From assembly GCA_002737705.1 (NCBI GenBank), contig NSIM01000003.1, positions 1 through 64,000 on the forward strand: 64,000 nt of DNA, given 5' to 3'. The stretch is from Flavobacteriales bacterium (lineage in GTDB: Bacteria > Bacteroidota > Bacteroidia > NS11-12g > UBA955). Of this stretch, positions 1 to 64,000 are shown piece by piece (position 1 is the stretch's first letter; every line of letters begins with the position of its first letter). The position numbers and the translations under genes were made by a program. Under the pieces are notes generated by a model that ran no database searches, was not told the origin of the DNA, and worked only from the letters and a program-made list of their open reading frames with translations.

Positions 1-1737
1 AAACTGGCGGAAACCCTTAAACAAATTGACAAAAAACAAACCCAAATTAACAATCAGAAAAAGAATTTCTCGCCCATTTCTGAAGAGCTAGAGAAGAAAA
101 AAGATGCATTAAATGAGCGTATCAAGCAATTGACCAATCCCGAAATGCAAAAATTGATTGACGAGATCAATGCGTTATTAGAGCAAAAGGCAAGCAAAGA
201 GCAGTTGAAGGAAAAGATGCAGAAATTGAGTCAGGTGGGTCAAGAAACCGCAAAGGAATTGGATAAATTGATGGAGCAGTTAAAGGAATTAGAACTAGAG
301 GAGGCCATGGTAAATCAATTGGAGAAGATTCAGGAATGGGTGGATAAGGAAGAGAATTTATCTGTGCAAACCGACAAGGAGAAGGGGAAAGAGTCGTCTG
401 AAGACATTAAACAGAAACAGGACAAGCAGAATGAGGCTTTGTTAGATATAGAAAAGGGCATTCAGGATATACGAAAAAAAAATCAGGAATTGGAAAAACC
501 CATGGATTTAAAGATGGGTGAAGCGGAGCGCAAGGAGGCTGGCAATGAGTCTCAGAAAGCCTCTCAAGAATTGCAGAATAATCGCAAACCCGCTGCATCC
601 GACAAAATGCGAAAGTCTGCCCAAAAAATGAAAGAGGCAATGCAGGCAATGCAAGAAAATTTTGAGCAGGAACAGAAAAAAAGACTAGCAGAAGACTATC
701 AAACCCTGAGGGCTTTGTTGGAAAATCTCATTGAGGCATCGAACAGACAAGAGGCAATTTTTATTGAAATGCGAAAAGTAAATCCCGAAAATCCCAAATT
801 GGTTGCCCTCAATAAGGAACAAATGCGGCTGAAAGAATCTTTGTTGTTTATAGAAGACAGTTTGATGGCTTTGTCTAAACGGCAGCCCATGATTAGCAAT
901 TTTGTGAGCAAAGAAATGGGTAGGGTGAATACACAAATGGGCATGGCATTAGATGAAATGAAAGTGCGGGGTATTGCTTCAGCGGCCATGCATGAACAAT
1001 ATGTTATGACGGGACTCAATAATCTGTCCGAGATGTTGATGGAAAGTTTGCAGAATATGCAACAGAAGATGTCAAGTCAACAAAAGCAGGATGGCAAGAA
1101 AAGTTGTAACAATCCAAACAATGCTGGGTCAGGAAAAACGGGAAAGCCTAAGCCCAGTGATAAGTTGTCGGATGCACAGAAAGAACTCGGGGAACAACTG
1201 CAAAAAATGCAGGATCAGAAACGGGCCAAGCCATCACAATCTGGCAAATCTCAACCAGGAGGGAAAGCAGAAAAAACGGGTGAATCTGGAGAACCCACCC
1301 AGCGAGAGTTAAGTGAAGGATTGGCAAAAATGGCCTTAATGCAGGAGGCGCTTCGCCGCCAGGTAGAACAACTGCGAAAACAGCTCGGACAGGAGGGTAA
1401 ACAGGGCATGTCTAATTCGCTAATGGAGATTGAAAAATTGATGAATCAGCAGGAAAAAGATATTGTAAATGGGCGTTTGAATCAGCAGTCTATGGAACGG
1501 CAAAAACAAATTATGACACGCTTGTTGGAAAACGAAAAGGCCGACAGAAAGCAAGATCAAGAGGATCGCCGTGAATCCAATCGAGCCGAAGTAAATTCGC
1601 CCGAAATACCCCAAGAAATGGCAGATGTTTTGAGAACTAAAATCAGAGAAAGGGAGCAATTACGAGCGGTTCAGCCTATGTTTAAGCCTTATTATAAACA
1701 AAGCGTGCAGAAATACCTTCAGATTTATTCGCGCTAA
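1..1737 (+). CDS. Coiled-coil DUF4175-like protein, C-terminal part (5' end outside window)
   Basis: The frame is open from base 1, so the start lies upstream of the window and about 578 residues are visible. The visible part is extremely rich in Gln, Lys and Glu, with heptad-like stretches typical of long coiled coils, and has low-complexity Lys/Gly/Ser-rich linkers around residues 370-430. It ends in an Arg/Tyr-rich tail. Large coiled-coil proteins of this composition, with N-terminal membrane segments, are annotated as DUF4175 in Bacteroidota. The membrane part cannot be checked here, so the family call is an inference from composition. metG begins 18 bases after the stop. The biological role is unknown. 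Confidence 0.7.
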   Translation, partial: KLAETLKQIDKKQTQINNQKKNFSPISEELEKKKDALNERIKQLTNPEMQKLIDEINALLEQKASKEQLKEKMQKLSQVGQETAKELDKLMEQLKELELEEAMVNQLEKIQEWVDKEENLSVQTDKEKGKESSEDIKQKQDKQNEALLDIEKGIQDIRKKNQELEKPMDLKMGEAERKEAGNESQKASQELQNNRKPAASDKMRKSAQKMKEAMQAMQENFEQEQKKRLAEDYQTLRALLENLIEASNRQEAIFIEMRKVNPENPKLVALNKEQMRLKESLLFIEDSLMALSKRQPMISNFVSKEMGRVNTQMGMALDEMKVRGIASAAMHEQYVMTGLNNLSEMLMESLQNMQQKMSSQQKQDGKKSCNNPNNAGSGKTGKPKPSDKLSDAQKELGEQLQKMQDQKRAKPSQSGKSQPGGKAEKTGESGEPTQRELSEGLAKMALMQEALRRQVEQLRKQLGQEGKQGMSNSLMEIEKLMNQQEKDIVNGRLNQQSMERQKQIMTRLLENEKADRKQDQEDRRESNRAEVNSPEIPQEMADVLRTKIREREQLRAVQPMFKPYYKQSVQKYLQIYSR

Positions 1738-1740
1738 AAG

Positions 1741-1748
1741 TATCTTTG
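1741..1748 (+). promoter_or_regulatory. -7 promoter element (TATCTTTG) for metG
   Basis: The sequence matches the Bacteroidota -7 consensus TAnnTTTG and ends 7 nt before the metG ATG. This places the expected transcription start on or next to the start codon. No clear -33 TTTG is seen upstream. Confidence 0.55.
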
Positions 1749-1755
1749 CTATTCC

Positions 1756-3606
1756 ATGCCAAAAATTACCATTACTGCAGCACTTCCTTATGCCAACGGA
1801 CCTGTTCACATTGGTCATTTGGCGGGGGTTTATATTCCGGCCGACATTTGCGCGCGCGTTCAGCGATTGCGTGGTGAAGAGGTGTTGTTTATTTGCGGGA
1901 GCGACGAACATGGTGTTCCGATTACTTTGAGGGCCCGGAAAGAGGGCGTTACTTCGCAAGATGTGGTGGATCGCTATCACAAGATTATTGGTGATTCGTT
2001 CAAGGAATTGGGCATTTCATTTGATATTTATTCGCGCACGTCGAATGCCACACACAAGGAATTGTCGCAAGCATTTTTTAAGAATTTGTACGATAAAGGG
2101 GTGTTTAAAGAGATTCGCTCGGAGCAGTATTTCGATGAGCATGCCGGACAATTTTTGGCCGATCGATACATTGTGGGTACTTGTCCTTACTGTAAAAACG
2201 AAGGCGCCTATGGCGATCAGTGCGAAAAATGCGGAAGTACATTGAGTCCTACGGAACTGTTGAATCCCAAAAGTGCATTGAGCGGTTCGGTCCCTGTGAT
2301 GCGCGAAACCATCAACTGGTATTTGCCGTTGGACGAGATCCAGGAATCTTTTTTGAATGAATGGATTGGTAGTAAAAGTCATTGGAAGAGTAACGTAATT
2401 GGCCAGTGTAAGAGTTGGTTGAACGAGGGTTTGCGGCCCAGGGCGATGACCCGTGATTTGGAGTGGGGGGTGCCTGTGCCTTTGGAGGGTGCCGATGGCA
2501 AGGTGTTGTATGTGTGGTTTGAAGCGCCGATTGGGTATATCTCGGCCACCAAAGAATTGCGTCCGGATGATTGGGAGCAGTGGTGGACGGGTGATTCGCG
2601 CTTGGTGCATTTCATTGGCAAGGACAACATTGTGTTTCATTGTATTATTTTTCCGGCGATGTTGCATTTGCGGGGCGATGGATATGTGTTGCCAAATCAC
2701 GTGCCAGCGAATGAGTTTTTGAATTTGGAGGGACAGAAAATATCGACCAGCAGGAATTGGGCGGTGTGGTTGAATGAATATTTGGAGGAGATGCCGAATC
2801 GGAAGGACGAGTTGCGTTATGTGCTTACTTCGATTGCGCCGGAGACCAAAGACAGCGAGTTTACTTGGAAGGATTATCAAACCCGCGTGAATTCTGAGCT
2901 GGTGGGAATTTTGGGCAATTTTGCCAACCGGGTGTTGGTGTTGATGCAGAAATATTACGAAGGGGTGATGCCGGTTGTTGGGGCTGTGCGTGAACCGTTT
3001 GCGCTGTTTGATCGAAATTTGGCAGGGGTTTCGCACCCGATGGTGCGAGATTACATTTCGCCGGTGGTTGAATTGTTGAACAATTATCAGTTCCGCGATG
3101 CGCAGTTTAAAATGATGGAATTGGCCCGATTGGGCAACAAATATTTGGCGGAGCACGAGCCTTGGAAGTTGGTGAAAACCGATGCAGCTGCCACGGCACA
3201 GGTGTTAAGCGAGGCGGTGCAGGTATTGTATAATTTGGCTTTGTTGATGGAGCCGTTTATGCCTGAGGCCAGCGAAAGGTTGCTCTTGCAGTTGGGTGCT
3301 GGGGCCAGTGTGGCCGAGCGGAAATTGTTTTGGTCTGCCAATCCGCAGGGCGTTGGGCAATGGTGTGAGTTGGCTGAAGGACATTCATTGGGTGCGGCGG
3401 GTTTGTTGTTTCAAAAGGTCGAGGACGACGTAATTGAGTCGCAGATTGCGAAGTTGCAGGCAACGGCGGCGGAGAGTGCGGCTGCTTTGGGTTCAACAGT
3501 TGGCACTAATGACGCGGCAGGTGAAGTGGCACTTGGCATTGGTGACGTGGCATCTGCCACTGTTGACGTGCTAGCCATCAATGCCATCAAGCCCGATGTG
3601 AGTTGA
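1756..3606 (+). CDS. metG: Methionyl-tRNA synthetase, lacking the C-terminal tRNA-binding domain
   Basis: This enzyme charges initiator and elongator tRNA-Met with methionine in the cytoplasm. The HIGH signature lies at about residues 18-21. A CxxC...CxxC zinc knuckle (CPYC, CEKC) lies near residues 145-160, and KISTS at 328-332 is the KMSKS-type loop. The anticodon-binding helical domain follows. The protein has 616 residues, whereas Bacteroidota MetG usually runs to about 680-690 with an EMAP/Trbp111 domain. Here the chain becomes an Ala/Gly/Val-rich low-complexity tail and stops at IKPDVS, which resembles the lead-in to that missing domain. The catalytic core appears intact. The gene is visibly richer in G+C than its neighbours. 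The start ATG sits 7 nt after a -7 element. Confidence 0.97.
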
Positions 3607-3804
3607 TGTTGACGGTGAGTTTGATTGCAAACAGCAAAGCGGAAATGCCGCCAATATGATCAAACCAACCCAATCCAAGGGCTCTGCCTCTTGGGGATGA
3701 AAGGTCCGCTAATACAGGAAAATCGATACGGGAATGATGGCAACGAGCCAAAATACCCAGCCAGGGAAGCCCGATTTTTCATTGTATTGGGGTTGATTGT
3801 TCAT
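3587..3804 (-). pseudogene. Possible small membrane-protein remnant antisense to the metG 3' end
   Basis: Reading leftwards from an ATG at 3804 gives 31 residues with one hydrophobic segment (SGFPGWVFWLVAIIPVSIFL). An in-frame TAG follows at 3709-3711, after which the same frame gives a second hydrophobic stretch. Another frame gives a protein-like end (WFDHIGGISALLFAIKL) stopping at 3587. This looks like a short two-helix membrane protein broken by a stop or frameshift, but chance is possible. No family was recognised. Confidence 0.25.
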
Positions 3805-3851
3805 CGATCTCAAAGATAGCAGCACAGAATGAAAAAAAAGAGGGTGTGTTC
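3607..3851. other. Intergenic stretch between metG and the rpmH promoter
   Basis: No intact gene is seen here. The left part carries the possible antisense remnant described separately. The right part is A-rich and leads into the rpmH promoter. No terminator hairpin for metG was found. Confidence 0.5.
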
Positions 3852-3882
3852 TTGCAAATTAAATTGAATCATCTTATCTTTG
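3852..3882 (+). promoter_or_regulatory. Promoter for rpmH-rnpA-yidD
   Basis: TTG at 3852-3854 serves as the -33 core and TATCTTTG at 3875-3882 as the -7 element. They are separated by 20 nt, the spacing usual for Bacteroidota. The rpmH ATG is 24 nt downstream of the -7 element. Confidence 0.65.
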
Positions 3883-3906
3883 CTGCCCTTTTAAGCATTT
3901 TCAATC

Positions 3907-4068
3907 ATGACCAAACGCACTTACCAACCCTCGAATAGAAAACGCAAGAACCGTCACGGTTTCCGTGAAAGAATGGCAACTGCCAATGGTCGTAGGGTAT
4001 TGGCCGCTCGTCGCAAACGCGGTCGTGAAAGTCTTACAGTATCTAACGAGCGCAGTCACAAGGGTTAA
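3907..4068 (+). CDS. rpmH: 50S ribosomal protein L34
   Basis: This gene is 53 codons long. The protein starts [19 protein letters not shown] and continues with a strongly basic stretch ending near residue 40, which is the universal L34 pattern. It is a structural protein of the large ribosomal subunit that binds 23S rRNA. It is slightly longer than the classic 44-46 residues, with an acidic and polar tail ending SHKG. It is followed 26 nt later by rnpA, the normal rpmH-rnpA order. Confidence 0.97.
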
Positions 4069-4094
4069 TTGCCTTTTTCTGTGTGTTTCAGGCA

Positions 4095-4517
4095 ATGACT
4101 TCACAGATATTGCCATATCGTTTGGGACAGGCTTTCGGTAAGACCGAGAAGCTAAGTAGTAAAAAAATTGTCGCCGGATTGTTTCAGTCTGGCGTTTTTG
4201 TTTCAAAGTATCCGCTGCGGGCCAATTTGTTAATTACTGAATTGCCAGTGCCAGGCGTTCTGGTGCAAGTGCTGTTTACGGCCAGCAAACGGAAGTTCAA
4301 GCGTGCTGTGGATCGCAATTTTGTAAAGCGCCGTTTGCGTGAAGTGTATCGCCAAAATAAATTGCTTTTGTATCAAGCCATCGAATCGAAAAGCATTACA
4401 TTGGCCATCGCCTTAATGTATACTGGCAGTGAACTTCCAGAAATGAAGCAGTTGGAGAAGTCGTACCAAGTGCTGTTAAAAAAAATCTACGATGTGCTCG
4501 AATTGTCCAACCCCTAA
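4095..4517 (+). CDS. rnpA: Ribonuclease P protein component
   Basis: This is the protein subunit of RNase P, which helps the RNA subunit remove 5' leaders from pre-tRNAs. The product is 140 residues. The family signature is visible as [10 protein letters not shown] at about residues 77-86, the equivalent of RNRxKRxxRE, and the preceding segment [13 protein letters not shown] is also typical. ATG 4095 is preferred over an in-frame GTG at 4083, because the protein then starts close to the usual length. The end overlaps yidD by 26 nt. It sits in the rpmH-rnpA-yidD order found across bacteria. Confidence 0.95.
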
Positions 4518-4776
4518 AACGCCATTGTCGGAGGATGCTCCGAAACGGTCGCGGCTGGGTAGGATGGTGAATGGTTTGCTTTTGGCGTTCATTCGTGTGT
4601 ATCAATATGTCCTATCACCGCTGCTGCCCAACAGTTGTCGGTTCTTGCCTACTTGCAGCCAATACGGTGTGCAAGCTTTGCAGAAACACGGTCCACTCAA
4701 GGGTTTTTGGCTTACGACCAAGCGAATTTTGCGTTGTCATCCTTGGGGTGGGAGTGGGTATGATCCTGTGCCGTGA
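4492..4776 (+). CDS. yidD: Membrane protein insertion efficiency factor YidD
   Basis: This is a small amphipathic membrane-associated protein thought to help YidC-dependent insertion of inner-membrane proteins. The conserved pattern is clear: [18 protein letters not shown], then KHG, then [14 protein letters not shown] at the end. The longest form is 94 residues from an ATG inside rnpA. A start at ATG 4564 would give a 70-residue protein starting [15 protein letters not shown], which is closer to the usual family length and may be the true start. No yidC lies next to it in this window. Confidence 0.93.
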
Positions 4777-4839
4777 TAGATAAGGTGATATTAGACGGCT
4801 GGAAAGGGAAGTGGTCGTCACCATAAAATGCGATTATAC

Positions 4840-4870
4840 TTGTTATTGAATGGGGAAATCACTATCTTCG
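4840..4870 (+). promoter_or_regulatory. Promoter for rpsF-rpsR-rplI
   Basis: TTG at 4840-4842 and TATCTTCG at 4863-4870 are separated by 20 nt. The -7 element differs from TAnnTTTG at one position. The rpsF ATG lies 21 nt downstream. Confidence 0.55.
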
Positions 4871-4891
4871 CTGCCCTAAATTTACAGCCAA

Positions 4892-5296
4892 ATGAATACC
4901 AACCACTACGAGACCGTGATCATTTTGACACCCGTGCTCTCTGAGCAACAGATGAAAGACGCTGTTGCAGGCTTCAGAGAGTTGATCACCGGCAATGGAG
5001 GGGAGTTAGTCCACGAAGAAAATTGGGGACTAACCAAATTAGCCTACCCCATCCAGAAAAAAGGCACGGGATTTTATCACTTGTTCGAATTCAAGGCAAA
5101 CCCTGAGTTCATCAAGTCTTTCGAATTGGTTTTTCGCCGTGATGAACGCATTTTGCGTTACCTTACTGTGAAACTCGATCGTTGGGGTGTTGATTTCAAT
5201 CAACGCAAACGCAATGGTGAGCTTCGCACGGTAACACCACAAGGTGAAAAAGTCATTGTAAAAAAGAAAATTGTACTTGAGGAGGCAATGTTATGA
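4892..5296 (+). CDS. rpsF: 30S ribosomal protein S6
   Basis: This is a small-subunit platform protein that binds 16S rRNA together with S18. The N-terminus [17 protein letters not shown] and the central [20 protein letters not shown] are typical S6 strands, and [14 protein letters not shown] is the conserved last strand. At 134 residues it carries the basic C-terminal extension common in this phylum. It overlaps rpsR by 4 nt (ATGA), so the two are translationally coupled. It is the first gene of a three-gene ribosomal operon. Confidence 0.97.
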
Positions 5297-5556
5297 GCAA
5301 AGATTCAAACTTTATTTTCAACCAAACCCCGCAAGTTCTTCAAAAGAAGAAGTATTGTCGTTTCAAAAAACACGGTATCAAATATATCGATTTTAAGGAC
5401 GGAGAATTCTTGTTGAAGTTCGTAAATGAGCAAGGGAAAATTTTGCCCCGGCGCATCACCGGTACTTCATTGAAGTATCAACGCAAAATTTCTGTAGCCA
5501 TCAAAAGAGCCCGTCACATTGCATTGTTGCCTTTTGTTGCTGATGGATTAAAATAA
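5293..5556 (+). CDS. rpsR: 30S ribosomal protein S18
   Basis: This is the S6 partner on the 30S platform. Key motifs are [18 protein letters not shown] near the start and the C-terminal [20 protein letters not shown], followed by [10 protein letters not shown]. At 87 residues it has normal length. Its start overlaps the rpsF stop, and rplI follows after 16 nt, giving the conserved order rpsF-rpsR-rplI. It retains one Cys (YCRF), which is common in S18 homologues. Confidence 0.97.
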
Positions 5557-5572
5557 ATAGGAGAAATATACC

Positions 5573-6013
5573 ATGAAAATAATTCTCAATCAAGATGTTA
5601 AAACACTCGGACTCAAAGATGATGTTGTGTTCGTAAAGGATGGGTATGGAAGAAACTTTTTAATCCCTACAGGAAAAGCCAAATTGGCTTCCGAAGGTGC
5701 ATTAAAGATGTTGGCAGAAGACATTCGCCAACGCTCCTTTAAAGTAGACAAACTGCGCAAAGATGCCGATTTGTTGGCAGGTAAATTAAACGGTTCAACC
5801 ATCAGTTTAACCGCGAAAGCGGGAGCCAGTGGCAAAATATTCGGTTCAGTTACCAGTTTGCAGGTTGCCAATGCGTTGAAAGACAAAGGATTTGATGTAG
5901 ATCGTCGTAAAATTGTTTTTGATGACATTAAATCATTAGGTGCTTACGAAGTAAATATCAATTTATTTAAAGATATTAATGCAAGTATTACATTAGAAGT
6001 GGTTGCAGTTTAA
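5573..6013 (+). CDS. rplI: 50S ribosomal protein L9
   Basis: L9 has two globular domains joined by a long helix and binds near the L1 stalk base of 23S rRNA. The N-terminal domain shows MKIILNQDVKTLGLKDDVV and VKDGYGRNFLIPTGKA, the classic L9 signature, and the C-terminal domain contains AGASGKIFGSVT. The length of 146 residues is standard. A strong hairpin with a T-run follows 20 nt after the stop, so the ribosomal operon ends here. Confidence 0.97.
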   Translation: MKIILNQDVKTLGLKDDVVFVKDGYGRNFLIPTGKAKLASEGALKMLAEDIRQRSFKVDKLRKDADLLAGKLNGSTISLTAKAGASGKIFGSVTSLQVANALKDKGFDVDRRKIVFDDIKSLGAYEVNINLFKDINASITLEVVAV

Positions 6014-6033
6014 TCGTGTTATTTGGTCATTTC

Positions 6034-6066
6034 AAAGGCCGGCCATAAGGTCGGCTTTTGTTTTTT
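6034..6066 (+). terminator. Rho-independent terminator after rplI
   Basis: The 11-bp arms 6034-6044 and 6049-6059 pair fully, with two G-U pairs, around an ATAA loop. A T-rich run to 6066 follows. The hairpin lies between rplI and the exporter gene, so it closes the ribosomal operon. Confidence 0.85.
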
Positions 6067-6088
6067 AATTTGTATATTTGGAAACAAT

Positions 6089-8431
6089 ATGTGGGATAAA
6101 ATTGCCGATTTTATTATCAAGAAACGCACCTATTTCATTCTAGCGATTTTAGTTTTTACTGGGATAATGGGGTATTTTGCCACCAAGGTAGAGATAGACT
6201 ACCAAGCACAAACAATTGTTCCAAAAAACGATCCAGATTTTCAAGGGTATTTGCAATTTCAAAAATCGTTTGGGGATGACAATAATAAAATCGTTCTGGG
6301 ATTTACCAGTCTAAAAGTATTCAATTTGGCGGAATTTGGACATTTGTTCAGATTTTGTGAAGACTTATCAAAATTGCAGGGTGTTAAACAAGTTCTTTCT
6401 CCAACACACTTACTTGCATTAAAGCTAGATACCGGTGAAAAATTTGTCTTAAAACCTTTCATTGCCAATTTCCCACGAACCCAAATTGACCTAGACAGTT
6501 TAAAAATTGCATTCTTAAATATGCGATTTTACCAAGGACTTTTATATAATGAGTCAACTGGGTCGGCTTTAGTCTTGCTTATTGTAGATAAAAAAACGAT
6601 TGATTCTAAATCCCGTATTCGTCTTATGGAAGATATTAAAACCAGGGCTGATGGGTTTGAAAAAGAAATACATGCTGAAATGCATATCAGCGGATTACCC
6701 TATGTGAAAACAGATATTGCAACAACTGTCCGCAAGGAAATCATTTTATTTACAGTAATTGCTTTTTTGTTAACAGCACTGTTGCTTTTTTTATTTTTTC
6801 GAAGTTTTAAAACCCTTATTATAGCCATAATTTTTATTGCGGTTGGGGTTATAACTATGTTTGGTTTGGCCGCATTGTTGGAGTATAAGCTCACATTAAT
6901 TTCTGGTACTTTACCCCCTTTGTTGGTTGTTGTCGGGGTTCAGAATTGTATTTATCTCATTAATAAATACCACGAAGAATTTCGCCGACTCAAGGATAAA
7001 AACACTGCCTTAGTCCGTGTTATATCGAATGTAGGCATTGCCAATTTTCTCATTAATTTCACGACTGCTGTGGGTTTTGGAACTTTTTATTTTACCAAAA
7101 TACAGGTGCTTGAGCAATTTGGTTTGCTTGCATTTATTACCATCAATATCATATTCATTATCAATATTATTGGCATGCCTGTTTTATACAGTTTTATATC
7201 TGCTCCAAGCGATAAGCAAGTTAATCACCTTAATAATCGCAATGTAGGTTTTTTCTTAGATTGGATCAAGTTTATGGTATTTAACCGTAGACGGAGAATT
7301 TATTTTTTTTTCCTTGCAATCACCCTTCTGAGTGCAGTATTTATTTTGCGCCTTCGCCCCTTGGCATTTGTAGTAGATGATATTCCCCACAATTCAAAAA
7401 TTTATAAAGATTTGGGGTATTTCCAAGATAATTTTCATGGGGTATTGCCCTATGAAATAGTCATAAAAGCAGTCGATGAGGGCGATATTATGAATCCAGT
7501 AATTTTAGAAAAAGTCAATCGTCTTCAAAAAGCCCTCAAACGCTTTCCTGAACTTTCTAAACCCATGTCTTTGATTGAGGTTTTATCTTATGCCAATCAG
7601 GTGGTAAATGACAACAATCCAGATTTTTATCGCCTTCCCAATGCCATAAATTTGGCTGATATTGCCGCAAGAATGCCCGAAGAAAAGATCAAAAAATCGA
7701 GTAATTTTATGCATGGTTTGATTGATAGTTCTCATTCTAAATTACGAGTTAGTTATCAGATAAAAGATGTTGGTTCCGATAAGTTTGGAATTATCAACCA
7801 ACAAATTCAAGGTATACTGGAACACCATTTCCCTTCCCAGGAATATAGCACAGAGATTACTGGCACTTCACCGATATTTTTAAAGGGTGTTTCTTATTTG
7901 TTGGGTAGTTTGCGTAGTGCGACGTTTTGGTCTCTTATTATTATTTCCCTCACAATGGGTTTTTTATTTCCTTCTTTTCGAATGGTTATCATCGCTATTG
8001 TGCCAAATATTATCCCACTTTTAGTTACGGCAGGTGCCATGGGTTATTTCGATATTCCCTTGAAGCCATCTACGATATTAATTTTTAGTATTGCCTTTGG
8101 TATTACCGTTGATGCGACCATTCATTTTATTATTTGTTTTCGCAGAGAATTGGTCAAAATGAATCGAAGTGTTCGCGAGGCCATTGACCATACAATCATG
8201 GAAGTGGGTTTGAGTATGTTGTATAGTATGGTTGCAATTTGTGCAGGATTCTTAATCTTTATTTTTTCTGATTTTCAGGGTACACAAGCGATGGGATATC
8301 TAACGGGATTAACACTGTTCATGGGTATGACTGCCAATTTATTGCTTCTCCCTTGCTTTATTCTTTCGTTTGAGAAATATCTCAATTCCAAAGATGAACT
8401 CTCAGAACAAGTTTTCGAAATACCCGATTAA
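6089..8431 (+). CDS. RND-superfamily (MMPL/Patched-like) membrane exporter
   Basis: The product is 780 residues. The layout is that of the RND superfamily: one membrane helix near the N-terminus, a large extracytoplasmic loop, a block of about five helices (about residues 235-390), then the same pattern repeated with a final helix block (about 620-760). The second half contains FGITVDATIHFII, matching the GxxxD-type helix 4/10 motif of these proton-driven proteins. The substrate is unknown; hydrophobic or lipid-like cargo is usual for the MMPL branch. ATG 6089 was chosen because an upstream in-frame start would run through the rplI terminator. No adaptor or outer-membrane partner lies next to it. 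Confidence 0.88.
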   Translation: MWDKIADFIIKKRTYFILAILVFTGIMGYFATKVEIDYQAQTIVPKNDPDFQGYLQFQKSFGDDNNKIVLGFTSLKVFNLAEFGHLFRFCEDLSKLQGVKQVLSPTHLLALKLDTGEKFVLKPFIANFPRTQIDLDSLKIAFLNMRFYQGLLYNESTGSALVLLIVDKKTIDSKSRIRLMEDIKTRADGFEKEIHAEMHISGLPYVKTDIATTVRKEIILFTVIAFLLTALLLFLFFRSFKTLIIAIIFIAVGVITMFGLAALLEYKLTLISGTLPPLLVVVGVQNCIYLINKYHEEFRRLKDKNTALVRVISNVGIANFLINFTTAVGFGTFYFTKIQVLEQFGLLAFITINIIFIINIIGMPVLYSFISAPSDKQVNHLNNRNVGFFLDWIKFMVFNRRRRIYFFFLAITLLSAVFILRLRPLAFVVDDIPHNSKIYKDLGYFQDNFHGVLPYEIVIKAVDEGDIMNPVILEKVNRLQKALKRFPELSKPMSLIEVLSYANQVVNDNNPDFYRLPNAINLADIAARMPEEKIKKSSNFMHGLIDSSHSKLRVSYQIKDVGSDKFGIINQQIQGILEHHFPSQEYSTEITGTSPIFLKGVSYLLGSLRSATFWSLIIISLTMGFLFPSFRMVIIAIVPNIIPLLVTAGAMGYFDIPLKPSTILIFSIAFGITVDATIHFIICFRRELVKMNRSVREAIDHTIMEVGLSMLYSMVAICAGFLIFIFSDFQGTQAMGYLTGLTLFMGMTANLLLLPCFILSFEKYLNSKDELSEQVFEIPD

Positions 8432-8462
8432 AATATAGTTTTTCAGTTGGCTTTAGTCGGCG

Positions 8463-8518
8463 GGGATTGTAAATCCCGAATTCGATGGTGCCTGATTTGT
8501 TCCTTAGCAAACAAGGAA
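8463..8518. terminator. Two small hairpins between convergent genes
   Basis: GGGATT/AATCCC (8463-8468 with 8472-8477) and TTCCTT/AAGGAA (8500-8505 with 8513-8518) are perfect 6-bp stems. They sit between the convergent exporter and LuxE-like genes and probably act as a bidirectional terminator. T-runs are weak. Confidence 0.4.
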
Positions 8519-8534
8519 AATAGCCCATGGGGAT

Positions 8535-9557
8535 TTAAATTGGTTGATTGCAGCCCCTAAGATCACTAAAGTCGATTCGACCCAACACTTCAAATGAACC
8601 ATTTTCATGGACTCGTCCCAAATCATCTGTGGCAATAAACGAACAACTATGAATATTTGCAAGGTCTATTACGCAAATTCTTCCTGTTTTCCCGGCCGGC
8701 AAAAATGTTCTAAAATCGCCCATGTCTTGTATTACAATTTTCATCCATGGCGGGCCAAAGAACAGACCCTCTTTTGGCGCATAAGCCTGGCTTAACAATT
8801 CTGTCATCCCATATTCAGAGTGGATATTTTTGCATCCAAATGAGTCAGACAATATTTCATGTAATTCGTTGCGAGTCAATTCATTTCCACGACCTTTCAT
8901 TCCCCCTGTTTCCATTATAATGGTTCGAGTCCAGTGGCGGTTTTGAACGGTTTCTGCCATAGACAACAAGGAAAATGTTACCCCAAACAGAAGCGTAGGG
9001 ATTTCATTTTTTTCATTGTGATCGATGATGTTGGCAAGGTCCTGATATTGGTCTAAATAAAAACCACTTTTTGGCTGTCCCTTTTGTATCATTTTATCAA
9101 CCATATACACCAATGAAGATCCTTCGCGCTCTAAATAGGAAGGCAATAACCCAATAACACAATAGTTTTCAATACGCCCATACTGTATTTCGAAACCTTG
9201 GGTAAAGCTTTGTTCATACACCGAAAGATCGCAAACCATGTGTTTAGACCGAATGCGATCGCGTGTTCCTGAACTTTCAAAAGTTGCTTCAAAACCCTTG
9301 CATTGGTCGCTAAGCACAGAATGGGTTTTAAAAAATTCTATGGGCAAAAAAGTAAATTCACTGGGATTGAACACCGTATTATTTTCGGTAATAGCTTGCT
9401 CTTTAAAAGGGGATTCTCCTTGGACATGCGCAGTCCAATTGGAAAAAACGGCAGTATATTTTAATTGATATTGATATATTTCACGTGCCCATTGCGTAAA
9501 TTTGGAATGGGGAATGGCAAATAAACTTTTTTTGATAGCACTAAGATCTTTTTGCAT
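8535..9557 (-). CDS. LuxE-like acyl-protein synthetase / acyl-activating enzyme
   Basis: This belongs to the LuxE branch of the adenylate-forming enzymes, which activate a fatty acid or other carboxylate as acyl-AMP. The visible features are FESSGTRDRIRSKH, the P-loop-like Ser/Thr/Gly segment, and a later SEYGMTELLSQAY motif matching the A5 region (YGxTE). A TDDLGRV segment near the C-terminus matches the conserved A7 Asp. It has about 340 residues, as expected for LuxE-type proteins, and lacks the long C-terminal domain of CoA ligases. No luciferase or LuxC/LuxD partner is present, so the substrate is unknown. The first 44 nt of coding sequence overlap the start of the divergent lipoprotein gene. 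Confidence 0.8.
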   Translation of the reverse strand: MQKDLSAIKKSLFAIPHSKFTQWAREIYQYQLKYTAVFSNWTAHVQGESPFKEQAITENNTVFNPSEFTFLPIEFFKTHSVLSDQCKGFEATFESSGTRDRIRSKHMVCDLSVYEQSFTQGFEIQYGRIENYCVIGLLPSYLEREGSSLVYMVDKMIQKGQPKSGFYLDQYQDLANIIDHNEKNEIPTLLFGVTFSLLSMAETVQNRHWTRTIIMETGGMKGRGNELTRNELHEILSDSFGCKNIHSEYGMTELLSQAYAPKEGLFFGPPWMKIVIQDMGDFRTFLPAGKTGRICVIDLANIHSCSFIATDDLGRVHENGSFEVLGRIDFSDLRGCNQPI

Positions 9558-10050
9558 TGCACTTTGTTTGGTTGCCTGTGAAAGAGACAAAAATACAATC
9601 AGTTTTTTGCCAAAAATTGATTTTTTGGGTATTTATCAGATTGGCAGTGGATTTGGCTATGATAGCATTGTTCGCATTGATGTAAAATATGGGGATGGCG
9701 ATGGGGATATTGGTTTGGATTCTAATTATAATTTTTATCCCTTTGGGATTAAAGATCCGGCATACTTTAATTTATTGATCTATTATCAGCACAAAAAAGG
9801 TGGGATATGGACCTATCCGATAAATCCCTTGCTGATTCCTCCCGACACCCTGGTTCTGCACCAACGGATCCCTGTCATTACTCCTTCGGGCAGGAGTAAA
9901 GCCATTCAGGGTGAAATTAGTATTGCTCTTCCTGCTCGGCCTTTCTCCTATCGTGGTGATTCTGTTAGGTATAGAATTCAATTGATTGATCGTGCGCTTC
10001 ACAGGAGTGATATAATATTAACACAGTCTATTTGGTTGGAACACCCATAA
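9514..10050 (+). CDS. Putative lipoprotein with GDGDGDIG motif
   Basis: The product is about 178 residues, with a signal peptide ending in a lipobox (CLVAC) and then mature sequence with a GDGDGDIGLD segment that could bind calcium. It has beta-rich spacing with many Tyr and Pro. I recognise this only as a hypothetical lipoprotein type seen in Bacteroidota. Expected location is the periplasmic membrane face or cell surface. ATG 9514 gives a good signal peptide; ATG 9502 is also in frame, and a TTG further in would shorten the signal peptide. Its 5' end overlaps the divergent LuxE-like gene. Confidence 0.72.
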   Translation: MANKLFLIALRSFCIALCLVACERDKNTISFLPKIDFLGIYQIGSGFGYDSIVRIDVKYGDGDGDIGLDSNYNFYPFGIKDPAYFNLLIYYQHKKGGIWTYPINPLLIPPDTLVLHQRIPVITPSGRSKAIQGEISIALPARPFSYRGDSVRYRIQLIDRALHRSDIILTQSIWLEHP

Positions 10051-10066
10051 ATTCAAATTAATTCGG

Positions 10067-10074
10067 TAATTTTG
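10067..10074 (+). promoter_or_regulatory. -7 promoter element (TAATTTTG) for the OmpH-like genes
   Basis: This is an exact match to TAnnTTTG, 40 nt before the first OmpH-like ATG. No convincing -33 TTTG is seen at the expected distance. Confidence 0.45.
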
Positions 10075-10114
10075 TGCTTTGTGGTGTTTTGGCATATTGT
10101 TTGTCAAATCCAAA

Positions 10115-10747
10115 ATGAAAATGAAACAGGTATTTTTTCTTTTTTGTCTCATTACAGTGAGTTTGGTTCAGGCCCAGCGATCTCAAGTCATTGGATTTGT
10201 CGATTCAGATGTTATTTTGGCCAAAATGCCCGAGTATCGAGCAGCCCAGAAAGACCTCGATGACATTGGTGCGAAGTTTCAGGCAGAAGCCCAAAAAATG
10301 CAAACTGTATTTGAGCAAATGCAACGCGATTTTGTGGCCGAAGAAATTCTGCTCACCCTTGATCAAATCCGACAAAAAAAGGAGACCTTGGGTAAAAAAG
10401 AAGCCGAAGTAATGGCCTTTCGCGAAGAAAAATTTGGTCCTTTGGGAGCGCTTTATTCTGAGCGTTCTCGTCTCATTAAGCCCCTCCAAGATAAGGTATA
10501 TGAAGCCATTCAAAGCGTTGCTAAGAAAGAAGGCTATGCCTTTATTTTTGATAAATCTGGCGGCGCATTGATGTTGTATGCCGATCAGAAATTCGATAAA
10601 ACCCTAGAAGTAATGGAGGCATTGGGAATTTCTACCGAGGATATGCCCAATGCGATACCATCTCCTGTTAAGCCGAATACCCAAAATCGAGGACAGAGCA
10701 CAAATCCACTGCTTGTTCCACCACCGAGTAACGAGAAAGACAATTGA
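10115..10747 (+). CDS. OmpH/Skp family periplasmic chaperone (first of two)
   Basis: Skp-type proteins form trimeric jellyfish-shaped holdases that carry unfolded outer-membrane proteins across the periplasm. A signal peptide (QVFFLFCLITVSLVQAQ) is followed by IGFVDSDVILAKMPEY, the conserved first strand. A long charged coiled coil spans residues about 45-125, and then comes KKEGYAFIFDKSGG, the conserved end of the body domain. A Pro/Asn-rich tail of about 45 residues follows, longer than in typical Skp. ATG 10115 was chosen to start just before the signal peptide. It is followed 26 nt later by a paralogue. bamA, a frequent neighbour, is absent. Confidence 0.9.
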   Translation: MKMKQVFFLFCLITVSLVQAQRSQVIGFVDSDVILAKMPEYRAAQKDLDDIGAKFQAEAQKMQTVFEQMQRDFVAEEILLTLDQIRQKKETLGKKEAEVMAFREEKFGPLGALYSERSRLIKPLQDKVYEAIQSVAKKEGYAFIFDKSGGALMLYADQKFDKTLEVMEALGISTEDMPNAIPSPVKPNTQNRGQSTNPLLVPPPSNEKDN

Positions 10748-10773
10748 AAAAAAATAAAAAATCACAACCAAAT

Positions 10774-11286
10774 ATGAAAAAACCCATCCTGATTATTGCC
10801 ACCATTTTTTTAATGACCCTGGGTTCATTTGCCCAAGCCCAAAAAATAGGCACCATTAACACTGCACTTGTAATTGATACCTTGCCTGCAAAAGATTCAG
10901 CACTGGCCCAATTGGCAAAGATTGAACAGGGGTATACCAACCGATTGAGAGACTTGGATGCCGAGATGCAAAACAAAGAGAAAGATTACCAAGCCAAAGT
11001 GGCGAGTAAAGCTACGCCAGCGCAGTTAGAGTTGATCACAAAGAGTTTTCAGCGTCTTCAACAAGAGGCCCAAGAGACACAAGAGACTGCAAAGGCAGAA
11101 CTGCAACAAGAACAAGCAAGATTGTATAAGCCTATCGTGGATGCTGTAAAGAAAGCAACGGCTGATGTTGCCAAAGCCAGAGGATATTCCCATATTATTG
11201 ACAATTCTCAGGGGAGTGTTTTTTGGAGTGCGAATATTGCAGATGATCTTACCGGAGCAGTGATTGCCCAAATGTTAAAAAAATAA
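10774..11286 (+). CDS. OmpH/Skp family periplasmic chaperone (second of two)
   Basis: This is a paralogue of the preceding gene, 170 residues long, without the Pro-rich tail. It has a signal peptide (IIATIFLMTLGSFAQAQ), then KIGTINTALVIDTLP, a central charged Gln/Glu-rich coiled coil, and ARGYSHIIDNSQGSV as the conserved end. The predicted role is periplasmic holdase for outer-membrane proteins. ATG 10774 is used because an upstream TTG would add a basic stretch before the signal peptide. A hairpin 22 nt after the stop probably ends the transcript. Confidence 0.9.
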   Translation: MKKPILIIATIFLMTLGSFAQAQKIGTINTALVIDTLPAKDSALAQLAKIEQGYTNRLRDLDAEMQNKEKDYQAKVASKATPAQLELITKSFQRLQQEAQETQETAKAELQQEQARLYKPIVDAVKKATADVAKARGYSHIIDNSQGSVFWSANIADDLTGAVIAQMLKK

Positions 11287-11308
11287 GCATTTTGCATTGC
11301 TATATTTG

Positions 11309-11341
11309 AAGGACTGCTGTGTTAACGGCAGTCCTTTATTT
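11309..11341 (+). terminator. Hairpin between ompH-like pair and murI
   Basis: Arms 11309-11317 and 11328-11336 form a perfect 9-bp stem with a 10-nt loop, followed by TATTTT. The hairpin ends only a few bases before the murI ATG. It could therefore be read-through and act as an attenuator for murI rather than a full terminator. Confidence 0.6.
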
Positions 11342-11342
11342 T

Positions 11343-12167
11343 ATGAAGAAAGGCAAAATAGGCATATTTGATTCTGGTTACGGTGGACTTACCGTTATGC
11401 GGAGTATTGTCGATGTTTTACCGGGCTTTGACTTTGTATATTTAGGAGACAATGCCCGGGCCCCTTATGGGAATCGATCCTTTGAAACAGTGTATCAATA
11501 TACTTTAGAATCGGTCAATTGGTTATTTGATCAGGGTTGTGAGTTGGTTGTTTTGGCTTGTAATACTGCGTCGGCCAAAGCACTTCGACAGATACAGCAA
11601 ATAGATTTGCCCAAGCGAAGCGATAACAAACGGGTATTGGGTGTTATTCGGCCCAGTACTGAATCAATTGGAAGGTATACAAAAACGGGAGTTGTGGGTA
11701 TAATGGGTACAGTGGGAACTGTTAAATCTGAAACATATCCTACAGAAATTGCCCGATTTTTTCCAAGCTTAAGGGTTGAGCAAGAGGCTTGTCCAATGTG
11801 GGTATATTTGGTAGAACACAATCAAAGAGAGGGTGTTGGCGCTGAGTATTTTGTTAAACTACACCTTGACCGAATATTGTCGCGAAATCCCCAAATTGAT
11901 ACAATTTTATTGGCGTGTACCCATTATCCTTTGTTAGAAAAAACCCTCAATAAGTGTATTCCCTCAAATGTTCGCTTGGTTTCGCAAGGGAGAATTGTGG
12001 CCGAGAGTTTAAATGCATATTTAAACCGGCATCCAGAAATAAGAAATATTCTTGGGTCTGGTGCTTCCCGTTCTTTTTTTACAACCGATGATACCCTCAC
12101 ATTCGAAGCACAAGCATCGATTTTTTTTGGTGATTCTGTGCGTGTTAAACATGTTCAGATTGGATAG
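11343..12167 (+). CDS. murI: Glutamate racemase
   Basis: This enzyme makes D-glutamate for peptidoglycan from L-glutamate without a cofactor, using two Cys residues as acid and base. Both are visible in their motifs: ACNTAS near residue 68 and ACTHYPLL near residue 193. The N-terminal IGIFDSGYGGLTV is the family start and LGDNARAPYG follows. The length of 274 residues is normal. ATG 11343 is chosen over an upstream in-frame start that would lie inside the terminator hairpin. murB lies 8 kb away in the same window but is not linked to it. Confidence 0.95.
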   Translation: MKKGKIGIFDSGYGGLTVMRSIVDVLPGFDFVYLGDNARAPYGNRSFETVYQYTLESVNWLFDQGCELVVLACNTASAKALRQIQQIDLPKRSDNKRVLGVIRPSTESIGRYTKTGVVGIMGTVGTVKSETYPTEIARFFPSLRVEQEACPMWVYLVEHNQREGVGAEYFVKLHLDRILSRNPQIDTILLACTHYPLLEKTLNKCIPSNVRLVSQGRIVAESLNAYLNRHPEIRNILGSGASRSFFTTDDTLTFEAQASIFFGDSVRVKHVQIG

Positions 12168-12197
12168 TTTGGTTGTGTAAACTGCAGTGTAATTTTG
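12168..12197 (+). promoter_or_regulatory. Promoter for uvrC
   Basis: TTTG at 12168-12171 (-33) and TAATTTTG at 12190-12197 (-7) are 18 nt apart. Both match the Bacteroidota consensus. Only 4 nt separate the -7 element from the uvrC ATG, so the mRNA should be leaderless or nearly so. Confidence 0.65.
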
Positions 12198-12201
12198 ATC
12201 C

Positions 12202-14025
12202 ATGTTACCGGCATCCTTGCGTGAAATTGTAAAGTCGCTACCCGAAAAGCCAGGAGTGTATAAGTATTTCAATGTTGAAGGAATAATTATATATGTAGGT
12301 AAAGCCAAAAACCTAAAAAAGAGGGTGTCGAGCTATTTCAACAAACAGCAACACGAGAACCGGAAAACAGCCATTTTGGTTAGCAAAATTCGTGGTATAG
12401 AATACACGGTTGTAGATACCGAGATGGATGCGCTACTTCTCGAGAATAGCCTCATTAAAGAGTTACAACCCCGGTATAATATCAACCTAAAAGACGATAA
12501 AACATACCCCTATATTCGTATCACTGCAGAGCGTTTTCCAAAGGTTTACCCTGTGAGAATTGTTGTGCGTGATGGCAGTGATTATTTTGGCCCCTATGCC
12601 AATGTAAAGTTGATGTATACCGTACTCGATTTGGTTAAAATGCTCTATCCTACCCGCAATTGTAATTTGGGGTTGACGGCAGAAAGCATTGCGGCTGGGA
12701 AGTTTAATATCTGTATGGAATACCAAGTTGGTAGCTGCTTGGGGCCCTGTGAGGGATACCAAAGTGAAAAGGAATACGAAGAGGGTGTTGCCCAGATTAG
12801 ATACTTGTTAAAGGGAAATTTGGGCGAGGTTAAGAAGCACCTTAAAGCATCAATGGTAAGGGCATCCCAGTCTTTAAAATTTGAAAAGGCCCAAGAATTT
12901 AAGAATAAAATAGATGCATTGAATTACTATCAGTCTAAGAGTACCGTTGTCAGTGTTACGCTTGGTGATTTAGAGGTATATAGTATTAGCAGTAACGAAA
13001 AGATGGCATTTGTAAATTTTCTTCGTATAAGCCAGGGATTGATCGTAGCGAGTCGAAATATTGAAATTCGCAAGAAGATGGATGAATCAGATTCTGAATT
13101 GTTAGAGATTGCCATTGCCGAAATGCGCAGTTATTATGGCAATGATTGCAAAGAAATCGTTTTGGGACAGATATTGAATATGGATTTTCCGGGAGTGGTT
13201 TTGAGCATACCAAAGGTGGGTGATAAAAAACGTTTATTGGACTTGAGTGTAAAAAATGCCCTCTTGTTTAAGCAGGAAAAGATGTTGCAATATGAGAAAT
13301 TGAATCCTGAATTTAGGGTTGATCGCTTGTTGGAGCAGGTAAAAAAAGATCTTCGTTTAATGGATATTCCCAAGCATATAGAGTGTTTTGACAATTCAAA
13401 TTTTCAAGGGACCTACCCAGTGAGTGCTTGTGTGGTATTTAGGAATGGGAAGCCTGCAAAAACCGAATACCGTCATTTTAATGTTAAAACGGTGGTGGGA
13501 TCCGATGATTTTGCTACCATGAAAGAAGTTATAACCCGGAGATACACAAGGATGATAGAAGAAGGAAATGCCTTGCCACAATTGATAGTTGTAGATGGGG
13601 GAAAGGGGCAGTTGAGTTCGGCAGTTGAGGCACTAAAATCCTTAAAAATTTATGCCAAGTTGGCCATCATTGGCATTGCCAAGCGATTAGAAGAAATTTA
13701 TTATCCAGGCGATCCGCTTCCATTGCACATCGATAAAAAATCGGAAACCCTCAAGTTGATTCAGCATATGCGCGACGAGGCGCACCGATTTGGTATCAAT
13801 CATCACCGCAATCGAAGAGACAAAGACACAATTAAAACTGCACTAACAGATGTCCCGGGCGTGGGAAAAGAAACGGCCCGACAATTGCTCATGCATTTCA
13901 ATAGCGTTTCCCGTGTCAAAGAAGCAAGTATTGAAACACTCAGTGCAGTGGTTGGAATTGCAAAAGCCACCCTAATTGTGCGTTTTTATCAAGGAGAAGA
14001 ACCCCCATTGACGCGCGAAGTATAG
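12202..14025 (+). CDS. uvrC: UvrABC system protein C (excinuclease subunit)
   Basis: UvrC makes the dual incisions in nucleotide excision repair after UvrA/UvrB damage recognition. The N-terminal GIY-YIG nuclease is clear (PGVYKYF, then IIYVGKAKNLKKRVSSYF). The central UVR motif that contacts UvrB lies near residues 205-240. The RNase H-like nuclease domain follows, with ECFDNSNFQGTYPV and VVDGGKGQL, and the C-terminal helix-hairpin-helix pair is visible at LTDVPGVGKETARQLL. The length of 607 residues is normal. It appears to be transcribed from its own promoter. Confidence 0.97.
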   Translation: MLPASLREIVKSLPEKPGVYKYFNVEGIIIYVGKAKNLKKRVSSYFNKQQHENRKTAILVSKIRGIEYTVVDTEMDALLLENSLIKELQPRYNINLKDDKTYPYIRITAERFPKVYPVRIVVRDGSDYFGPYANVKLMYTVLDLVKMLYPTRNCNLGLTAESIAAGKFNICMEYQVGSCLGPCEGYQSEKEYEEGVAQIRYLLKGNLGEVKKHLKASMVRASQSLKFEKAQEFKNKIDALNYYQSKSTVVSVTLGDLEVYSISSNEKMAFVNFLRISQGLIVASRNIEIRKKMDESDSELLEIAIAEMRSYYGNDCKEIVLGQILNMDFPGVVLSIPKVGDKKRLLDLSVKNALLFKQEKMLQYEKLNPEFRVDRLLEQVKKDLRLMDIPKHIECFDNSNFQGTYPVSACVVFRNGKPAKTEYRHFNVKTVVGSDDFATMKEVITRRYTRMIEEGNALPQLIVVDGGKGQLSSAVEALKSLKIYAKLAIIGIAKRLEEIYYPGDPLPLHIDKKSETLKLIQHMRDEAHRFGINHHRNRRDKDTIKTALTDVPGVGKETARQLLMHFNSVSRVKEASIETLSAVVGIAKATLIVRFYQGEEPPLTREV

Positions 14026-14045
14026 TGTCATAAGTTATTATAATC

Positions 14046-15287
14046 ATGCATATTACACCAACATACCAACTCGAATGTTTGCTTGCTAAAGCCAGAAAAG
14101 AAGAGTTTGCATGTATTTTGTTAAGCAATCAATTTGAAGACCAATACGGGAGATATGAATTGATGGCCGGTTTTGGTGAAACGCATCGTTACCGTGATTT
14201 GAGTCTGATCCCTAAGACATCAGCGATCCCTTTGTTTGGATATGTTGGCTATGATTATAAGAATAACATTGAGACAATGTTACATAGTAGGCACAGTGTT
14301 TTGGTGGAATTTGATAGATTGGGTTTTGTTTCTCCAAGGGAGTGGGTTGTTTTGGGTAGGGATTCTCAGGTGTTTGGGGATGCAAATTTGTTACACTGCG
14401 ACACCATTATTCATGCTGACAATGACAAGGATTTACCCCAATGGCGTGCCCAAACCTTGCGTGAAGAGTATCTAAATATTGTTGAGAAAATCAAGGCCCA
14501 TATCATCGAAGGGGATTTTTACGAAATGAATTATTGCATTGCATTTTCTGCTGAAATAACGCTAGATCCCTATTCGATTTTTCTTACATTGAATGCCATT
14601 TCGCCAGCTCCTTTTTCGGTATTTTTGAAAGAGGGTGATCGGTATTTGTTGTGCGCGAGTCCAGAAAGGTTCATTACACAATTTCAGGGAAAACTCATTT
14701 CTCAGCCCATTAAGGGTACCCGGAGAAGGCTGGGCGATTTTGCGCAATTGCAAAGCGATGCAATGCTACTTTCCCAAGATTTGGATGTCGCCAATGAGCT
14801 CTTGGGTTCTGAGAAAGACCGTTCAGAAAATATCATGATAGTCGATTTGGTTCGCAACGATTTGTCGCGTATTTGCCAAGTGGGTAGCGTGGTGGTTCCA
14901 TCTTTGTGCTCTCTGCATTCTTTCTCCCATGTACATCAGTTGATTTCCACAGTTCAGGGAATACCCCTGTTGGGTATCAGTTTAAAAGACGTATTTCATG
15001 CAACTTTTCCCATGGGAAGTATGACTGGAGCTCCCAAAATTGCGGTAATGCAATACGCAGAAAAACTAGAAAATTTTTCCCGGGGCTTGTATTCTGGCAG
15101 TGTAGGCTATGTTTGGAACCAGGAATTTGATTTCAATGTGGTAATCAGGGCCCTTCAATATGATTCTCAGGCAAAATATCTTGCGTATGCTGTGGGTGGT
15201 GCAATTACATTCGACAGTATTGCTGAAATGGAATACCAAGAATGTCTAGACAAAGCGGCCTCCGTACTTTCGGTATTTCATCCATAG
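14046..15287 (+). CDS. pabB: Aminodeoxychorismate synthase component I
   Basis: This enzyme converts chorismate plus ammonia to 4-amino-4-deoxychorismate, the first step of the p-aminobenzoate branch of folate synthesis. The chorismate-binding fold is clear: DFYEMNYCI, ASPERFI, PIKGTRRR, DLVRNDLSRIC, and the C-terminal FPMGSMTGAPK and YSGSVGYV. The Lys of PIKGT (about residue 223) is the catalytic Lys that separates PabB from anthranilate synthase (PIAGT), so TrpE is unlikely. The length of 413 residues is short but complete. No pabA or pabC is adjacent; folD, another folate gene, lies far away at 60 kb. Confidence 0.9.
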   Translation: MHITPTYQLECLLAKARKEEFACILLSNQFEDQYGRYELMAGFGETHRYRDLSLIPKTSAIPLFGYVGYDYKNNIETMLHSRHSVLVEFDRLGFVSPREWVVLGRDSQVFGDANLLHCDTIIHADNDKDLPQWRAQTLREEYLNIVEKIKAHIIEGDFYEMNYCIAFSAEITLDPYSIFLTLNAISPAPFSVFLKEGDRYLLCASPERFITQFQGKLISQPIKGTRRRLGDFAQLQSDAMLLSQDLDVANELLGSEKDRSENIMIVDLVRNDLSRICQVGSVVVPSLCSLHSFSHVHQLISTVQGIPLLGISLKDVFHATFPMGSMTGAPKIAVMQYAEKLENFSRGLYSGSVGYVWNQEFDFNVVIRALQYDSQAKYLAYAVGGAITFDSIAEMEYQECLDKAASVLSVFHP

Positions 15288-15512
15288 GGCCAACAATGGC
15301 CTTACAAATCGACAGTCGTTGGGTTGAAAAAAAACACCGGCACGCCCGATACAACAGTTAAAATAGCCTCCTATTTTATGATAAACGCCTTGTATCAAAA
15401 TTTCCCCCCAAACAATTTGGGTGTGGATTTTATCGATTTGGTCACCGCCAAACAGACACAGTAGATTGAGTCGAGGCAATGTAAATAAACCGCGACGCTG
15501 TTTGGAATGCAA
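15288..15512. other. Non-coding gap between pabB and the response regulator
   Basis: An open frame on the minus strand runs through this gap into pabB (88 codons, TTG start), but it resembles no family I know and overlaps the pabB coding end. On the plus strand, frames are interrupted. I see no hairpin with a T-run. Confidence 0.4.
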
Positions 15513-16199
15513 TTAGATTTCAAATTTGTAGCCAACACCTTTTATGGTATGGATAAAATTTTCGTCCAGTTTTTCACGAATCTTACGAACATGGACGTCA
15601 ATGGTACGATCGACTACAACTACTTCTGTGCCCCAAACATTTTCTAAAATCTCATCCCTCGAAAAAACCCGGCTAGGACGGGAAGCCAAAAATGATAACA
15701 ATTCAAATTCTTTCTTTGGAAATCGAATTGATTTCCCATTGTAAACAATGTTAAAATGTTCTCTATCAATAATAAGGGTGCCAAAATCTAATCGCTCATA
15801 TTTGACTTTGAGATAATTGTTTTTTCTTCGCAAAATGGCTTTTACCCGACTCAAGACAACTCGCGCTCGGATGGGCTTTGCTATATAGTCATCAGCACCT
15901 GCTTCAAATCCGGCTAATTCAGCAAATTCTTCATTTCGGGCTGTAAGGAAAATAATGGGAATATCTTTTGTTGTTTCTATTGTTTTTAATTGCCTACAAG
16001 CTTCCATGCCATCCATCAAAGGCATCATGACATCCATAAGAATAACTGCAGGGATTACTTTTTTTGCTTGCTCTATTGCCTGTAATCCATTGCTTGCAAT
16101 AAATACATCAAATCCTTCTTTGGCCAATGCATACCTTAGCAATTCTAAAATGTCTTGATCATCATCGACAATCAGAATTTTTCCAAATTTATTTATCAT
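15513..16199 (-). CDS. OmpR/PhoB-family response regulator (orphan)
   Basis: This is a two-component transcription factor. The receiver domain (residues 1-120) has the acidic cluster DDD at 12-14, the phospho-acceptor Asp56 in LMDVMMP, and the conserved Thr and Lys (FLTAR, YIAKP). A winged-helix DNA-binding domain follows (about 130-225), with FPKKEFELLSFLASRP and a VRKIREKLDENFIHTIKGVGYKF recognition region split across its last strands. The length of 228 residues is normal. No histidine kinase is adjacent, so its partner must lie elsewhere. A TAnnTTTG element lies 18 nt upstream of the ATG. Confidence 0.95.
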   Translation of the reverse strand: MINKFGKILIVDDDQDILELLRYALAKEGFDVFIASNGLQAIEQAKKVIPAVILMDVMMPLMDGMEACRQLKTIETTKDIPIIFLTARNEEFAELAGFEAGADDYIAKPIRARVVLSRVKAILRRKNNYLKVKYERLDFGTLIIDREHFNIVYNGKSIRFPKKEFELLSFLASRPSRVFSRDEILENVWGTEVVVVDRTIDVHVRKIREKLDENFIHTIKGVGYKFEI

Positions 16200-16217
16200 T
16201 ATTTTTAAAAATTGTCA

Positions 16218-16225
16218 CAAAATTA
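16218..16225 (-). promoter_or_regulatory. -7 promoter element for the response regulator
   Basis: Read on the minus strand this is TAATTTTG, 18 nt before the start codon at 16199. No clear -33 element is seen. Confidence 0.45.
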
Positions 16226-16343
16226 TTATGCTAAACTTGAATTAAAGTTAAGTTTATAAATAATTTGTTTTTCGAACGTTTTGTTCTTGCGAATATTCTA
16301 GGTTTATGTCTGATTTACTGATAGTTTTATACAGTGTCAGGAA

Positions 16344-17585
16344 TCACTTGGATTGTTGTTTTGGAGTATTGTCAATCTCAATAGACCCCAAAATTTCGTC
16401 CAGTTTGGCAGCAAGTTCTTCGCCTCTTAAACCTTTTGCAATGATTTTTCCCATTGGGTCAATCAAAACTGTGGAGGGAATTGAACGAATGCCATAGGTT
16501 TTCCCTGCCGAACTTCCCCACCCCTGCAAGTCACTAACATGTTTCCAGATAAGACTATCTTTTTCGATTGCAGCTTTCCAACGGTTAGGATCTTGGTCTA
16601 GTGATATACCATAGATCTCAAAACCCTTGTCTTTAAAATGCTTGTACATTTTAACATTATTGGGATTCTCTTTCCTACATGGACCACACCAACTGGCCCA
16701 AAAATCGAGCAAAACATATTTTCCCCGCAAAGATTTTAAGGACAAATCTTCTCCATTGGGTTGGGGTAAATCAATCTCAGGTGCTTCAGCACCAATCATT
16801 AACATTGCTTCTTCGGCATAGCGGGTCTCGATAATTTTTGTATATCTAGAATTTGGATTTGCTTTTACTGAAGCATCTCTGGCCAAGGTTAATAATTCGA
16901 TTGTGGGTTCTTGAATTAAATTATACTGTAAAATAAAAAAAGGCAAAAAACTAGGGCCTCTACCTTTCGCAAAATTGACAATGGTTTCATTGCGGTTGGC
17001 AATAATATCATAATATTGTTCTTGAAGTTTGCCCATTCTTGAATATCCTGGCTCAGAGTTGGGGTCAATTGATGCCGCTTCTGTCTCTAATATCTTAATG
17101 GATGAAACAAATGTTTCATTTAATTTTAACAGTTCTTTTAAACCGAGACTTTCTTCAATATTTTTTCCTGTTAGGGAATAAGTTAACCCCGAAGCAGTTA
17201 CATCTACATTAATATCGGCTTGGGTAGAATTGTCAAGGGCCAAATACACCATTTGCTTATCCACTATGGACAAGGCACAGAAAATCATGTCTTTGGTAGA
17301 ACCTTTGACGACAAAATCTCCTTTTTTGTCTGTGAACGTGCTATCGATAAACACCAATTTCCCTGGGGTCATCTCAAACAATCTAATGGCGATATTGGGC
17401 TTGTTTTTAATATTGCCACGAACAACATATCCATCAGTCACCAAATCCAAAGAGTTGCTGTGTGGACTTACAAGATTGGCAATCCAAGTGTCAAAGTCTT
17501 TTTTTACCTTTTCGGCATTTAGATTCGTGCATTGCACCATCGCAAAAGAAATAATTACACAGAAAAGGGTTCTGAATGTTTTCAT
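16344..17585 (-). CDS. TlpA/ResA-like thioredoxin-fold lipoprotein
   Basis: The product is 413 residues with a lipoprotein signal (FAMVQC). The N-terminal half looks like the DUF4369-type beta domain often fused to such proteins in Bacteroidota (YVVRGNIKNKPNIAIRLFE). The C-terminal third is a TlpA/AhpC-TSA thioredoxin domain with FWASWCGPCRKE (active-site Cys near 300 and 303) and a cis-Pro region (IRSIPSTVLID). The expected role is thiol-disulfide exchange in the periplasm, for example cytochrome c maturation or general reductase work. The start is ATG 17585, immediately before the signal peptide; an ATG 12 nt upstream is also in frame. dsbD at 35-37 kb could supply electrons, which is inference only. 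Confidence 0.88.
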   Translation of the reverse strand: MKTFRTLFCVIISFAMVQCTNLNAEKVKKDFDTWIANLVSPHSNSLDLVTDGYVVRGNIKNKPNIAIRLFEMTPGKLVFIDSTFTDKKGDFVVKGSTKDMIFCALSIVDKQMVYLALDNSTQADINVDVTASGLTYSLTGKNIEESLGLKELLKLNETFVSSIKILETEAASIDPNSEPGYSRMGKLQEQYYDIIANRNETIVNFAKGRGPSFLPFFILQYNLIQEPTIELLTLARDASVKANPNSRYTKIIETRYAEEAMLMIGAEAPEIDLPQPNGEDLSLKSLRGKYVLLDFWASWCGPCRKENPNNVKMYKHFKDKGFEIYGISLDQDPNRWKAAIEKDSLIWKHVSDLQGWGSSAGKTYGIRSIPSTVLIDPMGKIIAKGLRGEELAAKLDEILGSIEIDNTPKQQSK

Positions 17586-17627
17586 AGGGGTCCACATCGG
17601 ATCAAATATAGCAAAAATCGGCCCAAA

Positions 17628-18419
17628 TTAAATCAGCCTTATTGGGTCGCCAGAATCTTGTTTATTTCGGCGCTTAAAAACCTCTTCAAATTCATGGGGT
17701 GTGAGTGCATTGTCTAGCGAATAATTGCCAATTTTTGTTCGAACTAGACTGGATAAACATGCACCACTTTCCAAAGCTTTTCCAAAATCAAAGGCCAATG
17801 TTCTGATATAAGTGCCTTTGCTACAACGCACTCGAAAATCGATATTTGGAATTTCAATGGCAGTGATTTCAAAAGCGTATATCGAAATTTTTCGTGATTT
17901 CAATACTGGTACCTCACCTTGCCTAGCCAGTGCGTATGCCCTTCTACCATCCACCTTAATGGCAGAATAAACAGGGGGAATTTGTTCAAGTTCTCCAACA
18001 AATTGTGGCAATATTTTTTCGATGAGCGCTTGTGTAATATGCCCTGTCTCAAACAATTCGTTGGGCTCAGTTTCTAAATCATAACTCGGTGTGGTTACGC
18101 CTAATTTTATTGTGCCTTCATACACCTTTTCTGCATCTTGAATCACTTGAATGCCTTTGGTCTGCTGTTCGGTACAGATGATCAACAAGCCGCTGGCGAG
18201 AGGGTCTAACGTGCCCGCATGTCCCACTTTTTTGGCTTTGGTGACGTATTTTATTTTTTTTACCGCTTGGAAAGACGACCATCCATAGGGTTTGTTGATG
18301 AGGATGATTTCTCCTTTGGCGCGGGCGTTTGGATTGAGATTTTCCAAGGTTTGATTTATTGGGTAATTGATTGATTCTTTGCGGGATGAATGTTGTGTGG
18401 CCAATGATTTATTGGACAA
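17628..18419 (-). CDS. truB: tRNA pseudouridine(55) synthase
   Basis: TruB isomerises U55 to pseudouridine in the T-loop of tRNAs. The catalytic motif is visible as GHAGTLDPLASG with the nucleophilic Asp. Further TruB signatures are NKPYGWSSF near residue 43, IPPVYSAIKVDGRRAYALARQG, and RVRCSKGTYIRTLAFD. The protein is 263 residues with a Ser/Asn-rich N-terminal extension of about 35 residues before the core, so a later start is possible. Its start overlaps the end of the upstream T9SS gene by 11 nt. Confidence 0.95.
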   Translation of the reverse strand: MSNKSLATQHSSRKESINYPINQTLENLNPNARAKGEIILINKPYGWSSFQAVKKIKYVTKAKKVGHAGTLDPLASGLLIICTEQQTKGIQVIQDAEKVYEGTIKLGVTTPSYDLETEPNELFETGHITQALIEKILPQFVGELEQIPPVYSAIKVDGRRAYALARQGEVPVLKSRKISIYAFEITAIEIPNIDFRVRCSKGTYIRTLAFDFGKALESGACLSSLVRTKIGNYSLDNALTPHEFEEVFKRRNKQDSGDPIRLI

Positions 18420-20451
18420 TGAATTTGAAAGACTGGGGATCGGAGGAGGTAAAGCCCCAGCTGCCTTTGACCAGTTCTAGTCGTACGATATAAACGCCTT
18501 TTGCCAATCCATGGGTATGGAGCGCATAACGGTGGGTGCCGGGCTCAACGGTTAAAGTAAAACGACTGCGATCTGCAGTGGCGCCGCTATTTTCCGACAG
18601 ACCCGATTCGATGCCAACGCTTTGTCCGTTCAAATTGAAAACTTGACCCTTAATCGTGGCTTCCGTATTGACTTGAAATTCGATGTTCAGGTTTTCGGTG
18701 GTGGGGACAGGGAATACCCTCATGGTTGAAATGGGATTGTCGGCCACGGTGTCTTTGATTTTCACCCGAGCCACATAAGCGCTCATGCTATTGCCTTTGC
18801 CCCATGAGCCAACCAAATAGTAAATGCCTTTTTCGTTGAATTTTGCTTGAATGCCTTCGTAATCTCCCCAGCGCTGTTCTTTGGGCTTGATGAAGGTGTA
18901 GTTGATGATGGATTGTCCCTTTTTTAGTATTTGATAATCGCTGTATTCACCGTATCGATTGATGAAAAATGCCCCTGTTCCGGGGAAGTGTTTGGCACCT
19001 GAATAGACGCTGGTGACAATCATCGAAGGGTCTTGGGCTGATAATTCCGATGCGGGCGCATCTCCGGCTGCGGCCACGGCAGGATATCCAAAGTCTAGGC
19101 TATCGTTGGTGAAAAGATGTGCTTTTGTGACGGCGCCGCCTTCATTCCAATAGGTATGGTGGAGCGTTGCGCCGCTTGGCGAAGTGATATTGTAGATGCT
19201 GCCATGCATGATGTGGGCTTGCATCGTTTTGAAATTGAGGCAGTTTTGGAAGTAGTGAAGTTGTGTTCCGATCCGAACGCCGCTCAGTACCCTAGCATCG
19301 TTGGTTCGAAGTCGGAATGCGGTATCGGGTTGTAAAGCGCTGGAGGGGAATCCATATTTCAAAGGACTTTTGAGTACGCCCAATTCGTAGTTGGCTTGTC
19401 CGCTTCTGAGCGTGTTGGTGATTCGATGGACAAAAAGGGTGTCGTTTTGCTTGGTGTAAGGCCGAACACTCATAAAGTAGTTGTCGACCCCGTCCGGCAT
19501 CGGTCCATTTTGTATCGCGCAGATGCTCCAAATCGCAACGCCATTGTATTTAATATTGTGGAAGAAGTTCTTGTGCATGGTATCGCCCTTGAAACCATCT
19601 TCTTTGTTGAGTTGCCAGATTACGGCTTCCACGAAACCCTCTTCCCAGCTGCTTCCATTGTGTAGGAGATTGACGGTGAAGAACATGTCTTCTTTGGTTT
19701 GCGAAACGATGGGGTAGTCGCTCCAAACGGTATCTTGGATGGGCGTTCCGGGAACTTTATAGACATTCCAAGGTTTTGCGGGGTCGTTGGTGGTGGAGAA
19801 TCCCACGATGATAAAGCTATTTTTATTTGTGGTTCCATGCATAAAAACGACGATGTAGCGATCTTTATAGGGGTCGTACATGACTCTCGGATCATAGGTC
19901 CGATTCATGGTAGGGATGGGATCTTTTTTGATATTGGGGTTATTGGCGAAATAGTCGAGGGTAAAGGCTTTGATAATTTTACCGGTATCGTTATGCACGC
20001 GGATTACGGTATTCATGACGGAGACAATTTTTCCGTCGTTTCCTACGGCGATATGATTGTCGTTGGGGGTTCCGCCGCCAAACGGAACCTCAACACCGCG
20101 TTGGGGTTGTGTGATGATTGAATTGGGCGGGGTGGATTTGTCATGAATGATTCCACGGTTTTGAACGGGGTTGGTATGGCGGCGAGCGGAGCGAGCCGCA
20201 TCAATCTCGCGTCTGAGGTCCTCGTTGATTCCTCCTGGCAACGGCATTTCCGCTTCCCCATCCGTTGGCATCATCCAAATACTGGGCGTCGTTGCTGGAT
20301 CAAAAACATGCGATAATGGCGTTTTGATATCGCGAATCACATCGCAAGTGCCCCCCTTTTTGAACGAATTCTGGGGTTCGGGTTTGCTCTGTTGTGCCGA
20401 TGCCGTTACGCAAAATAAAAAAGAAAATACCAGGCTAATTATGGATTTCAT
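18409..20451 (-). CDS. Secreted T9SS cargo protein with C-terminal sorting domain
   Basis: The product is about 680 residues with a signal peptide (IISLVFSFLFCVTASAQ). The final ~90 residues match a type A sorting domain of the type IX secretion system: STMRVFPVPTTENLNIEF, then a turn-rich beta segment, then LAKGVYIVRLEL and a basic/hydrophobic end. The central region is beta-rich with many Trp, Tyr and Asp but matches no domain I recognise. Expected location is the cell surface or medium. The gene is strikingly GC-rich for this window: a hand count of 19021-19080 gives 39 G or C of 60. The start ATG 20451 is chosen at the signal peptide. It overlaps truB by 11 nt. Confidence 0.82.
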   Translation of the reverse strand: MKSIISLVFSFLFCVTASAQQSKPEPQNSFKKGGTCDVIRDIKTPLSHVFDPATTPSIWMMPTDGEAEMPLPGGINEDLRREIDAARSARRHTNPVQNRGIIHDKSTPPNSIITQPQRGVEVPFGGGTPNDNHIAVGNDGKIVSVMNTVIRVHNDTGKIIKAFTLDYFANNPNIKKDPIPTMNRTYDPRVMYDPYKDRYIVVFMHGTTNKNSFIIVGFSTTNDPAKPWNVYKVPGTPIQDTVWSDYPIVSQTKEDMFFTVNLLHNGSSWEEGFVEAVIWQLNKEDGFKGDTMHKNFFHNIKYNGVAIWSICAIQNGPMPDGVDNYFMSVRPYTKQNDTLFVHRITNTLRSGQANYELGVLKSPLKYGFPSSALQPDTAFRLRTNDARVLSGVRIGTQLHYFQNCLNFKTMQAHIMHGSIYNITSPSGATLHHTYWNEGGAVTKAHLFTNDSLDFGYPAVAAAGDAPASELSAQDPSMIVTSVYSGAKHFPGTGAFFINRYGEYSDYQILKKGQSIINYTFIKPKEQRWGDYEGIQAKFNEKGIYYLVGSWGKGNSMSAYVARVKIKDTVADNPISTMRVFPVPTTENLNIEFQVNTEATIKGQVFNLNGQSVGIESGLSENSGATADRSRFTLTVEPGTHRYALHTHGLAKGVYIVRLELVKGSWGFTSSDPQSFKFIVQ

Positions 20452-20494
20452 TGGGTGCAATTTACGGCACAAAGTTCAAACAGCAAATCAGCCT

Positions 20495-21511
20495 TTACCA
20501 AGCATTGACTTCCATTTCTAATGCGATGCCGAATTTCGACAATACATCTGCCTGGATTTCATGCGCTAAGTCGATGATTTCTTGACCATTGCCGTTTCCA
20601 TAGTTCACCAAAACCAACGCTTGCTTTGCGTGGACGCCAACATCGCCTCTTCTAAAACCTTTCCAACCTGCTTTTTCGATGAGCCAACCTGCGGGCACTT
20701 TTGTAAGACCCGTTGCCGCTGGGAAAGTTTTGATGTCTGGGTGTTGTGTTTGTAATGCTGGAATGATATCGCTAGGAACGACAGGATTCTTAAAAAAACT
20801 ACCGCAGTTCCCTATTTCTGCTGGATTTGGCAATTTGCTTTCACGGATATGAATGACTGCCTTTGATATGTCGTGGATTGTAGGATTCGCAATTCCCCAG
20901 CCATCCAATGTAGATTGAATGTCGCCGTATTGGGTTTTGATTTCTGCATTTTTACTCAGTTTCAGTTGGACGGAAATAATGAAATATTCTCCTCTTTTTT
21001 CGCGTTTAAATACGCTGTCTCGATAGCCGAATTTGCAATCTTTTGCATCGAAATGATGGATTTCTCCGCTGGGTAAATGAAAGGCCGAAAGAGAGTGAAA
21101 AACATCTTTTAATTCAACTCCATACGCTCCGATGTTCTGGATGGGTGATGCACCCACAGTGCCGGGGATTAAACTGAGATTTTCTATTCCACCAAGATTG
21201 AGCGACAAAGCATGTAATACCGCACCATGCCATGATTCGCCACTGCCAAATTCAACAATCGCATCTTCACTGGCTTCCTGAATTATTGTTTTGCCAAAAA
21301 TCTCATTCTTTAAGATTAGCCCATTGAAATTCTTTGTGAATGTGATATTACTTCCCCCGCCAAGGATTCCAATGTCGGTTCTTTTAAGTTGTTTTGCCCG
21401 ATAAAGTTCAATTATTTGGTCAATGCCTTTTATAGAAATGAATTCACTCGAAGTAATATCGAATCCGAAAGTATTAAAATCTATTAAAGGCCAATTTTTT
21501 TGAATTAACAT
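20495..21511 (-). CDS. murB: UDP-N-acetylenolpyruvoylglucosamine reductase
   Basis: MurB reduces the enolpyruvyl group to lactyl to give UDP-MurNAc, using NADPH and FAD. Visible motifs are FNTFGFD at the start, LGGGSNI in the FAD-binding region, IPGTVGASPIQNIGAYGVEL, and the catalytic Ser segment GNCGSFFKNPVV. LIEKAGWKGFRRGDVGVH and a C-terminal VLVNYGNGNGQEI then follow. The layout and the 338-residue length fit the E. coli-like type I enzyme. ATG 21511 gives the standard N-terminus; a longer frame extends 17 codons upstream. It lies 43 nt upstream of the T9SS gene in the same direction. Confidence 0.96.
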   Translation of the reverse strand: MLIQKNWPLIDFNTFGFDITSSEFISIKGIDQIIELYRAKQLKRTDIGILGGGSNITFTKNFNGLILKNEIFGKTIIQEASEDAIVEFGSGESWHGAVLHALSLNLGGIENLSLIPGTVGASPIQNIGAYGVELKDVFHSLSAFHLPSGEIHHFDAKDCKFGYRDSVFKREKRGEYFIISVQLKLSKNAEIKTQYGDIQSTLDGWGIANPTIHDISKAVIHIRESKLPNPAEIGNCGSFFKNPVVPSDIIPALQTQHPDIKTFPAATGLTKVPAGWLIEKAGWKGFRRGDVGVHAKQALVLVNYGNGNGQEIIDLAHEIQADVLSKFGIALEMEVNAW

Positions 21512-21600
21512 GGTTTTTAATGAGAGAATCGCAGCGAAGTTATTGAAGTTTACCATTTGCAAAGTAAGCCTTGGGGCTTATTATTGCATAATAATTCATT

Positions 21601-22770
21601 ATGAAAAGATTTTTTACGATTATATCTGTTTGTCTTGGACTTCTTTCTTTTGAAAACCTAGCGGCCCAGGGTTGTGTTGCAATTAGAGGGTTTGGCGGTT
21701 GTGGTGTTGCAGGTGGAACGGGTTTGGCGTTGGTCCCCGGGCAGTGGCAAGTGGGTGCCAATTATAGATATTTTAAGTCATTTCGACATTTCAAAGGGGA
21801 TCAAGAACAATTTGATCGTTTGGTAAAACAGACCCAGGTAATCAATTATTCTAGCACGATTGAGTTGTCGGCATCCTTCGGTTTGAATTCTCGTTGGCAG
21901 ATGAATGTCGGTGTCCCTTTGGGTTTTACGGATCGTTCGAGTTATTATGAGCACGGCGGACAAACAGCGACATTTGCCGGTGCGAGAAAGACTTCAACCT
22001 CTGCAGGACTCGGCGATGCAAGAATGGGGGCATCTCGTTGGTTGTGGAATCCTCTAAGTCATACCAAAAGTAATTTATCCGTGGGTGCAGCTTTGAAATT
22101 GCCGACAGGCAACTGGAATGTGCAAGACAGTTTTTATAACATTTTGGTTACCGATCCGCAATCAGGGGTTCCAACGAGAAAAACATTATATCGTCCAGTG
22201 GATCAAAGCATGCAATTGGGTGATGGTGGGTTAGGGTTAATAATAGATATACAAGGTTTTTGGGAAGTAAATGAGGGACTGTATATTTATGGGAATGCCT
22301 TTTATTTGTTAAATCCACGTGGCGTTAATGGTACTCTTACAAATCGCAGTCCAACGATCGACGGCAAGGTTTATACCAATGAGTATATGTGTTCCGTGCC
22401 CGATCAATACGCAGCTCGTTTAGGTGTTTTGTCGCAGAGCCGTATGCATGGTCTATCATTTTCTTGGGGTGCGCGTTTAGAAGGGATACCTGTGAAAGAT
22501 ATCATTGGGGAAAGCCTTGGTTTTCGTCGTCCTGGCTTCATCGTTTCCGCAGAGCCCGGCGTTACTTATATGAAGGGTAAAACCACTTACAATGTTAATG
22601 TTCCTATTGCGATGTATCGCATTCGTAATCAAAGTGTGACTGACAAGCAAATCGAGAATGCTTCAGGAATTGCGAGAAATGGAGATGCGGCCTTCGCCGA
22701 TTATTTGATTTCTTTTGGCATTACATATCGTTTGTCGGCACCTCAGGCCAAGGGCATATTGACACATTAA
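21601..22770 (+). CDS. Outer-membrane beta-barrel protein (transporter-like)
   Basis: The product is 389 residues with a signal peptide (FFTIISVCLGLLSFENLAAQ). The rest alternates polar and hydrophobic residues in short strands, with many Gly, Tyr and Asn turns, and ends in a strand with aromatic residues, as expected for an outer-membrane barrel. Stretches such as GLGDARMGASRW and LKLPTGNWN resemble the loosely defined MetA-pathway/putative transporter barrel family (PF13557-like). The mature N-terminus has a Cys/Gly-rich segment (GCVAIRGFGGCGVAGG), which is unusual. Substrate unknown. It is divergent from murB, with 89 nt between the two starts. Confidence 0.72.
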   Translation: MKRFFTIISVCLGLLSFENLAAQGCVAIRGFGGCGVAGGTGLALVPGQWQVGANYRYFKSFRHFKGDQEQFDRLVKQTQVINYSSTIELSASFGLNSRWQMNVGVPLGFTDRSSYYEHGGQTATFAGARKTSTSAGLGDARMGASRWLWNPLSHTKSNLSVGAALKLPTGNWNVQDSFYNILVTDPQSGVPTRKTLYRPVDQSMQLGDGGLGLIIDIQGFWEVNEGLYIYGNAFYLLNPRGVNGTLTNRSPTIDGKVYTNEYMCSVPDQYAARLGVLSQSRMHGLSFSWGARLEGIPVKDIIGESLGFRRPGFIVSAEPGVTYMKGKTTYNVNVPIAMYRIRNQSVTDKQIENASGIARNGDAAFADYLISFGITYRLSAPQAKGILTH

Positions 22771-22890
22771 TCTTTATTTGTTCATTGGGTTGAGTGGAAT
22801 CATTTGTTTAGAATCGTAAAATTTAAAAATTTCAATCGGGACCTCAAAACCTTTCTACCATAGAAGTGTTTAATCTAAACGTTCAACAAG

Positions 22891-23337
22891 ATGATTGATT
22901 TTTTAATTGTACTTCTATTTTTCTTTACCATGGAATTTTTTGCTTGGATTACCCATAAATATATTATGCATGGATTTCTTTGGGTCTTTCATGAGAGTCA
23001 TCACAAGCCCAGGAAAGGCAAGTTTGAGCTCAACGATTTGTTTGGATTTATGTTTGCCATTCCTTCTGTTTATTTGGTTGTGATGGGTTCCGAAGCCTAC
23101 GATTGGAGATTCTACGCTGGATTGGGCATTGCGCTATATGGATTGGCATATTTTCTTGTACATGACGTGTTTGTTCACCAGCGAGTGATGTGGTTGCGAA
23201 CGGCCCAGACCCCCTATTTTAAAGCGATGCGTCAGACACACCATTTACACCACGCAGTGCATACCAAGGCAGGTGCTGAAGCATTCGGTTTTTTGTTTGT
23301 GCCCAAAAGATATTTTAAAAAATACGGTCGTGGCTAA
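22891..23337 (+). CDS. crtZ: Beta-carotene hydroxylase CrtZ
   Basis: CrtZ is a membrane di-iron hydroxylase of the fatty-acid hydroxylase superfamily that adds 3-hydroxyl groups to beta-ionone rings. Its histidine boxes are visible: HKYIMH, HESHH, HDVFVHQR and HHLHHAVH. The product is 148 residues with about four hydrophobic segments, shorter than plant or proteobacterial CrtZ but usual in this phylum. crtI starts 8 nt before its stop codon, so the genes are translationally coupled. It is the first gene of the crtZ-crtI-crtB operon. Confidence 0.92.
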   Translation: MIDFLIVLLFFFTMEFFAWITHKYIMHGFLWVFHESHHKPRKGKFELNDLFGFMFAIPSVYLVVMGSEAYDWRFYAGLGIALYGLAYFLVHDVFVHQRVMWLRTAQTPYFKAMRQTHHLHHAVHTKAGAEAFGFLFVPKRYFKKYGRG

Positions 23338-24811
23338 TTCGGTCATTATAGTGGGTGCTGGTCTGGGTGGATTGTCAACTGCGCTGCGTCTAAGTCATAA
23401 AGGGTATCGGGTTACAATCATCGAAAAACAAAGCAATTCAGGCGGTCGCTTGAATGTGCTAAAAAAGGATGGTTTTACCTTTGATATCGGTCCGTCCTTT
23501 TTCTCAATGAGCTACGAGTTTAAGGAATTGTTTGAATCTATTGGTGAGCCAATGCCTTTTGAAATCAATGAATTAGATCCATTGTATTCCGTTCATATGA
23601 CTGGTAATTCTCGTGTGTTTAAAATTTATAAAGATCTGGGAAAATTGGCAGATGAATTTCGTGGTATCGAGGATGATTTTGAAAGGAAAGTTCGGAAATA
23701 TCTTAAAGGAGCCAAGGAAATTTTTCATGATACTGAGTACAAGATTATTAAGCGTAATTTCAATGGAATAGTGGACTATGCAATGAGTATGGGAAGGGTC
23801 CCTTTAAAGCATCTACCCAGTGTATTTAGGACTTTTTGGAAGGAACTAGAATTACACTTTGACAGTGAAGAAGTTAAAATCATTTTTTCCTTGGTGGCCT
23901 TTTTTTTGGGTGCTACGCCTTTTAATACACCCAGTGTGTATAAACTTTTAAATTACACAGAATTAGAGCACGACGGATATTGGAATGTAAAAGGGGGTAT
24001 GTACAAGATCGTCGATGGCATTGTGGGGCTCCTAGAAAAAAAAGGTGTTGAAATACTATACAATACGGAAATTTTATCGGTGCAACATGAAATGGGTAGA
24101 ATGACTTCTGTTACTGATCAAAATTCGCTAAAGCACGAGGCTGATTTATTTGTTGTCAATGCTGATGCTGCATGGTTTAGGGGTAAGTTCTTGAATCGAA
24201 AAAAATACACCGTTGATAAACTTGACAAAATGGATTGGACACTAGCTCCATTCACGATTTATTTGGGGGTGAAGGGATTGATCCCAGGGATTCAGCATCA
24301 CAATTACTTTTTAGGGGATAATTTTCGTGATTACGCAGATACCATTTTTAGCAGCAATCTTGCGCCCGAAAGGCCGTATTACTATGTAAATGTAGCTACC
24401 AAAAGTAATCCGGATGCTGCGCCAGATGGATGTGAAAATCTTTTCATTCTTTGTCCGGTTCCTGATTTGCGGGTGAAGCCCGATTGGAGTGATGCAGAAA
24501 AACTAAGTCAAGATATTATTGAAGATTTGGGAAAGCGGGTCAATTTCGATATACAAAATAATATATTATGCAAAGTTGTTTATACCCCAATTGAATGGGA
24601 GAAAATGTTTAATTTATACAGGGGCAGTGGTTTGGGATTGGCTCATGGATTAAGCCAAATTGGGGGTTTACGCCCTGCAAATAAAGATGAAAAGTTAAAT
24701 AATTTATACTATGTTGGTGCAAGTTCACATCCAGGAACAGGGCTGCCCATTGTAGTTATAGGTTCTAAATTGGTAACGGAAAGAATCCTAGATGAGCATA
24801 AAACTGTTTGA
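23330..24811 (+). CDS. crtI: Phytoene desaturase
   Basis: CrtI is an FAD-dependent membrane-associated desaturase that converts phytoene to lycopene. The N-terminal dinucleotide-binding motif is clear (VIIVGAGLGGLSTALRL, then IIEKQSNSGGR), and the C-terminal signature is LYYVGASSHPGTGLPIVV. The GTG at 23330 is chosen because it begins the Rossmann fold directly and overlaps the crtZ stop by 8 nt; an upstream start would run inside crtZ. That gives 493 residues, the usual length. The stop overlaps crtB by 20 nt. It could be a relative with another substrate (CrtD-like), but adjacency to crtB favours phytoene. Confidence 0.93.
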   Translation: MANSVIIVGAGLGGLSTALRLSHKGYRVTIIEKQSNSGGRLNVLKKDGFTFDIGPSFFSMSYEFKELFESIGEPMPFEINELDPLYSVHMTGNSRVFKIYKDLGKLADEFRGIEDDFERKVRKYLKGAKEIFHDTEYKIIKRNFNGIVDYAMSMGRVPLKHLPSVFRTFWKELELHFDSEEVKIIFSLVAFFLGATPFNTPSVYKLLNYTELEHDGYWNVKGGMYKIVDGIVGLLEKKGVEILYNTEILSVQHEMGRMTSVTDQNSLKHEADLFVVNADAAWFRGKFLNRKKYTVDKLDKMDWTLAPFTIYLGVKGLIPGIQHHNYFLGDNFRDYADTIFSSNLAPERPYYYVNVATKSNPDAAPDGCENLFILCPVPDLRVKPDWSDAEKLSQDIIEDLGKRVNFDIQNNILCKVVYTPIEWEKMFNLYRGSGLGLAHGLSQIGGLRPANKDEKLNNLYYVGASSHPGTGLPIVVIGSKLVTERILDEHKTV

Positions 24812-25631
24812 TCAAACTGCGAAGGATATGAGTCGAAAGTTGGCACTTAATTATAGTACCAGTTTTTCTCTTGGAATTCGATTATTGTCAAAGGAATATC
24901 GTTGGGCAGTATTTGCTATTTATGGATTGGTTCGTGTTGCGGATGAAATCGTTGATACATTCCATGGGTTTAATAAAGCCCAGATGCTCTCCGATTTTAA
25001 AGCCCAAGCATACCAATCTATTGAAGAGGGAATTAGCACAAATCCTGTTCTCCATGCATTTCAACTTGCAGCGAATCAATTTGGTATTGGAAAAGATTTA
25101 ATCGATCCATTTTTTTACTCGATGGAGGAAGATTTACAATCGCAAGTTCATAGCGAGAAGAGCTACAACGACTATATTTTTGGCAGTGCAGAGGTTGTTG
25201 GATTAATGTGCCTCAAGGTTTTTTGTGCTGGCGATGAAAATACATATAATTTTTTGTGTCCCATGGCCAAAAGCCTTGGTTCTGCATTCCAGAAAGTTAA
25301 TTTTTTACGTGACATACAATCTGATATGAGTGAACGGGGTCGGGTGTATTTTCCGGGTGTAAATTTTGAAACCTTTAGTGATTCTGATAAACGTCACATT
25401 GTGCTGGATGTTAAAAATGATTTTAACAAAGCATTGCCAGGAATTAAAAAACTCCCTGTGGGTTGCCGGTTGGGGGTGTATACTGCGTATCAATACTATT
25501 TGGAACTATTGCATAAAATTGAGCGAAAGTCAGCAGTTGACGTTGTTAAATCTAGGGTGCGCATTCGAAATTCGCTTAAATTTACACTGTTGGTTAAAAG
25601 TTTTTTTTGTGAGAAGTTGATGCCAGCTTAA
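24792..25631 (+). CDS. crtB: Phytoene synthase
   Basis: CrtB condenses two geranylgeranyl diphosphates to phytoene. Both Asp-rich Mg-diphosphate motifs are visible: VADEIVD near residue 50 and FLRDIQSD near 175, with the surrounding ERGRVYFP typical of squalene/phytoene synthases. The length of 279 residues is normal for Bacteroidota. The ATG lies inside the end of crtI (20-nt overlap), so expression is likely coupled. No lycopene cyclase follows; the next gene is radA on the other strand. Confidence 0.95.
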   Translation: MSIKLFDQTAKDMSRKLALNYSTSFSLGIRLLSKEYRWAVFAIYGLVRVADEIVDTFHGFNKAQMLSDFKAQAYQSIEEGISTNPVLHAFQLAANQFGIGKDLIDPFFYSMEEDLQSQVHSEKSYNDYIFGSAEVVGLMCLKVFCAGDENTYNFLCPMAKSLGSAFQKVNFLRDIQSDMSERGRVYFPGVNFETFSDSDKRHIVLDVKNDFNKALPGIKKLPVGCRLGVYTAYQYYLELLHKIERKSAVDVVKSRVRIRNSLKFTLLVKSFFCEKLMPA

Positions 25632-25801
25632 GGTTGTTTCATGTTTCAAGATACTGTTTACCAAATCTTCATCAATGCTGATGATACCTTTTTCAGTTAT
25701 TAACGGTTCTCCCAACCAAGAAAAAATTCTTTGTGTATACATTGTGACAAGTTGCGGGCGGCAACAAAAACAATCAGTTTTTCAAGTCGGTTGGTTTTTA
25801 A

Positions 25802-27157
25802 TCAACCAAACAACCAAGAGAAAACTTCGTCAATGCGGCCAAAGGTGTGAACTTGTATTTTGCCCGTTTCTTTGTCATTAAATTTATTGTATTTAGACAC
25901 TACAATATCGGTAAAACCCAACTTTTCAGCCTCTGCAATTCGCTGTTCTACGCGTTGTACGGCTCTGATTTCGCCACTTAGCCCCACTTCTGCTGAAAAA
26001 ACACATTTCGTAGGTAGGGGCTCACTGTGGAAGCTACTCATTATGGCAGCCATCAATCCCAAATCCAACGCAGGGTCTTCTAAACGCAAACCGCCAGCCA
26101 AGTTTATAAATACATCTTGTTGGCCGAGTTTAAACCCGCAGCGTTTTTCGAGTATGGCCAGCAACATATTTAAACGACGCAAATCGTAACCCGTTGCTGA
26201 TCGTTGGGGTGTGCCATACACAGCGGTGCTTACCAGTGCTTGTGTTTCGAGCAATAGGGGTCGAATCCCCTCTAATACTGCAGCAATGCCAATACCAGAA
26301 AGAACTTCTTCGCGCTGGGCCAACCAAATTTCAGAAGGGTTTTTTACGCCTTTTAGACCCGCACCATGCATTTCATAAATACCCAATTCATGGGTGTTGC
26401 CAAAACGATTTTTTAGGGCACGAATAATGCGGTAGGCATGGTGTCGATCGCCTTCAAATTGGAGAACTGTATCAACCATGTGTTCTAAAATTTTGGGTCC
26501 TGCGAGTGCGCCATCTTTCGTTATGTGTCCAACCAAAAAAATAGGGACATCATTCTCTTTTGCGAATTGAAGCAATTGGCCTGCGCATTCACGGATTTGT
26601 GTAATGCTTCCTGGTGTCGCATCAAGTACTTCGCTGTAAAGGGTTTGAATTGAATCAATGACAAGCAGTTCAGGAGGGTCATGCTCTAGAACATCAAAAA
26701 TATTTTCGAGTAAAGTTTCAGTTAGGATTTGGCAGCTGCTATTTCCGAATCCCAAACGATCTGCCCTGAGTTTTATTTGCGTTTCGCTTTCTTCACCGCT
26801 CACATAGAGTGTTTTTGCATGTGTTTGCAGGGCAATTTGCAGCAGGAGTGTGCTTTTCCCGATGCCGGGTTCACCACCCAACAATACCACAGCGCCAGGG
26901 ACCAATCCACCTCCCAATACCAAATTTAGTTCGTCGTCTGGAAGTACCAGACGCTCAGCTAGATTGGCTTCTATGGTGTGTAATGCCTTTGGTTCTGCAA
27001 TCTTTCGTTTGCCTTTTTTCCAAGTGGTATTTTCTTTGTTGGGTTTAGGCTCTTCGATAAAGGTATTCCACTCTGAGCAACCCAAACATTTCCCTATCCA
27101 TTTTGGGCTTTCAAATCCGCAGGATTTGCAGAAGAAGCTTGTTTTTTGTTTACCCAT
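25802..27157 (-). CDS. radA: DNA repair protein RadA (Sms)
   Basis: RadA is a RecA-like branch-migration ATPase used in recombinational repair. The N-terminal zinc finger (FFCKSCG...CLGCSEW) is followed by Walker A GGEPGIGKSTLL, the LVIDSIQT Walker B region, and the RadA-specific KNRFG motif (ALKNRFGNTHELGIYEM). A C-terminal Lon-protease-like domain carries the conserved DLGLMAAIMSS and SAEVGLSGEIRAV. The length of 451 residues is standard. It is convergent with crtB; the 170-nt gap holds only a short uncertain frame. Confidence 0.97.
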   Translation of the reverse strand: MGKQKTSFFCKSCGFESPKWIGKCLGCSEWNTFIEEPKPNKENTTWKKGKRKIAEPKALHTIEANLAERLVLPDDELNLVLGGGLVPGAVVLLGGEPGIGKSTLLLQIALQTHAKTLYVSGEESETQIKLRADRLGFGNSSCQILTETLLENIFDVLEHDPPELLVIDSIQTLYSEVLDATPGSITQIRECAGQLLQFAKENDVPIFLVGHITKDGALAGPKILEHMVDTVLQFEGDRHHAYRIIRALKNRFGNTHELGIYEMHGAGLKGVKNPSEIWLAQREEVLSGIGIAAVLEGIRPLLLETQALVSTAVYGTPQRSATGYDLRRLNMLLAILEKRCGFKLGQQDVFINLAGGLRLEDPALDLGLMAAIMSSFHSEPLPTKCVFSAEVGLSGEIRAVQRVEQRIAEAEKLGFTDIVVSKYNKFNDKETGKIQVHTFGRIDEVFSWLFG

Positions 27158-27278
27158 GGTCTTTGCAAATAGTATGTCTACAAGATTGCCAAAGATAAGC
27201 CAAGCGTTAAAAAGAAACGTATCTAAAGAACTTTTAGAAAGAATCTAAATAAGAAATATAAATCATTAAAAGTTTCGT

Positions 27279-27286
27279 TAATTTTG
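27279..27286 (+). promoter_or_regulatory. -7 promoter element (TAATTTTG) for nfu
   Basis: This is an exact TAnnTTTG match ending 7 nt before the nfu ATG, the same gap as at metG, mtaB and folD. It predicts a leaderless mRNA. Confidence 0.55.
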
Positions 27287-27293
27287 TTAGATC

Positions 27294-27866
27294 ATGGAGA
27301 AAAGTCTAAGTGACATTGTAACAATATATGCTGAGGCAACGCCCAATCCAGAGAGTATGAAATTTGTGGCCAATAAAATGTTGTTGCCCAATGATAGCGC
27401 AGATTTTAGAAGTCCAGAGCTTGCTGCAGATGGGGGTGCTCTTGTAAAGACATTGTTTGAAATGCCTTTTGTGAAAGGGGTATTTGTCATGAACAATTTC
27501 GTTAGTATAACCAAAAATGAAGATTACGAGTGGTTTGATCTGATTCCTGACTTACGAACTTTTTTTACTGAGTGGCTAGAGCAGGGCAAAGAGATTGTCG
27601 CCATCAAAGTTTCCCTGACACCTGATCAGGAAACAGAGATAGAGCGAAAAATTCGCCAACTTCTCGAAGACCATGTGCGTCCTGCCGTGGAGATGGATGG
27701 CGGTGCCATCGACTTTAAGAGTTTTAAGAATGGGGTGGTTACTGTACAAATGAAAGGTAGTTGTAGCGGATGTCCCAGTAGTACCATGACCTTAAAAGCG
27801 GGTATTGAGAATTTGCTAAAACGCATGGTGCCGGAGGTAATTGCGGTTGAAGCGGAATCTGCTTGA
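27294..27866 (+). CDS. NifU-like (Nfu) iron-sulfur cluster carrier
   Basis: Nfu proteins receive and deliver [4Fe-4S] clusters. This protein has two parts. Residues 1-95 match the Nfu N-terminal domain (EATPNPESMKF, FEMPFVKGVFV). Residues about 110-185 match the NifU C-terminal domain, with RPAVEMDGGAIDF and the cluster-binding GSCSGCPSSTMTLK (Cys157 and Cys160). The length of 190 residues is normal for this architecture. An hscA-like chaperone at 46.6 kb belongs to the same process but is unlinked. It is transcribed divergently from radA. Confidence 0.93.
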   Translation: MEKSLSDIVTIYAEATPNPESMKFVANKMLLPNDSADFRSPELAADGGALVKTLFEMPFVKGVFVMNNFVSITKNEDYEWFDLIPDLRTFFTEWLEQGKEIVAIKVSLTPDQETEIERKIRQLLEDHVRPAVEMDGGAIDFKSFKNGVVTVQMKGSCSGCPSSTMTLKAGIENLLKRMVPEVIAVEAESA

Positions 27867-27950
27867 TGTCTTTACGTTGTTTTTTTGGTATTATGATTTT
27901 TCACAGAATTTTATGTTCATATTTGTTCAATAAACCATGGTTCAAAATTT

Positions 27951-29840
27951 ATGCAAGCTCAGATAGAAAGATTAGATCCAGATTTCCCCTCATTGCATTC
28001 TTTTTTTATTCATGCAGCCCATCAGATTCATCAACCCAATAGACCCGCAATTTTTGCCAAAGAGGATGGAAAATGGGAGAGTTATAGCTACGCAGATATA
28101 TTGGCAGCCATTGACCAGCTTTGTGCTTGGTTTATGGAAATCGGATTGGAGAAGGGTGATAGGGTAGCCATTGTTGCAGACAACTGTCCTGATTATTATA
28201 TGATTGATCAGTCCATACAGAAATTGGGATTGGTCAATGTTTCTATATACCCCACACTAACGCCTGTCGAAACTGCCTATATTATTAATAATAGCGGAGC
28301 AAAGGTTTTGTTTGTAGGCAGTGCCTTTTTGTTTAAAAAATTTAAAAAAGTGCAGGCTGAGTGTCCAAGTATTAAGCATGTCGTTTCACTCCCGTCTGAT
28401 CTAGAAAATGGGGGCATGTTCACAAACTTCAATGCGCTGAGAGTAGTGGGTCAGGCACTGATAGAAAAGTATAAGGACTCCGTAGAAACACGTTTTCGGG
28501 GGGTTGTAAAAACTGATTTGGCCACCCTGATTTATACCAGTGGAACAACGGGTATGCCCAAAGGGGTGATGTTAACACATTCTAATTTCATGAGCAATTG
28601 CTATGATGCCAAAGAACTCTGCCCAACAATCGACAAGGATGATGTGTATTTGAGTTTTTTGCCATTATCACATATATTCGAGCGGTTGGCAACAATGTAT
28701 TTGAGCACTTTTATTGGTGCCCAGGTTGCATTTGCCGAAAACATTGACAAAGTAGCACAGAATATTCAAGAAATACGACCAACATTAATGGCATGTGTTC
28801 CCAGATTATTGGAGAGGGTTCACGACAAAGTATACAAGAGCGCTACAGAAAAGGGTGGAATTTCTGCGAAAATATTCATCTGGTCATTAAAGGTTGGGGG
28901 TGAGGCGCGTAAAAAACGCGATGCAGGTAAATTTTTAGGACCAATACTGGCCTTGCAGTTGGCAATAGCCAACAAATTGGTCTACACAAAAATTAAAGCC
29001 AAAATGGGTGGCCGGCTAAAAATATTCATCTCTGGTGCTGGCGCTTTGCCCATTCACGTGGGTGAGTTTTTTGCCAATTTGGGGATGCGTGTGCAAGAGG
29101 GTTATGGCTTAACAGAAACATCACCGCTTGTAACAGTCAATGAATATAATCGCCAGGTATATGGTACTGTAGGCAGGGTGGCTCCCCGTCAGCAGGTTGC
29201 TATTCAGAATATTGAAACCAAAGAGATACTGTGTGTTCAAAATTATGATAGTTTTGACCCTGTTTTTGCCAGCGAAGAAGGTGAAATACTGGTTAAAGGT
29301 CCCAATGTGATGCAGGGGTATTATAACAACAAAGCCGCAACAGACGAAGTATTTACGGATGATGGCTGGTTTCTTACAGGGGATATTGGTCGTTTTGACC
29401 GTGGGTATTTAAGAATCACAGATCGTTTAAAAAATATGCTCAAGACCAGTCTGGGTAAAAATATTTATCCAACCCAAATCGAGAATGTGCTATTAAAAAG
29501 TCATCGTTTGGAGCAGGTTTTTATTATTGGCGATAAAAGAGAATACCTCACTGCCATTATTCATCCGAATATGGATGAACTGAAATCGGCCTTTGGTGGA
29601 AGAAAAGATTATTTTGAATCTTCTGACCCCTTCATTCAAGACGAGGAAATTAAAAAATGGATGCAAGAAGATGTGAAAAAATTGGGAGAAAATCTTTCCA
29701 AATTTGAGCGGATAAAAGATTTTATCATAAAACGCGAGCCTTTTAGCGTCGAGGCTGGAGACATGACAATCACCTTAAAAATCAAACGCAAAGTAGTGAT
29801 GGAAAAATACGAGGTGGAAATAGATTCACTGTACCCTTAA
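27951..29840 (+). CDS. Long-chain acyl-CoA synthetase (AMP-forming)
   Basis: This enzyme activates fatty acids to acyl-CoA via acyl-AMP, for membrane lipid synthesis or degradation. Standard adenylate-forming motifs are in order: LIYTSGTTGMPKGVMLTH (P-loop), YGLTETSPLVTVN (A5), GWFLTGDIGRFD (A7) and the C-terminal DRLKNMLKTSLGKNIYPTQIE (A8/A10). At 629 residues it belongs to the long FadD15/ACSL-like branch. A hydrophobic or arginine-rich segment for membrane contact is possible but not certain. Its end overlaps the convergent cruF by 4 nt. Confidence 0.93.
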   Translation: MQAQIERLDPDFPSLHSFFIHAAHQIHQPNRPAIFAKEDGKWESYSYADILAAIDQLCAWFMEIGLEKGDRVAIVADNCPDYYMIDQSIQKLGLVNVSIYPTLTPVETAYIINNSGAKVLFVGSAFLFKKFKKVQAECPSIKHVVSLPSDLENGGMFTNFNALRVVGQALIEKYKDSVETRFRGVVKTDLATLIYTSGTTGMPKGVMLTHSNFMSNCYDAKELCPTIDKDDVYLSFLPLSHIFERLATMYLSTFIGAQVAFAENIDKVAQNIQEIRPTLMACVPRLLERVHDKVYKSATEKGGISAKIFIWSLKVGGEARKKRDAGKFLGPILALQLAIANKLVYTKIKAKMGGRLKIFISGAGALPIHVGEFFANLGMRVQEGYGLTETSPLVTVNEYNRQVYGTVGRVAPRQQVAIQNIETKEILCVQNYDSFDPVFASEEGEILVKGPNVMQGYYNNKAATDEVFTDDGWFLTGDIGRFDRGYLRITDRLKNMLKTSLGKNIYPTQIENVLLKSHRLEQVFIIGDKREYLTAIIHPNMDELKSAFGGRKDYFESSDPFIQDEEIKKWMQEDVKKLGENLSKFERIKDFIIKREPFSVEAGDMTITLKIKRKVVMEKYEVEIDSLYP

Positions 29841-30475
29841 AAAATCTGTATCCATACGTAAAGAATCAAAAAGAAGGACAACTGGATCAGAAACATTGCT
29901 CCGGCCATCTTGTTTCTAATGGGTTTGCAGGAAAGTTGAAGAAGCAGTTGAAGCAAAAAGGCGGCTATAAACCATGCAATGTAGTTTTGAAAAGGAACGA
30001 TGCCATCCTTCCAAATCCAGAAATCGAGTTTTATGGCAACAGGCTCAAGAAAGAAGTCGTACATAGTCATCATGGACGCACCGACAATGGAGGCTCCGTA
30101 GGGATTTTGTATCCTCCCAGCCAATATGCTAGAAGTAAAAAAAACCAAGGCAGCCCAATTTATCCCAATGAGGTATGGAACACCTTGAAATCCATTACCC
30201 AGTGTTTTTCCATAGGTATAGGTCCCAAAAATACTGCCCGTTTTTACCCCTGCATATTCTATAAAAAATCCAATTATGCCAATAATTGAGACAATGGTCA
30301 TGTGTTTGAATTCCCATTTTTTATGAAAAATCCAAGCAAAAATAAAAGAAGCCAAAATCGTGTATGGCGTAAGCCATAAGAACGTTGAATGGAGGGAAGG
30401 TATCATGAATCCTGCAATTCCAACCCCATATATAATAGATACAAGAGCGATGAAGCGATTTTCAATGGTATTCAT
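29837..30475 (-). CDS. cruF: Carotenoid biosynthesis membrane protein, CruF-like 1',2'-hydratase
   Basis: CruF adds water across the 1',2' double bond of the psi end of lycopene or gamma-carotene. The product is 212 residues with about seven hydrophobic segments, consistent with a polytopic inner-membrane enzyme (DUF422 family). The recognisable core is EYAGVKTGSIFGTYTYG and VPYLIGINWA, followed by MTMYDFFLEPVAI, the conserved acidic residues of the family. It lies 4.2 kb from crtB with radA, nfu and an acyl-CoA ligase between. With CrtZ it points to an end-group-modified carotenoid, for example of the saproxanthin type; product identity is inference. Confidence 0.85.
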   Translation of the reverse strand: MNTIENRFIALVSIIYGVGIAGFMIPSLHSTFLWLTPYTILASFIFAWIFHKKWEFKHMTIVSIIGIIGFFIEYAGVKTGSIFGTYTYGKTLGNGFQGVPYLIGINWAALVFFTSSILAGRIQNPYGASIVGASMMTMYDFFLEPVAIKLDFWIWKDGIVPFQNYIAWFIAAFLLQLLLQLSCKPIRNKMAGAMFLIQLSFFLILYVWIQIF

Positions 30476-30922
30476 TTAGAGATGCAATTTAGGCAATCGC
30501 AAGGTGTTTAGGAGTTTTAAAAAATGAAATAAATACATCGTTCCACAAAACCACATTTCGAAAGAATTTCTTCTGTAAATTCACGAAATGCGCTCAATGT
30601 GCAAAGTTCAATATGATATCGGGGCCTCCATTCAAGGCTTATTATGGGAGGCATCACGTCCAAAGACGGTATACTCAAAGTTGTGGGCATAAGCCAAATA
30701 AACTGGTGGGAAATCTCACCCACTGCACGAATGATTGGTCTGGTTCGGGCATTCATAATTGAAGTTGTTGAAGTTGTTTCGCATCCTAAAATTGGGGTTC
30801 TGTCTTATTTTTTCCCTACCATGAACACCTAACAATTCTAATACTCTCTTTTTGGACAGAGAAGTATTGGATCCCGCTTTAATAAAGGCTAAATGATTAA
30901 TATAAAATAGATTGAGTTTAAT

Positions 30923-30981
30923 TTTTCGATATTGTATTTTATTGCTGCGTACCGTTATAAAATTGTTTGTAGCATCGAAAA
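30923..30981. repeat. Nested inverted repeat
   Basis: The outer arms TTTTCGAT (30923-30930) and ATCGAAAA (30974-30981) are perfect. Inside them ATTTTAT (30936-30942) pairs with ATAAAAT (30957-30963). Together they could form a 59-nt two-step stem-loop in RNA or a cruciform in DNA. Confidence 0.5.
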
Positions 30982-31077
30982 TTTGCGTATAGGTATAGAT
31001 TTTTTGCTAAAATTGCCCCTTTAACCTGGTGATAGTTCGTAAAAAACCCCTTTGTAAATGTTCAATTAGAATAAAAT

Positions 31078-31160
31078 GTTAGGTTTTTAAATATTTAACT
31101 TATTGATAATCAATATATTTTAAATAAAAACCTAACTTTTTTTATTTTTTTATTTTTTTT
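31078..31160 (+). terminator. Long inverted repeat followed by T-tracts
   Basis: Perfect 12-bp arms (31078-31089 and 31125-31136) enclose an AT-rich centre that itself contains TATTGA-TAA-TCAATA. The right arm is followed by T7, A, T7, A, T8. It has the shape of an intrinsic terminator on the plus strand, although no plus-strand gene lies directly upstream. Confidence 0.5.
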
Positions 31161-31162
31161 AC

Positions 31163-31192
31163 TTGCAAATTATAATTTCCCCTTTACTTTTG
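31163..31192 (+). promoter_or_regulatory. Promoter for the repeat lipoprotein
   Basis: TTG (31163-31165) as the -33 core and TACTTTTG (31185-31192) as the -7 element have 19-nt spacing, a near-ideal Bacteroidota promoter. A short leader with an A-rich stretch before ATG 31220 is typical of strongly translated genes in the phylum. Confidence 0.75.
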
Positions 31193-31219
31193 TATTACAC
31201 TTATACATAAACAAAAAAA

Positions 31220-31423
31220 ATGAAAAAATTGACTTTCGCCTTTGCAGCTTGCGCTATGTTCGCTTTCGCTGCTTGCAGCTCTGCTACTGAAGCTCCTGCT
31301 GCTGACACTACTGCTGTTGAAGCTCCTGTTGTTGAAGCTCCTGCTGCTGACACTACTGCTGCTGAAGCTCCTGCTGCTGAAGCTCCTGCTGCTGAAGCTC
31401 CTGCTGCTGAAGCTAAGAAGTAA
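31220..31423 (+). CDS. Small Ala/Pro/Glu-repeat lipoprotein
   Basis: The product is 67 residues. The signal peptide ends in the lipobox FAAC at Cys19. The mature part consists almost wholly of repeats of the unit EAPAA, twice expanded to EAPAADTTA, ending in KK. Codons are nearly uniform (GCT for Ala, CCT for Pro, GAA for Glu), so the DNA repeats too. It has a strong promoter and its own terminator, which suggests high expression. Expected place is the outer or inner membrane as a short acidic, extended tail. Function unknown; no domain present. Confidence 0.85.
   Translation: MKKLTFAFAACAMFAFAACSSATEAPAADTTAVEAPVVEAPAADTTAAEAPAAEAPAAEAPAAEAKK
31289..31417 (+). repeat. In-frame DNA repeat inside the small lipoprotein gene
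   Basis: The 15-bp unit GAAGCTCCTGCTGCT recurs, with 30-bp versions that insert GACACTACTGCTGTT/GCT. Three consecutive units near the 3' end are identical, so copy number could change by slippage without breaking the frame. Confidence 0.85.
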
Positions 31424-31460
31424 TCGCCTGCCTTTATTAATTTGAAACAGGTATTTATTC

Positions 31461-31488
31461 AAAGGCGTTTGGAAACAAACGCCTTTTT
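31461..31488 (+). terminator. Rho-independent terminator after the small lipoprotein
   Basis: AAAGGCGTTTG pairs with CAAACGCCTTT around a short loop and is followed by T's. It separates the lipoprotein from the downstream sorting-domain gene. Confidence 0.85.
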
Positions 31489-31503
31489 AATTATTTTTGA
31501 GTA

Positions 31504-31878
31504 GTGAAAAAGTATATCCTTATTGTATCAACTATTTTGATTTGCTCGGTAGGAAGCCACAAACTCCTTGCCCACAGTAAATTGATGCCTTTTTTTATGG
31601 GTGACCAAGGCCCTCTTTTTTCCATTAATCCCAACCCGGTTACAGGTTCTTATTTTACGGTAAACATTCGTTTTTCTGATTCTCAGTTTCCAGATGCAGC
31701 CATTTTAGTGAATGATGTACTGGGTAAGATAGTCTATTCATACACAATTCGTAAAACTGACTACGCCACAGGACAGATTCGTATTGATTTAGATGAAGTC
31801 AAACTTGGCAAAGGCTTGTATTTTGTGCAAATAAAAAGTGGTTCTTCTACCAAAACATTGAAATTGGCAATACGCTAA
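31504..31878 (+). CDS. Signal peptide plus stand-alone T9SS sorting domain
   Basis: The product is 124 residues starting at GTG. A signal peptide (YILIVSTILICSVGS) is followed within about 40 residues by a complete type A sorting domain: FSINPNPVTGSYFTVNI, then AAILVNDVLGKIVYS, then LGKGLYFVQIKSGSSTKTLKL. There is almost no cargo. Such short proteins would be exported by T9SS and may be attached to the surface by themselves or compete for the secretion machinery; that is inference. The GTG lies just after the terminator of the previous gene; the next gene starts 2 nt after its stop. Confidence 0.8.
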   Translation: MKKYILIVSTILICSVGSHKLLAHSKLMPFFMGDQGPLFSINPNPVTGSYFTVNIRFSDSQFPDAAILVNDVLGKIVYSYTIRKTDYATGQIRIDLDEVKLGKGLYFVQIKSGSSTKTLKLAIR

Positions 31879-31880
31879 TT

Positions 31881-32330
31881 TTGCAAATCTTTGTAAGACC
31901 TTCAAATATTAATGATGTTGCCTGTATTATGCAGCTTATTACAGAATTGGCTTTGTTTGAAAAAGCACCCGAAGAACTTATCACTTCCAAGCAGACACTT
32001 ATCAAATATGGTTTTTCGGTCAACCCGCTATTTTTTTCTTGGGTTGCAGAGTATGAGGGTGTAGTTGTAGGAACAGCGATTTGTTATATTCGGTATTCAA
32101 CTTGGAAGGGTCCGGTATTGTATCTCGAAGACCTTGTTGTTACTAAATCTATGAGACGAAAAGGTGTTGGCAAACGCCTTTTTGATGCTTGTTTGGAATA
32201 TGCCAGACTTCACCACTATTGTCGAATTGCCTGGCAGGTCCTTGATTGGAACACATCGGCCATTCAGTTTTACGAAAAATACAATGCAGAATTTAGCGGT
32301 GAATGGGTGAATGGATATATTGATTTATAG
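31881..32330 (+). CDS. GNAT-family N-acetyltransferase
   Basis: The product is 149 residues with the GNAT fold. The acetyl-CoA pyrophosphate-binding motif is visible as VTKSMRRKGVGKRLFDACLEYA, split by the beta4-alpha3 turn (R-x-x-G-x-G/A form). It is preceded by YLEDLVV and followed by WNTSAIQFYEKYNAEF. The arrangement resembles diamine/thialysine-type acetyltransferases (SAT-like), but the substrate cannot be assigned. The start is TTG 31881, two bases after the upstream stop, because the N-terminal QIFVRPSNINDV is a normal GNAT first strand; the next Met would cut into it. Confidence 0.88.
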   Translation: MQIFVRPSNINDVACIMQLITELALFEKAPEELITSKQTLIKYGFSVNPLFFSWVAEYEGVVVGTAICYIRYSTWKGPVLYLEDLVVTKSMRRKGVGKRLFDACLEYARLHHYCRIAWQVLDWNTSAIQFYEKYNAEFSGEWVNGYIDL

Positions 32331-32342
32331 TACCTTGCTTAT

Positions 32343-32993
32343 ATGATTCGTGGCAGGGTATTGTCTTTTTTGATGTTATTGGGTCTTATCCTATTTTTAA
32401 CGTTTATTTTTTATGGTATTCAACCTGCTCTGGGCAATAGATATCTTGATTTTGCTATTTACCCTTGGGATATTTCTCATGTCTGGGGAATCTTTCTAGG
32501 TTCTTTTTTGCACGCAAGTCTTACGCATTTTATGGGTAATATGGTATCTTTATTTTTTCTGTCATTGTTATTTTTCATTCAATTTCCTACACATTGGTTC
32601 AGGTTTTGGTTTATTCAATGGCCTATTTCTTCAATGCTGCTTTTTTTTCTGGGTATGCCTGGCTCTGCCCACATTGGCTCTTCGATTTGGGTATATTCAT
32701 TTGGATCCTTTCTCATTACAACCGGCATATTGCATCGGAACAAGCAATCTCTTGCAATTATGTTTATGGTTTTATTGTGGTTTGGAGGTTTTTTTTGGGG
32801 ACTATTGCCCATAGACCCAGCGGTTTCTTGGCAAGGCCACATTTCTGGAGCGATTGTCGGTTTATTGTTGGCATCAACAGTAGGATTAAGATGGAATCCT
32901 CGCCAAGATTCAATAGAATATTCGGAAATAGAGAGCAATGGTACTGTAGAATCTGGGTCAAACCAGGATATATACAAACAATTTGAAGATTAG
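32343..32993 (+). CDS. Rhomboid-family intramembrane serine protease
   Basis: The product is 216 residues with about six hydrophobic helices. Rhomboid hallmarks are present: H57 and H62 with N66 in SFLHASLTHFMGNMVSL (HxxxN in helix 2), HIGSS at 110-114 with the candidate catalytic Ser114 in helix 4, and GHISG with His166 in helix 6. The usual GxSG is GSSI here, so the residue after the Ser is Ile instead of Gly or Ala. An active protease is plausible but not certain. A polar tail of about 35 residues follows the last helix. It overlaps the convergent CNT gene by 4 nt. Confidence 0.85.
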   Translation: MIRGRVLSFLMLLGLILFLTFIFYGIQPALGNRYLDFAIYPWDISHVWGIFLGSFLHASLTHFMGNMVSLFFLSLLFFIQFPTHWFRFWFIQWPISSMLLFFLGMPGSAHIGSSIWVYSFGSFLITTGILHRNKQSLAIMFMVLLWFGGFFWGLLPIDPAVSWQGHISGAIVGLLLASTVGLRWNPRQDSIEYSEIESNGTVESGSNQDIYKQFED

Positions 32994-34222
32994 AACAGCG
33001 TTAAAAGTCCGGCAATTGTTGCACTCAGGTAGTTTGCTAGTGTGCCACAGAGAAGGGCTTTGAATCCTAACTTTGCCAAATCTTTTCTGCGGGTCGGTGC
33101 GATTTTTCCAATGCCACCAACCTGAATGGCGATGGAACTAAAATTGGCAAAACCACACAATGCAAATGTTGCAATCACCACGCTAATGGGCTGAAGGGTA
33201 TCCCGTATCTCTTTCAAGTGAAGGTATCCCACAAATTCATTCACAACCAATTTGGTTCCCATAAGACCACCTACAGCATGTATGTCTTGGGTCGGGACGC
33301 CCATAATGAAAGCAAAGCCCGAAAATACGGTACCCAGGATATTTTCTAAGGAGAGTTTAAATCCCCATAATCCCCCGATACTTCCAAGAACAAAATCAAA
33401 AAGGTAGATTAAGGCCAAAAATCCTAGAAGCATGGCTACAACATTTAAAGCTACTCCCAAACCCTCGGATGCGCCTTGGGCTATTGCATCGAGTAAATTC
33501 GCATTTTCTTTTTTGACTTCAAATTTAACGGTGCCAGCTGTTTCGCTAATCTCGGTTTCTGGCCAAACAATTTTTGATATGACCAGTGCCCCTGGCGCGG
33601 CCATGATACTTGCCGCCAATAGACTACTGGCATCGATACCCATTTGAATATATGTTGCCATCACCCCACCTGCAATACAGGCCATTGATCCAGTCATAGA
33701 TGCCAACAATTCACTTTTTGTCATTCCTTTTACATAGGGGCCAATCATCAATTGGGCCTCTACTTGTCCTACAAAAGCCGATGAAATATTGCTGAGAGCT
33801 TCGCTACCACTCACCCGCATCAAAAAATGCATGGCCTTCGCTATTTGCTTGATTATAGACTGCAAAATACCCAGGTGGTAAAAAATTTTCACCAAGACAG
33901 CAATGAAAATGATGGTTGGCATTACGCGAAAAAAGAAGATAAAGTTCTGTCCGAATAATTCCTGCATTTTTGAATCATTGGCCAATGGACCAAATATAAA
34001 TTCCGCACCTTTATCGCTAAAAGTAAGAAGTTTTTGAACGCCCTTTCCAAGGAATCCAAATACGGTTTTGCCTATGGGTGTTTTAAGAATACAAACAGCA
34101 AGTAAGACCTGAATGAATAGACCAACTCCAATGGTTCTGTAGTTGATTGCTTTGCGGTTATTTGATAGGGCGAATGCCAAACCAAATATACCGAGAATAC
34201 CAATAAATCCGATGAATTGCAT
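32990..34222 (-). CDS. Concentrative nucleoside transporter (CNT/NupC family)
   Basis: This is an inner-membrane symporter for nucleosides. The product is 410 residues with about ten hydrophobic segments. Family motifs are visible: FGFLGKGVQKLL near the N-terminal domain, FFFRVMPTIIFIAVLV, SSAFVGQVEAQLMIGPYV (the re-entrant hairpin), SMTGSMACIAGG, and CGFANFSSIAIQVGGIG near the C-terminus. The coupling ion (H+ or Na+) cannot be read from the sequence. It is followed upstream by gmhA with an 18-nt gap, on the same strand. Confidence 0.93.
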   Translation of the reverse strand: MQFIGFIGILGIFGLAFALSNNRKAINYRTIGVGLFIQVLLAVCILKTPIGKTVFGFLGKGVQKLLTFSDKGAEFIFGPLANDSKMQELFGQNFIFFFRVMPTIIFIAVLVKIFYHLGILQSIIKQIAKAMHFLMRVSGSEALSNISSAFVGQVEAQLMIGPYVKGMTKSELLASMTGSMACIAGGVMATYIQMGIDASSLLAASIMAAPGALVISKIVWPETEISETAGTVKFEVKKENANLLDAIAQGASEGLGVALNVVAMLLGFLALIYLFDFVLGSIGGLWGFKLSLENILGTVFSGFAFIMGVPTQDIHAVGGLMGTKLVVNEFVGYLHLKEIRDTLQPISVVIATFALCGFANFSSIAIQVGGIGKIAPTRRKDLAKLGFKALLCGTLANYLSATIAGLLTLF

Positions 34223-34239
34223 TGTGACAATATTACAAA

Positions 34240-34818
34240 TTATTGGCTAAAATTAAGTCCTATTTCTATTGAATCGATAAGAGAATGGATAACTTTAATG
34301 TGAATTTCTTGAGCCCTATCGGCAAAAGGGCTATGGGGTGCGCGAATTTCGATGTCGCACAGGGATGCAATTTCACCCCCGTCTTTACCGGTTAGGGCGA
34401 TTACATGCATGCCTTTCATTTTTGCTGATTCGATGGCTTTTATAATATTTTTACTGTTTCCACTGGTACTGATGGCAAGCAATACATCGCCAGTATTTCC
34501 CAAGCCATCTATGAAGCGGGAGAACACATTTTCGAAACCATAGTCATTGCCCACACAGCTAATATGTGCAACATCTGAAATAGAGATGGCGGCGATGGCG
34601 GGTCGGTCTTTTCTGAAACGACCGCTTAGTTCTTCTGCAAAATGAATGGCATCACAATGACTCCCACCATTTCCACAGGATATAATTTTTCCACCCTGAT
34701 GAAGGGATGAAACCATGATATTGGAAGCTGATTCGATGTGCTGCATTTGCTGTGAATCATTCATAAATACTTGAAGAATTTCCAGCGCTTCTTTAAAGTG
34801 AGATTGGATGCGATACAT
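34240..34818 (-). CDS. gmhA: Phosphoheptose (sedoheptulose-7-phosphate) isomerase
   Basis: GmhA starts ADP-heptose synthesis by turning sedoheptulose 7-phosphate into D-glycero-D-manno-heptose 7-phosphate, for the LPS inner core. The SIS-domain sugar-phosphate binding segments are clear ([23 protein letters not shown] and [10 protein letters not shown], here split by the fold). The zinc-site region GGSHCDAxHFAEEL and the C-terminal [10 protein letters not shown] are typical. The length of 192 residues matches E. coli GmhA. No other heptose genes lie nearby. Confidence 0.93.
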
Positions 34819-34862
34819 TATTTTTTTTTGTAAAACTGGGAAAGTAGAAAAGCCCTATAGGA

Positions 34863-36956
34863 TTATGGGCGGTTTTTTTTGAATTCTGATATTCCATCTT
34901 CAAGGAATTTCTTGAATGGGGGACTTTGAAATTTAAAATAATCTGCGCCAAATGCAGGCTGTAGTAGGTTTTCGTTTTCGTCTATGATGCAATACAATGG
35001 CTGTGTTGTTTTTCCAAAATATTGCTCTTCTATGTAGGCATTTTTATCGCCCAATAGTGTAATTTTTTGACCCCTCACCGCATTGAACCACTCAGAAGGA
35101 GGCAAGACTATTTTCTTATCATCCACGTATAGAGATGCAACCACATATTCAGTTTTCAATAGCTTTAAGATTGCGGGGTCAGACCATACCCGTTCTTCCA
35201 TTTTTCGGCAATTTACGCATCCATGACCTGTAAAATCAATAAACAATGGCTTTTTAAGGGTGCGTGCGGCGGCTAATGCTTCCTCGTAATCTAAGTATCC
35301 TGCCAAATTTTGTGGAACAGACAAGGATTCGGTATAGCTTGGAGTAGAGGCTATATTTCCTTCTAAACGACCACCATTTTCGGGAGCACAATTAAAATCT
35401 TGGGAACCAATCGGGGGTAAATAACCCGCCAATCCTTTGAGGGGGGCACCCCACATGCCGGGAATTATGTATACGACAAAGGTAAAAGTAACCAATACAA
35501 AGCCCAATCTGCCCACTGAGAGGTGTTCTACTGGGCTATCATGGGGAAATTTTATCTTGCCCAATAAATATAGGCCCATGAGTGAAAAAATAACAATCCA
35601 AATTGCCAAATACACTTCGCGATCCAATATTCCCCAGTGGTAGGTTTGGTCTGGAATACTCAGAAATTTTAAGGCAAAAGCCAATTCAACAAATCCCAAA
35701 ACCACTTTTACAGTAGTCAACCAATCGCCACTTTTGGGGAGCTTGTTTAACCAACTTGGGAACATCGCCAGCAAACCAAAGGGCAAAGCAAATGCCAAGG
35801 AAAATCCGAACATTGCAACAATGGGCCTGATGGTACCACCTTGAACTGCCTCCACAAGCACGGTTCCTACAATCGGGCCAGTGCAAGAGAATGAAACCAA
35901 CGCAATTGTAACAGCCATAAAAATTGCCCCACTGATTCCGCCTTGATCGGATTTTTTGTCAACTTTATTCACCAACCACGAAGGCATGACTATATCGAAA
36001 GCACCAAAAAAGCTTGCCGCAAAGACAAGAAAAATAAGCGTAAAGAAGATATTGGGGAGCCAATGTGTGCTGAGCCAATTGGCTGCATTTGCACCAAAAG
36101 CAATCGCTGCCAGTGTTCCCAAAATTGTATACAATCCAATGAGACTCAGCGAGAAAACAATCGAATCTCGAATCGCGACAGAACGCTTGTTGTTTTTAAT
36201 AAAGAAGGATACTGTCATGGGTATCATTGGAAACACGCAGGGCGTGAGCAACGCTGTTAAGCCACTCAAAAATGCCAAAATAAACAATCCCCAGTAGCTG
36301 CCCGATTTTTCTGCTCCCGCATTCCCGTTGAAGGTTTTAATTTGGCCTTGTTTACCGTTTCGGTATGAGGATTTTATATTCGACTGAATGGTTTGAATTG
36401 GCGTGTCTTTGGCGAAAGAATCAACTTGGGTTTCGGGTTCAGTTTCTGTTAGAGAACGAGATTTATTCGTCCCGATTACATTGATGGAAGGGGTTTTTAT
36501 AGAAACATTACGAATATTGTCGCAACCACTTTCATTGCATATTTGCCCATTAAAAAGGAGTTGAATTCCGGGGTTCCCGATCGAAGTATAGACCCGTATC
36601 TTCTGGCGAAATTCACCCTTTGTTGTAAATTCTCCGGTACTGCAATTAAATACATCCGTTTCCTTCACCATATGGTCACCAATGCCAAAAAATTTACCCA
36701 TTAATTCATAAGATGAATGTGGGGTAAAATCGATAGAAGCCCTCATCGGTCCGTCATCTTCAGGGCAATCACTTTTTTCACTGTATATATGAAAGCCTTT
36801 GGGAACATCAAATCGAATAATAATTTCGACAATGTCTCCAGCCATTACATCGGTTTTAGAAAAACTGACTTTGAATGTGGGCTTTGGAAATCCAGCACAA
36901 AATCCGTGAAAGGCAAAACTGATTAGAATAAGCAGAAAAACAATTCGCTTTAGCAT
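34863..36956 (-). CDS. dsbD: Thiol:disulfide interchange protein DsbD
   Basis: DsbD moves electrons from cytoplasmic thioredoxin across the membrane to periplasmic thiol partners. The 697-residue protein has a signal peptide and then an N-terminal immunoglobulin-like domain (about 25-160, with paired Cys CNSTGEF and CNESGCDN). A membrane core of about eight helices follows, with the conserved TPCVFPMIPMTV and SCTGPIVG Cys residues. The C-terminal thioredoxin domain carries GHGCVNCRKMEE, the CxxC active site. Start ATG 36956 gives a clean signal peptide. TlpA-like protein at 16.3-17.6 kb is a possible partner. Confidence 0.93.
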   Translation of the reverse strand: MLKRIVFLLILISFAFHGFCAGFPKPTFKVSFSKTDVMAGDIVEIIIRFDVPKGFHIYSEKSDCPEDDGPMRASIDFTPHSSYELMGKFFGIGDHMVKETDVFNCSTGEFTTKGEFRQKIRVYTSIGNPGIQLLFNGQICNESGCDNIRNVSIKTPSINVIGTNKSRSLTETEPETQVDSFAKDTPIQTIQSNIKSSYRNGKQGQIKTFNGNAGAEKSGSYWGLFILAFLSGLTALLTPCVFPMIPMTVSFFIKNNKRSVAIRDSIVFSLSLIGLYTILGTLAAIAFGANAANWLSTHWLPNIFFTLIFLVFAASFFGAFDIVMPSWLVNKVDKKSDQGGISGAIFMAVTIALVSFSCTGPIVGTVLVEAVQGGTIRPIVAMFGFSLAFALPFGLLAMFPSWLNKLPKSGDWLTTVKVVLGFVELAFALKFLSIPDQTYHWGILDREVYLAIWIVIFSLMGLYLLGKIKFPHDSPVEHLSVGRLGFVLVTFTFVVYIIPGMWGAPLKGLAGYLPPIGSQDFNCAPENGGRLEGNIASTPSYTESLSVPQNLAGYLDYEEALAAARTLKKPLFIDFTGHGCVNCRKMEERVWSDPAILKLLKTEYVVASLYVDDKKIVLPPSEWFNAVRGQKITLLGDKNAYIEEQYFGKTTQPLYCIIDENENLLQPAFGADYFKFQSPPFKKFLEDGISEFKKNRP

Positions 36957-37052
36957 AGGGTATGTACAAAATTCGGGATTAATAGGCATAAAACGGCACT
37001 CTATTTCACAATCCTTGGATAAATTAATAATGTATTTACTTTTTGTCGGTGT

Positions 37053-37060
37053 AGGTTTGT
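37053..37060 (+). promoter_or_regulatory. -7 promoter element (TAGGTTTG) for the LysM glucosaminidase gene
   Basis: This matches TAnnTTTG and ends about 4 nt before the ATG, again predicting little or no leader. The -33 element is not clear. Confidence 0.45.
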
Positions 37061-37064
37061 TTCA

Positions 37065-38669
37065 ATGAATGTCAAAATCCCTGCACTTTTTTTGCATTTT
37101 GGGTTGTTATTGTTGTGCTTGTTTGGCATATCCCAAAAATCATATGCCCAATTGTTTAGTACTGTTGAGTATATTGATTCATTCAAATACATAGCCATGC
37201 AAGAGATGCGGGCATATGGTGTTCCTGCCAGTATCACACTTGGGCAGGGGGTGCTAGAAAGTGCGAGTGGCAATAGCAAGTTGGCTAAAAATTGCAACAA
37301 TCATTTCGGAATCAAATGCAAAAATGCCTGGACTGGCAAATCTTGTTTGGCCGATGACGATGCCAAAGACGAATGCTTTCGTGGCTATGAATCGGCCTTT
37401 GATAGTTACCGAGATCATTCTGTGTTTTTAAAAAATAGCAACCGGTATGCCACATTATTTGGCTTAAGTGCCACTGATTATAAATCTTGGGCGAATGGAT
37501 TACGAGAGGCAGGGTATGCAACAAATCCAATTTATGGTACCATTTTGATTGGGGTAATAGAAAAATACCATTTGGGCAAATTGGATAGCATTGTTGTTTT
37601 TGGAGAAGATTTTTTCGCTGCAAATCCCGCAGTTTCTTTTCCTATACCAGTGAATGGAATTGAGGCAGTTTTGCTTAGGGCTGGCGAAACGCCCATGGAT
37701 ATTGCAGATAGGTATAACTTGGAAATTGGTCAGATATACAAATACAACGATATTCAAGCGGGCCAAATGCTCAATCCAGGGGAGATAATTTATCTTAAAC
37801 CCAAGCGAAAACATGGGCTTGAATCGAGCCATGTCGTAAAATCCGGGGAAAATATGCGAGACATTTCACAGCGATATGGAATGAAAATGAAGCATTTGTA
37901 TACACTAAATCGCTTGGAGTCAGGGCAAGAAGCAAAAGTTGGAGAGGTGTTGAATCTTCAGCAGAAACGAGTGATTGCTCCGTTATTGGATTTACCGAGT
38001 GTGGGTATTCAAGATTCTGTGAATGCAGTAGATGTGATTTTGAAAAAATCTAATTTTGATAAACCCCTTGATGAAGGTAGCGTTTCAGTAGAAAATCTTC
38101 GAAATGTTGGCAATGTATATGAGGTTCAAGAAGGGGAAACGCTTGCTCAGATTGCCCTAAATACCCATGTTTCTATTTTGGATTTGACCCGGTGGAATAA
38201 TATAGACGGCGAAAATTTGGCTGTCGGACAGCTACTCGTATTAACCCCCAACATTAAAATTAGCAAGGAAACGCAAGTTGACTACAACCGGTTTGCGCAA
38301 GACAATACCGAACCAGAGCACCCGAACAAAATTGCGAATGAGGGTATACCAACCTTGCATACTGTGCGCAAAGGAGAAACCGTATACAGTATTTCTAAGG
38401 ACAACAGTATTCCTTTAGATTCCTTGGTTGGGTGGAACAATTTATTGGGCAAACCTTTACAAATCGGTAGTGATTTGTATTTGCAGAACCCTGTAAATTA
38501 TAAAATATCAAGAGACTCACACATGCAGAGATACCACTTTGTTCAGCCCGGGGAAACCCTTTTTGCACTTTCCCGTAAGTATTCGGTAAGGGTTGAAACA
38601 ATAAAAAAATGGAATAATATGGGTGGAAATCAGATTGAGGTGGGCCGTCGATTAAGGGTTAGAGAATAA
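37065..38669 (+). CDS. N-acetylglucosaminidase with five LysM repeats
   Basis: This is a cell-wall hydrolase. After a signal peptide (FGLLLLCLFGISQKSYA), residues about 35-180 form a glucosaminidase (FlgJ/LytG-like) domain with IAMQEMRAYGVPASITLGQ, the catalytic Glu segment GVLESASGNS, and FGIKCK and FRGYESAFDSYRDHS. Five LysM peptidoglycan-binding repeats follow at about 198-246, 252-300, 345-392, 427-474 and 486-534, each with an xxVKxGExxxxIS-type start and a WNN/YND core. The 534 residues end exactly at the last LysM. It is divergent from dsbD and convergent with aspartokinase. Confidence 0.93.
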   Translation: MNVKIPALFLHFGLLLLCLFGISQKSYAQLFSTVEYIDSFKYIAMQEMRAYGVPASITLGQGVLESASGNSKLAKNCNNHFGIKCKNAWTGKSCLADDDAKDECFRGYESAFDSYRDHSVFLKNSNRYATLFGLSATDYKSWANGLREAGYATNPIYGTILIGVIEKYHLGKLDSIVVFGEDFFAANPAVSFPIPVNGIEAVLLRAGETPMDIADRYNLEIGQIYKYNDIQAGQMLNPGEIIYLKPKRKHGLESSHVVKSGENMRDISQRYGMKMKHLYTLNRLESGQEAKVGEVLNLQQKRVIAPLLDLPSVGIQDSVNAVDVILKKSNFDKPLDEGSVSVENLRNVGNVYEVQEGETLAQIALNTHVSILDLTRWNNIDGENLAVGQLLVLTPNIKISKETQVDYNRFAQDNTEPEHPNKIANEGIPTLHTVRKGETVYSISKDNSIPLDSLVGWNNLLGKPLQIGSDLYLQNPVNYKISRDSHMQRYHFVQPGETLFALSRKYSVRVETIKKWNNMGGNQIEVGRRLRVRE

Positions 38670-38771
38670 GTCTTCAATGGGTACAACCGATTTTTATCTA
38701 GGCGCTGAATTTGATCGGTACGGCAGTAGTTGAGGGGATTCCTCCTCGTCAAAGACCATCTAAGGCGGTAT

Positions 38772-38829
38772 ATTGATAAAAAAATCAATTGTTTGCCACG
38801 GGCACATAAAGGGAAACAGCAATGCCCGC
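38772..38829 (-). terminator. Hairpins downstream of aspartokinase
   Basis: On the minus strand, CGGGCA/TGCCCG (38823-38828 with 38799-38804) is followed by TTGAT-T6-ATCAA (38772-38789). These lie just after the aspartokinase stop and likely form its 3' end, although neither has a classic stem-plus-U-run. Confidence 0.4.
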
Positions 38830-38833
38830 GATA

Positions 38834-40120
38834 TTATTTTTGGACCGATTGCCGCTCTTTGACCAAATAATGGATTGATTTGCCCATGTTTTGTTGCAGA
38901 ACAATCTCCTTATTGCCAATCTCTTCCTGTTTATCAAACAAACCGCGTGTATTGTATATACTGAGTAGTTCTAAGTTGCTTTGGCAAATTGCATCTAAAC
39001 CCAGAGATTCTAATTGTTGGATTAATGTCAGGTGTTGATTTTCTTTGCTATCCAAAACACATCGGAAACAAATAGCCGAATTTTGCATGAGGTTGCAGCG
39101 CATGTTATTTTCTGATAACAATTGAAAAATTTGTTTCAAATGGTCTTCGGCGATAAATGTGAAATCTCGGGTGCTAATCTCTAGTAGTATTTGATTGTCT
39201 TTGTGAATCTTGCAGGAAATAGTAATGGGTTTGCTCTGAGAACTCACTTTAGTTCCTGGTTCGTTAATGTCTATAAAGGATCGAACATACAATGGAATTC
39301 CTCTGGCTTTGAGGGGTTGTATGGTTTTGGGGTGAATTACAGACGCACCATAATAGGCCAATTCAATGGCATCGTTGTAAGATAATTCTTTGATTAATTC
39401 TGCTTTGGAAAATTTGTTGGGGTCGGCACTCATTACCCCAAGCACGTCTTTCCAAATGCTAATGCTATCTGCGTCCAATAAACTTCCAAATATTGCGGCA
39501 CTGTAATCACTGCCTTCTCTGCCCAAAGTGGTGCTTTCACCCCCCATACTTCGCCCAATAAATCCTTGGGTAATCACCAAATCTTTTTCAGCAATAGGAC
39601 CCAAAGTAGTTTTTATCTGTTCAGCTGTTTCAACCCATTGAATTCGAGCATCACGGTAACGGCCGTCTGTAATGATATAATCTCTTGCGTCAATCCATCG
39701 GTTTTTGATTGATCGGGTATCTAAATAATGGCTCATAATGGTCGAGGCCAACAATTCGCCGTACACAATAATTTGATCGTAAAGTGCATCATAATCTTTC
39801 TGTGAATGAGATGATTGAATGCAGTCTTCTAGTTCCAAATACAGTGTTTCAAGTGCATTTTTTATCGACAAATGACCGCTTTCAAATAGTGTTTCAGCGA
39901 TTTTATTGTGGTCATCAACGATTGTTTGATAGGCATGATGTACTTGATTGTTTTTTGCATAACAATGTTTGATAACAGATTCCAGGGCATTGGTTGTTTT
40001 GCCAATCGCACTAATTACGACCAACAAGGTCTCATTTTGGTGTGCTTTAATGATATCGGCAACATTTTTAAACCCTTCGGCATCTTTGATGGAGGCTCCT
40101 CCAAATTTGAATATTTTCAT
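38834..40120 (-). CDS. Aspartate kinase (monofunctional)
   Basis: This enzyme phosphorylates L-aspartate, the entry to Lys, Thr, Met and diaminopimelate synthesis. Motifs include MKIFKFGGASIKD at the start (KFGG ATP-phosphate site), TQGFIGRSMGGESTTLGREGSDYSA split around its Gly turn, and IWKDVLGVMSADP (aspartokinase signature). Two ACT-like regulatory subdomains occupy the last ~130 residues, so allosteric control by Lys or Thr is likely. The product is 428 residues from ATG 40120; an upstream in-frame ATG would add a basic 24-residue extension. No homoserine dehydrogenase is fused. Hairpins follow the stop. Confidence 0.9.
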   Translation of the reverse strand: MKIFKFGGASIKDAEGFKNVADIIKAHQNETLLVVISAIGKTTNALESVIKHCYAKNNQVHHAYQTIVDDHNKIAETLFESGHLSIKNALETLYLELEDCIQSSHSQKDYDALYDQIIVYGELLASTIMSHYLDTRSIKNRWIDARDYIITDGRYRDARIQWVETAEQIKTTLGPIAEKDLVITQGFIGRSMGGESTTLGREGSDYSAAIFGSLLDADSISIWKDVLGVMSADPNKFSKAELIKELSYNDAIELAYYGASVIHPKTIQPLKARGIPLYVRSFIDINEPGTKVSSQSKPITISCKIHKDNQILLEISTRDFTFIAEDHLKQIFQLLSENNMRCNLMQNSAICFRCVLDSKENQHLTLIQQLESLGLDAICQSNLELLSIYNTRGLFDKQEEIGNKEIVLQQNMGKSIHYLVKERQSVQK

Positions 40121-40199
40121 GGGTATTTTCTTGGAGTCGATTAATTGAACTTTTTTGCGTTGTTTTGCAAAATAAATACCAATTGTCCTCATTCTTGTT

Positions 40200-41222
40200 A
40201 TGCCCTATTCTAAAGTTATCACCCTCGAACAATATATTGTAGACCAGCAGTCAATGTATAAGGATGCCCAGGGTTCTTTGAGTAAAATTTTTCGCGCCCT
40301 TGAATTGGCTGCTAAAATGGTAAATCGCGATGTGCGCAAGGCTGGACTAGCAGATGTTCTGGGTAGTCACGGAACCAGTAATATCCAAGGAGAGGAACAA
40401 AAGAAACTCGATGTCATAGCCAATAATATGTTCATTTCATCCTTGGCTAGAAGTGGTGAAGTATGCATGATTATTAGTGAAGAGAATGAAGATATTTTCT
40501 TTGTCGATGGCGCTGATTCTGAAAAATATATTGTAGCGATTGATCCACTGGACGGCAGCAGCAATATTGATGTCAATGCCAGTATTGGTTCTATTTTCTC
40601 AATTTACCAACGAAAAAAAAATCAATTGTCTCCTTGTTTAGTAGATTGTTTGCAAAAAGGAAAGCACCAAGTTGCAGCAGGATATTTTATTTATGGCTCC
40701 AGTACAATGCTTGTATATACAACTGGATTAGGCGTTAACGGATTTACCCTAGATGACAGTATTCAAGAATTCTGTCTTTCGCATCCCACGATTCAAATAC
40801 CCGCTGACGGCAAAATTTTTAGTTTAAATGAAGGGAATCAGGATGAATTTTCACAAGGAGTAAAGGATTATATTGATTTTTGCAAGGCAAAAGACAAAGA
40901 AAGTTCGAGGCCTTATTCAGCCCGATACATTGGAAGTTTAATCGCTGATTTTCACCGCAATCTTCTCAAAGGTGGGATTTTTATCTATCCAGCCACATTT
41001 TCTGCTCCAAATGGGAAATTGCGTTTGTTGTATGAATGCAACGCCATGGCTTTTTTGATAGAGCAGGCAGGGGGTTTGGCGAGTTCAGGGGAGGGAAGAA
41101 TTTTGGATATTATACCCACCGAATTGCACCAAAGGACACCCCTATTTATTGGCTCAAAAAACATGGTTGAAAAGGCATTGTCCATGCTCAATACCGACCA
41201 AGCTAGTGAGACCCTTGCATAA
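40200..41222 (+). CDS. fbp: Fructose-1,6-bisphosphatase, class I
   Basis: FBPase makes fructose 6-phosphate in gluconeogenesis. The metal-binding signature is visible as IISEENED and IDPLDGSSNIDVN, with the later YSARYIGSLIADFHRNLLKG (substrate/phosphate site) and YECNAMAFLIEQAGG. The length of 340 residues is normal for class I. It is divergent from aspartokinase with 79 nt between starts. The 3' end overlaps the convergent recO by 20 nt, so the two transcripts must overlap. Confidence 0.96.
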   Translation: MPYSKVITLEQYIVDQQSMYKDAQGSLSKIFRALELAAKMVNRDVRKAGLADVLGSHGTSNIQGEEQKKLDVIANNMFISSLARSGEVCMIISEENEDIFFVDGADSEKYIVAIDPLDGSSNIDVNASIGSIFSIYQRKKNQLSPCLVDCLQKGKHQVAAGYFIYGSSTMLVYTTGLGVNGFTLDDSIQEFCLSHPTIQIPADGKIFSLNEGNQDEFSQGVKDYIDFCKAKDKESSRPYSARYIGSLIADFHRNLLKGGIFIYPATFSAPNGKLRLLYECNAMAFLIEQAGGLASSGEGRILDIIPTELHQRTPLFIGSKNMVEKALSMLNTDQASETLA

Positions 41223-41910
41223 TATCTTGCAAAATATCTAAGGATTGAAGGGTTTTTCCGGGAATAACATGAATCTGGATATAGGCAAGAAGATGTCCAA
41301 TAAGTACCCTGCGGGATTTTAGTGGAACATTCGTCTTTTTTTCAATGGCAATTTGATGCAAAAGAGTGCAGTCTTCTGGGCCAATCGTATTGATGGGTAA
41401 ACTGCGGTCATTTGCATAGCCACCAACCAGAATATCTAGCCCCCTTCGCATGCTTTCCGCATCGATTTGCAAAGCATGGCCAGTTTCTTTACAAAAATAG
41501 TAAAGGAAATAAATAGGCAAAACAGACAGATTCTCGACGCCTTCGTTTAAGGCAGTAAAGGTTTCTTTAGACAATAAAAAAAGTGTTTCTTCGGGCTGTT
41601 CCTCATGCAATGTATGGTTGAGTAGCTCCAAAAAAAACCAGCGCACTTGGTCATGAAGTGGGAGGTGTCTGTAACCCCAGCCTGAGATGAGAGACAATTC
41701 TTTGGCACGCATCAGGCCTTGATATTTTTTGTGGAATACCAATTCAATAATGGTTCCTGGCTGTATGAGCGAATTTTTATTTTGTTTTCCGTGAAGGCCT
41801 TGAATAATAAAAGAAGTCAACCCGAAGTCTTTTGTAAACAATTTTACCACTGCGGAGTGATCGGTGTAAGCAGTTCTTTTAACAACAATGGCTTCAGTTT
41901 TGACCAGCAT
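41203..41910 (-). CDS. recO: DNA repair protein RecO
   Basis: RecO helps load RecA at gaps together with RecR. The N-terminal OB fold is visible (TEAIVVKRTAYTDHSAVVKLFTKDFG split over its strands, then GLTSFIIQG), followed by a helical domain. The product is 235 residues, near the usual length. The zinc-binding Cys of many RecO proteins are not obvious, as often in this phylum. It is the last gene after the heme locus on the minus strand, 15 nt from the HmuY-like lipoprotein, and may be co-transcribed with it. Confidence 0.88.
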   Translation of the reverse strand: MLVKTEAIVVKRTAYTDHSAVVKLFTKDFGLTSFIIQGLHGKQNKNSLIQPGTIIELVFHKKYQGLMRAKELSLISGWGYRHLPLHDQVRWFFLELLNHTLHEEQPEETLFLLSKETFTALNEGVENLSVLPIYFLYYFCKETGHALQIDAESMRRGLDILVGGYANDRSLPINTIGPEDCTLLHQIAIEKKTNVPLKSRRVLIGHLLAYIQIHVIPGKTLQSLDILQDIMQGSH

Positions 41911-41925
41911 AGCGACACAAAATAA

Positions 41926-42939
41926 TTATTGTAAATATTCCCAGGCAATTTTTGGATAGCCTTTTTTACCTTGGTCATTGTAGAAGTCTATGAAACGCAA
42001 TTTTAAGATTACGCCAGCCTCGCGAATCAAATAAACCCTATTTGGAACCATTGTATATCGATCTGAAACCGGGTCGTATTGTTTCCAATCATAGCCGATC
42101 TCATCCTTTTTTTTTGAAAATATCACCTTTTGGGCAAAGTTTAGATCAATCTTATGAAAGGGTATATTGTTGACTTCTGCGACTTCTATTTTTAGGGGAT
42201 TTATTAAAACGCCGCGAATGATATAAGGAAACGGAACACCATTTGGATCTGGTACAAATTTTTTGTATGTGGTAAAAACAATATCCCAATCATTGTTTAT
42301 AAAAGGTTCATCGTATACTTCTTTATGGTCGATGAAATTATAGTAAACGAAGTTCATTTGGGGATTTATGGCAAGGGTTTTTTTAAATCTTATGGCAGTG
42401 TCATTGAGATAACTGTATCCAAATCCATAGTAGCCTCCAGACAATCCAAGCAGTTGCAGTTTGATATAGCGCACACTATCAGTGATCTTTGCACCCAGAT
42501 CAATCAAAAAAATTTGGTCTACAATGTTGAATTTTCCGGGTCCATTTGGTATAAAGCATTTTCCAAACGCCAATGAGTCAATTTTTCCCGACGGATTGTC
42601 GAATTGCCAATTTGCATTGCGCAGACTGTCACGATTAATGCTTTTAAATGAGCAGTTGCCAAATCTAGCAATGGAAAAATGTACGTTTAATCCGCCATTT
42701 GTTATAACCCGTGGAACGTTATCGCACGAAAACCCAATATGCCATAAACCATATTGATTGGTTCTTATTTGTTGTGTTTTAAAGGAGTACCACAATTGTT
42801 TTTCGTAGGTTTCACCCATTGAAAAGGTTTGCGTTTGCAAGCCCGATGAAACCGAGGGCTGTGGAAATAGTTTTTCAGGTTTTTCGCATGACAGCATGCC
42901 CATAAATAAGACTGTGAAAACCCAAAAAAATGTTCTCAT
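41926..42939 (-). CDS. HmuY-like heme-binding lipoprotein
   Basis: HmuY proteins bind heme at the cell surface and pass it to a TonB-dependent receptor. The product is 337 residues with a lipobox (LFMGMLSC). The C-terminal HmuY pattern is visible: WDIVFTTYKKFVPDPNG, YIIRGVLINPLKIEV, IGYDWKQYDPVSDRYTMV and LRFIDFYNDQGKKGYP. The N-terminal ~130 residues are beta-rich and less conserved. It overlaps the receptor gene by 4 nt (ATGA), so translation is coupled. Heme-ligand residues cannot be picked from sequence alone; ligands vary in this family. Confidence 0.82.
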   Translation of the reverse strand: MRTFFWVFTVLFMGMLSCEKPEKLFPQPSVSSGLQTQTFSMGETYEKQLWYSFKTQQIRTNQYGLWHIGFSCDNVPRVITNGGLNVHFSIARFGNCSFKSINRDSLRNANWQFDNPSGKIDSLAFGKCFIPNGPGKFNIVDQIFLIDLGAKITDSVRYIKLQLLGLSGGYYGFGYSYLNDTAIRFKKTLAINPQMNFVYYNFIDHKEVYDEPFINNDWDIVFTTYKKFVPDPNGVPFPYIIRGVLINPLKIEVAEVNNIPFHKIDLNFAQKVIFSKKKDEIGYDWKQYDPVSDRYTMVPNRVYLIREAGVILKLRFIDFYNDQGKKGYPKIAWEYLQ

Positions 42940-45041
42940 TGGATGTTCAAAGTGAGTGAAACAAAGAAGGACCTACCAGGTGTAATCTGAAGTGCCCCAC
43001 CAGCCGCATGAATTACGCCCATTGATGGCAATCCATTCCCGGGGAAACCGAGACCTCTGTTCGGCGTTGTCATTTGGGTGATACCCAATATATTCTTACA
43101 GCCCAATTGCAATGTCATGGGCTGATTCAACGATATATTGTGAATTTTTTCTGGATTTTTTTTGCCTGTAATTTTTTTGCTTATACTGAAGTCTAACAGG
43201 GTATATGCTTCGGTATTGAATGGGGCGCCACCGTTGGCGTAAAATACTTGGGTTTCCCCCGAAAAACGGGTAAAAATTTGTGCGCTTATTTGGGGTTTTT
43301 CAAACGTATAAGCCAGATTTAGTTTTCCCTGAACAGTGTTAAAATTGATGGTTTGGGTTGTGTCATTTAGCCTGCTTTCATTGGAAATGCAGTCAAAGCC
43401 TGCTTTTACATTGAAGCTGCCTTGGTGGTAGTTAAATTCTGCACCAATTCCTTTGCTATTAAGCTGTCCAATATTGATGTATTTAAACAATCGTGTGGAA
43501 TTGTCTACAAGAGAAAGTTGTATTTGATTCGTGAGTTGATTGTAAAATCCTTTTACGGTTAGACTCACTGCCTGAAAGACCGATATCCCATGGCGGTAGT
43601 CGAAGCTTAGGATAGCATTTTGGGAAATTTCTGGAACCAGTTCCGGATTGCCTTGGACGTTATGATTGATGTCTACAAACAAAAAATTGCGTTCTTTTAA
43701 GGTTGGAGAACGAAAACCTTTTCCGTAAGAACCCCTCATGGTGATGTGTTTACTCAATGTCCATCGCGCTTGAAAAGACGGAATAAGGGGGGCAATTTTA
43801 CAAGCGGGCCCCAGTATTCCAGGAAAGGGGTTAAGGCCAAAAAGGCTGTTATACATAATGCGCAAGCTGGGTCGAATCGATAGTTTCTGGGCTATTTTCC
43901 ATTCTGATTCGACAAAAATTCCGACATCATTCATGGCATTGTCCTTTTTTACCCGTTTGGAACTCAGCGTTTCAGTGTTGGCGTCAAACCCATACAGAAA
44001 TTGTATTTTCTCTGAAGGTTTCCAAGAAACCAAAGCCCGAGAATTATAGGCCAAATTGAGGGTTGTATCTATTTCTCCAATGAGGGATTCAATTTCTTCA
44101 CCCAATACCAAATTGCGACGCTTGAGCACATTGAATCGGTAATACCGATTGATTCCATTTGTCCATTGAACTTTGGCAGTCTTGCCCAGCAAGAAATTAG
44201 AGTGTAAGGCGAGATTGTTTCGCTGTGTGTAAAATCGGTTGTTATACCCATACACCGAAACCAAATTGTATTCGGCATCACTTCGGTCTAACATCATTTC
44301 ATGGAGCATCGAACCGGAAAGTTGGTGCTGACTTTTACCCTTTTTAATCAGAATATCGGCATTGGCAAACACCTTGGTTTTGGGTTTCCAATCGAAGCTA
44401 CGGTTCGACGTATCAAAATCCACTCCTCCAAAATAGTGTCTTCCGATAGAAAATGACAAGGGGATTTGATATGATTTATTGCCAACACTGAGGGGATATT
44501 GGGCATAGGATTCTATATTAAAGTGATTGGTGGCATCGGCGTATGCGACCATGTTTGACTGGGTTTTGGTTTGAAGTTGTTTGGTGATGATATTAATGAC
44601 TCCAGCAATAGCATCTGAACCATATACAACTCCCATTGGGCCTTCAACAATTTCAATGCGCTCAATTTGTCCAACCATAATTTGCCCGAGATCAATATTT
44701 CCATTGAGGCGGCCAATCATCGGGATTCCATCTATGAGAATCTTCACTGCTTGCCCACCCAGTCCTTGCATCGTTATTCCTGTGCCCAATTGGGCATCTT
44801 GTCCAATCAAAATACCCGACTGATTTTGAAGTACCTCAGCGAGGTTTTGTGCGCCCATTCTTCGGATCGTTTTACCAGAAATAACCTGAACGTTGTAAGG
44901 AGACTGGCTCATTTTTTTTACATCTGTATTGCCAGTAATCATCACTGGATCAATGAGGTCAGAATTTGAAATGCTGTCGGATACCTGCCCAACAGAAATC
45001 AAGGGCGCGAGAAAAAACAGTGAGGCAAGTTGGCGAAACAT
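42936..45041 (-). CDS. TonB-dependent outer-membrane receptor (heme-type)
   Basis: The product is 701 residues. A signal peptide (QLASLFFLAPLISVGQ) is followed by a plug domain (about 45-150: VQVISGKTIRRMGAQNLAEVL, GLGGQAVKILIDGIPMIG, IERIEIVEGPMGVVYGSDAIAGVINII, each a known plug motif split here) and a 22-strand barrel ending in an aromatic strand. The TonB box cannot be fixed with certainty. Location between two HmuY-like genes indicates heme or a hemoprotein as substrate. The first gene in the operon starts 24 nt upstream. Confidence 0.92.
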   Translation of the reverse strand: MFRQLASLFFLAPLISVGQVSDSISNSDLIDPVMITGNTDVKKMSQSPYNVQVISGKTIRRMGAQNLAEVLQNQSGILIGQDAQLGTGITMQGLGGQAVKILIDGIPMIGRLNGNIDLGQIMVGQIERIEIVEGPMGVVYGSDAIAGVINIITKQLQTKTQSNMVAYADATNHFNIESYAQYPLSVGNKSYQIPLSFSIGRHYFGGVDFDTSNRSFDWKPKTKVFANADILIKKGKSQHQLSGSMLHEMMLDRSDAEYNLVSVYGYNNRFYTQRNNLALHSNFLLGKTAKVQWTNGINRYYRFNVLKRRNLVLGEEIESLIGEIDTTLNLAYNSRALVSWKPSEKIQFLYGFDANTETLSSKRVKKDNAMNDVGIFVESEWKIAQKLSIRPSLRIMYNSLFGLNPFPGILGPACKIAPLIPSFQARWTLSKHITMRGSYGKGFRSPTLKERNFLFVDINHNVQGNPELVPEISQNAILSFDYRHGISVFQAVSLTVKGFYNQLTNQIQLSLVDNSTRLFKYINIGQLNSKGIGAEFNYHQGSFNVKAGFDCISNESRLNDTTQTINFNTVQGKLNLAYTFEKPQISAQIFTRFSGETQVFYANGGAPFNTEAYTLLDFSISKKITGKKNPEKIHNISLNQPMTLQLGCKNILGITQMTTPNRGLGFPGNGLPSMGVIHAAGGALQITPGRSFFVSLTLNIQ

Positions 45042-45064
45042 CGCGGGCAGGAATCCTAAGAAAT

Positions 45065-46405
45065 TTACTGTTTAATAAAAGGAAGATTAATGTGTTCGGT
45101 AGGGGTTTGAACCAAAATACGGTAAGATCCAGATGCGAGTTGTTCTATGGGAATACGCAAGGTTGAATCATTCAGCGATAAAGCGTTGAGTGAAGAAATC
45201 ACACGCCCGTCTAAACCCAATAATTTGATGCTGGCCGATTGGGATTCTGTTGAAATCCACAACAGCAATTCTTTTTCTGCTGGATTGGGAAATACTGTCG
45301 CACGCAACTTATTTGTTTTACTTACAGCACTTACGCGTCCCTTTAGTTCTTGGCGATTAAAGTATGAATCTCCTTTTCCAGATCCCGAAAAACCCGAAAA
45401 ACCAATCATCCAATAGGCTGTGTCGATGACTTTACCTTGGTTTCGAACGCTTTCAACGATATACGTCCAAGTGCGTTCAATTTTCCACGTCATGGTTGCA
45501 TTGTCGTAACTTTTCCAATTAGAGCCAATTTTTGTAAGGTCTTTGCTAAGCTCATTTTGGTTGCCTTGTGTTTTGATCTCATCCAATACCTTGGCTGGAG
45601 TTTGATTGATTTCACTCCACGTATAATTGGCGATTTTTGAAATTCTGGTTCCACGTTTGCTTTCAACACCCATGGTTGGGTAAAATACTGGACTTCCGCC
45701 ACCAGGGGGAACTGTCAGGGCGAGGTATCGGGTAAACAATATGTCGTAATTGTCGCGCAGGGGTTCAACCTGGACTTTTCCCTTGGTGAAACTATAATAT
45801 TTATAACTGTTACCCGTAAAATCTGATTGCAAAAGGGTGTCAGTCCTGTTTATTGTTCCATCTAAACTTCCCAATTTAAAGATGAAATCTCCGGAGATCA
45901 GTTGCGCAATTGGCATAAATTTAAGAAATGATATCCCTGTATTTGGGATGCTTATTACCAATAGATATAAGGAATCTCCAGTGATAATTTTGGTTGTGGG
46001 ATCATAAACTCCCCAACTAAAATCCCACATATTTTTTTTGTTAACAGATTGATTTAAGGCACCCAATTCGTGAACGTGGGTATTGTTATAGTATTTTTTC
46101 CAGTTAGGCCATCCGCTCGTGTCCATAGAAGAATAAGCCGAATTATCCCCTTTTGGGTAAGCGTAAACTTCGATTCCATTCATGTGATTGATTCGGATAC
46201 AATTGTCGCGTGAAACAGTTGTGTGTGCCATATCCCAAGCGTTTATAGGGGCGGGTGTTTTTTCTCCAGTACGAAGGTTAAAATACAGGGCACTGGAATA
46301 CCCTTGTCTCATGGTTGCCGTATCAGCAATTATGGTTTGTGACTTACACAGTGAGGGTAATGAAAGGAAGAAGAAAAGGACTGTTTGGAATAGAATTTTT
46401 TTCAT
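45065..46405 (-). CDS. HmuY-like protein with T9SS sorting domain
   Basis: The product is 446 residues with a signal peptide (FQTVLFFFLSLPSLCKSQ) and no lipobox. The middle carries the HmuY pattern seen in its lipoprotein neighbour: WDMAHTTVSRDNCIRIN, YDILFTRYLALTVPPGGG, RGTRISKIANYTWSE, IGSNWKSYDNATMTWKIE and a final WMIGFSGF strand. The last ~85 residues are a type A sorting domain (LRATVFPNPAEKELLLWI ... LASGSYRILVQTP). So this protein should be secreted by T9SS rather than lipid-anchored. It is first in the heme operon. Heme binding is inferred from fold and neighbours. Confidence 0.8.
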   Translation of the reverse strand: MKKILFQTVLFFFLSLPSLCKSQTIIADTATMRQGYSSALYFNLRTGEKTPAPINAWDMAHTTVSRDNCIRINHMNGIEVYAYPKGDNSAYSSMDTSGWPNWKKYYNNTHVHELGALNQSVNKKNMWDFSWGVYDPTTKIITGDSLYLLVISIPNTGISFLKFMPIAQLISGDFIFKLGSLDGTINRTDTLLQSDFTGNSYKYYSFTKGKVQVEPLRDNYDILFTRYLALTVPPGGGSPVFYPTMGVESKRGTRISKIANYTWSEINQTPAKVLDEIKTQGNQNELSKDLTKIGSNWKSYDNATMTWKIERTWTYIVESVRNQGKVIDTAYWMIGFSGFSGSGKGDSYFNRQELKGRVSAVSKTNKLRATVFPNPAEKELLLWISTESQSASIKLLGLDGRVISSLNALSLNDSTLRIPIEQLASGSYRILVQTPTEHINLPFIKQ

Positions 46406-46423
46406 TGTATGTTTTGTACCTAC

Positions 46424-46439
46424 AAAGGTATAAATACCA
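46424..46439 (-). promoter_or_regulatory. Promoter and possible operator of the heme locus
   Basis: On the minus strand TACCTTTG (46424-46431) is a -7 element 18 nt before the first heme-locus gene. The inverted repeat GGTAT-AA-ATACC (46428-46439) overlaps it. A repressor binding there would block the promoter. This is inference from position. Confidence 0.45.
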
Positions 46440-46550
46440 TAAAATTGTCAGGCGAAACACAATGTCAGAATTCCGTCATATCTTTTGATTGTGCATCCAT
46501 TTATTTCTTTTTTCACACAAACTAAAGTTTTTCTAATCCATAAAGCTTGG

Positions 46551-46558
46551 TAACTTTG
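46551..46558 (+). promoter_or_regulatory. -7 promoter element (TAACTTTG) for the hscA-like gene
   Basis: This is an exact TAnnTTTG match 22 nt before ATG 46581. The -33 element is not clear. Confidence 0.45.
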
Positions 46559-46580
46559 TAGTGATTTTTTGGATGCTACA

Positions 46581-48494
46581 ATGGCTAAAATCAAAATTGA
46601 TATTAACAGTGGTAAAGTTGTAAAGCCCAACATAGTGGTTGGGATAGATTTGGGCACAACCAATAGCTTGGTGGCATGGATAAATCCCCAAACGAATAAG
46701 GCCGAAGTAATTGTCGATGAATGGGGGGCGCTTCTTCCTTCAGTAATTTTGCTAAAGCCTAATTCTGAACCCATTGTTGGGGTTTTGGCTAAGGAAACTC
46801 TGCTCGAAGCACCCGAACGCACAATTTTTAGCGTGAAGCGTTTGTTGGGAATAAGTCAACATGAGATAGCATCAGTTCAACAATTTTTGGGATACCATAT
46901 TGTAGAAGATGAAACTGATTCGATGTTGCGAATTCAGGTAGATGAAAATTTTTACAATGCAGTTGAACTCAGTGCGATGATTTTGCGTGCCTTAAAGCAT
47001 AAAGCAGAAAAGGTTTTGGGGGTACAGGTATTTCAAGCGGTTATATCGGTTCCGGCGTATTTTAATGACAGTCAAAGACAAGCCACCCGAGATGCTGGAA
47101 AATTGGCAGGGCTAAATGTTTTGCGTATCATCAATGAACCTACTGCGGCAAGCCTGAGCTATGGCTTGGGATTGAATCGGACGGTTTCGCAAACCATTTT
47201 GGTATATGATTTGGGCGGTGGAACCTTTGATATATCAATTTTGCAGATTGAAGATGGCGTATTTGAAGTATTGGCAACCCAGGGTGATACCCGTCTTGGT
47301 GGAGATGATATCGATCATTCTATAATGGCTTTTTGGCAGGGGAAATATCCCGCTTTGGTAAATTGTGCCAATCCAAGAGATATTCAAGCCCTCAGATTGT
47401 TGGCCGAGACCGCCAAAATTTTCTTGTCAAACAATACAGACCTCATATTTACAGAATGGTTTGAATTTTCCAATAATAGTGCTGCTCAATCAGAGGATAT
47501 TGAACCTGTAAAGATCGAAAAGGTCGCGCTTTCACTCGATTATGGTGGTTTGGTGACTGCCGCCAAAGCACTTGTTTTAAAAACCCAAGCCTGTATTGTA
47601 GCAGCCTTGCGTGACGCATCTCTGAAGCCTTCCGACATTCAAGCCCTTGTTTTGGTGGGTGGCAGTACCCGGTATCCCGAAATACCCCGGGTATTGTCTG
47701 CACAATTCCCCCATTTGATAATCAATAATTTTCTCAATCCAGATGAGGTTGTGGCTTTGGGTGCTGCCATCGAAGCCGATGTTTTGGCAGGGAACCGAGA
47801 AGACATTCTTTTACTCGATATAACGCCTTTGGGATTGGGTATTGAAACTGCAGGGGGTCTCATGGATTTGCTTATTCCCCGCAATACAAAATTACCTTGT
47901 CGGGTGCGTCGTGAATATTCTACTTCGGTAGATGGCCAAATCAATCTCCAAATTGCAGTTTTTCAAGGAGAACGTGGAATGGTTAAAGAAAATCGAAAAT
48001 TGGGGGAATTTATATTAAAAGGCATACCTGCAATGCCTGCGGGATTTCCCAAGATTGAAGTCATTTTCGCTTTAAACGCCGATGGTCTACTTACGGTTTA
48101 TGCATCAGAACTTCGCAGTGGAGTATCCCAAAACATCGAAATAAAACCCCAATACGGACTCAGTGATGAAGAATTAGAAAGGATGTTGTTGGATGGTTTT
48201 GAACACGCCCAATCCGATTTGCAAGCCCGTGGATTGCAAGAAACAATCAATGAAGCGCAACAATTGATTTATAGCGTAAGCCGATTTATTGCAAAAAACA
48301 CGGGGATGCTTAGCGCAACACAACTTGCGGATACCATGCAACGAATTGATTCTTTAAAACGTTTATTAAACATTGGATCAAATAAAGACGCACTGTTGCA
48401 AGGAATAACTGCATTGAATGATTTTACCCGACCTTTTGCAGAAAACCTAATGAACATTGCAGTTGCGTCAGCCCTCAAAGGAAAAGAAATATAA
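46581..48494 (+). CDS. hscA: HscA-like Hsp70 chaperone for Fe-S cluster assembly
   Basis: The product is 637 residues. The Hsp70 ATPase signatures are intact: [58 protein letters not shown] and [12 protein letters not shown]. The substrate domain has [18 protein letters not shown] and, distinctively, [16 protein letters not shown], closer to HscA (VKPSYGLTD) than to DnaK, and it lacks a DnaK-like acidic tail. The expected role is to help transfer clusters from the scaffold with the J-protein HscB, which is not adjacent. ATG 46581 is chosen over an upstream TTG. It is followed 2 nt later by a barrel-protein gene. Confidence 0.85.
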
Positions 48495-48496
48495 GC

Positions 48497-49216
48497 ATGA
48501 GCAACTCCAGACAGTATTGGGTATTATTTTGTTTTTTTGGGTCTTTAAATGCCTTTGCCCAACTTGTGTCTGATGAAGTATACGAAGATCGTCAAAACTT
48601 TGGCATTAAAATGGGCTGCGGAATGCATTCAATCTATGGTGGAAAACTACAAAATCCCAAGCCAATGATCGGATACGTTGCCGGATTTTATTGGCATGGA
48701 AATGCTGAAAAAAAAAGCAAATACAGCTGGCAGATAGGTATTGATATGCGCCTTCGTGGAAGCAATTTTGCCAATGCCAAAAAAGGGGATACATCCATTA
48801 ATAAAGCCTATACAAAATTGGGGATAAGCTCTGTTGATATCCCGTTAATGGTCAATTATCGGCTTTCTAAACAGCAAGAAAAAAATCAAAAATGTCTCCA
48901 ATTGGGTGTTCAATTGGCATATATTTTTAATTCGGTTGTCTATGTCGGCCCTCAAAAAATCCCCTATCAACAAGAGGAATACCTTCGTAAATGGGATAAA
49001 TTGTCCTTAAAGCCAATCGAAATTCAAGGTTTGCTGGGATATCAATACAGGGGGCCAGTAATGGGGTATCAGATTTCTGTCAAATACGGTTTGAATAGTC
49101 TCAATAATAATTTTATACTCAAGGGGGTCTCCCCAACAACAGATCCTCAATTAGAGCCAAAGGGTAGGTCACAGAAAATTGGAACTTGCAGCCTGGAATT
49201 TGCCCTCATTTTCTAA
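48497..49216 (+). CDS. Outer-membrane beta-barrel (porin-like) protein
   Basis: The product is 239 residues with a signal peptide (YWVLFCFFGSLNAFAQ). The mature part is a run of short amphipathic strands (FGIKMGCGMHSIYGG, YSWQIGIDMRLRGSNF, VDIPLMVNYRLS, LQLGVQLAYIFNS, MGYQISVKYGLNSL), the pattern of the PorT/outer-membrane protein beta-barrel families in Bacteroidota. It ends in CSLEFALIF, a plausible last barrel strand. Function unknown. It lies 2 nt after hscA, so it is likely co-transcribed, which may be coincidence of layout. Confidence 0.75.
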   Translation: MSNSRQYWVLFCFFGSLNAFAQLVSDEVYEDRQNFGIKMGCGMHSIYGGKLQNPKPMIGYVAGFYWHGNAEKKSKYSWQIGIDMRLRGSNFANAKKGDTSINKAYTKLGISSVDIPLMVNYRLSKQQEKNQKCLQLGVQLAYIFNSVVYVGPQKIPYQQEEYLRKWDKLSLKPIEIQGLLGYQYRGPVMGYQISVKYGLNSLNNNFILKGVSPTTDPQLEPKGRSQKIGTCSLEFALIF

Positions 49217-49231
49217 GTGTAGACGTTTCCG

Positions 49232-49239
49232 TACCTTTG
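49232..49239 (+). promoter_or_regulatory. -7 promoter element (TACCTTTG) for mtaB
   Basis: This is an exact TAnnTTTG match with a 7-nt gap to the mtaB ATG, predicting a leaderless mRNA. Confidence 0.55.
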
Positions 49240-49246
49240 TATCCCT

Positions 49247-50554
49247 ATGTCATCCGTTGCCTTTTATACCCTTGGTTGCAAACTCAATTATGCCGAAAGT
49301 AGCATTATTGGTCAGCAATTGACAAAAGCGGGATTCGACAAATGTGAATTTCAGGATGGAGCAGATGTGTACGTTATCAATACTTGTAGTGTAACAGATC
49401 ATGCCGATCGCAAATGCAAGAAAGTGGTTCGAGAGGCATTAAAACACAATCCCAACGCATATATTGTAGTGATTGGATGTTATGCCCAGTTAAAGCCGAA
49501 AGAAATTGCCCAGATTCCGGGAGTAGATAGGGTTTTGGGCGCTGCAGAAAAATTTCAATTGGTAGACCATTTACAAACCTTGGTGAAAGAGCCCAAGACA
49601 ATTGTCTTCAGTGCCCCGATTAAAGAGGTAAATACATTTGTACCGGGCTTTAGTGTGGGCGATCGGACGCGCATATTTTTGAAGGTACAAGATGGGTGTG
49701 ATTATTTTTGTAGTTTTTGTACAATCCCATTGGCACGTGGAAAAAGTCGTAGTGCGACTATTTCTGAAACCCTAACCCTTGTGAGAGAGGCGGCCCAAAG
49801 TGGAGCCAAAGAAGTAGTTCTTACGGGGGTTAATCTCGGTGATTTTGGAATAAATCAGGGTCAAACCTTTCTTGACCTGATTCAAGAAATTGATACCATT
49901 GATGGCATTGAGCGTTTTCGCATTAGCAGTATTGAACCCAATCTACTGAACAATGAAATCATAGAATTTGTATCCAAAAGTAAGCGGTTTGTTCCCCATT
50001 TTCATATACCGCTTCAAAGTGGTAGCGATGAAATTCTTCTTGGAATGCGTCGAAGATACACCCGTGATTTGTATGCAGAACGCATAAAAACAATCAAACG
50101 ATTGATGCCCCATTGTGGAATTGGTGTCGATGTCATTGTTGGGTTTCCAGGAGAATCCCATGAACATTTTATTGAAACCTATCAATTCTTAACAGAATTG
50201 GATGTTTCTTATTTACATGTTTTCCCCTACAGCGAACGCCCCAATACAACAGCCAAAAAAATGCCGGGGGTAGTGCCTGTAAAAGTGCGCGTTGAGCGCG
50301 GCGCAATGTTGAGAGTATTGAGTGAAAAAAAGCGCATGGCTTTTTACCGAAGCCATCTGGGAAAAAAACGAACCGTATTATTCGAAGAAGGATCAAGCCG
50401 TGGAATGATGTTTGGATTTACGGATAATTATATCAAAGTGGCTACAGACTACGATCCCTTATTGGTCAATTCCTTGGCTGGGGTTTGCTTGGAATCTGTC
50501 AGCCCTGAGGGTTGGGTAATGGGTATATTTGATTACGCCGAAGTTCATCATTAA
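49247..50554 (+). CDS. mtaB: tRNA t6A37 methylthiotransferase MtaB
   Basis: MtaB is a radical-SAM enzyme that converts t6A at position 37 of certain tRNAs to ms2t6A. The N-terminal domain shows FYTLGCKLNYAES (Cys11) and further cluster Cys in NTCSVTDHAD and VIGCYAQ. The radical-SAM CxxxCxxC is at Cys151, Cys155 and Cys158 (DGCDYFCSFC). IPLQSGSDEILLGMRRRYT is the conserved methylthiotransferase segment. The TLGCKLN variant and length (435) mark MtaB rather than MiaB or RimO. The C-terminal TRAM domain seems short. lgt follows after 9 nt. Confidence 0.93.
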   Translation: MSSVAFYTLGCKLNYAESSIIGQQLTKAGFDKCEFQDGADVYVINTCSVTDHADRKCKKVVREALKHNPNAYIVVIGCYAQLKPKEIAQIPGVDRVLGAAEKFQLVDHLQTLVKEPKTIVFSAPIKEVNTFVPGFSVGDRTRIFLKVQDGCDYFCSFCTIPLARGKSRSATISETLTLVREAAQSGAKEVVLTGVNLGDFGINQGQTFLDLIQEIDTIDGIERFRISSIEPNLLNNEIIEFVSKSKRFVPHFHIPLQSGSDEILLGMRRRYTRDLYAERIKTIKRLMPHCGIGVDVIVGFPGESHEHFIETYQFLTELDVSYLHVFPYSERPNTTAKKMPGVVPVKVRVERGAMLRVLSEKKRMAFYRSHLGKKRTVLFEEGSSRGMMFGFTDNYIKVATDYDPLLVNSLAGVCLESVSPEGWVMGIFDYAEVHH

Positions 50555-50563
50555 CTTGCGGGG

Positions 50564-51754
50564 GTGTTTCCAACTCTTTTTCATTTTATTTTAGACCTCA
50601 CAGGCATTTCTTTGCCTTTTCTCAAAGTAGTCAATACGTTTGGTTTTTTTGTTGCTCTTTCCATTGGCGCAGCCTATTGGTCGATGGCATCGGAATTTGA
50701 TCGCAAAACATTCTTGGGGCATTTCCCAAAAGTGAAAGTGAAACAAGTAACAGGCCTCCGGATTCCACCAAGCGAATACATCATGAATGGATGTATGTCA
50801 TTTATTTTTGGGTATAAAATTTTGTATTTAATGGTAAACTCTGGTGACGGATTTTCGCCGCAAGATCATGTTTTCTCTTTGGAGGGTAGTTTTGGCTTCG
50901 GGGTTTTGCTCTTGGCTTTATCTCTTGGAAGAACTTTTTACAGTGATACAAAGCAACGCAAGGAAATTCCTTCTGAATCAATCAAAGAATTAACGGCCTC
51001 TGCCCATATGGGAAATATCACTACAATTGCACTTCTATCCGGATTTTTGGGAGCCAAGGTATTTCATCTATTAGAAAATCCTGAACAGATTGACCCCAAA
51101 ACTTTTTTTCAGGACTTATTTACCAGTGGGGGTTGGACTTTTTTTGGAGGACTAATTTGTGGTGCCATAGGCGTAATTTGGTATACTACAAAAAAGGGGT
51201 TGAATTGGCGCCATGTTATTGATTCCAGTGGTCCTGCCATGATGTTGGCTTATGGATTGGGCCGATTTGGCTGCCATTTTTCGGGTGATGGAGATTGGGG
51301 GATCGCCAATTTGAAAGCCAATCCTGGATTGCCTGATTGGGCCTGGGCTTACAAATATCCACACAATGTTTTGGGAAAAGACTATGCTGCCAATGGTATG
51401 GAACAAATTCCGGGCGCGGCAGGAGAATATTCTTACCAACTTGTGACTGCAGTGTATCCAACCCCTTTGTATGAAGCGTTGATGGGGCTTACTTTGTTTG
51501 CATTGTTGTGGTTTTTCTTTCGTAAAAGAAACCTTGTACCTGGCCAATTTTTTGCTATTTATATGGTCTTGGCAGGAATCGAGAGATTCTTAATCGAATC
51601 CATTCGTGAGCATGGAGAAAGTCTTTACAGGTTCTCCGGAATCGAATTTTCTCAAGCCCAATTGATTTCGTTATTATTGATTGTATTGGGTGTATTGGGC
51701 TTTGTGTATTGGAGAGTGTATCCGACATTACAGACTCCACAAAAAGATGTATAA
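50564..51754 (+). CDS. lgt: Prolipoprotein diacylglyceryl transferase
   Basis: Lgt attaches diacylglycerol to the lipobox Cys of prelipoproteins in the inner membrane. The product is 396 residues, longer than the ~290 of E. coli Lgt, with about seven to eight membrane helices. The Bacteroidota signature is visible as YGLGRFGCHFSGDGDWG, matching the GRxGNFxNGE box of other Lgt proteins, plus YPTPLYEALMGL and GIERFLIESIREH near the end. The start is GTG 50564, which gives the usual MFPTLFHFI N-terminus. The window contains several predicted lipoproteins that it would modify. It is likely co-transcribed with mtaB. Confidence 0.92.
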   Translation: MFPTLFHFILDLTGISLPFLKVVNTFGFFVALSIGAAYWSMASEFDRKTFLGHFPKVKVKQVTGLRIPPSEYIMNGCMSFIFGYKILYLMVNSGDGFSPQDHVFSLEGSFGFGVLLLALSLGRTFYSDTKQRKEIPSESIKELTASAHMGNITTIALLSGFLGAKVFHLLENPEQIDPKTFFQDLFTSGGWTFFGGLICGAIGVIWYTTKKGLNWRHVIDSSGPAMMLAYGLGRFGCHFSGDGDWGIANLKANPGLPDWAWAYKYPHNVLGKDYAANGMEQIPGAAGEYSYQLVTAVYPTPLYEALMGLTLFALLWFFFRKRNLVPGQFFAIYMVLAGIERFLIESIREHGESLYRFSGIEFSQAQLISLLLIVLGVLGFVYWRVYPTLQTPQKDV

Positions 51755-51787
51755 GCCATGCTATTGAAATGAAATAAGGGTAAAATC

Positions 51788-52507
51788 ATGAAAAATTTCT
51801 TTCTCATACACAAGCCGTCTGTTTTAGATGGTCGTCTATTATTCTGGGATTATTGCAATCGGCCCTTGAGACCACAGTCCAAATCATTGCCAGCTCATTT
51901 TGGATTCAAAAGTCGCCTCGGGAGTGCTGTGAAGATTTGTTCATTGCGGCTGTATTGCTTTTATTTTTTCTTGATATTGGGAAAATCAATACCCCCATTG
52001 CATGCCCAAATCAACCCATCAGACAAACAGAGGGTTGATACAATAATGGTAGAAGATTTTGATCGAATGGATCCTGTATATCTCTCTGGTAGTATGGATG
52101 AATCAAAGAAAAAAGAATATCAGATTTTGAAGCGTAGGGTAATAAAAACGATGCCTTTTGCTAAAATGGCGGCCATGAAGATGAAGGCAATGGAAGACAA
52201 ATTGCAAACCATTGAGGGCAAACGCGAACGCAAGAAATACACCAAACAATGTGAGGAAAGTATAAAGAAAATGTACCTTGAACAATTGAAAAATCTAACC
52301 ATTGGAGAGGGGCAGGTTCTGATGAAATTATTGCACAGAGAAACCGGAAAAACTTCTTGGGAGATTATGAAAAACTACCGGGGAGGATTCGAAACCCTCG
52401 GTTGGCAAGCCCTAGGCGCTTTTTACGGACAAAATATGAAGGTGGAATATGACCCTGTTCTGGATTATCAAATGGACCATATAATCAAACAAGGACATCT
52501 TGAGTGA
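51788..52507 (+). CDS. DUF4294-family exported protein
   Basis: The C-terminal ~140 residues match the DUF4294 family of Bacteroidota: KEYQILKRRVIKTMPFAK, a charged helical region, then TIGEGQVLMKLLHRETGKTS and WQALGAFYGQNMKVEYDP. A hydrophobic segment ending in LHAQ (residues about 57-74) would serve as a signal peptide. A GTG at 51929 would start just before it and give a shorter, more ordinary protein; the longer ATG form adds a 47-residue lead with no signal character. Function unknown; predicted periplasmic or envelope-associated. Confidence 0.75.
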   Translation: MKNFFLIHKPSVLDGRLLFWDYCNRPLRPQSKSLPAHFGFKSRLGSAVKICSLRLYCFYFFLILGKSIPPLHAQINPSDKQRVDTIMVEDFDRMDPVYLSGSMDESKKKEYQILKRRVIKTMPFAKMAAMKMKAMEDKLQTIEGKRERKKYTKQCEESIKKMYLEQLKNLTIGEGQVLMKLLHRETGKTSWEIMKNYRGGFETLGWQALGAFYGQNMKVEYDPVLDYQMDHIIKQGHLE

Positions 52508-52531
52508 GTTTGCCTTCCACGAACACCCTGG

Positions 52532-53533
52532 TTAATACTTGACTTTTCGAATAATATAAAACACCAATGGGGCGCCGATAATTGCCATCATCGCATTGAT
52601 TGGAAGGGTAAAATTTTGAAATAGGTTATGGGATAATAAATCACCCGTAAGGGTCAATAGAATGCCACACAATGCGGTTGGAAGAATGTTTTTACCGTGT
52701 GATTCTGTGCCGCTAATGCGGCGTGAAAGGTGGGGTGCAATTAATCCAACAAAAGATACAGGACCGCAGTAGGCTGTGGCCAAAGCAGCCATGACGGCAC
52801 TGCTTACAATTAATAAGAAACGCAATCTATGGGTTGATTTTCCAGAACTGAGTACATGGATATCGCCCAGCAAATACGTGTTAAACGAATGGCGGTTATA
52901 CCAAAGTATCGCTCCGCCAAAAAAAGTTGCCGCGGCAAAGGGAAACAATTGGGAAATTTCTATTCGGTCAAAGTTTCCCATTCCCCAAAGCACAAATTGT
53001 TTGACTTGTTGTGCGGATGCCATTTGTTCGATGATGTCAACCGCAGCCCCAAAGAAATATCCGAGAATTAATCCCAATAAAAGCAAACTGTGAAGTTGTT
53101 GCAATCGTTTGTGAAGCCACAATTGAATCCCCATTACCATTAAGGCTCCAAATAAGGCAGCAATGGGTTGAAATGAAACACCCCATCCGCTATAGTCACT
53201 AAAATAGTATCCTCCGAAGAAAGTAAGCACCGCTATACCAAATGATGCCCCCGGTGTAATGCCTATCAAAAATGGTCCAGCCAGGGGATTGCGAAACAAT
53301 GTTTGCATCAGTAGGCCGCTCCAAGCCAGAGATATTCCAGCCAAAACAGCACCCAATACCCTTGGCAAACGAAGTTGAAAAAACAGGTTGCTGTCGAAAG
53401 TCGGAGATACATTCCTGCTCAGTATCGAAAGCCCAGCCATAAGGTCATAGCCCAACAATGCCAGAATAAAAACCCCTAGAACGATTTGTATGGCTGTATC
53501 TTTTTTCATTCTTCTCGTTTGGGTTTGGGTCAT
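52532..53533 (-). CDS. FecCD-type ABC transporter permease
   Basis: This is an inner-membrane permease of the BtuC/FecCD family that imports iron chelates, heme or cobalamin. The product is 333 residues with about nine to ten helices. Family motifs are visible: LRLPRVLGAVLAGISLAWSGLLMQ (split by its turn), NPLAGPFLIGITPGASFG, and GPVSFVGLIAPHLSRRISG, the EAA-like loop that contacts the ATPase. A start at ATG 53509 is also possible. The binding protein lies just upstream, but no ATPase gene is found on either side. Confidence 0.92.
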   Translation of the reverse strand: MTQTQTRRMKKDTAIQIVLGVFILALLGYDLMAGLSILSRNVSPTFDSNLFFQLRLPRVLGAVLAGISLAWSGLLMQTLFRNPLAGPFLIGITPGASFGIAVLTFFGGYYFSDYSGWGVSFQPIAALFGALMVMGIQLWLHKRLQQLHSLLLLGLILGYFFGAAVDIIEQMASAQQVKQFVLWGMGNFDRIEISQLFPFAAATFFGGAILWYNRHSFNTYLLGDIHVLSSGKSTHRLRFLLIVSSAVMAALATAYCGPVSFVGLIAPHLSRRISGTESHGKNILPTALCGILLTLTGDLLSHNLFQNFTLPINAMMAIIGAPLVFYIIRKVKY

Positions 53534-53596
53534 TTATTGCAATTGAAGTGGCGCAGGATGTTGTGGTTGAAGATCATTGCATTTTGGCCAAGAATA

Positions 53597-54733
53597 TTAT
53601 TTAGAACAGGGTAGATAATAATGGCTTTTCTCAACATCAAAGCTTGTGTCCTGAAAAATCATGAACAAATCTTGGAGTATTAGATTGGGATAGATGCAGC
53701 CCAAATCCCAATAAGGATTGCTTCCATTGGGGTTCAGTTTTTTGTTGTAATGGTATAAACGATTGTTGTTAAAAGCCTTAATGGATGAAATACGTTTATC
53801 CATAGCAAGTAAGCAATCACGGCTAGAACAAAGGTCTGTATTGATCCAAATATCGGCATTTGAAAAAAGTCGAATGGCTTGTTCAATCCCCAGGGTATTG
53901 GTTCCAGTCCCCCGGCTTGGCGCCACCAATAGATCAGCCCCTGCGTCGTAAACAATTTGTTTTTGGTAGGCGTCTTGTTGTGGCACAAACCAATGGCCAT
54001 TATAGGGGAGGTTGCTGGCAACCTTCGGACGGAATTTTACATGGCGGGCTTTTTCTCTTATTCTTTCATAGTCTAATTTGACGTGTTTGAATAGTTGTTC
54101 GCCTTGAATGGGTTTTCCCAAAATCCATGACAATGCACGAATCCATTCGGCCCTTCCCAAAGGATGAGGTTCGAGGTGATTTTGACACCACAATACCGGA
54201 AATTTGTCTTTGCCAATTCTGTCAATCAACGCAACATCGCTCCCATTGATGAAATATCCAATGAATAAATCGGGTTTACACAAAAATACCGTTTCGGGCA
54301 GAATCGACCCATTGGGTGCAACCTCAATCAATGGATGGAGAATGGCTTCATTATAAATCAAAGGATGAGATATATAGGCTTTAGATTCTATACCCGCCAA
54401 TTCGTGCATTTTCCCCAGCTCAGCAATCATCGCCGTATGAATGGCAGAAATACTCACAATGCGTTTGTGGGTTAAGATTTTTGTATACCCAGAGATTTGC
54501 GGTGACGTTCCCCAAAAAAACTGACCCAAAATCGTTTTGGCTTTGCCGCCAGAATACAGAATCAAAAAACTGTCTGATTCTGAACAACCCAGTGAGAAAA
54601 GTGAAGCATAGTCATTCTTTATCCACACAATGTCTGATTTGACTTCCAAATTTGGATTCGAATGGCATGAGAAAATGTATAAAAGGCATAGCGTAAACGC
54701 CCCAATTACAAGCCTTTTTGGTGTTTGTTTCAT
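53597..54733 (-). CDS. ABC transporter substrate-binding lipoprotein (BtuF/FecB-like)
   Basis: The product is 378 residues with a lipobox (LLYIFSC). The rest fits the periplasmic-binding family PF01497: RIVSISAIHTAMIAELG, IEVAPNGSILPETVFLCKPDLFI, and GADLLVAPSRGTGTNTLGIEQAIRLF (split across strands) with a C-terminal helical lobe. The substrate could be heme, a siderophore or cobalamin; the heme locus 7 kb away supports heme but does not prove it. ATG 54733 is chosen at the signal peptide; a longer frame runs into the region upstream. A TAATTTTG ends 8 nt before this ATG. Confidence 0.87.
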   Translation of the reverse strand: MKQTPKRLVIGAFTLCLLYIFSCHSNPNLEVKSDIVWIKNDYASLFSLGCSESDSFLILYSGGKAKTILGQFFWGTSPQISGYTKILTHKRIVSISAIHTAMIAELGKMHELAGIESKAYISHPLIYNEAILHPLIEVAPNGSILPETVFLCKPDLFIGYFINGSDVALIDRIGKDKFPVLWCQNHLEPHPLGRAEWIRALSWILGKPIQGEQLFKHVKLDYERIREKARHVKFRPKVASNLPYNGHWFVPQQDAYQKQIVYDAGADLLVAPSRGTGTNTLGIEQAIRLFSNADIWINTDLCSSRDCLLAMDKRISSIKAFNNNRLYHYNKKLNPNGSNPYWDLGCIYPNLILQDLFMIFQDTSFDVEKSHYYLPCSK

Positions 54734-54741
54734 CCGGTGTT

Positions 54742-54749
54742 CAAAATTA
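54742..54749 (-). promoter_or_regulatory. -7 promoter element for the binding-protein gene
   Basis: Read on the minus strand this is TAATTTTG, ending 8 nt before ATG 54733. It predicts a leaderless or nearly leaderless mRNA and supports this start. Confidence 0.55.
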
Positions 54750-54805
54750 GTACAAAATATCGCACAGCCATCGAAAGATTGTATTGTTAACTCCCTAAAA
54801 TCATA

Positions 54806-54813
54806 GACATTTG
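54806..54813 (+). promoter_or_regulatory. Possible -7 element (GACATTTG) for the DivIC/FtsB-like gene
   Basis: One mismatch to TAnnTTTG; the gap to ATG 54821 is 7 nt, the same as at several other genes in the window. Confidence 0.35.
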
Positions 54814-54820
54814 ATACACT

Positions 54821-55126
54821 ATGTTTCATCCCCTTTTTCGATACCGATATTATATTTTATTTGGTGTTTTTGCCATTTGGATGTCGTTTTTTGATTTAAA
54901 CAATATATTTTTTCGCTACCAACTACTCAGAGAAATTTCGATTCTGGAAGACAATATTACCGAACATAACCTCAAAATTGCTGAATTGGAGACGCTCAAG
55001 AAAGATCTTCTTGGCAATGATCGCAATCTCGAACGATTTGCCCGCGTAAAATACCTCATGAAAAAAGATGATGAAGATCTTTTTGTTATTGTGGAGGAAG
55101 AAAAAAAGGCGGAAAAGGATGAATAG
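54821..55126 (+). CDS. Septum formation initiator (DivIC/FtsB-like) protein
   Basis: This is a small bitopic cell-division protein that joins the FtsQ-FtsL-FtsB subcomplex. The product is 101 residues with one membrane helix (YYILFGVFAIWMSFFDL, residues about 10-26) and then a coiled coil (LLREISILEDNITEHNLKIAELE). A short conserved end ERFARVKYLMKKDDEDLFVI follows, the usual DivIC/FtsB layout. A charged tail (EEEKKAEKDE) closes the protein. It is followed by dnaN 90 nt later and is divergent from the ABC transporter genes. Confidence 0.88.
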   Translation: MFHPLFRYRYYILFGVFAIWMSFFDLNNIFFRYQLLREISILEDNITEHNLKIAELETLKKDLLGNDRNLERFARVKYLMKKDDEDLFVIVEEEKKAEKDE

Positions 55127-55174
55127 TGTTCATAAAACAGTATAAGTTGTGTATTTTTATTGCTTGAGATTCAA

Positions 55175-55182
55175 TAAGTTTG
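55175..55182 (+). promoter_or_regulatory. -7 promoter element (TAAGTTTG) for dnaN
   Basis: This is an exact TAnnTTTG match 34 nt before the dnaN ATG. The -33 region is not clear. Confidence 0.45.
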
Positions 55183-55216
55183 CACCCAGTAAGTTGATAA
55201 ATAATATCTATAAAAC

Positions 55217-56338
55217 ATGAATTTCATAGCTACATCAAGCGAACTTTTACAACATCTGTTAACTGTAAACGGAGCCATTATGTCTAAACCAATTATTCCA
55301 ATTTTGGATAATTTTCTGTTTGACATTAGTGAAAATCAACTCAAAATATACAGTACAGACCTCGAGACAAGTATGATAACCACCATGCCTGTTACTTGTA
55401 AGGAAAGTATAAAAGTGGCTGTCCCAAGTAAAATGATCATTGATATTTTACGTTCTTTGCCAGACCAAGGCGTTACCTTCAGTGTTGATCCACAAACCTT
55501 TGGAATTGAAGTGGTAAACAACAATGGTCGGTATAAAATGGCTGGCCAGGATGGTGTTGATTTTCCTGCTGTCCCAGAAACTCCTCCCGAAGGAAGTTTT
55601 ACCTTACCTGCAAATATTCTATTGCGTGCTATCAGTAAAACATTGTTTGCTACCGGATCTGATGAATTGCGGCTCAATCTCGCAGGACTCTATGTTGAAA
55701 TTAAAAACAACTCTATCAATTTTGTGGCCACGGATGCCAATAAGTTGGTTCGCTTAACACGAAAAGATTTCAATGTGGGGATTGATGACAATATTCTCAT
55801 TCCAAAAAAGCCTTTGAATCTGCTTAAAACTGCATTGCCAAATGATGAGACCCCTGTTGTGGTTGATTATAATAAATCAAGTGTATATTTCAGCTTTGGA
55901 GAAACCCGTGTATTATGCCGTTTGGTGGACGAGAAATACCCCGATTACGCTGCAGTTATTCCTGCAGAAAACAACAATGTCATTACAATTTCTCGCATGG
56001 CTTTATTGAGTTCAATCAATCGGATTAGTATTTTTGCGAGTAAGACCACCTATCAGGTTCGTTTTAAAGTAATCGGAAATGAACTTACCATCAGCGCCGA
56101 AGACATTGAAATGGCAAATGAGGCTGTAGAACGCATTGCTTGTGAATACGATGGCAGCGACATGGAAATAGGTTTTAATGCAAAGTTTTTTAAAGAAATG
56201 CTCGCAACCATTGATGGAGAGCAAGTGCAGTTGCGTTTGTCTGCCCCCAATCGTGCCGGTTTGCTGGTTCCTTTTGAAAATGAGCGGGATGAAGACATTA
56301 CCATGCTCATCATGCCCATGATGTTGAATAACTATTAA
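55217..56338 (+). CDS. dnaN: DNA polymerase III subunit beta (sliding clamp)
   Basis: The beta clamp tethers polymerase III to DNA. The product is 373 residues with the three-domain clamp layout: N-terminal NFIATSSELLQHLLTVNG and PIIPILDNFLFD, middle GLYVEIKNNSINFVATDAN, and C-terminal RLVDEKYPDYAAVIP plus a last segment VPFENERDEDITMLIMPM, which in E. coli ends MPM(R)L. The length is typical. dnaA and recF are not adjacent, unlike the classic replication-origin cluster. The stop is 5 nt from the convergent YggS-like gene, so there is no room for a terminator. Confidence 0.97.
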   Translation: MNFIATSSELLQHLLTVNGAIMSKPIIPILDNFLFDISENQLKIYSTDLETSMITTMPVTCKESIKVAVPSKMIIDILRSLPDQGVTFSVDPQTFGIEVVNNNGRYKMAGQDGVDFPAVPETPPEGSFTLPANILLRAISKTLFATGSDELRLNLAGLYVEIKNNSINFVATDANKLVRLTRKDFNVGIDDNILIPKKPLNLLKTALPNDETPVVVDYNKSSVYFSFGETRVLCRLVDEKYPDYAAVIPAENNNVITISRMALLSSINRISIFASKTTYQVRFKVIGNELTISAEDIEMANEAVERIACEYDGSDMEIGFNAKFFKEMLATIDGEQVQLRLSAPNRAGLLVPFENERDEDITMLIMPMMLNNY

Positions 56339-56343
56339 TTCAA

Positions 56344-57003
56344 TTATCCAAATACTGCGCTTCCCACACGAATAATTGTACTTCCATGTTTGGTGGCAAG
56401 TTCGTAGTCTGAACTCATCCCCATCGACAATTCCTTAAACGACTTCTGTGCAGGAAAATATTTCTTTCTAACGTGCAGGAAGAGTGTTTTCATAGCCATA
56501 AATTCTTGCTCTATTTGTTGTTTGTCTTCCGTGAAAGTTGCCATCGCCATCAAACCGCAAATTTGCACATATTCCAGTTTTTCTAAAGCACACGCCCCAA
56601 AAAACGCATCAATTTCATTTGGGGGTAGTCCAAATTTTCCTTCTTCTTTGGCAATGTGTATCTGTATTAAGCAGGGTATTATTCGCCCCAGTTTTTTGGC
56701 CTCAAGATTAATTTCCTGCAACAAAATTAGGCTATCAACTGAGTGTATCATACAGATAAACGGAACAATGTATTTTACTTTGTTGCGTTGCAAATGCCCT
56801 ATTAAATGCCATTCGATGCTTGGGGGTAATGCGTGTACTCTTTCTAATAATGCCTGAACCCGATTTTCGGCAAAGGCCCGATGACCTGCCTCAAATGCCG
56901 CACCGATCTCTTCGATAGATCGGTATTTGCTCACCACAATTAATGTGCTTTGTGCTCCAATGCTTTCCTTGATGCGTTTGATATTGTTAGCAATGCGCGT
57001 CAT
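56344..57003 (-). CDS. YggS-family PLP-binding protein
   Basis: YggS/PLPBP proteins bind pyridoxal phosphate and help PLP homeostasis. The product is 219 residues. Visible motifs are LIVVSKYRS (Lys that binds PLP), FAENRVQALLERV (normally GENY or FGENRVQ), WHLIGHLQRNKVKYI and the end MGMSSDYELATKHGSTIIRVGSAVFG split at its turn (SMGMSSD, RxGSxxFG). ATG 57003 gives the usual N-terminus; an upstream in-frame ATG would overlap the neighbouring promoter region. It is head-to-head with the DUF4296 gene only 21 nt away. Confidence 0.93.
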   Translation of the reverse strand: MTRIANNIKRIKESIGAQSTLIVVSKYRSIEEIGAAFEAGHRAFAENRVQALLERVHALPPSIEWHLIGHLQRNKVKYIVPFICMIHSVDSLILLQEINLEAKKLGRIIPCLIQIHIAKEEGKFGLPPNEIDAFFGACALEKLEYVQICGLMAMATFTEDKQQIEQEFMAMKTLFLHVRKKYFPAQKSFKELSMGMSSDYELATKHGSTIIRVGSAVFG

Positions 57004-57009
57004 TTTTTG

Positions 57010-57017
57010 TAAATTTG
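57010..57017 (+). promoter_or_regulatory. -7 promoter element (TAAATTTG) for the DUF4296 gene
   Basis: This is an exact TAnnTTTG match ending 7 nt before GTG 57025. It supports this GTG as the start of a leaderless mRNA. The matching -33 region would lie inside the divergent yggS-like coding sequence. Confidence 0.55.
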
Positions 57018-57024
57018 CCCAATC

Positions 57025-57378
57025 GTGATACAAAGGTTTGTTGCTTGCAAAATTACCCTATTCCTGCTAATTTGTTCGGTATTTGCTTGCCATTCATCGC
57101 CAAATAGGGTTTCTGACGAAAAAATGATTGCTATTTTGGCAGATGCTATGGTGCTTGAGGCATCCAATCAAATACAGTATGATTATGCAACTCTTCCCGA
57201 TTCTGTGTGGCTGAAAGAGTATTCTTTTGTGTGTAAAAAACACGCGATAAACTTTGAAGATTTTAAATCACAACTCCATTGGCTCAAAGAAAATCCGGAT
57301 GAGTTTAGTCCAATCATGGAGAAAGTCATTACCCGCTTACAATGGGCCGATTTGAATGCCAAAAAGGTGGCGCCATGA
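57025..57378 (+). CDS. DUF4296-family lipoprotein
   Basis: The product is 117 residues starting at GTG, with a lipobox (ICSVFAC). It has the DUF4296 pattern: DEKMIAILADAMVLEASNQ, then YSFVCKKHAINFEDFKSQLHW, and a Pro/Asp spacing of about one helix each. This family is restricted to Bacteroidota and its role is unknown. It overlaps mutS2 by 4 nt (ATGA), so the two genes are likely co-translated. The -7 element 7 nt before the GTG supports the start. Confidence 0.85.
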   Translation: MIQRFVACKITLFLLICSVFACHSSPNRVSDEKMIAILADAMVLEASNQIQYDYATLPDSVWLKEYSFVCKKHAINFEDFKSQLHWLKENPDEFSPIMEKVITRLQWADLNAKKVAP

Positions 57379-59951
57379 ACTATCCAGCAGATTTTGAACG
57401 TGTTGTCGGGTTCGACTTTGTGAGAAGTGCCATTTTGAGTCGATGTCGTTTCCCAAGCAGTCAATTATTGGTCGAATCATGGCAGATGTCTATTCAATTT
57501 GAGGAGGTTCTCCAACGATTGGATTGTATTGACGAATTGCAACGTTTGAATGATGAATGTCCCAGTGCTTTGGAGTTTCAGGGTTCTGATATTACGCCAT
57601 TCTGTGAAAATCTGGGCATTGAGAATTACATGTTGGAAGAGGAATCTTTATCCGCGATTCTGGAGATTGCGAAATCGTATGTAAATCTCTCAAAAGCTGT
57701 CATTGCTAAGGCTGAAAAGATGCCTTTGCTGGCGGCCAATCTTCCCTTCGAAGAATCTTGTAACATTGTGGTCATTGCCATCGATAAACTATTGGATGAT
57801 TTTGGTCAGGTCTCTCCCAAAGCGTCGCCACAGTATGCCAAGATTTCGGATGAAATTGTTCGTTTAGAACGCACTGCTCGTCAGACAATGAGGGGTATTT
57901 TTCGCGATTGGAAAGCCCTTGGATATACCGCTGAAACAGATGTTACGGTTCGAGAAGATCGATTGGTAATTCCTGTTTTGGCTGAGTATAAACGCATAGT
58001 GAAGGGGTTTGTGAAAGACATTTCGGCGACTGGAAAAATATTTTTTGTGGAGCCTACGCAGATGCTTGAAATGAACAATCGATTAAAGGAGCTTGCGGCC
58101 GATCGAAAAAGAGAACGAGAAAGAATCCTTAGGCAAATCACAGCTGTTTTGGCACCCCATAAAACCGCATTGCAACGCACAATGCACCGTTTGTCAGAGA
58201 CAGATTTTTTATTGGCAAAATGGAGTTGGTGTATGCAAGAAAATGCCCAGCGACCCAAAGTAAGCGCTACCCCACAAATCAACCTGCTAAACGCCGTTCA
58301 CCCCATTCTCCGAAAGGAATTAAAATTCCGAAAATTTCCCGTAATCCCCTTAAATATGTCTTTGGAAAATCGGCGCATTATGGTTGTCAGTGGACCCAAT
58401 GCTGGGGGTAAAAGCGTTGTCCTCAAAACAGTATTATTGCTTCAATACATGGTGCAAAGTGGATTGTTTGTGACCGCAGACGCCGAAAGCCGTTTGGGTA
58501 TATTTTCATTCTTAGGCATTGATTGTGGAGACGGACAAACTATTGAGAAGGGATTGAGCACATTTAGTGCTCATTTACTGCATTTAAAAAACTTGCTCAA
58601 CAATGCCAATGAACTTTCGTTGATAGGAATAGACGAGATTGGAACTGGAACCGACCCTCGATTTGGAGCGCCCATTGCCCAGGTTGTGTTGGAAAATTTA
58701 CTAGAGGCTGGCTCTTTTGTCATTGCGACTACCCATTTTTCTCAATTGCGTGAGTGGGGTTTGGATTCAGCAGAGGTAGTGCAGGCGAGTATGGCGTATG
58801 ATGTTCAGGAGATGAAGCCCTTATACAATTTGGTGCTTGGTAAACCAGGATCTTCTTTTGCCCTAGAATTGATGCGTAAAACGGATTTTGATACTACGTG
58901 GATAGATAGAATTAAAGCCTTGACTGGACAACAAATGGTTAAATCCGAAGGATTGATGTTGGATATTGAAAAACAAAATCAACGCCTTGTACAGCAGTTA
59001 AAAATGGTTGATGAAAAGTTGGAACACCTTCAAAATCTCAGTGATTCATACCATCAGTTGAAGGAGACTTTACAGCAAAAGCGAAACGATTATATTCAAG
59101 TAGCACGAAATGATGCCAAAAAAATTCTTTCCGAAACCAATAAACAAATAGAAAACACCATTCGGGTGATTCGTGAGCAAGGTGCTGCTAAGGAAGTAAC
59201 CCAAGTGGCCAGGCAAAAACTCACAGCGTACAAACGAAAGATAGATCTGCTTGGAAAAGATGACAATGAAAATGGATTTCGCAATGCCAAAACAGATTTG
59301 GCAAATCAGCTTGCTCCAATGACAGCAGAAGTCTCGCAAAAAAAAGTGCATTTAAAATCGCCAAACCTCTCAAAATACAATGGTATCAAAAATTCTATTG
59401 TCCATACTCTTTTAGTTGGAGAAGACGATAAGTCCATCACAACACTTGCCAATACGTTCGATTTTGTTGCGCCACAACCCACTGTAAATCTCCAAATTCT
59501 TTTACCAGGGATAAAGGTAAAGAGTTTGTTAACTGGAGCTGATGGCGAAGTATTGGATTGTAAAAAAGGAAAGGCATGCGTGGCATTTGGGATGATAAAA
59601 ATGTGGGTTCCTTTTTCTGAATTGTCTGTTTCAAGGACACAATTGAAGGATAAATCCCCACGGAAAAGTTTAACGAGCGGATATCAATGGCTTGAGCGTC
59701 AATCAGTTTATAATTGGGTATTGGATGTCAGGGGTCAGCGCTTGGATGATGCATCGCAAAAGGTATTGTTTTGGTTGGAAGAAGGACATTCTTTGGGTAA
59801 GCAGCAGCTAAAGATTATTCATGGTCGTGGCGATGGTATTTTGCGAAAAGGACTAAAAACGATGTTGAAATCGGTCCATTTTGTTCGAAGTTTTGACCAT
59901 GAAACAGAATCGGATGGGGGCGATGGCGCATTGATTGTAATGTTGTTATGA
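57375..59951 (+). CDS. mutS2: MutS2 family endonuclease
   Basis: MutS2 combines a MutS-like ATPase and clamp with a C-terminal Smr nuclease; it acts on recombination intermediates and, in some bacteria, rescues collided ribosomes. Walker A GPNAGGKSVVLK is near residue 340, Walker B LIGIDEIGTGTDP near 415, and FVIATTHFSQLREWG follows. A coiled-coil arm spans about 525-620. The Smr domain (about 780-855) has LDVRGQRLDDA and IIHGRGDGILRKGL, both catalytic-type motifs (LDxR and HGxGxG). ATG 57375 is chosen, giving 858 residues; it overlaps the DUF4296 gene by 4 nt. Confidence 0.96.
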   Translation: MNYPADFERVVGFDFVRSAILSRCRFPSSQLLVESWQMSIQFEEVLQRLDCIDELQRLNDECPSALEFQGSDITPFCENLGIENYMLEEESLSAILEIAKSYVNLSKAVIAKAEKMPLLAANLPFEESCNIVVIAIDKLLDDFGQVSPKASPQYAKISDEIVRLERTARQTMRGIFRDWKALGYTAETDVTVREDRLVIPVLAEYKRIVKGFVKDISATGKIFFVEPTQMLEMNNRLKELAADRKRERERILRQITAVLAPHKTALQRTMHRLSETDFLLAKWSWCMQENAQRPKVSATPQINLLNAVHPILRKELKFRKFPVIPLNMSLENRRIMVVSGPNAGGKSVVLKTVLLLQYMVQSGLFVTADAESRLGIFSFLGIDCGDGQTIEKGLSTFSAHLLHLKNLLNNANELSLIGIDEIGTGTDPRFGAPIAQVVLENLLEAGSFVIATTHFSQLREWGLDSAEVVQASMAYDVQEMKPLYNLVLGKPGSSFALELMRKTDFDTTWIDRIKALTGQQMVKSEGLMLDIEKQNQRLVQQLKMVDEKLEHLQNLSDSYHQLKETLQQKRNDYIQVARNDAKKILSETNKQIENTIRVIREQGAAKEVTQVARQKLTAYKRKIDLLGKDDNENGFRNAKTDLANQLAPMTAEVSQKKVHLKSPNLSKYNGIKNSIVHTLLVGEDDKSITTLANTFDFVAPQPTVNLQILLPGIKVKSLLTGADGEVLDCKKGKACVAFGMIKMWVPFSELSVSRTQLKDKSPRKSLTSGYQWLERQSVYNWVLDVRGQRLDDASQKVLFWLEEGHSLGKQQLKIIHGRGDGILRKGLKTMLKSVHFVRSFDHETESDGGDGALIVMLL

Positions 59952-59969
59952 TAAATAGGCTTTTCAGGG

Positions 59970-59977
59970 TATTTTTG
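59970..59977 (+). promoter_or_regulatory. -7 promoter element (TATTTTTG) for folD
   Basis: This is an exact TAnnTTTG match ending 7 nt before the folD ATG, predicting a leaderless mRNA. Confidence 0.5.
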
Positions 59978-59984
59978 CAGCCCC

Positions 59985-60869
59985 ATGACATTAATTCTTG
60001 ATGGCACTGTAGCTGCCGCGTCCATTCGAATTCAAATTGCTGCCCAGGTTGCAGAATTTAAGAAAAAAGGCCACCGCCCGCCCTGTCTTATTGCCATTTT
60101 GGTGGGAGAGGACGGAGCGAGTATGACGTATGTGGGTGCCAAAAAAATTGCCTGCGAAGAAGTTGGATTTACCGGTAAAGTTCGTCGATTCAGGGCTGAT
60201 ATTTCTGAAAATGATCTTATTTCTGAGATTCAAAAAATTAATTTAGATGATGCCATCGACGGATTGATTGTTCAATTGCCCCTACCCAAACACATTTCAG
60301 AAGAAAAAGTAACCCAAGCGATTTTACCCCAAAAGGATGTCGATGGCTTTCATTATATTAACATGGGAAAATTGGCCAAAGGTGCTTCCGATGGCGTTAA
60401 GCCAGCAACCCCTTATGGAATTACATTGTTAATGAAGCATTATGGCATTGATGCCCATGGAAAGCATGTTGTAATTATTGGCAGGAGTAACATTGTGGGT
60501 CGGCCAATGAGTTTGTTGCTTTCCGCTGCTGCACCCTATGGAAATGCTTCTGTTACACTTTGCCATAGCCGTACAAAAGACTTGTCGTTTTTTACCAAAA
60601 TGGCAGATATTTTGATTGTTGCTTTGGGCAAGCCAGGATTTGTTAAGGCTGAAATGGTGAAAGAAGGAGCTGTAATTATTGACGTAGGCACCACGCGTGT
60701 AGAGGATACTTCCCGAAAGAGTGGTTGGCGCTTGAAGGGGGATGTTGATTTCGAGTCTGTTTTTGAGAAAGTTTCTGCAATAACACCCGTTCCAAAAGGT
60801 GTTGGTCCGATGACGATAACAGGCCTTATCATGAATACATTGGAGGTTTATAAGGCAAAGTTTGTATGA
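59985..60869 (+). CDS. folD: Bifunctional methylene-THF dehydrogenase/methenyl-THF cyclohydrolase
   Basis: FolD interconverts methylene-, methenyl- and formyl-tetrahydrofolate. The catalytic Lys region is seen as SMTYVGAKKIACEEVGF (YxxxK), then VQLPLPKHI, QKDVDGFHYINMGKLA, and the NADP-binding VVIIGRSNIVGRPMSLLL. The C-terminal VGPMTITGLIMNTLE closes the protein. The length of 294 residues is standard. It overlaps queE by 4 nt, so the two are expressed together; both are one-carbon/pterin-type metabolism, and queE uses a folate-pathway-related precursor only distantly. It has its own -7 element. Confidence 0.97.
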   Translation: MTLILDGTVAAASIRIQIAAQVAEFKKKGHRPPCLIAILVGEDGASMTYVGAKKIACEEVGFTGKVRRFRADISENDLISEIQKINLDDAIDGLIVQLPLPKHISEEKVTQAILPQKDVDGFHYINMGKLAKGASDGVKPATPYGITLLMKHYGIDAHGKHVVIIGRSNIVGRPMSLLLSAAAPYGNASVTLCHSRTKDLSFFTKMADILIVALGKPGFVKAEMVKEGAVIIDVGTTRVEDTSRKSGWRLKGDVDFESVFEKVSAITPVPKGVGPMTITGLIMNTLEVYKAKFV

Positions 60870-61465
60870 ATATTTACCCTGTGATGGAGCATTTTTATAC
60901 GATACAGGGAGAAGGTGTGCATACTGGGAAACCGGCCTATTTTATTCGTTTGGCTGGATGCGATGTGGGTTGTGTATGGTGTGATGTAAAGGAGAGTTGG
61001 CTTACGAAAGGGGTTGCTGTTCATACAGCCGATGAGATTTGTGTTTGGGTAAAGAAAACAATGGCTCAGATTGTTGTTATTACTGGTGGAGAGCCTGCTA
61101 TGTATGATTGTAATGAATTGGTAGATGCTTTGCACAAAGAAGGGTATAGGATTCATGTAGAAACCTCTGCTGCCTATGCATTGAGGGGAAATTATGATTG
61201 GGTTTGCATTTCACCCAAAAAATTCAAACAGCCTGTCTTGGAAGAAATGAAACATGCCAGTGAATTAAAAGTAATTGTCTTGAATACTTCCGATTTCGAG
61301 TGGGCAAAGCAATGGGCCAATACTTGTAATGAAGATTGTGCCCTTATTATCCAGCCCGAATGGGAAAACCGCGATCGAATGCTTCCCCAAATAATTCAAT
61401 TTGTTAAATCCAATCCACGGTGGCGTATTGGTATCCAATCGCATAAGATTATCCAAGTTCCTTGA
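60866..61465 (+). CDS. queE: 7-carboxy-7-deazaguanine synthase
   Basis: QueE is a radical-SAM enzyme that makes 7-carboxy-7-deazaguanine in queuosine synthesis. The product is 199 residues. The CxxxCxxC cluster motif is at Cys32, Cys36 and Cys39 (RLAGCDVGCVWCD), preceded by the substrate loop FYTIQGEGVHTGKPA. VVITGGEPAMYD is the conserved SAM-binding GGEP, and YDWVCISPKK is typical of QueE. It overlaps folD by 4 nt. QueC, QueD and QueF are not adjacent. Confidence 0.94.
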   Translation: MNIYPVMEHFYTIQGEGVHTGKPAYFIRLAGCDVGCVWCDVKESWLTKGVAVHTADEICVWVKKTMAQIVVITGGEPAMYDCNELVDALHKEGYRIHVETSAAYALRGNYDWVCISPKKFKQPVLEEMKHASELKVIVLNTSDFEWAKQWANTCNEDCALIIQPEWENRDRMLPQIIQFVKSNPRWRIGIQSHKIIQVP

Positions 61466-61492
61466 GAAAAGGACATCGTAAAAATCCGTGTG

Positions 61493-61500
61493 TAACTTTG
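61493..61500 (+). promoter_or_regulatory. -7 promoter element (TAACTTTG) for the serine hydrolase gene
   Basis: This is an exact TAnnTTTG match 47 nt before ATG 61548 (17 nt before the in-frame ATG 61518). Confidence 0.4.
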
Positions 61501-61547
61501 AATGCGGCCCCGAATAAATGGTGAGGACTGTGGGTATTTTTGTAAAT

Positions 61548-62660
61548 ATGCGAAGTAGATTAGCCTGGGTAGGCTTTTTTCTTTTGATGGCAATGTTGGC
61601 TTCATTTGTCTGCCCTCCCGATTCTCCCAAATCGCCGATCAACAACCCATACAATATGAGCCGATTTCATCGGTTTTCGGATAGTAGTCAGTTTAAAATT
61701 GACAGTTTTTTTCGGCGCATGTACCGTATAGGGATTTTCAATGGATCGTATTTATTTTATCGCAATGACAGCCTTTTATACGGATCTATGGGGTATGCTG
61801 CATTTGAAAAAAAAGACTCAATTCAGGCAACGGATTTATTTCAACTCGCCAGTGTTTCAAAAATATTTACGGGCATGGCGGTGATGTTACTGGTTCAAGA
61901 TGGGTATTTAAAAATCAGTGATAGTCTCCATTGGTATATTCCAGAATTGCATCGACGCAACCTTACCATTAAACACTTAATGAGTCATACCAGTGGCTTG
62001 CCAGATTATTTTTATTTCGACCTGAAAGCATGGGAGAAACCCAAAGACCATATGGAAAACCAAGATGTAGTGCAATTACTCAATGCGCAATCGCCTACAC
62101 ACTTTGCCAAGCCTGGGAAATATGATTATTGTAATTCGAATTTTGCATTGCTTTCCCTGCTAACAGAAAGACTATCCGGAATCGATTTTCGCAGGTTTGT
62201 AAAAATACGTATAATGAATCCTTCGGGTATGAAATACTCGCATATATCCAATTTTGATAGTTTGGCTTTGCCCAATTATCCTGTACAAGGCTACGACAAC
62301 AAACGTGTTTTTAATGACAATATTTTTAATGGAACAAGTGGCGATAAAGGCGTGTATTCAAATGTATTTGAGATGATGGCATTGGATCAGATGTTGCGCA
62401 CGGATTATATGTTGCATTCCGAACAGAAAAATCTTATGACAAGCCCCCAAACCATCGTGAGTACAGATGCTTTTTATGCCTTGGGATGGAGGGTCAGGTG
62501 GATAGATGGACAGAAATGGGCATTTCACAATGGTTGGTGGAAGGGATTTCGCACCTATTTCTGGCGTTGTTTGGATGAAAATAAGTGTTACGTGGTGCTT
62601 ACCAATAATGTACAAGGACCATTCTTAAAAACCATCGATATGGTGGCACTTATGAAGTAA
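61548..62660 (+). CDS. Serine hydrolase (class C beta-lactamase/esterase-like)
   Basis: The product is 370 residues with a hydrophobic signal (AWVGFFLLMAMLASFVC), possibly a lipoprotein. The beta-lactamase-fold motifs are visible: SVSKIF (SxxK, catalytic Ser and Lys) near residue 107, YCNSNFALL (YxN) about 100 residues later, and a C-terminal HNGWWKGFRTYF that stands in for the KTG box (HxG). These proteins are often esterases or DD-peptidases rather than true lactamases. A later in-frame start at 61518 is possible. Substrate unknown; periplasmic or surface location likely. Confidence 0.85.
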   Translation: MRSRLAWVGFFLLMAMLASFVCPPDSPKSPINNPYNMSRFHRFSDSSQFKIDSFFRRMYRIGIFNGSYLFYRNDSLLYGSMGYAAFEKKDSIQATDLFQLASVSKIFTGMAVMLLVQDGYLKISDSLHWYIPELHRRNLTIKHLMSHTSGLPDYFYFDLKAWEKPKDHMENQDVVQLLNAQSPTHFAKPGKYDYCNSNFALLSLLTERLSGIDFRRFVKIRIMNPSGMKYSHISNFDSLALPNYPVQGYDNKRVFNDNIFNGTSGDKGVYSNVFEMMALDQMLRTDYMLHSEQKNLMTSPQTIVSTDAFYALGWRVRWIDGQKWAFHNGWWKGFRTYFWRCLDENKCYVVLTNNVQGPFLKTIDMVALMK

Positions 62661-62853
62661 AAAAATTGTGTTTATAGGCGACGGATTTTTTCTTTCAATC
62701 CCATGGATCTCTTTTTAACCAATACACAATAAGATACCATCTAAACAAACACATACAAACTTCTTTTTAACTGAGAAAATGCGTTGGGCGATTTAAGCAG
62801 GGTTTTCCATTGGAGCCATTTTAATGGTGATCGGATTTAAATTGACCAGGCAA

Positions 62854-63825
62854 TTAAAAATTTGAAGTCAGGAGTATTCGGATTGTAGATGTCCCAACTT
62901 TTGCAATATAGATACCAACGGGTAGGTTTATAGTTGTTGATTGAATCCCGGACGGTATATATCGCTCTAATACCAATTTCCCTTTGGAAGAATAAACAGA
63001 TAGTTTTTGGCGGTTTGAATTCGAAGAAACAAGAATCTGTGTAGCGGTATTAAAGTATGGTGGACGGGGTTTTTCTGTGATTTTTTCTTGGCCTAAGGTC
63101 GCCAATTGGTGTATTACACCTACTGCATCTAGGTCAAATCCAGAACTCCCGAAATTCGTTGGCCATGGGTCGTTGACAATGCGACCATAACGATCTCGGC
63201 TACCCCAAAGCGAATCTATACACCCCACAACGTCAACTATTTTAATGAATCGAATCGTATCGGTATTGATTGCATCCACCTTCGGCAAATCGGCCAAATC
63301 AAATGGCGTTCCGAATGGGTGGCGGTATTTGCCCGCAAGGTTATGAATTTTTGTGGCTTGGGTAAATCCAAAAGCCGGGGTTTGTTTTTTTGTTGGGCTC
63401 AAAGATTCTGAGGGAAATCTTACCCAATGGATACTATCTGAACTCACTTCTACAAATGCCAATTCCAAGAAACTATCCGAAAAGGCATTTTCAAAGACTG
63501 CAAAATCAAACCCTTCGCCATCAAAAATGGGCGAGTCAAATCCCAAAATTGCAATTCCGCCATCCCCCAAACTCACGACACCTTTGCGCGTAGCTTCTCC
63601 AATAGAAAAATCAGAAATTCCAATATTGGCATAACCAGAATCGGCAAGGTTTATTTGTTTAAGTCCCCGCTTTATTGTGCATTGTGTTGCCCAAGATATA
63701 AAGCAAGAACTATCTGCTTTTATGGCACTTGATCCTGGCATTCCAGCTGCAGGCGCAAATTGAGCTAAAGTAGGCAGGCAAAAGACAAAATTTGCCATAC
63801 AAAAAAAACGGGTTAAAATTTTCAA
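62854..63825 (-). CDS. Secreted T9SS protein resembling corrinoid-locus surface proteins
   Basis: The product is 323 residues with a signal peptide (FCMANFVFCLPTLAQ). The last ~75 residues are a type A sorting domain (LSVYSSKGKLVLERYI, LPVGIYIAKVGTSTIRILL). The middle has VVSLGDGGIAILGFDSPIF and GFDFAVFENAF, followed by WGSRDRYGRIVNDPWPTN and GFDLDAVGVI. The SLGxGGxxxxGFD...FDFxxxxNAF pattern recalls surface proteins of Bacteroides corrinoid-uptake loci (BtuH-like cell-surface proteins), but similarity is partial and from memory. Location cell surface. A convergent 193-nt gap to the serine hydrolase holds no feature. Confidence 0.78.
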   Translation of the reverse strand: MKILTRFFCMANFVFCLPTLAQFAPAAGMPGSSAIKADSSCFISWATQCTIKRGLKQINLADSGYANIGISDFSIGEATRKGVVSLGDGGIAILGFDSPIFDGEGFDFAVFENAFSDSFLELAFVEVSSDSIHWVRFPSESLSPTKKQTPAFGFTQATKIHNLAGKYRHPFGTPFDLADLPKVDAINTDTIRFIKIVDVVGCIDSLWGSRDRYGRIVNDPWPTNFGSSGFDLDAVGVIHQLATLGQEKITEKPRPPYFNTATQILVSSNSNRQKLSVYSSKGKLVLERYIPSGIQSTTINLPVGIYIAKVGTSTIRILLTSNF

Positions 63826-63948
63826 GACTGCAGGTATGGTTTAAGGTTTACTTGAACCTTTGGGTGTTCCAGTAATTCGGGGTTTTGGTGCGTTCAAAAT
63901 TCGATAATTAAAACAGTTAAATTGGATGTGAAAAAGATTTTTTTAGAA

Positions 63949-64000
63949 TTATGCAGACAATTTTTTTTCGATTTCATTTACGATTTCGTCACACATTGAA
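63949..64000 (-). CDS. C-terminal end of an unknown gene (5' end outside window)
   Basis: The minus strand is open from the window edge to TAA at 63949-63951 and reads SMCDEIVNEIEKKLSA, an amphipathic helix-like C-terminus. Too short to identify. It could be chance, but the residue pattern looks coding and it lies upstream of the T9SS gene on the same strand. Confidence 0.35.
   Translation of the reverse strand, partial: SMCDEIVNEIEKKLSA

Follow-up and report, generated by a model that had tools for sequence, protein, structure and literature searches.

A conserved three-gene locus of Bacteroidota pairs two double-length HmuY-like proteins, one with a T9SS sorting domain, with a TonB-dependent receptor of probable heme-uptake function

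We found that a TonB-dependent receptor encoded in a 64,000-nucleotide stretch of Flavobacteriales DNA (hereafter, the window) is flanked by the genes of two HmuY-like proteins, one with a T9SS type A sorting domain (sec) and the other a lipoprotein (lip), and that the order of this trio is conserved far beyond chance. Taken whole, the explanation that fits the locus best, and that we regard as probable, is a heme-uptake operon in which lip serves as a surface partner, sec as an exported collector and the receptor as the importer. Gene order, domains, predicted folds, conservation and gene context of the trio were observed directly; heme uptake is the best reading, in which we infer heme as the ligand, the export, the partnership and the order of transfer. 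In the proposed mechanism, the three genes would form one operon for outer-membrane heme uptake, and sec and lip, both HmuY-like and double-length, would stem from one old duplication. Lip would act as a lipid-anchored partner of the receptor at the surface, while sec would be exported by way of Sec and the T9SS, ending up on the surface or in the medium, where it could gather heme away from the receptor. Heme may then pass from sec to lip and on to the receptor, or reach the receptor directly from sec or lip; the receptor would import it with TonB energy, most likely for service as a cofactor in the lineage of the window.

The open reading frames of the window place sec, receptor and lip in this reading order, all on the minus strand and at the positions given in the original prediction (Table 1), and the compact operon proposed there held up as well: the receptor and lip overlap by four bases (42936-42939) exactly as predicted, while the gap between sec and the receptor measures 23 bases by coordinates instead of the predicted 24. 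A divergent Hsp70 gene borders the trio on one side and recO on the other. A TAnnTTTG stretch before sec, similar to a -7 element, was discarded as too short to serve as evidence.

Table 1. Features of the trio and of a nearby candidate transport pair, in window positions.
Feature	Position	Strand	Basis
sec, 446-aa T9SS-type HmuY-like protein	45065..46405	-	ORF, Por_Secre_tail, model, orthologues
sec signal peptide, residues 1-22	46340..46405	-	sequence; likely cleavage before Gln23
sec HmuY-like region, residues 24-356, comprising two repeats divided near residue 181	45338..46336	-	profiles, model
sec T9SS type A sorting domain, residues 366-446	45068..45310	-	Pfam (371-436), structure alignment
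TonB-dependent receptor, 701 aa, FRSP ... His460 ... GNPEL signature	42936..45041	-	ORF, Pfam, alignment
lip, 337-aa HmuY-like lipoprotein, Cys18	41926..42939	-	ORF, Pfam, alignment, model
lip first HmuY-like repeat, residues 29-181, boundary approximate	42397..42855	-	model, half-profile matches
lip second HmuY-like repeat, residues 182-337, boundary approximate	41929..42396	-	Pfam, model, half-profile matches
Periplasmic binding protein (Peripla_BP_2), candidate HmuT-like partner	53597..54829	-	family match; putative association
FecCD permease, candidate HmuU-like partner	52532..53533	-	family match; putative association

Domain searches, fold prediction and the lipidation site agree in identifying lip as the HmuY-like lipoprotein that had been predicted beside the receptor. 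Its Pfam HmuY match (PF14064) scores 51.7 bits against a cut-off of 27, HmuY is matched by 34 of the 36 lip members at E <= 0.01, and the lipoprotein cysteine, Cys18, is kept in 36/36 sequences. With the AlphaFold model of lip (mean pLDDT 91.2), the ten best Foldseek matches were all HmuY-like proteins, and alignments to HmuY-like structures gave Z values of 11.4-13.9 (3h8t: Z 13.7, rmsd 3.0, 138 residues aligned). The lipoprotein surface-export signal described as optimal in C. canimorsus is C-X-K-(D/E)2-X (PMC5080379), to which the CEKPEK tail of the window lip does not conform; by a loose rule of our own (K or R at +2 to +5 together with two or more acidic residues between +2 and +6), 31 of the 36 lip sequences bear a loose resemblance to it.

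The T9SS sorting domain expected on the other HmuY-like protein was likewise recovered, with a Por_Secre_tail match of 31.7 bits in the window sec (Pfam, residues 371-436, cut-off 27), matches in 41/41 aligned sec sequences at E <= 0.05, and an alignment of the domain to 8qb1 with a VIA-align Z of 11.3, rmsd 1.6 and 75 residues aligned; the NCBIfam model TIGR04183 reaches 20.7 bits, below its cut-off of 23. The residue after the likely signal-peptide cleavage site is glutamine in 38 of the 41 aligned sequences, and the same genome encodes SprA (TIGR04189, 2174.9 bits) together with 47 sorting-domain matches, 36 of them over the cut-off. Judged from sequence, sec would be exported through the T9SS, and both release and surface anchoring are possible, as reported for T9SS cargo (PMC10202324). 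Further sorting-domain matches occur in the window at 31624-31872, 18475-18717 and 62884-63036, the last of them under the Pfam cut-off.

The HmuY-like nature of sec emerged from profiles and structure. Pfam HmuY (PF14064) gave no match in the window sec, and a phmmer search of PDB sequences with sec alone returned nothing useful, its weak hit to a hemagglutinin component (E 0.07) being put down to chance; 14 of 41 sec members match HmuY at E <= 0.05, and the sec proteins of the Aureispira (L077) and Phaeodactylibacter (L078) loci carry HmuY and the sorting domain, both over the cut-off. Foldseek with the whole sec model (mean pLDDT 87.7) yielded mainly sorting-domain and Ig-like matches, and HmuY surfaced only in a second structural comparison. 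The model aligns with 3u22, 4gbs, 6r2h, 8b6a, 6ewm and 8b61 at Z 11.6-14.4 (3u22: Z 14.4, rmsd 2.9, 139 residues aligned; 6ewm: Z 12.1, rmsd 3.2, 137 residues aligned), and this comparison of the AlphaFold model with HmuY structures, which the original prediction had suggested as a check, supported the HmuY-like fold of the sorting-domain protein.

Sec and lip are each about twice the size of the usual HmuY module, and the profiles of their alignments, built from 41 sequences of sec and 36 of lip, align over 328 columns with E 5e-41; alignments A2 and A3 leave out rows cut by contig ends or below a set length. Upon comparing halves, we obtained matches between the N and C halves of sec (E 3.5e-7, probability 93) and of lip (E 5.4e-5, probability 67), as well as cross matches between sec and lip halves (E 1.9e-6 and 6e-6), against controls of 0.14-0.23 for reversed columns and 0.025 at best for receptor pieces. 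In the lip model, the strands and the helix follow nearly the same order in the second half as in the first. An internal duplication is the likely, if not proven, source of the double length of both proteins. Alignments of sec or lip to HmuY-like structures cover 133-160 residues and span the N- to the C-terminus, though only ~140 residues align; our guess from the models is that the HmuY fold may correspond to the first hairpin plus the last part, with a second copy in between.

A quick, unrooted tree of sec and lip (113 sequences), of a kind that is less safe with long branches, separates the two on one branch (SH-aLRT 99). It omits L027-L030, L042, L049, L054 and L055 as redundant (eight loci) as well as L066-L067. 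The sec/lip labels require two changes on this tree, the extra one owing to an upstream protein of L088 without the sorting domain, which bears the label L088_lip for want of that domain. This protein (L088:4215-5303) is of sec type and groups with sec. On the simplest reading of these sequences, one old duplication would have given rise to sec and lip, one of the copies retaining the sorting domain.

The trio recurs with little variation among relatives. Across 40 loci that belong to two families of the order, sec and the receptor keep the same order and strand throughout, and lip does so in 37, the contigs of L030, L034 and L045 ending before lip; six further loci, where full-length sec had initially gone unrecognized, comprise four with the full trio and two cut by contig ends. 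Combined, 41 of 46 related loci show the trio in this arrangement, and contig ends truncate the remaining five. A search with a single sec sequence missed true orthologues in G022, G024, G026 and G032, where it returned sorting-domain matches or none, and profile searches of the locus stretches recovered the whole trio in all four. We detected the receptor in 53 of 56 genomes, including 42/42 of those with at least 90% completeness and no more than 5% contamination.

We extended the comparison to Bacteroidota at large, with one genome per species, and the top 80 receptor matches fell into 79 loci. Among these, the 36 wider loci L066-L101 contain the trio in 20 cases (19 with the sorting domain, one without it), a set that counts L066, which shares a contig with L038, in the related loci as well, and that does not lie wholly outside the two families, as L083 and L085 group with them in the tree. 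The others have the receptor and lip only (eight loci, with at least 1.5 kb of upstream sequence), the receptor and sec only (three), a contig edge (three with receptor and lip, one with receptor and sec) or the receptor only (one, classed as 'other'). The last is L067, whose 3.9-kb contig carries a receptor but no HmuY-like gene. L102-L144 hold more distant receptors, some with weak HmuY-like neighbors.

As lip occurs without sec in eight loci and sec without lip in three, neither strictly needs the other. This favors a version of heme uptake without a relay, in which lip and the receptor would be the working pair and sec, surface-anchored or released, would feed the receptor directly or buffer heme; the two fates described for T9SS cargo (PMC10202324) suit it too. 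This version overlaps with the explanation that we prefer, whose order of transfer is not fixed, and we give it a substantial but less than even chance; against it, all 41 uncut loci of the two families retain both sec and lip.

That heme is the likely ligand, as originally predicted, is supported by gene context and by a histidine pattern in the receptor. L077 and L078 carry consecutive genes for sec, a periplasmic binding protein, FecCD, an ABC ATPase, HemS and the receptor, and the same four transport and HemS genes stand beside the receptor and lip in Pontibacter (L086), Emticicia (L092) and Pedobacter (L099), the family assignments having been checked for L078, partly for the other four loci and otherwise made by clustering. 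The L078 ATPase passes the NCBIfam heme ABC model (276.7 versus 261 bits); HutX scores stay below the cut-off. The receptor of the window (Pfam plug 80.2 bits, barrel 104.7 bits) displays the boxes GFRSP ... H460 ... GNPEL, and His460 lies between the FRSP and GNPEL boxes in 37/37 close receptors and in 34 of 36 wider-subfamily receptors (the rest being one Ile and one gap in a cut sequence), as against 0 of 43 other receptors, six of them gapped there. This position, accompanied by FRAP and NPNL motifs, is described in a review as conserved in heme receptors (PMC6449446). Among the His columns of the receptor only H460 and H678 reach 75%, and the alignment contains no conserved plug-domain histidine (His128 of the HemR type).

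The heme ligands of P. gingivalis HmuY have no fixed equivalents in sec and lip: His166 aligns with N302 of sec, a position that varies in both proteins, and His134 falls in an insertion without a counterpart in either. In the alignments, no His or Met besides the start Met is conserved at 75% or more in sec or lip. Tfo of T. forsythia is reported to use Met as a heme ligand (PMC9331221), and because other HmuY-like proteins use other ligands, the missing His134 and His166 do not exclude membership of the HmuY family.

Close relatives of the window appear mostly unable to make heme and yet keep heme-copper oxidases. Ferrochelatase and HemB were each found in one of 56 genomes and HemS in 0/56, absences that are probable rather than certain because the same kind of search missed the HmuY gene of the window's own genome (0 Pfam matches, a false negative given the score of the window lip); COX1 was found in 54/56 and FecCD in 47/56. 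With the synthesis genes apparently missing and heme-copper oxidases present, heme is most likely a cofactor in this lineage. The one genome with HemB and ferrochelatase, G034, encodes them ~1.3 kb apart (L155, G034:C10:226000-233000) and keeps its trio elsewhere (L064). Ferrochelatase was also present in 15 of the 35 wider genomes checked, a set that did not include that of L067. Together with G034, these genomes indicate that the trio is not a mark of auxotrophy, and we rejected it as a general marker of heme auxotrophs. Ferrochelatase is present in the genomes of all five HemS-linked loci (Fisher p 0.009, a post hoc value that ignores relatedness).

A different cargo, such as an iron compound or a cobamide (siderophore, B12), with the HmuY fold as a mere scaffold, would be compatible with several of these features, as the best NCBIfam model for the receptor is a B12 receptor by a small margin (127 bits versus 120.4 for the TonB-hemin model TIGR01785, both far under the cut-off, which is 316.85 for the latter), sec and lip do not conserve the heme histidines of P. 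gingivalis HmuY, and Bacteroides lipoprotein-receptor pairs are reported to carry siderophores and B12 (PMC13142918). We nevertheless hold it to be unlikely in view of the five loci in which this receptor subfamily neighbors HemS and heme ABC genes, the His460 pattern and the apparent loss of heme synthesis in the lineage. We give slightly less credence still to the idea that sec is no hemophore but, as a T9SS surface protein, binds other organisms' heme proteins, which would agree with its lack of canonical heme ligands and its lower conservation (mean column identity in the alignments 31% versus 38% for the receptor) but not with the fold and full-length homology common to sec and lip.

The heme-uptake operon that we favor resembles the HmuY-HmuR system of P. 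gingivalis in that an HmuY-fold protein, there in lipoprotein form, is encoded beside a TonB-dependent receptor, and differs from it in having two HmuY-like proteins of about double length, in not conserving His134 and His166 and, for the window trio, in lacking adjoining hmuSTUV. P. gingivalis also has Hbp35, which to our knowledge is not HmuY-like. As a T9SS-deployed heme-binding protein, Hbp35 is comparable to sec as proposed here (PMC10202324). In P. endodontalis, a gene for a T9SS type A sorting-domain protein, POREN0001_0445, lies upstream of hmuY and is reported to belong to the operon, which is similar to the trio in this respect but includes hmuSTUV; the available text does not state that the protein is HmuY-like (PMC11208336). 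T9SS-domain genes are also marked in a 2025 drawing of hmu clusters (PMC12106395). F. psychrophilum HfpY is reported to bind heme and to be co-transcribed with its receptor (PMC9331221), so that HfpR-1813-HfpY parallels the trio, with the differences that it has one HmuY-like protein and that the FRAP/NxxL motifs are described as only partly conserved in HfpR.

The presumed novelty of a T9SS-exported HmuY did not survive this comparison. HmuY of F. columnare (C6N29_01035) combines an HmuY domain with Por_Secre_tail, as sec does, and is described as T9SS-secreted, its deletion reportedly causing no growth defect in the media tested (PMC9618737); we liken it to sec by this description and not by sequence, and in contrast to the trio, no receptor or lipoprotein partner is shown in the available text. 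We found no paired or double-length HmuY proteins of the sec/lip kind, and no link between BtuH and HmuY, described in the open-licence literature. The locus unites known parts in a combination that we did not find described, while a T9SS-exported HmuY alone is not new.

The HmuY systems that we found in the literature come from mouth, gut and fish bacteria, and the locus suggests an older arrangement, present across distant Bacteroidota, of two specialised HmuY-like proteins, one for each export route. More speculatively, and with rather more doubt than confidence, we suggest that this is a widespread Bacteroidota heme-uptake system in which an old duplication produced a T9SS-exported and a lipid-anchored double-HmuY protein that would serve one receptor as a pair, bind heme without the His or Met ligands of the HmuY proteins studied so far, and feed respiring heme auxotrophs in nature. 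If the trio does import heme, it would help to explain the heme supply of oxidase-bearing Flavobacteriales that seem unable to make heme, and would provide a natural case of two export routes carrying paired sister proteins for one nutrient. The pairing of sec and lip and its conservation are worth testing.

Several observations concern the surroundings of the trio. About 6-7 kb upstream of it in the window, the only FecCD gene found in the genome adjoins a Peripla_BP_2 gene (Table 1), and we regard this pair as a candidate for the inner-membrane transport step; FecCD lies at a similar distance from the trio in several relatives. L095 has an altered order, with the receptor followed by lip and then by sec with its sorting domain (L095:6695-11725), and sec of L085 is split into two overlapping open reading frames, possibly by a frameshift (L085:5732-7002). 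Downstream of lip, L066 carries a PD40/TolB-like gene (L066:10008-11111), for which the window offers no room between lip and recO. Close to the trio, or to the receptor and lip where these stand as a pair, several loci encode a DUF6607 protein (L069:5254-6231, 382 bits in this member, the one scanned), related proteins being encoded in L065, L070, L084, L091 and L098. Near the upstream end of L047, L049, L051, L052, L055, L057-L062, L079, L081 and L085, we noted a related and mostly divergent gene whose product is of the AraC type in the two members scanned and is a possible regulator.
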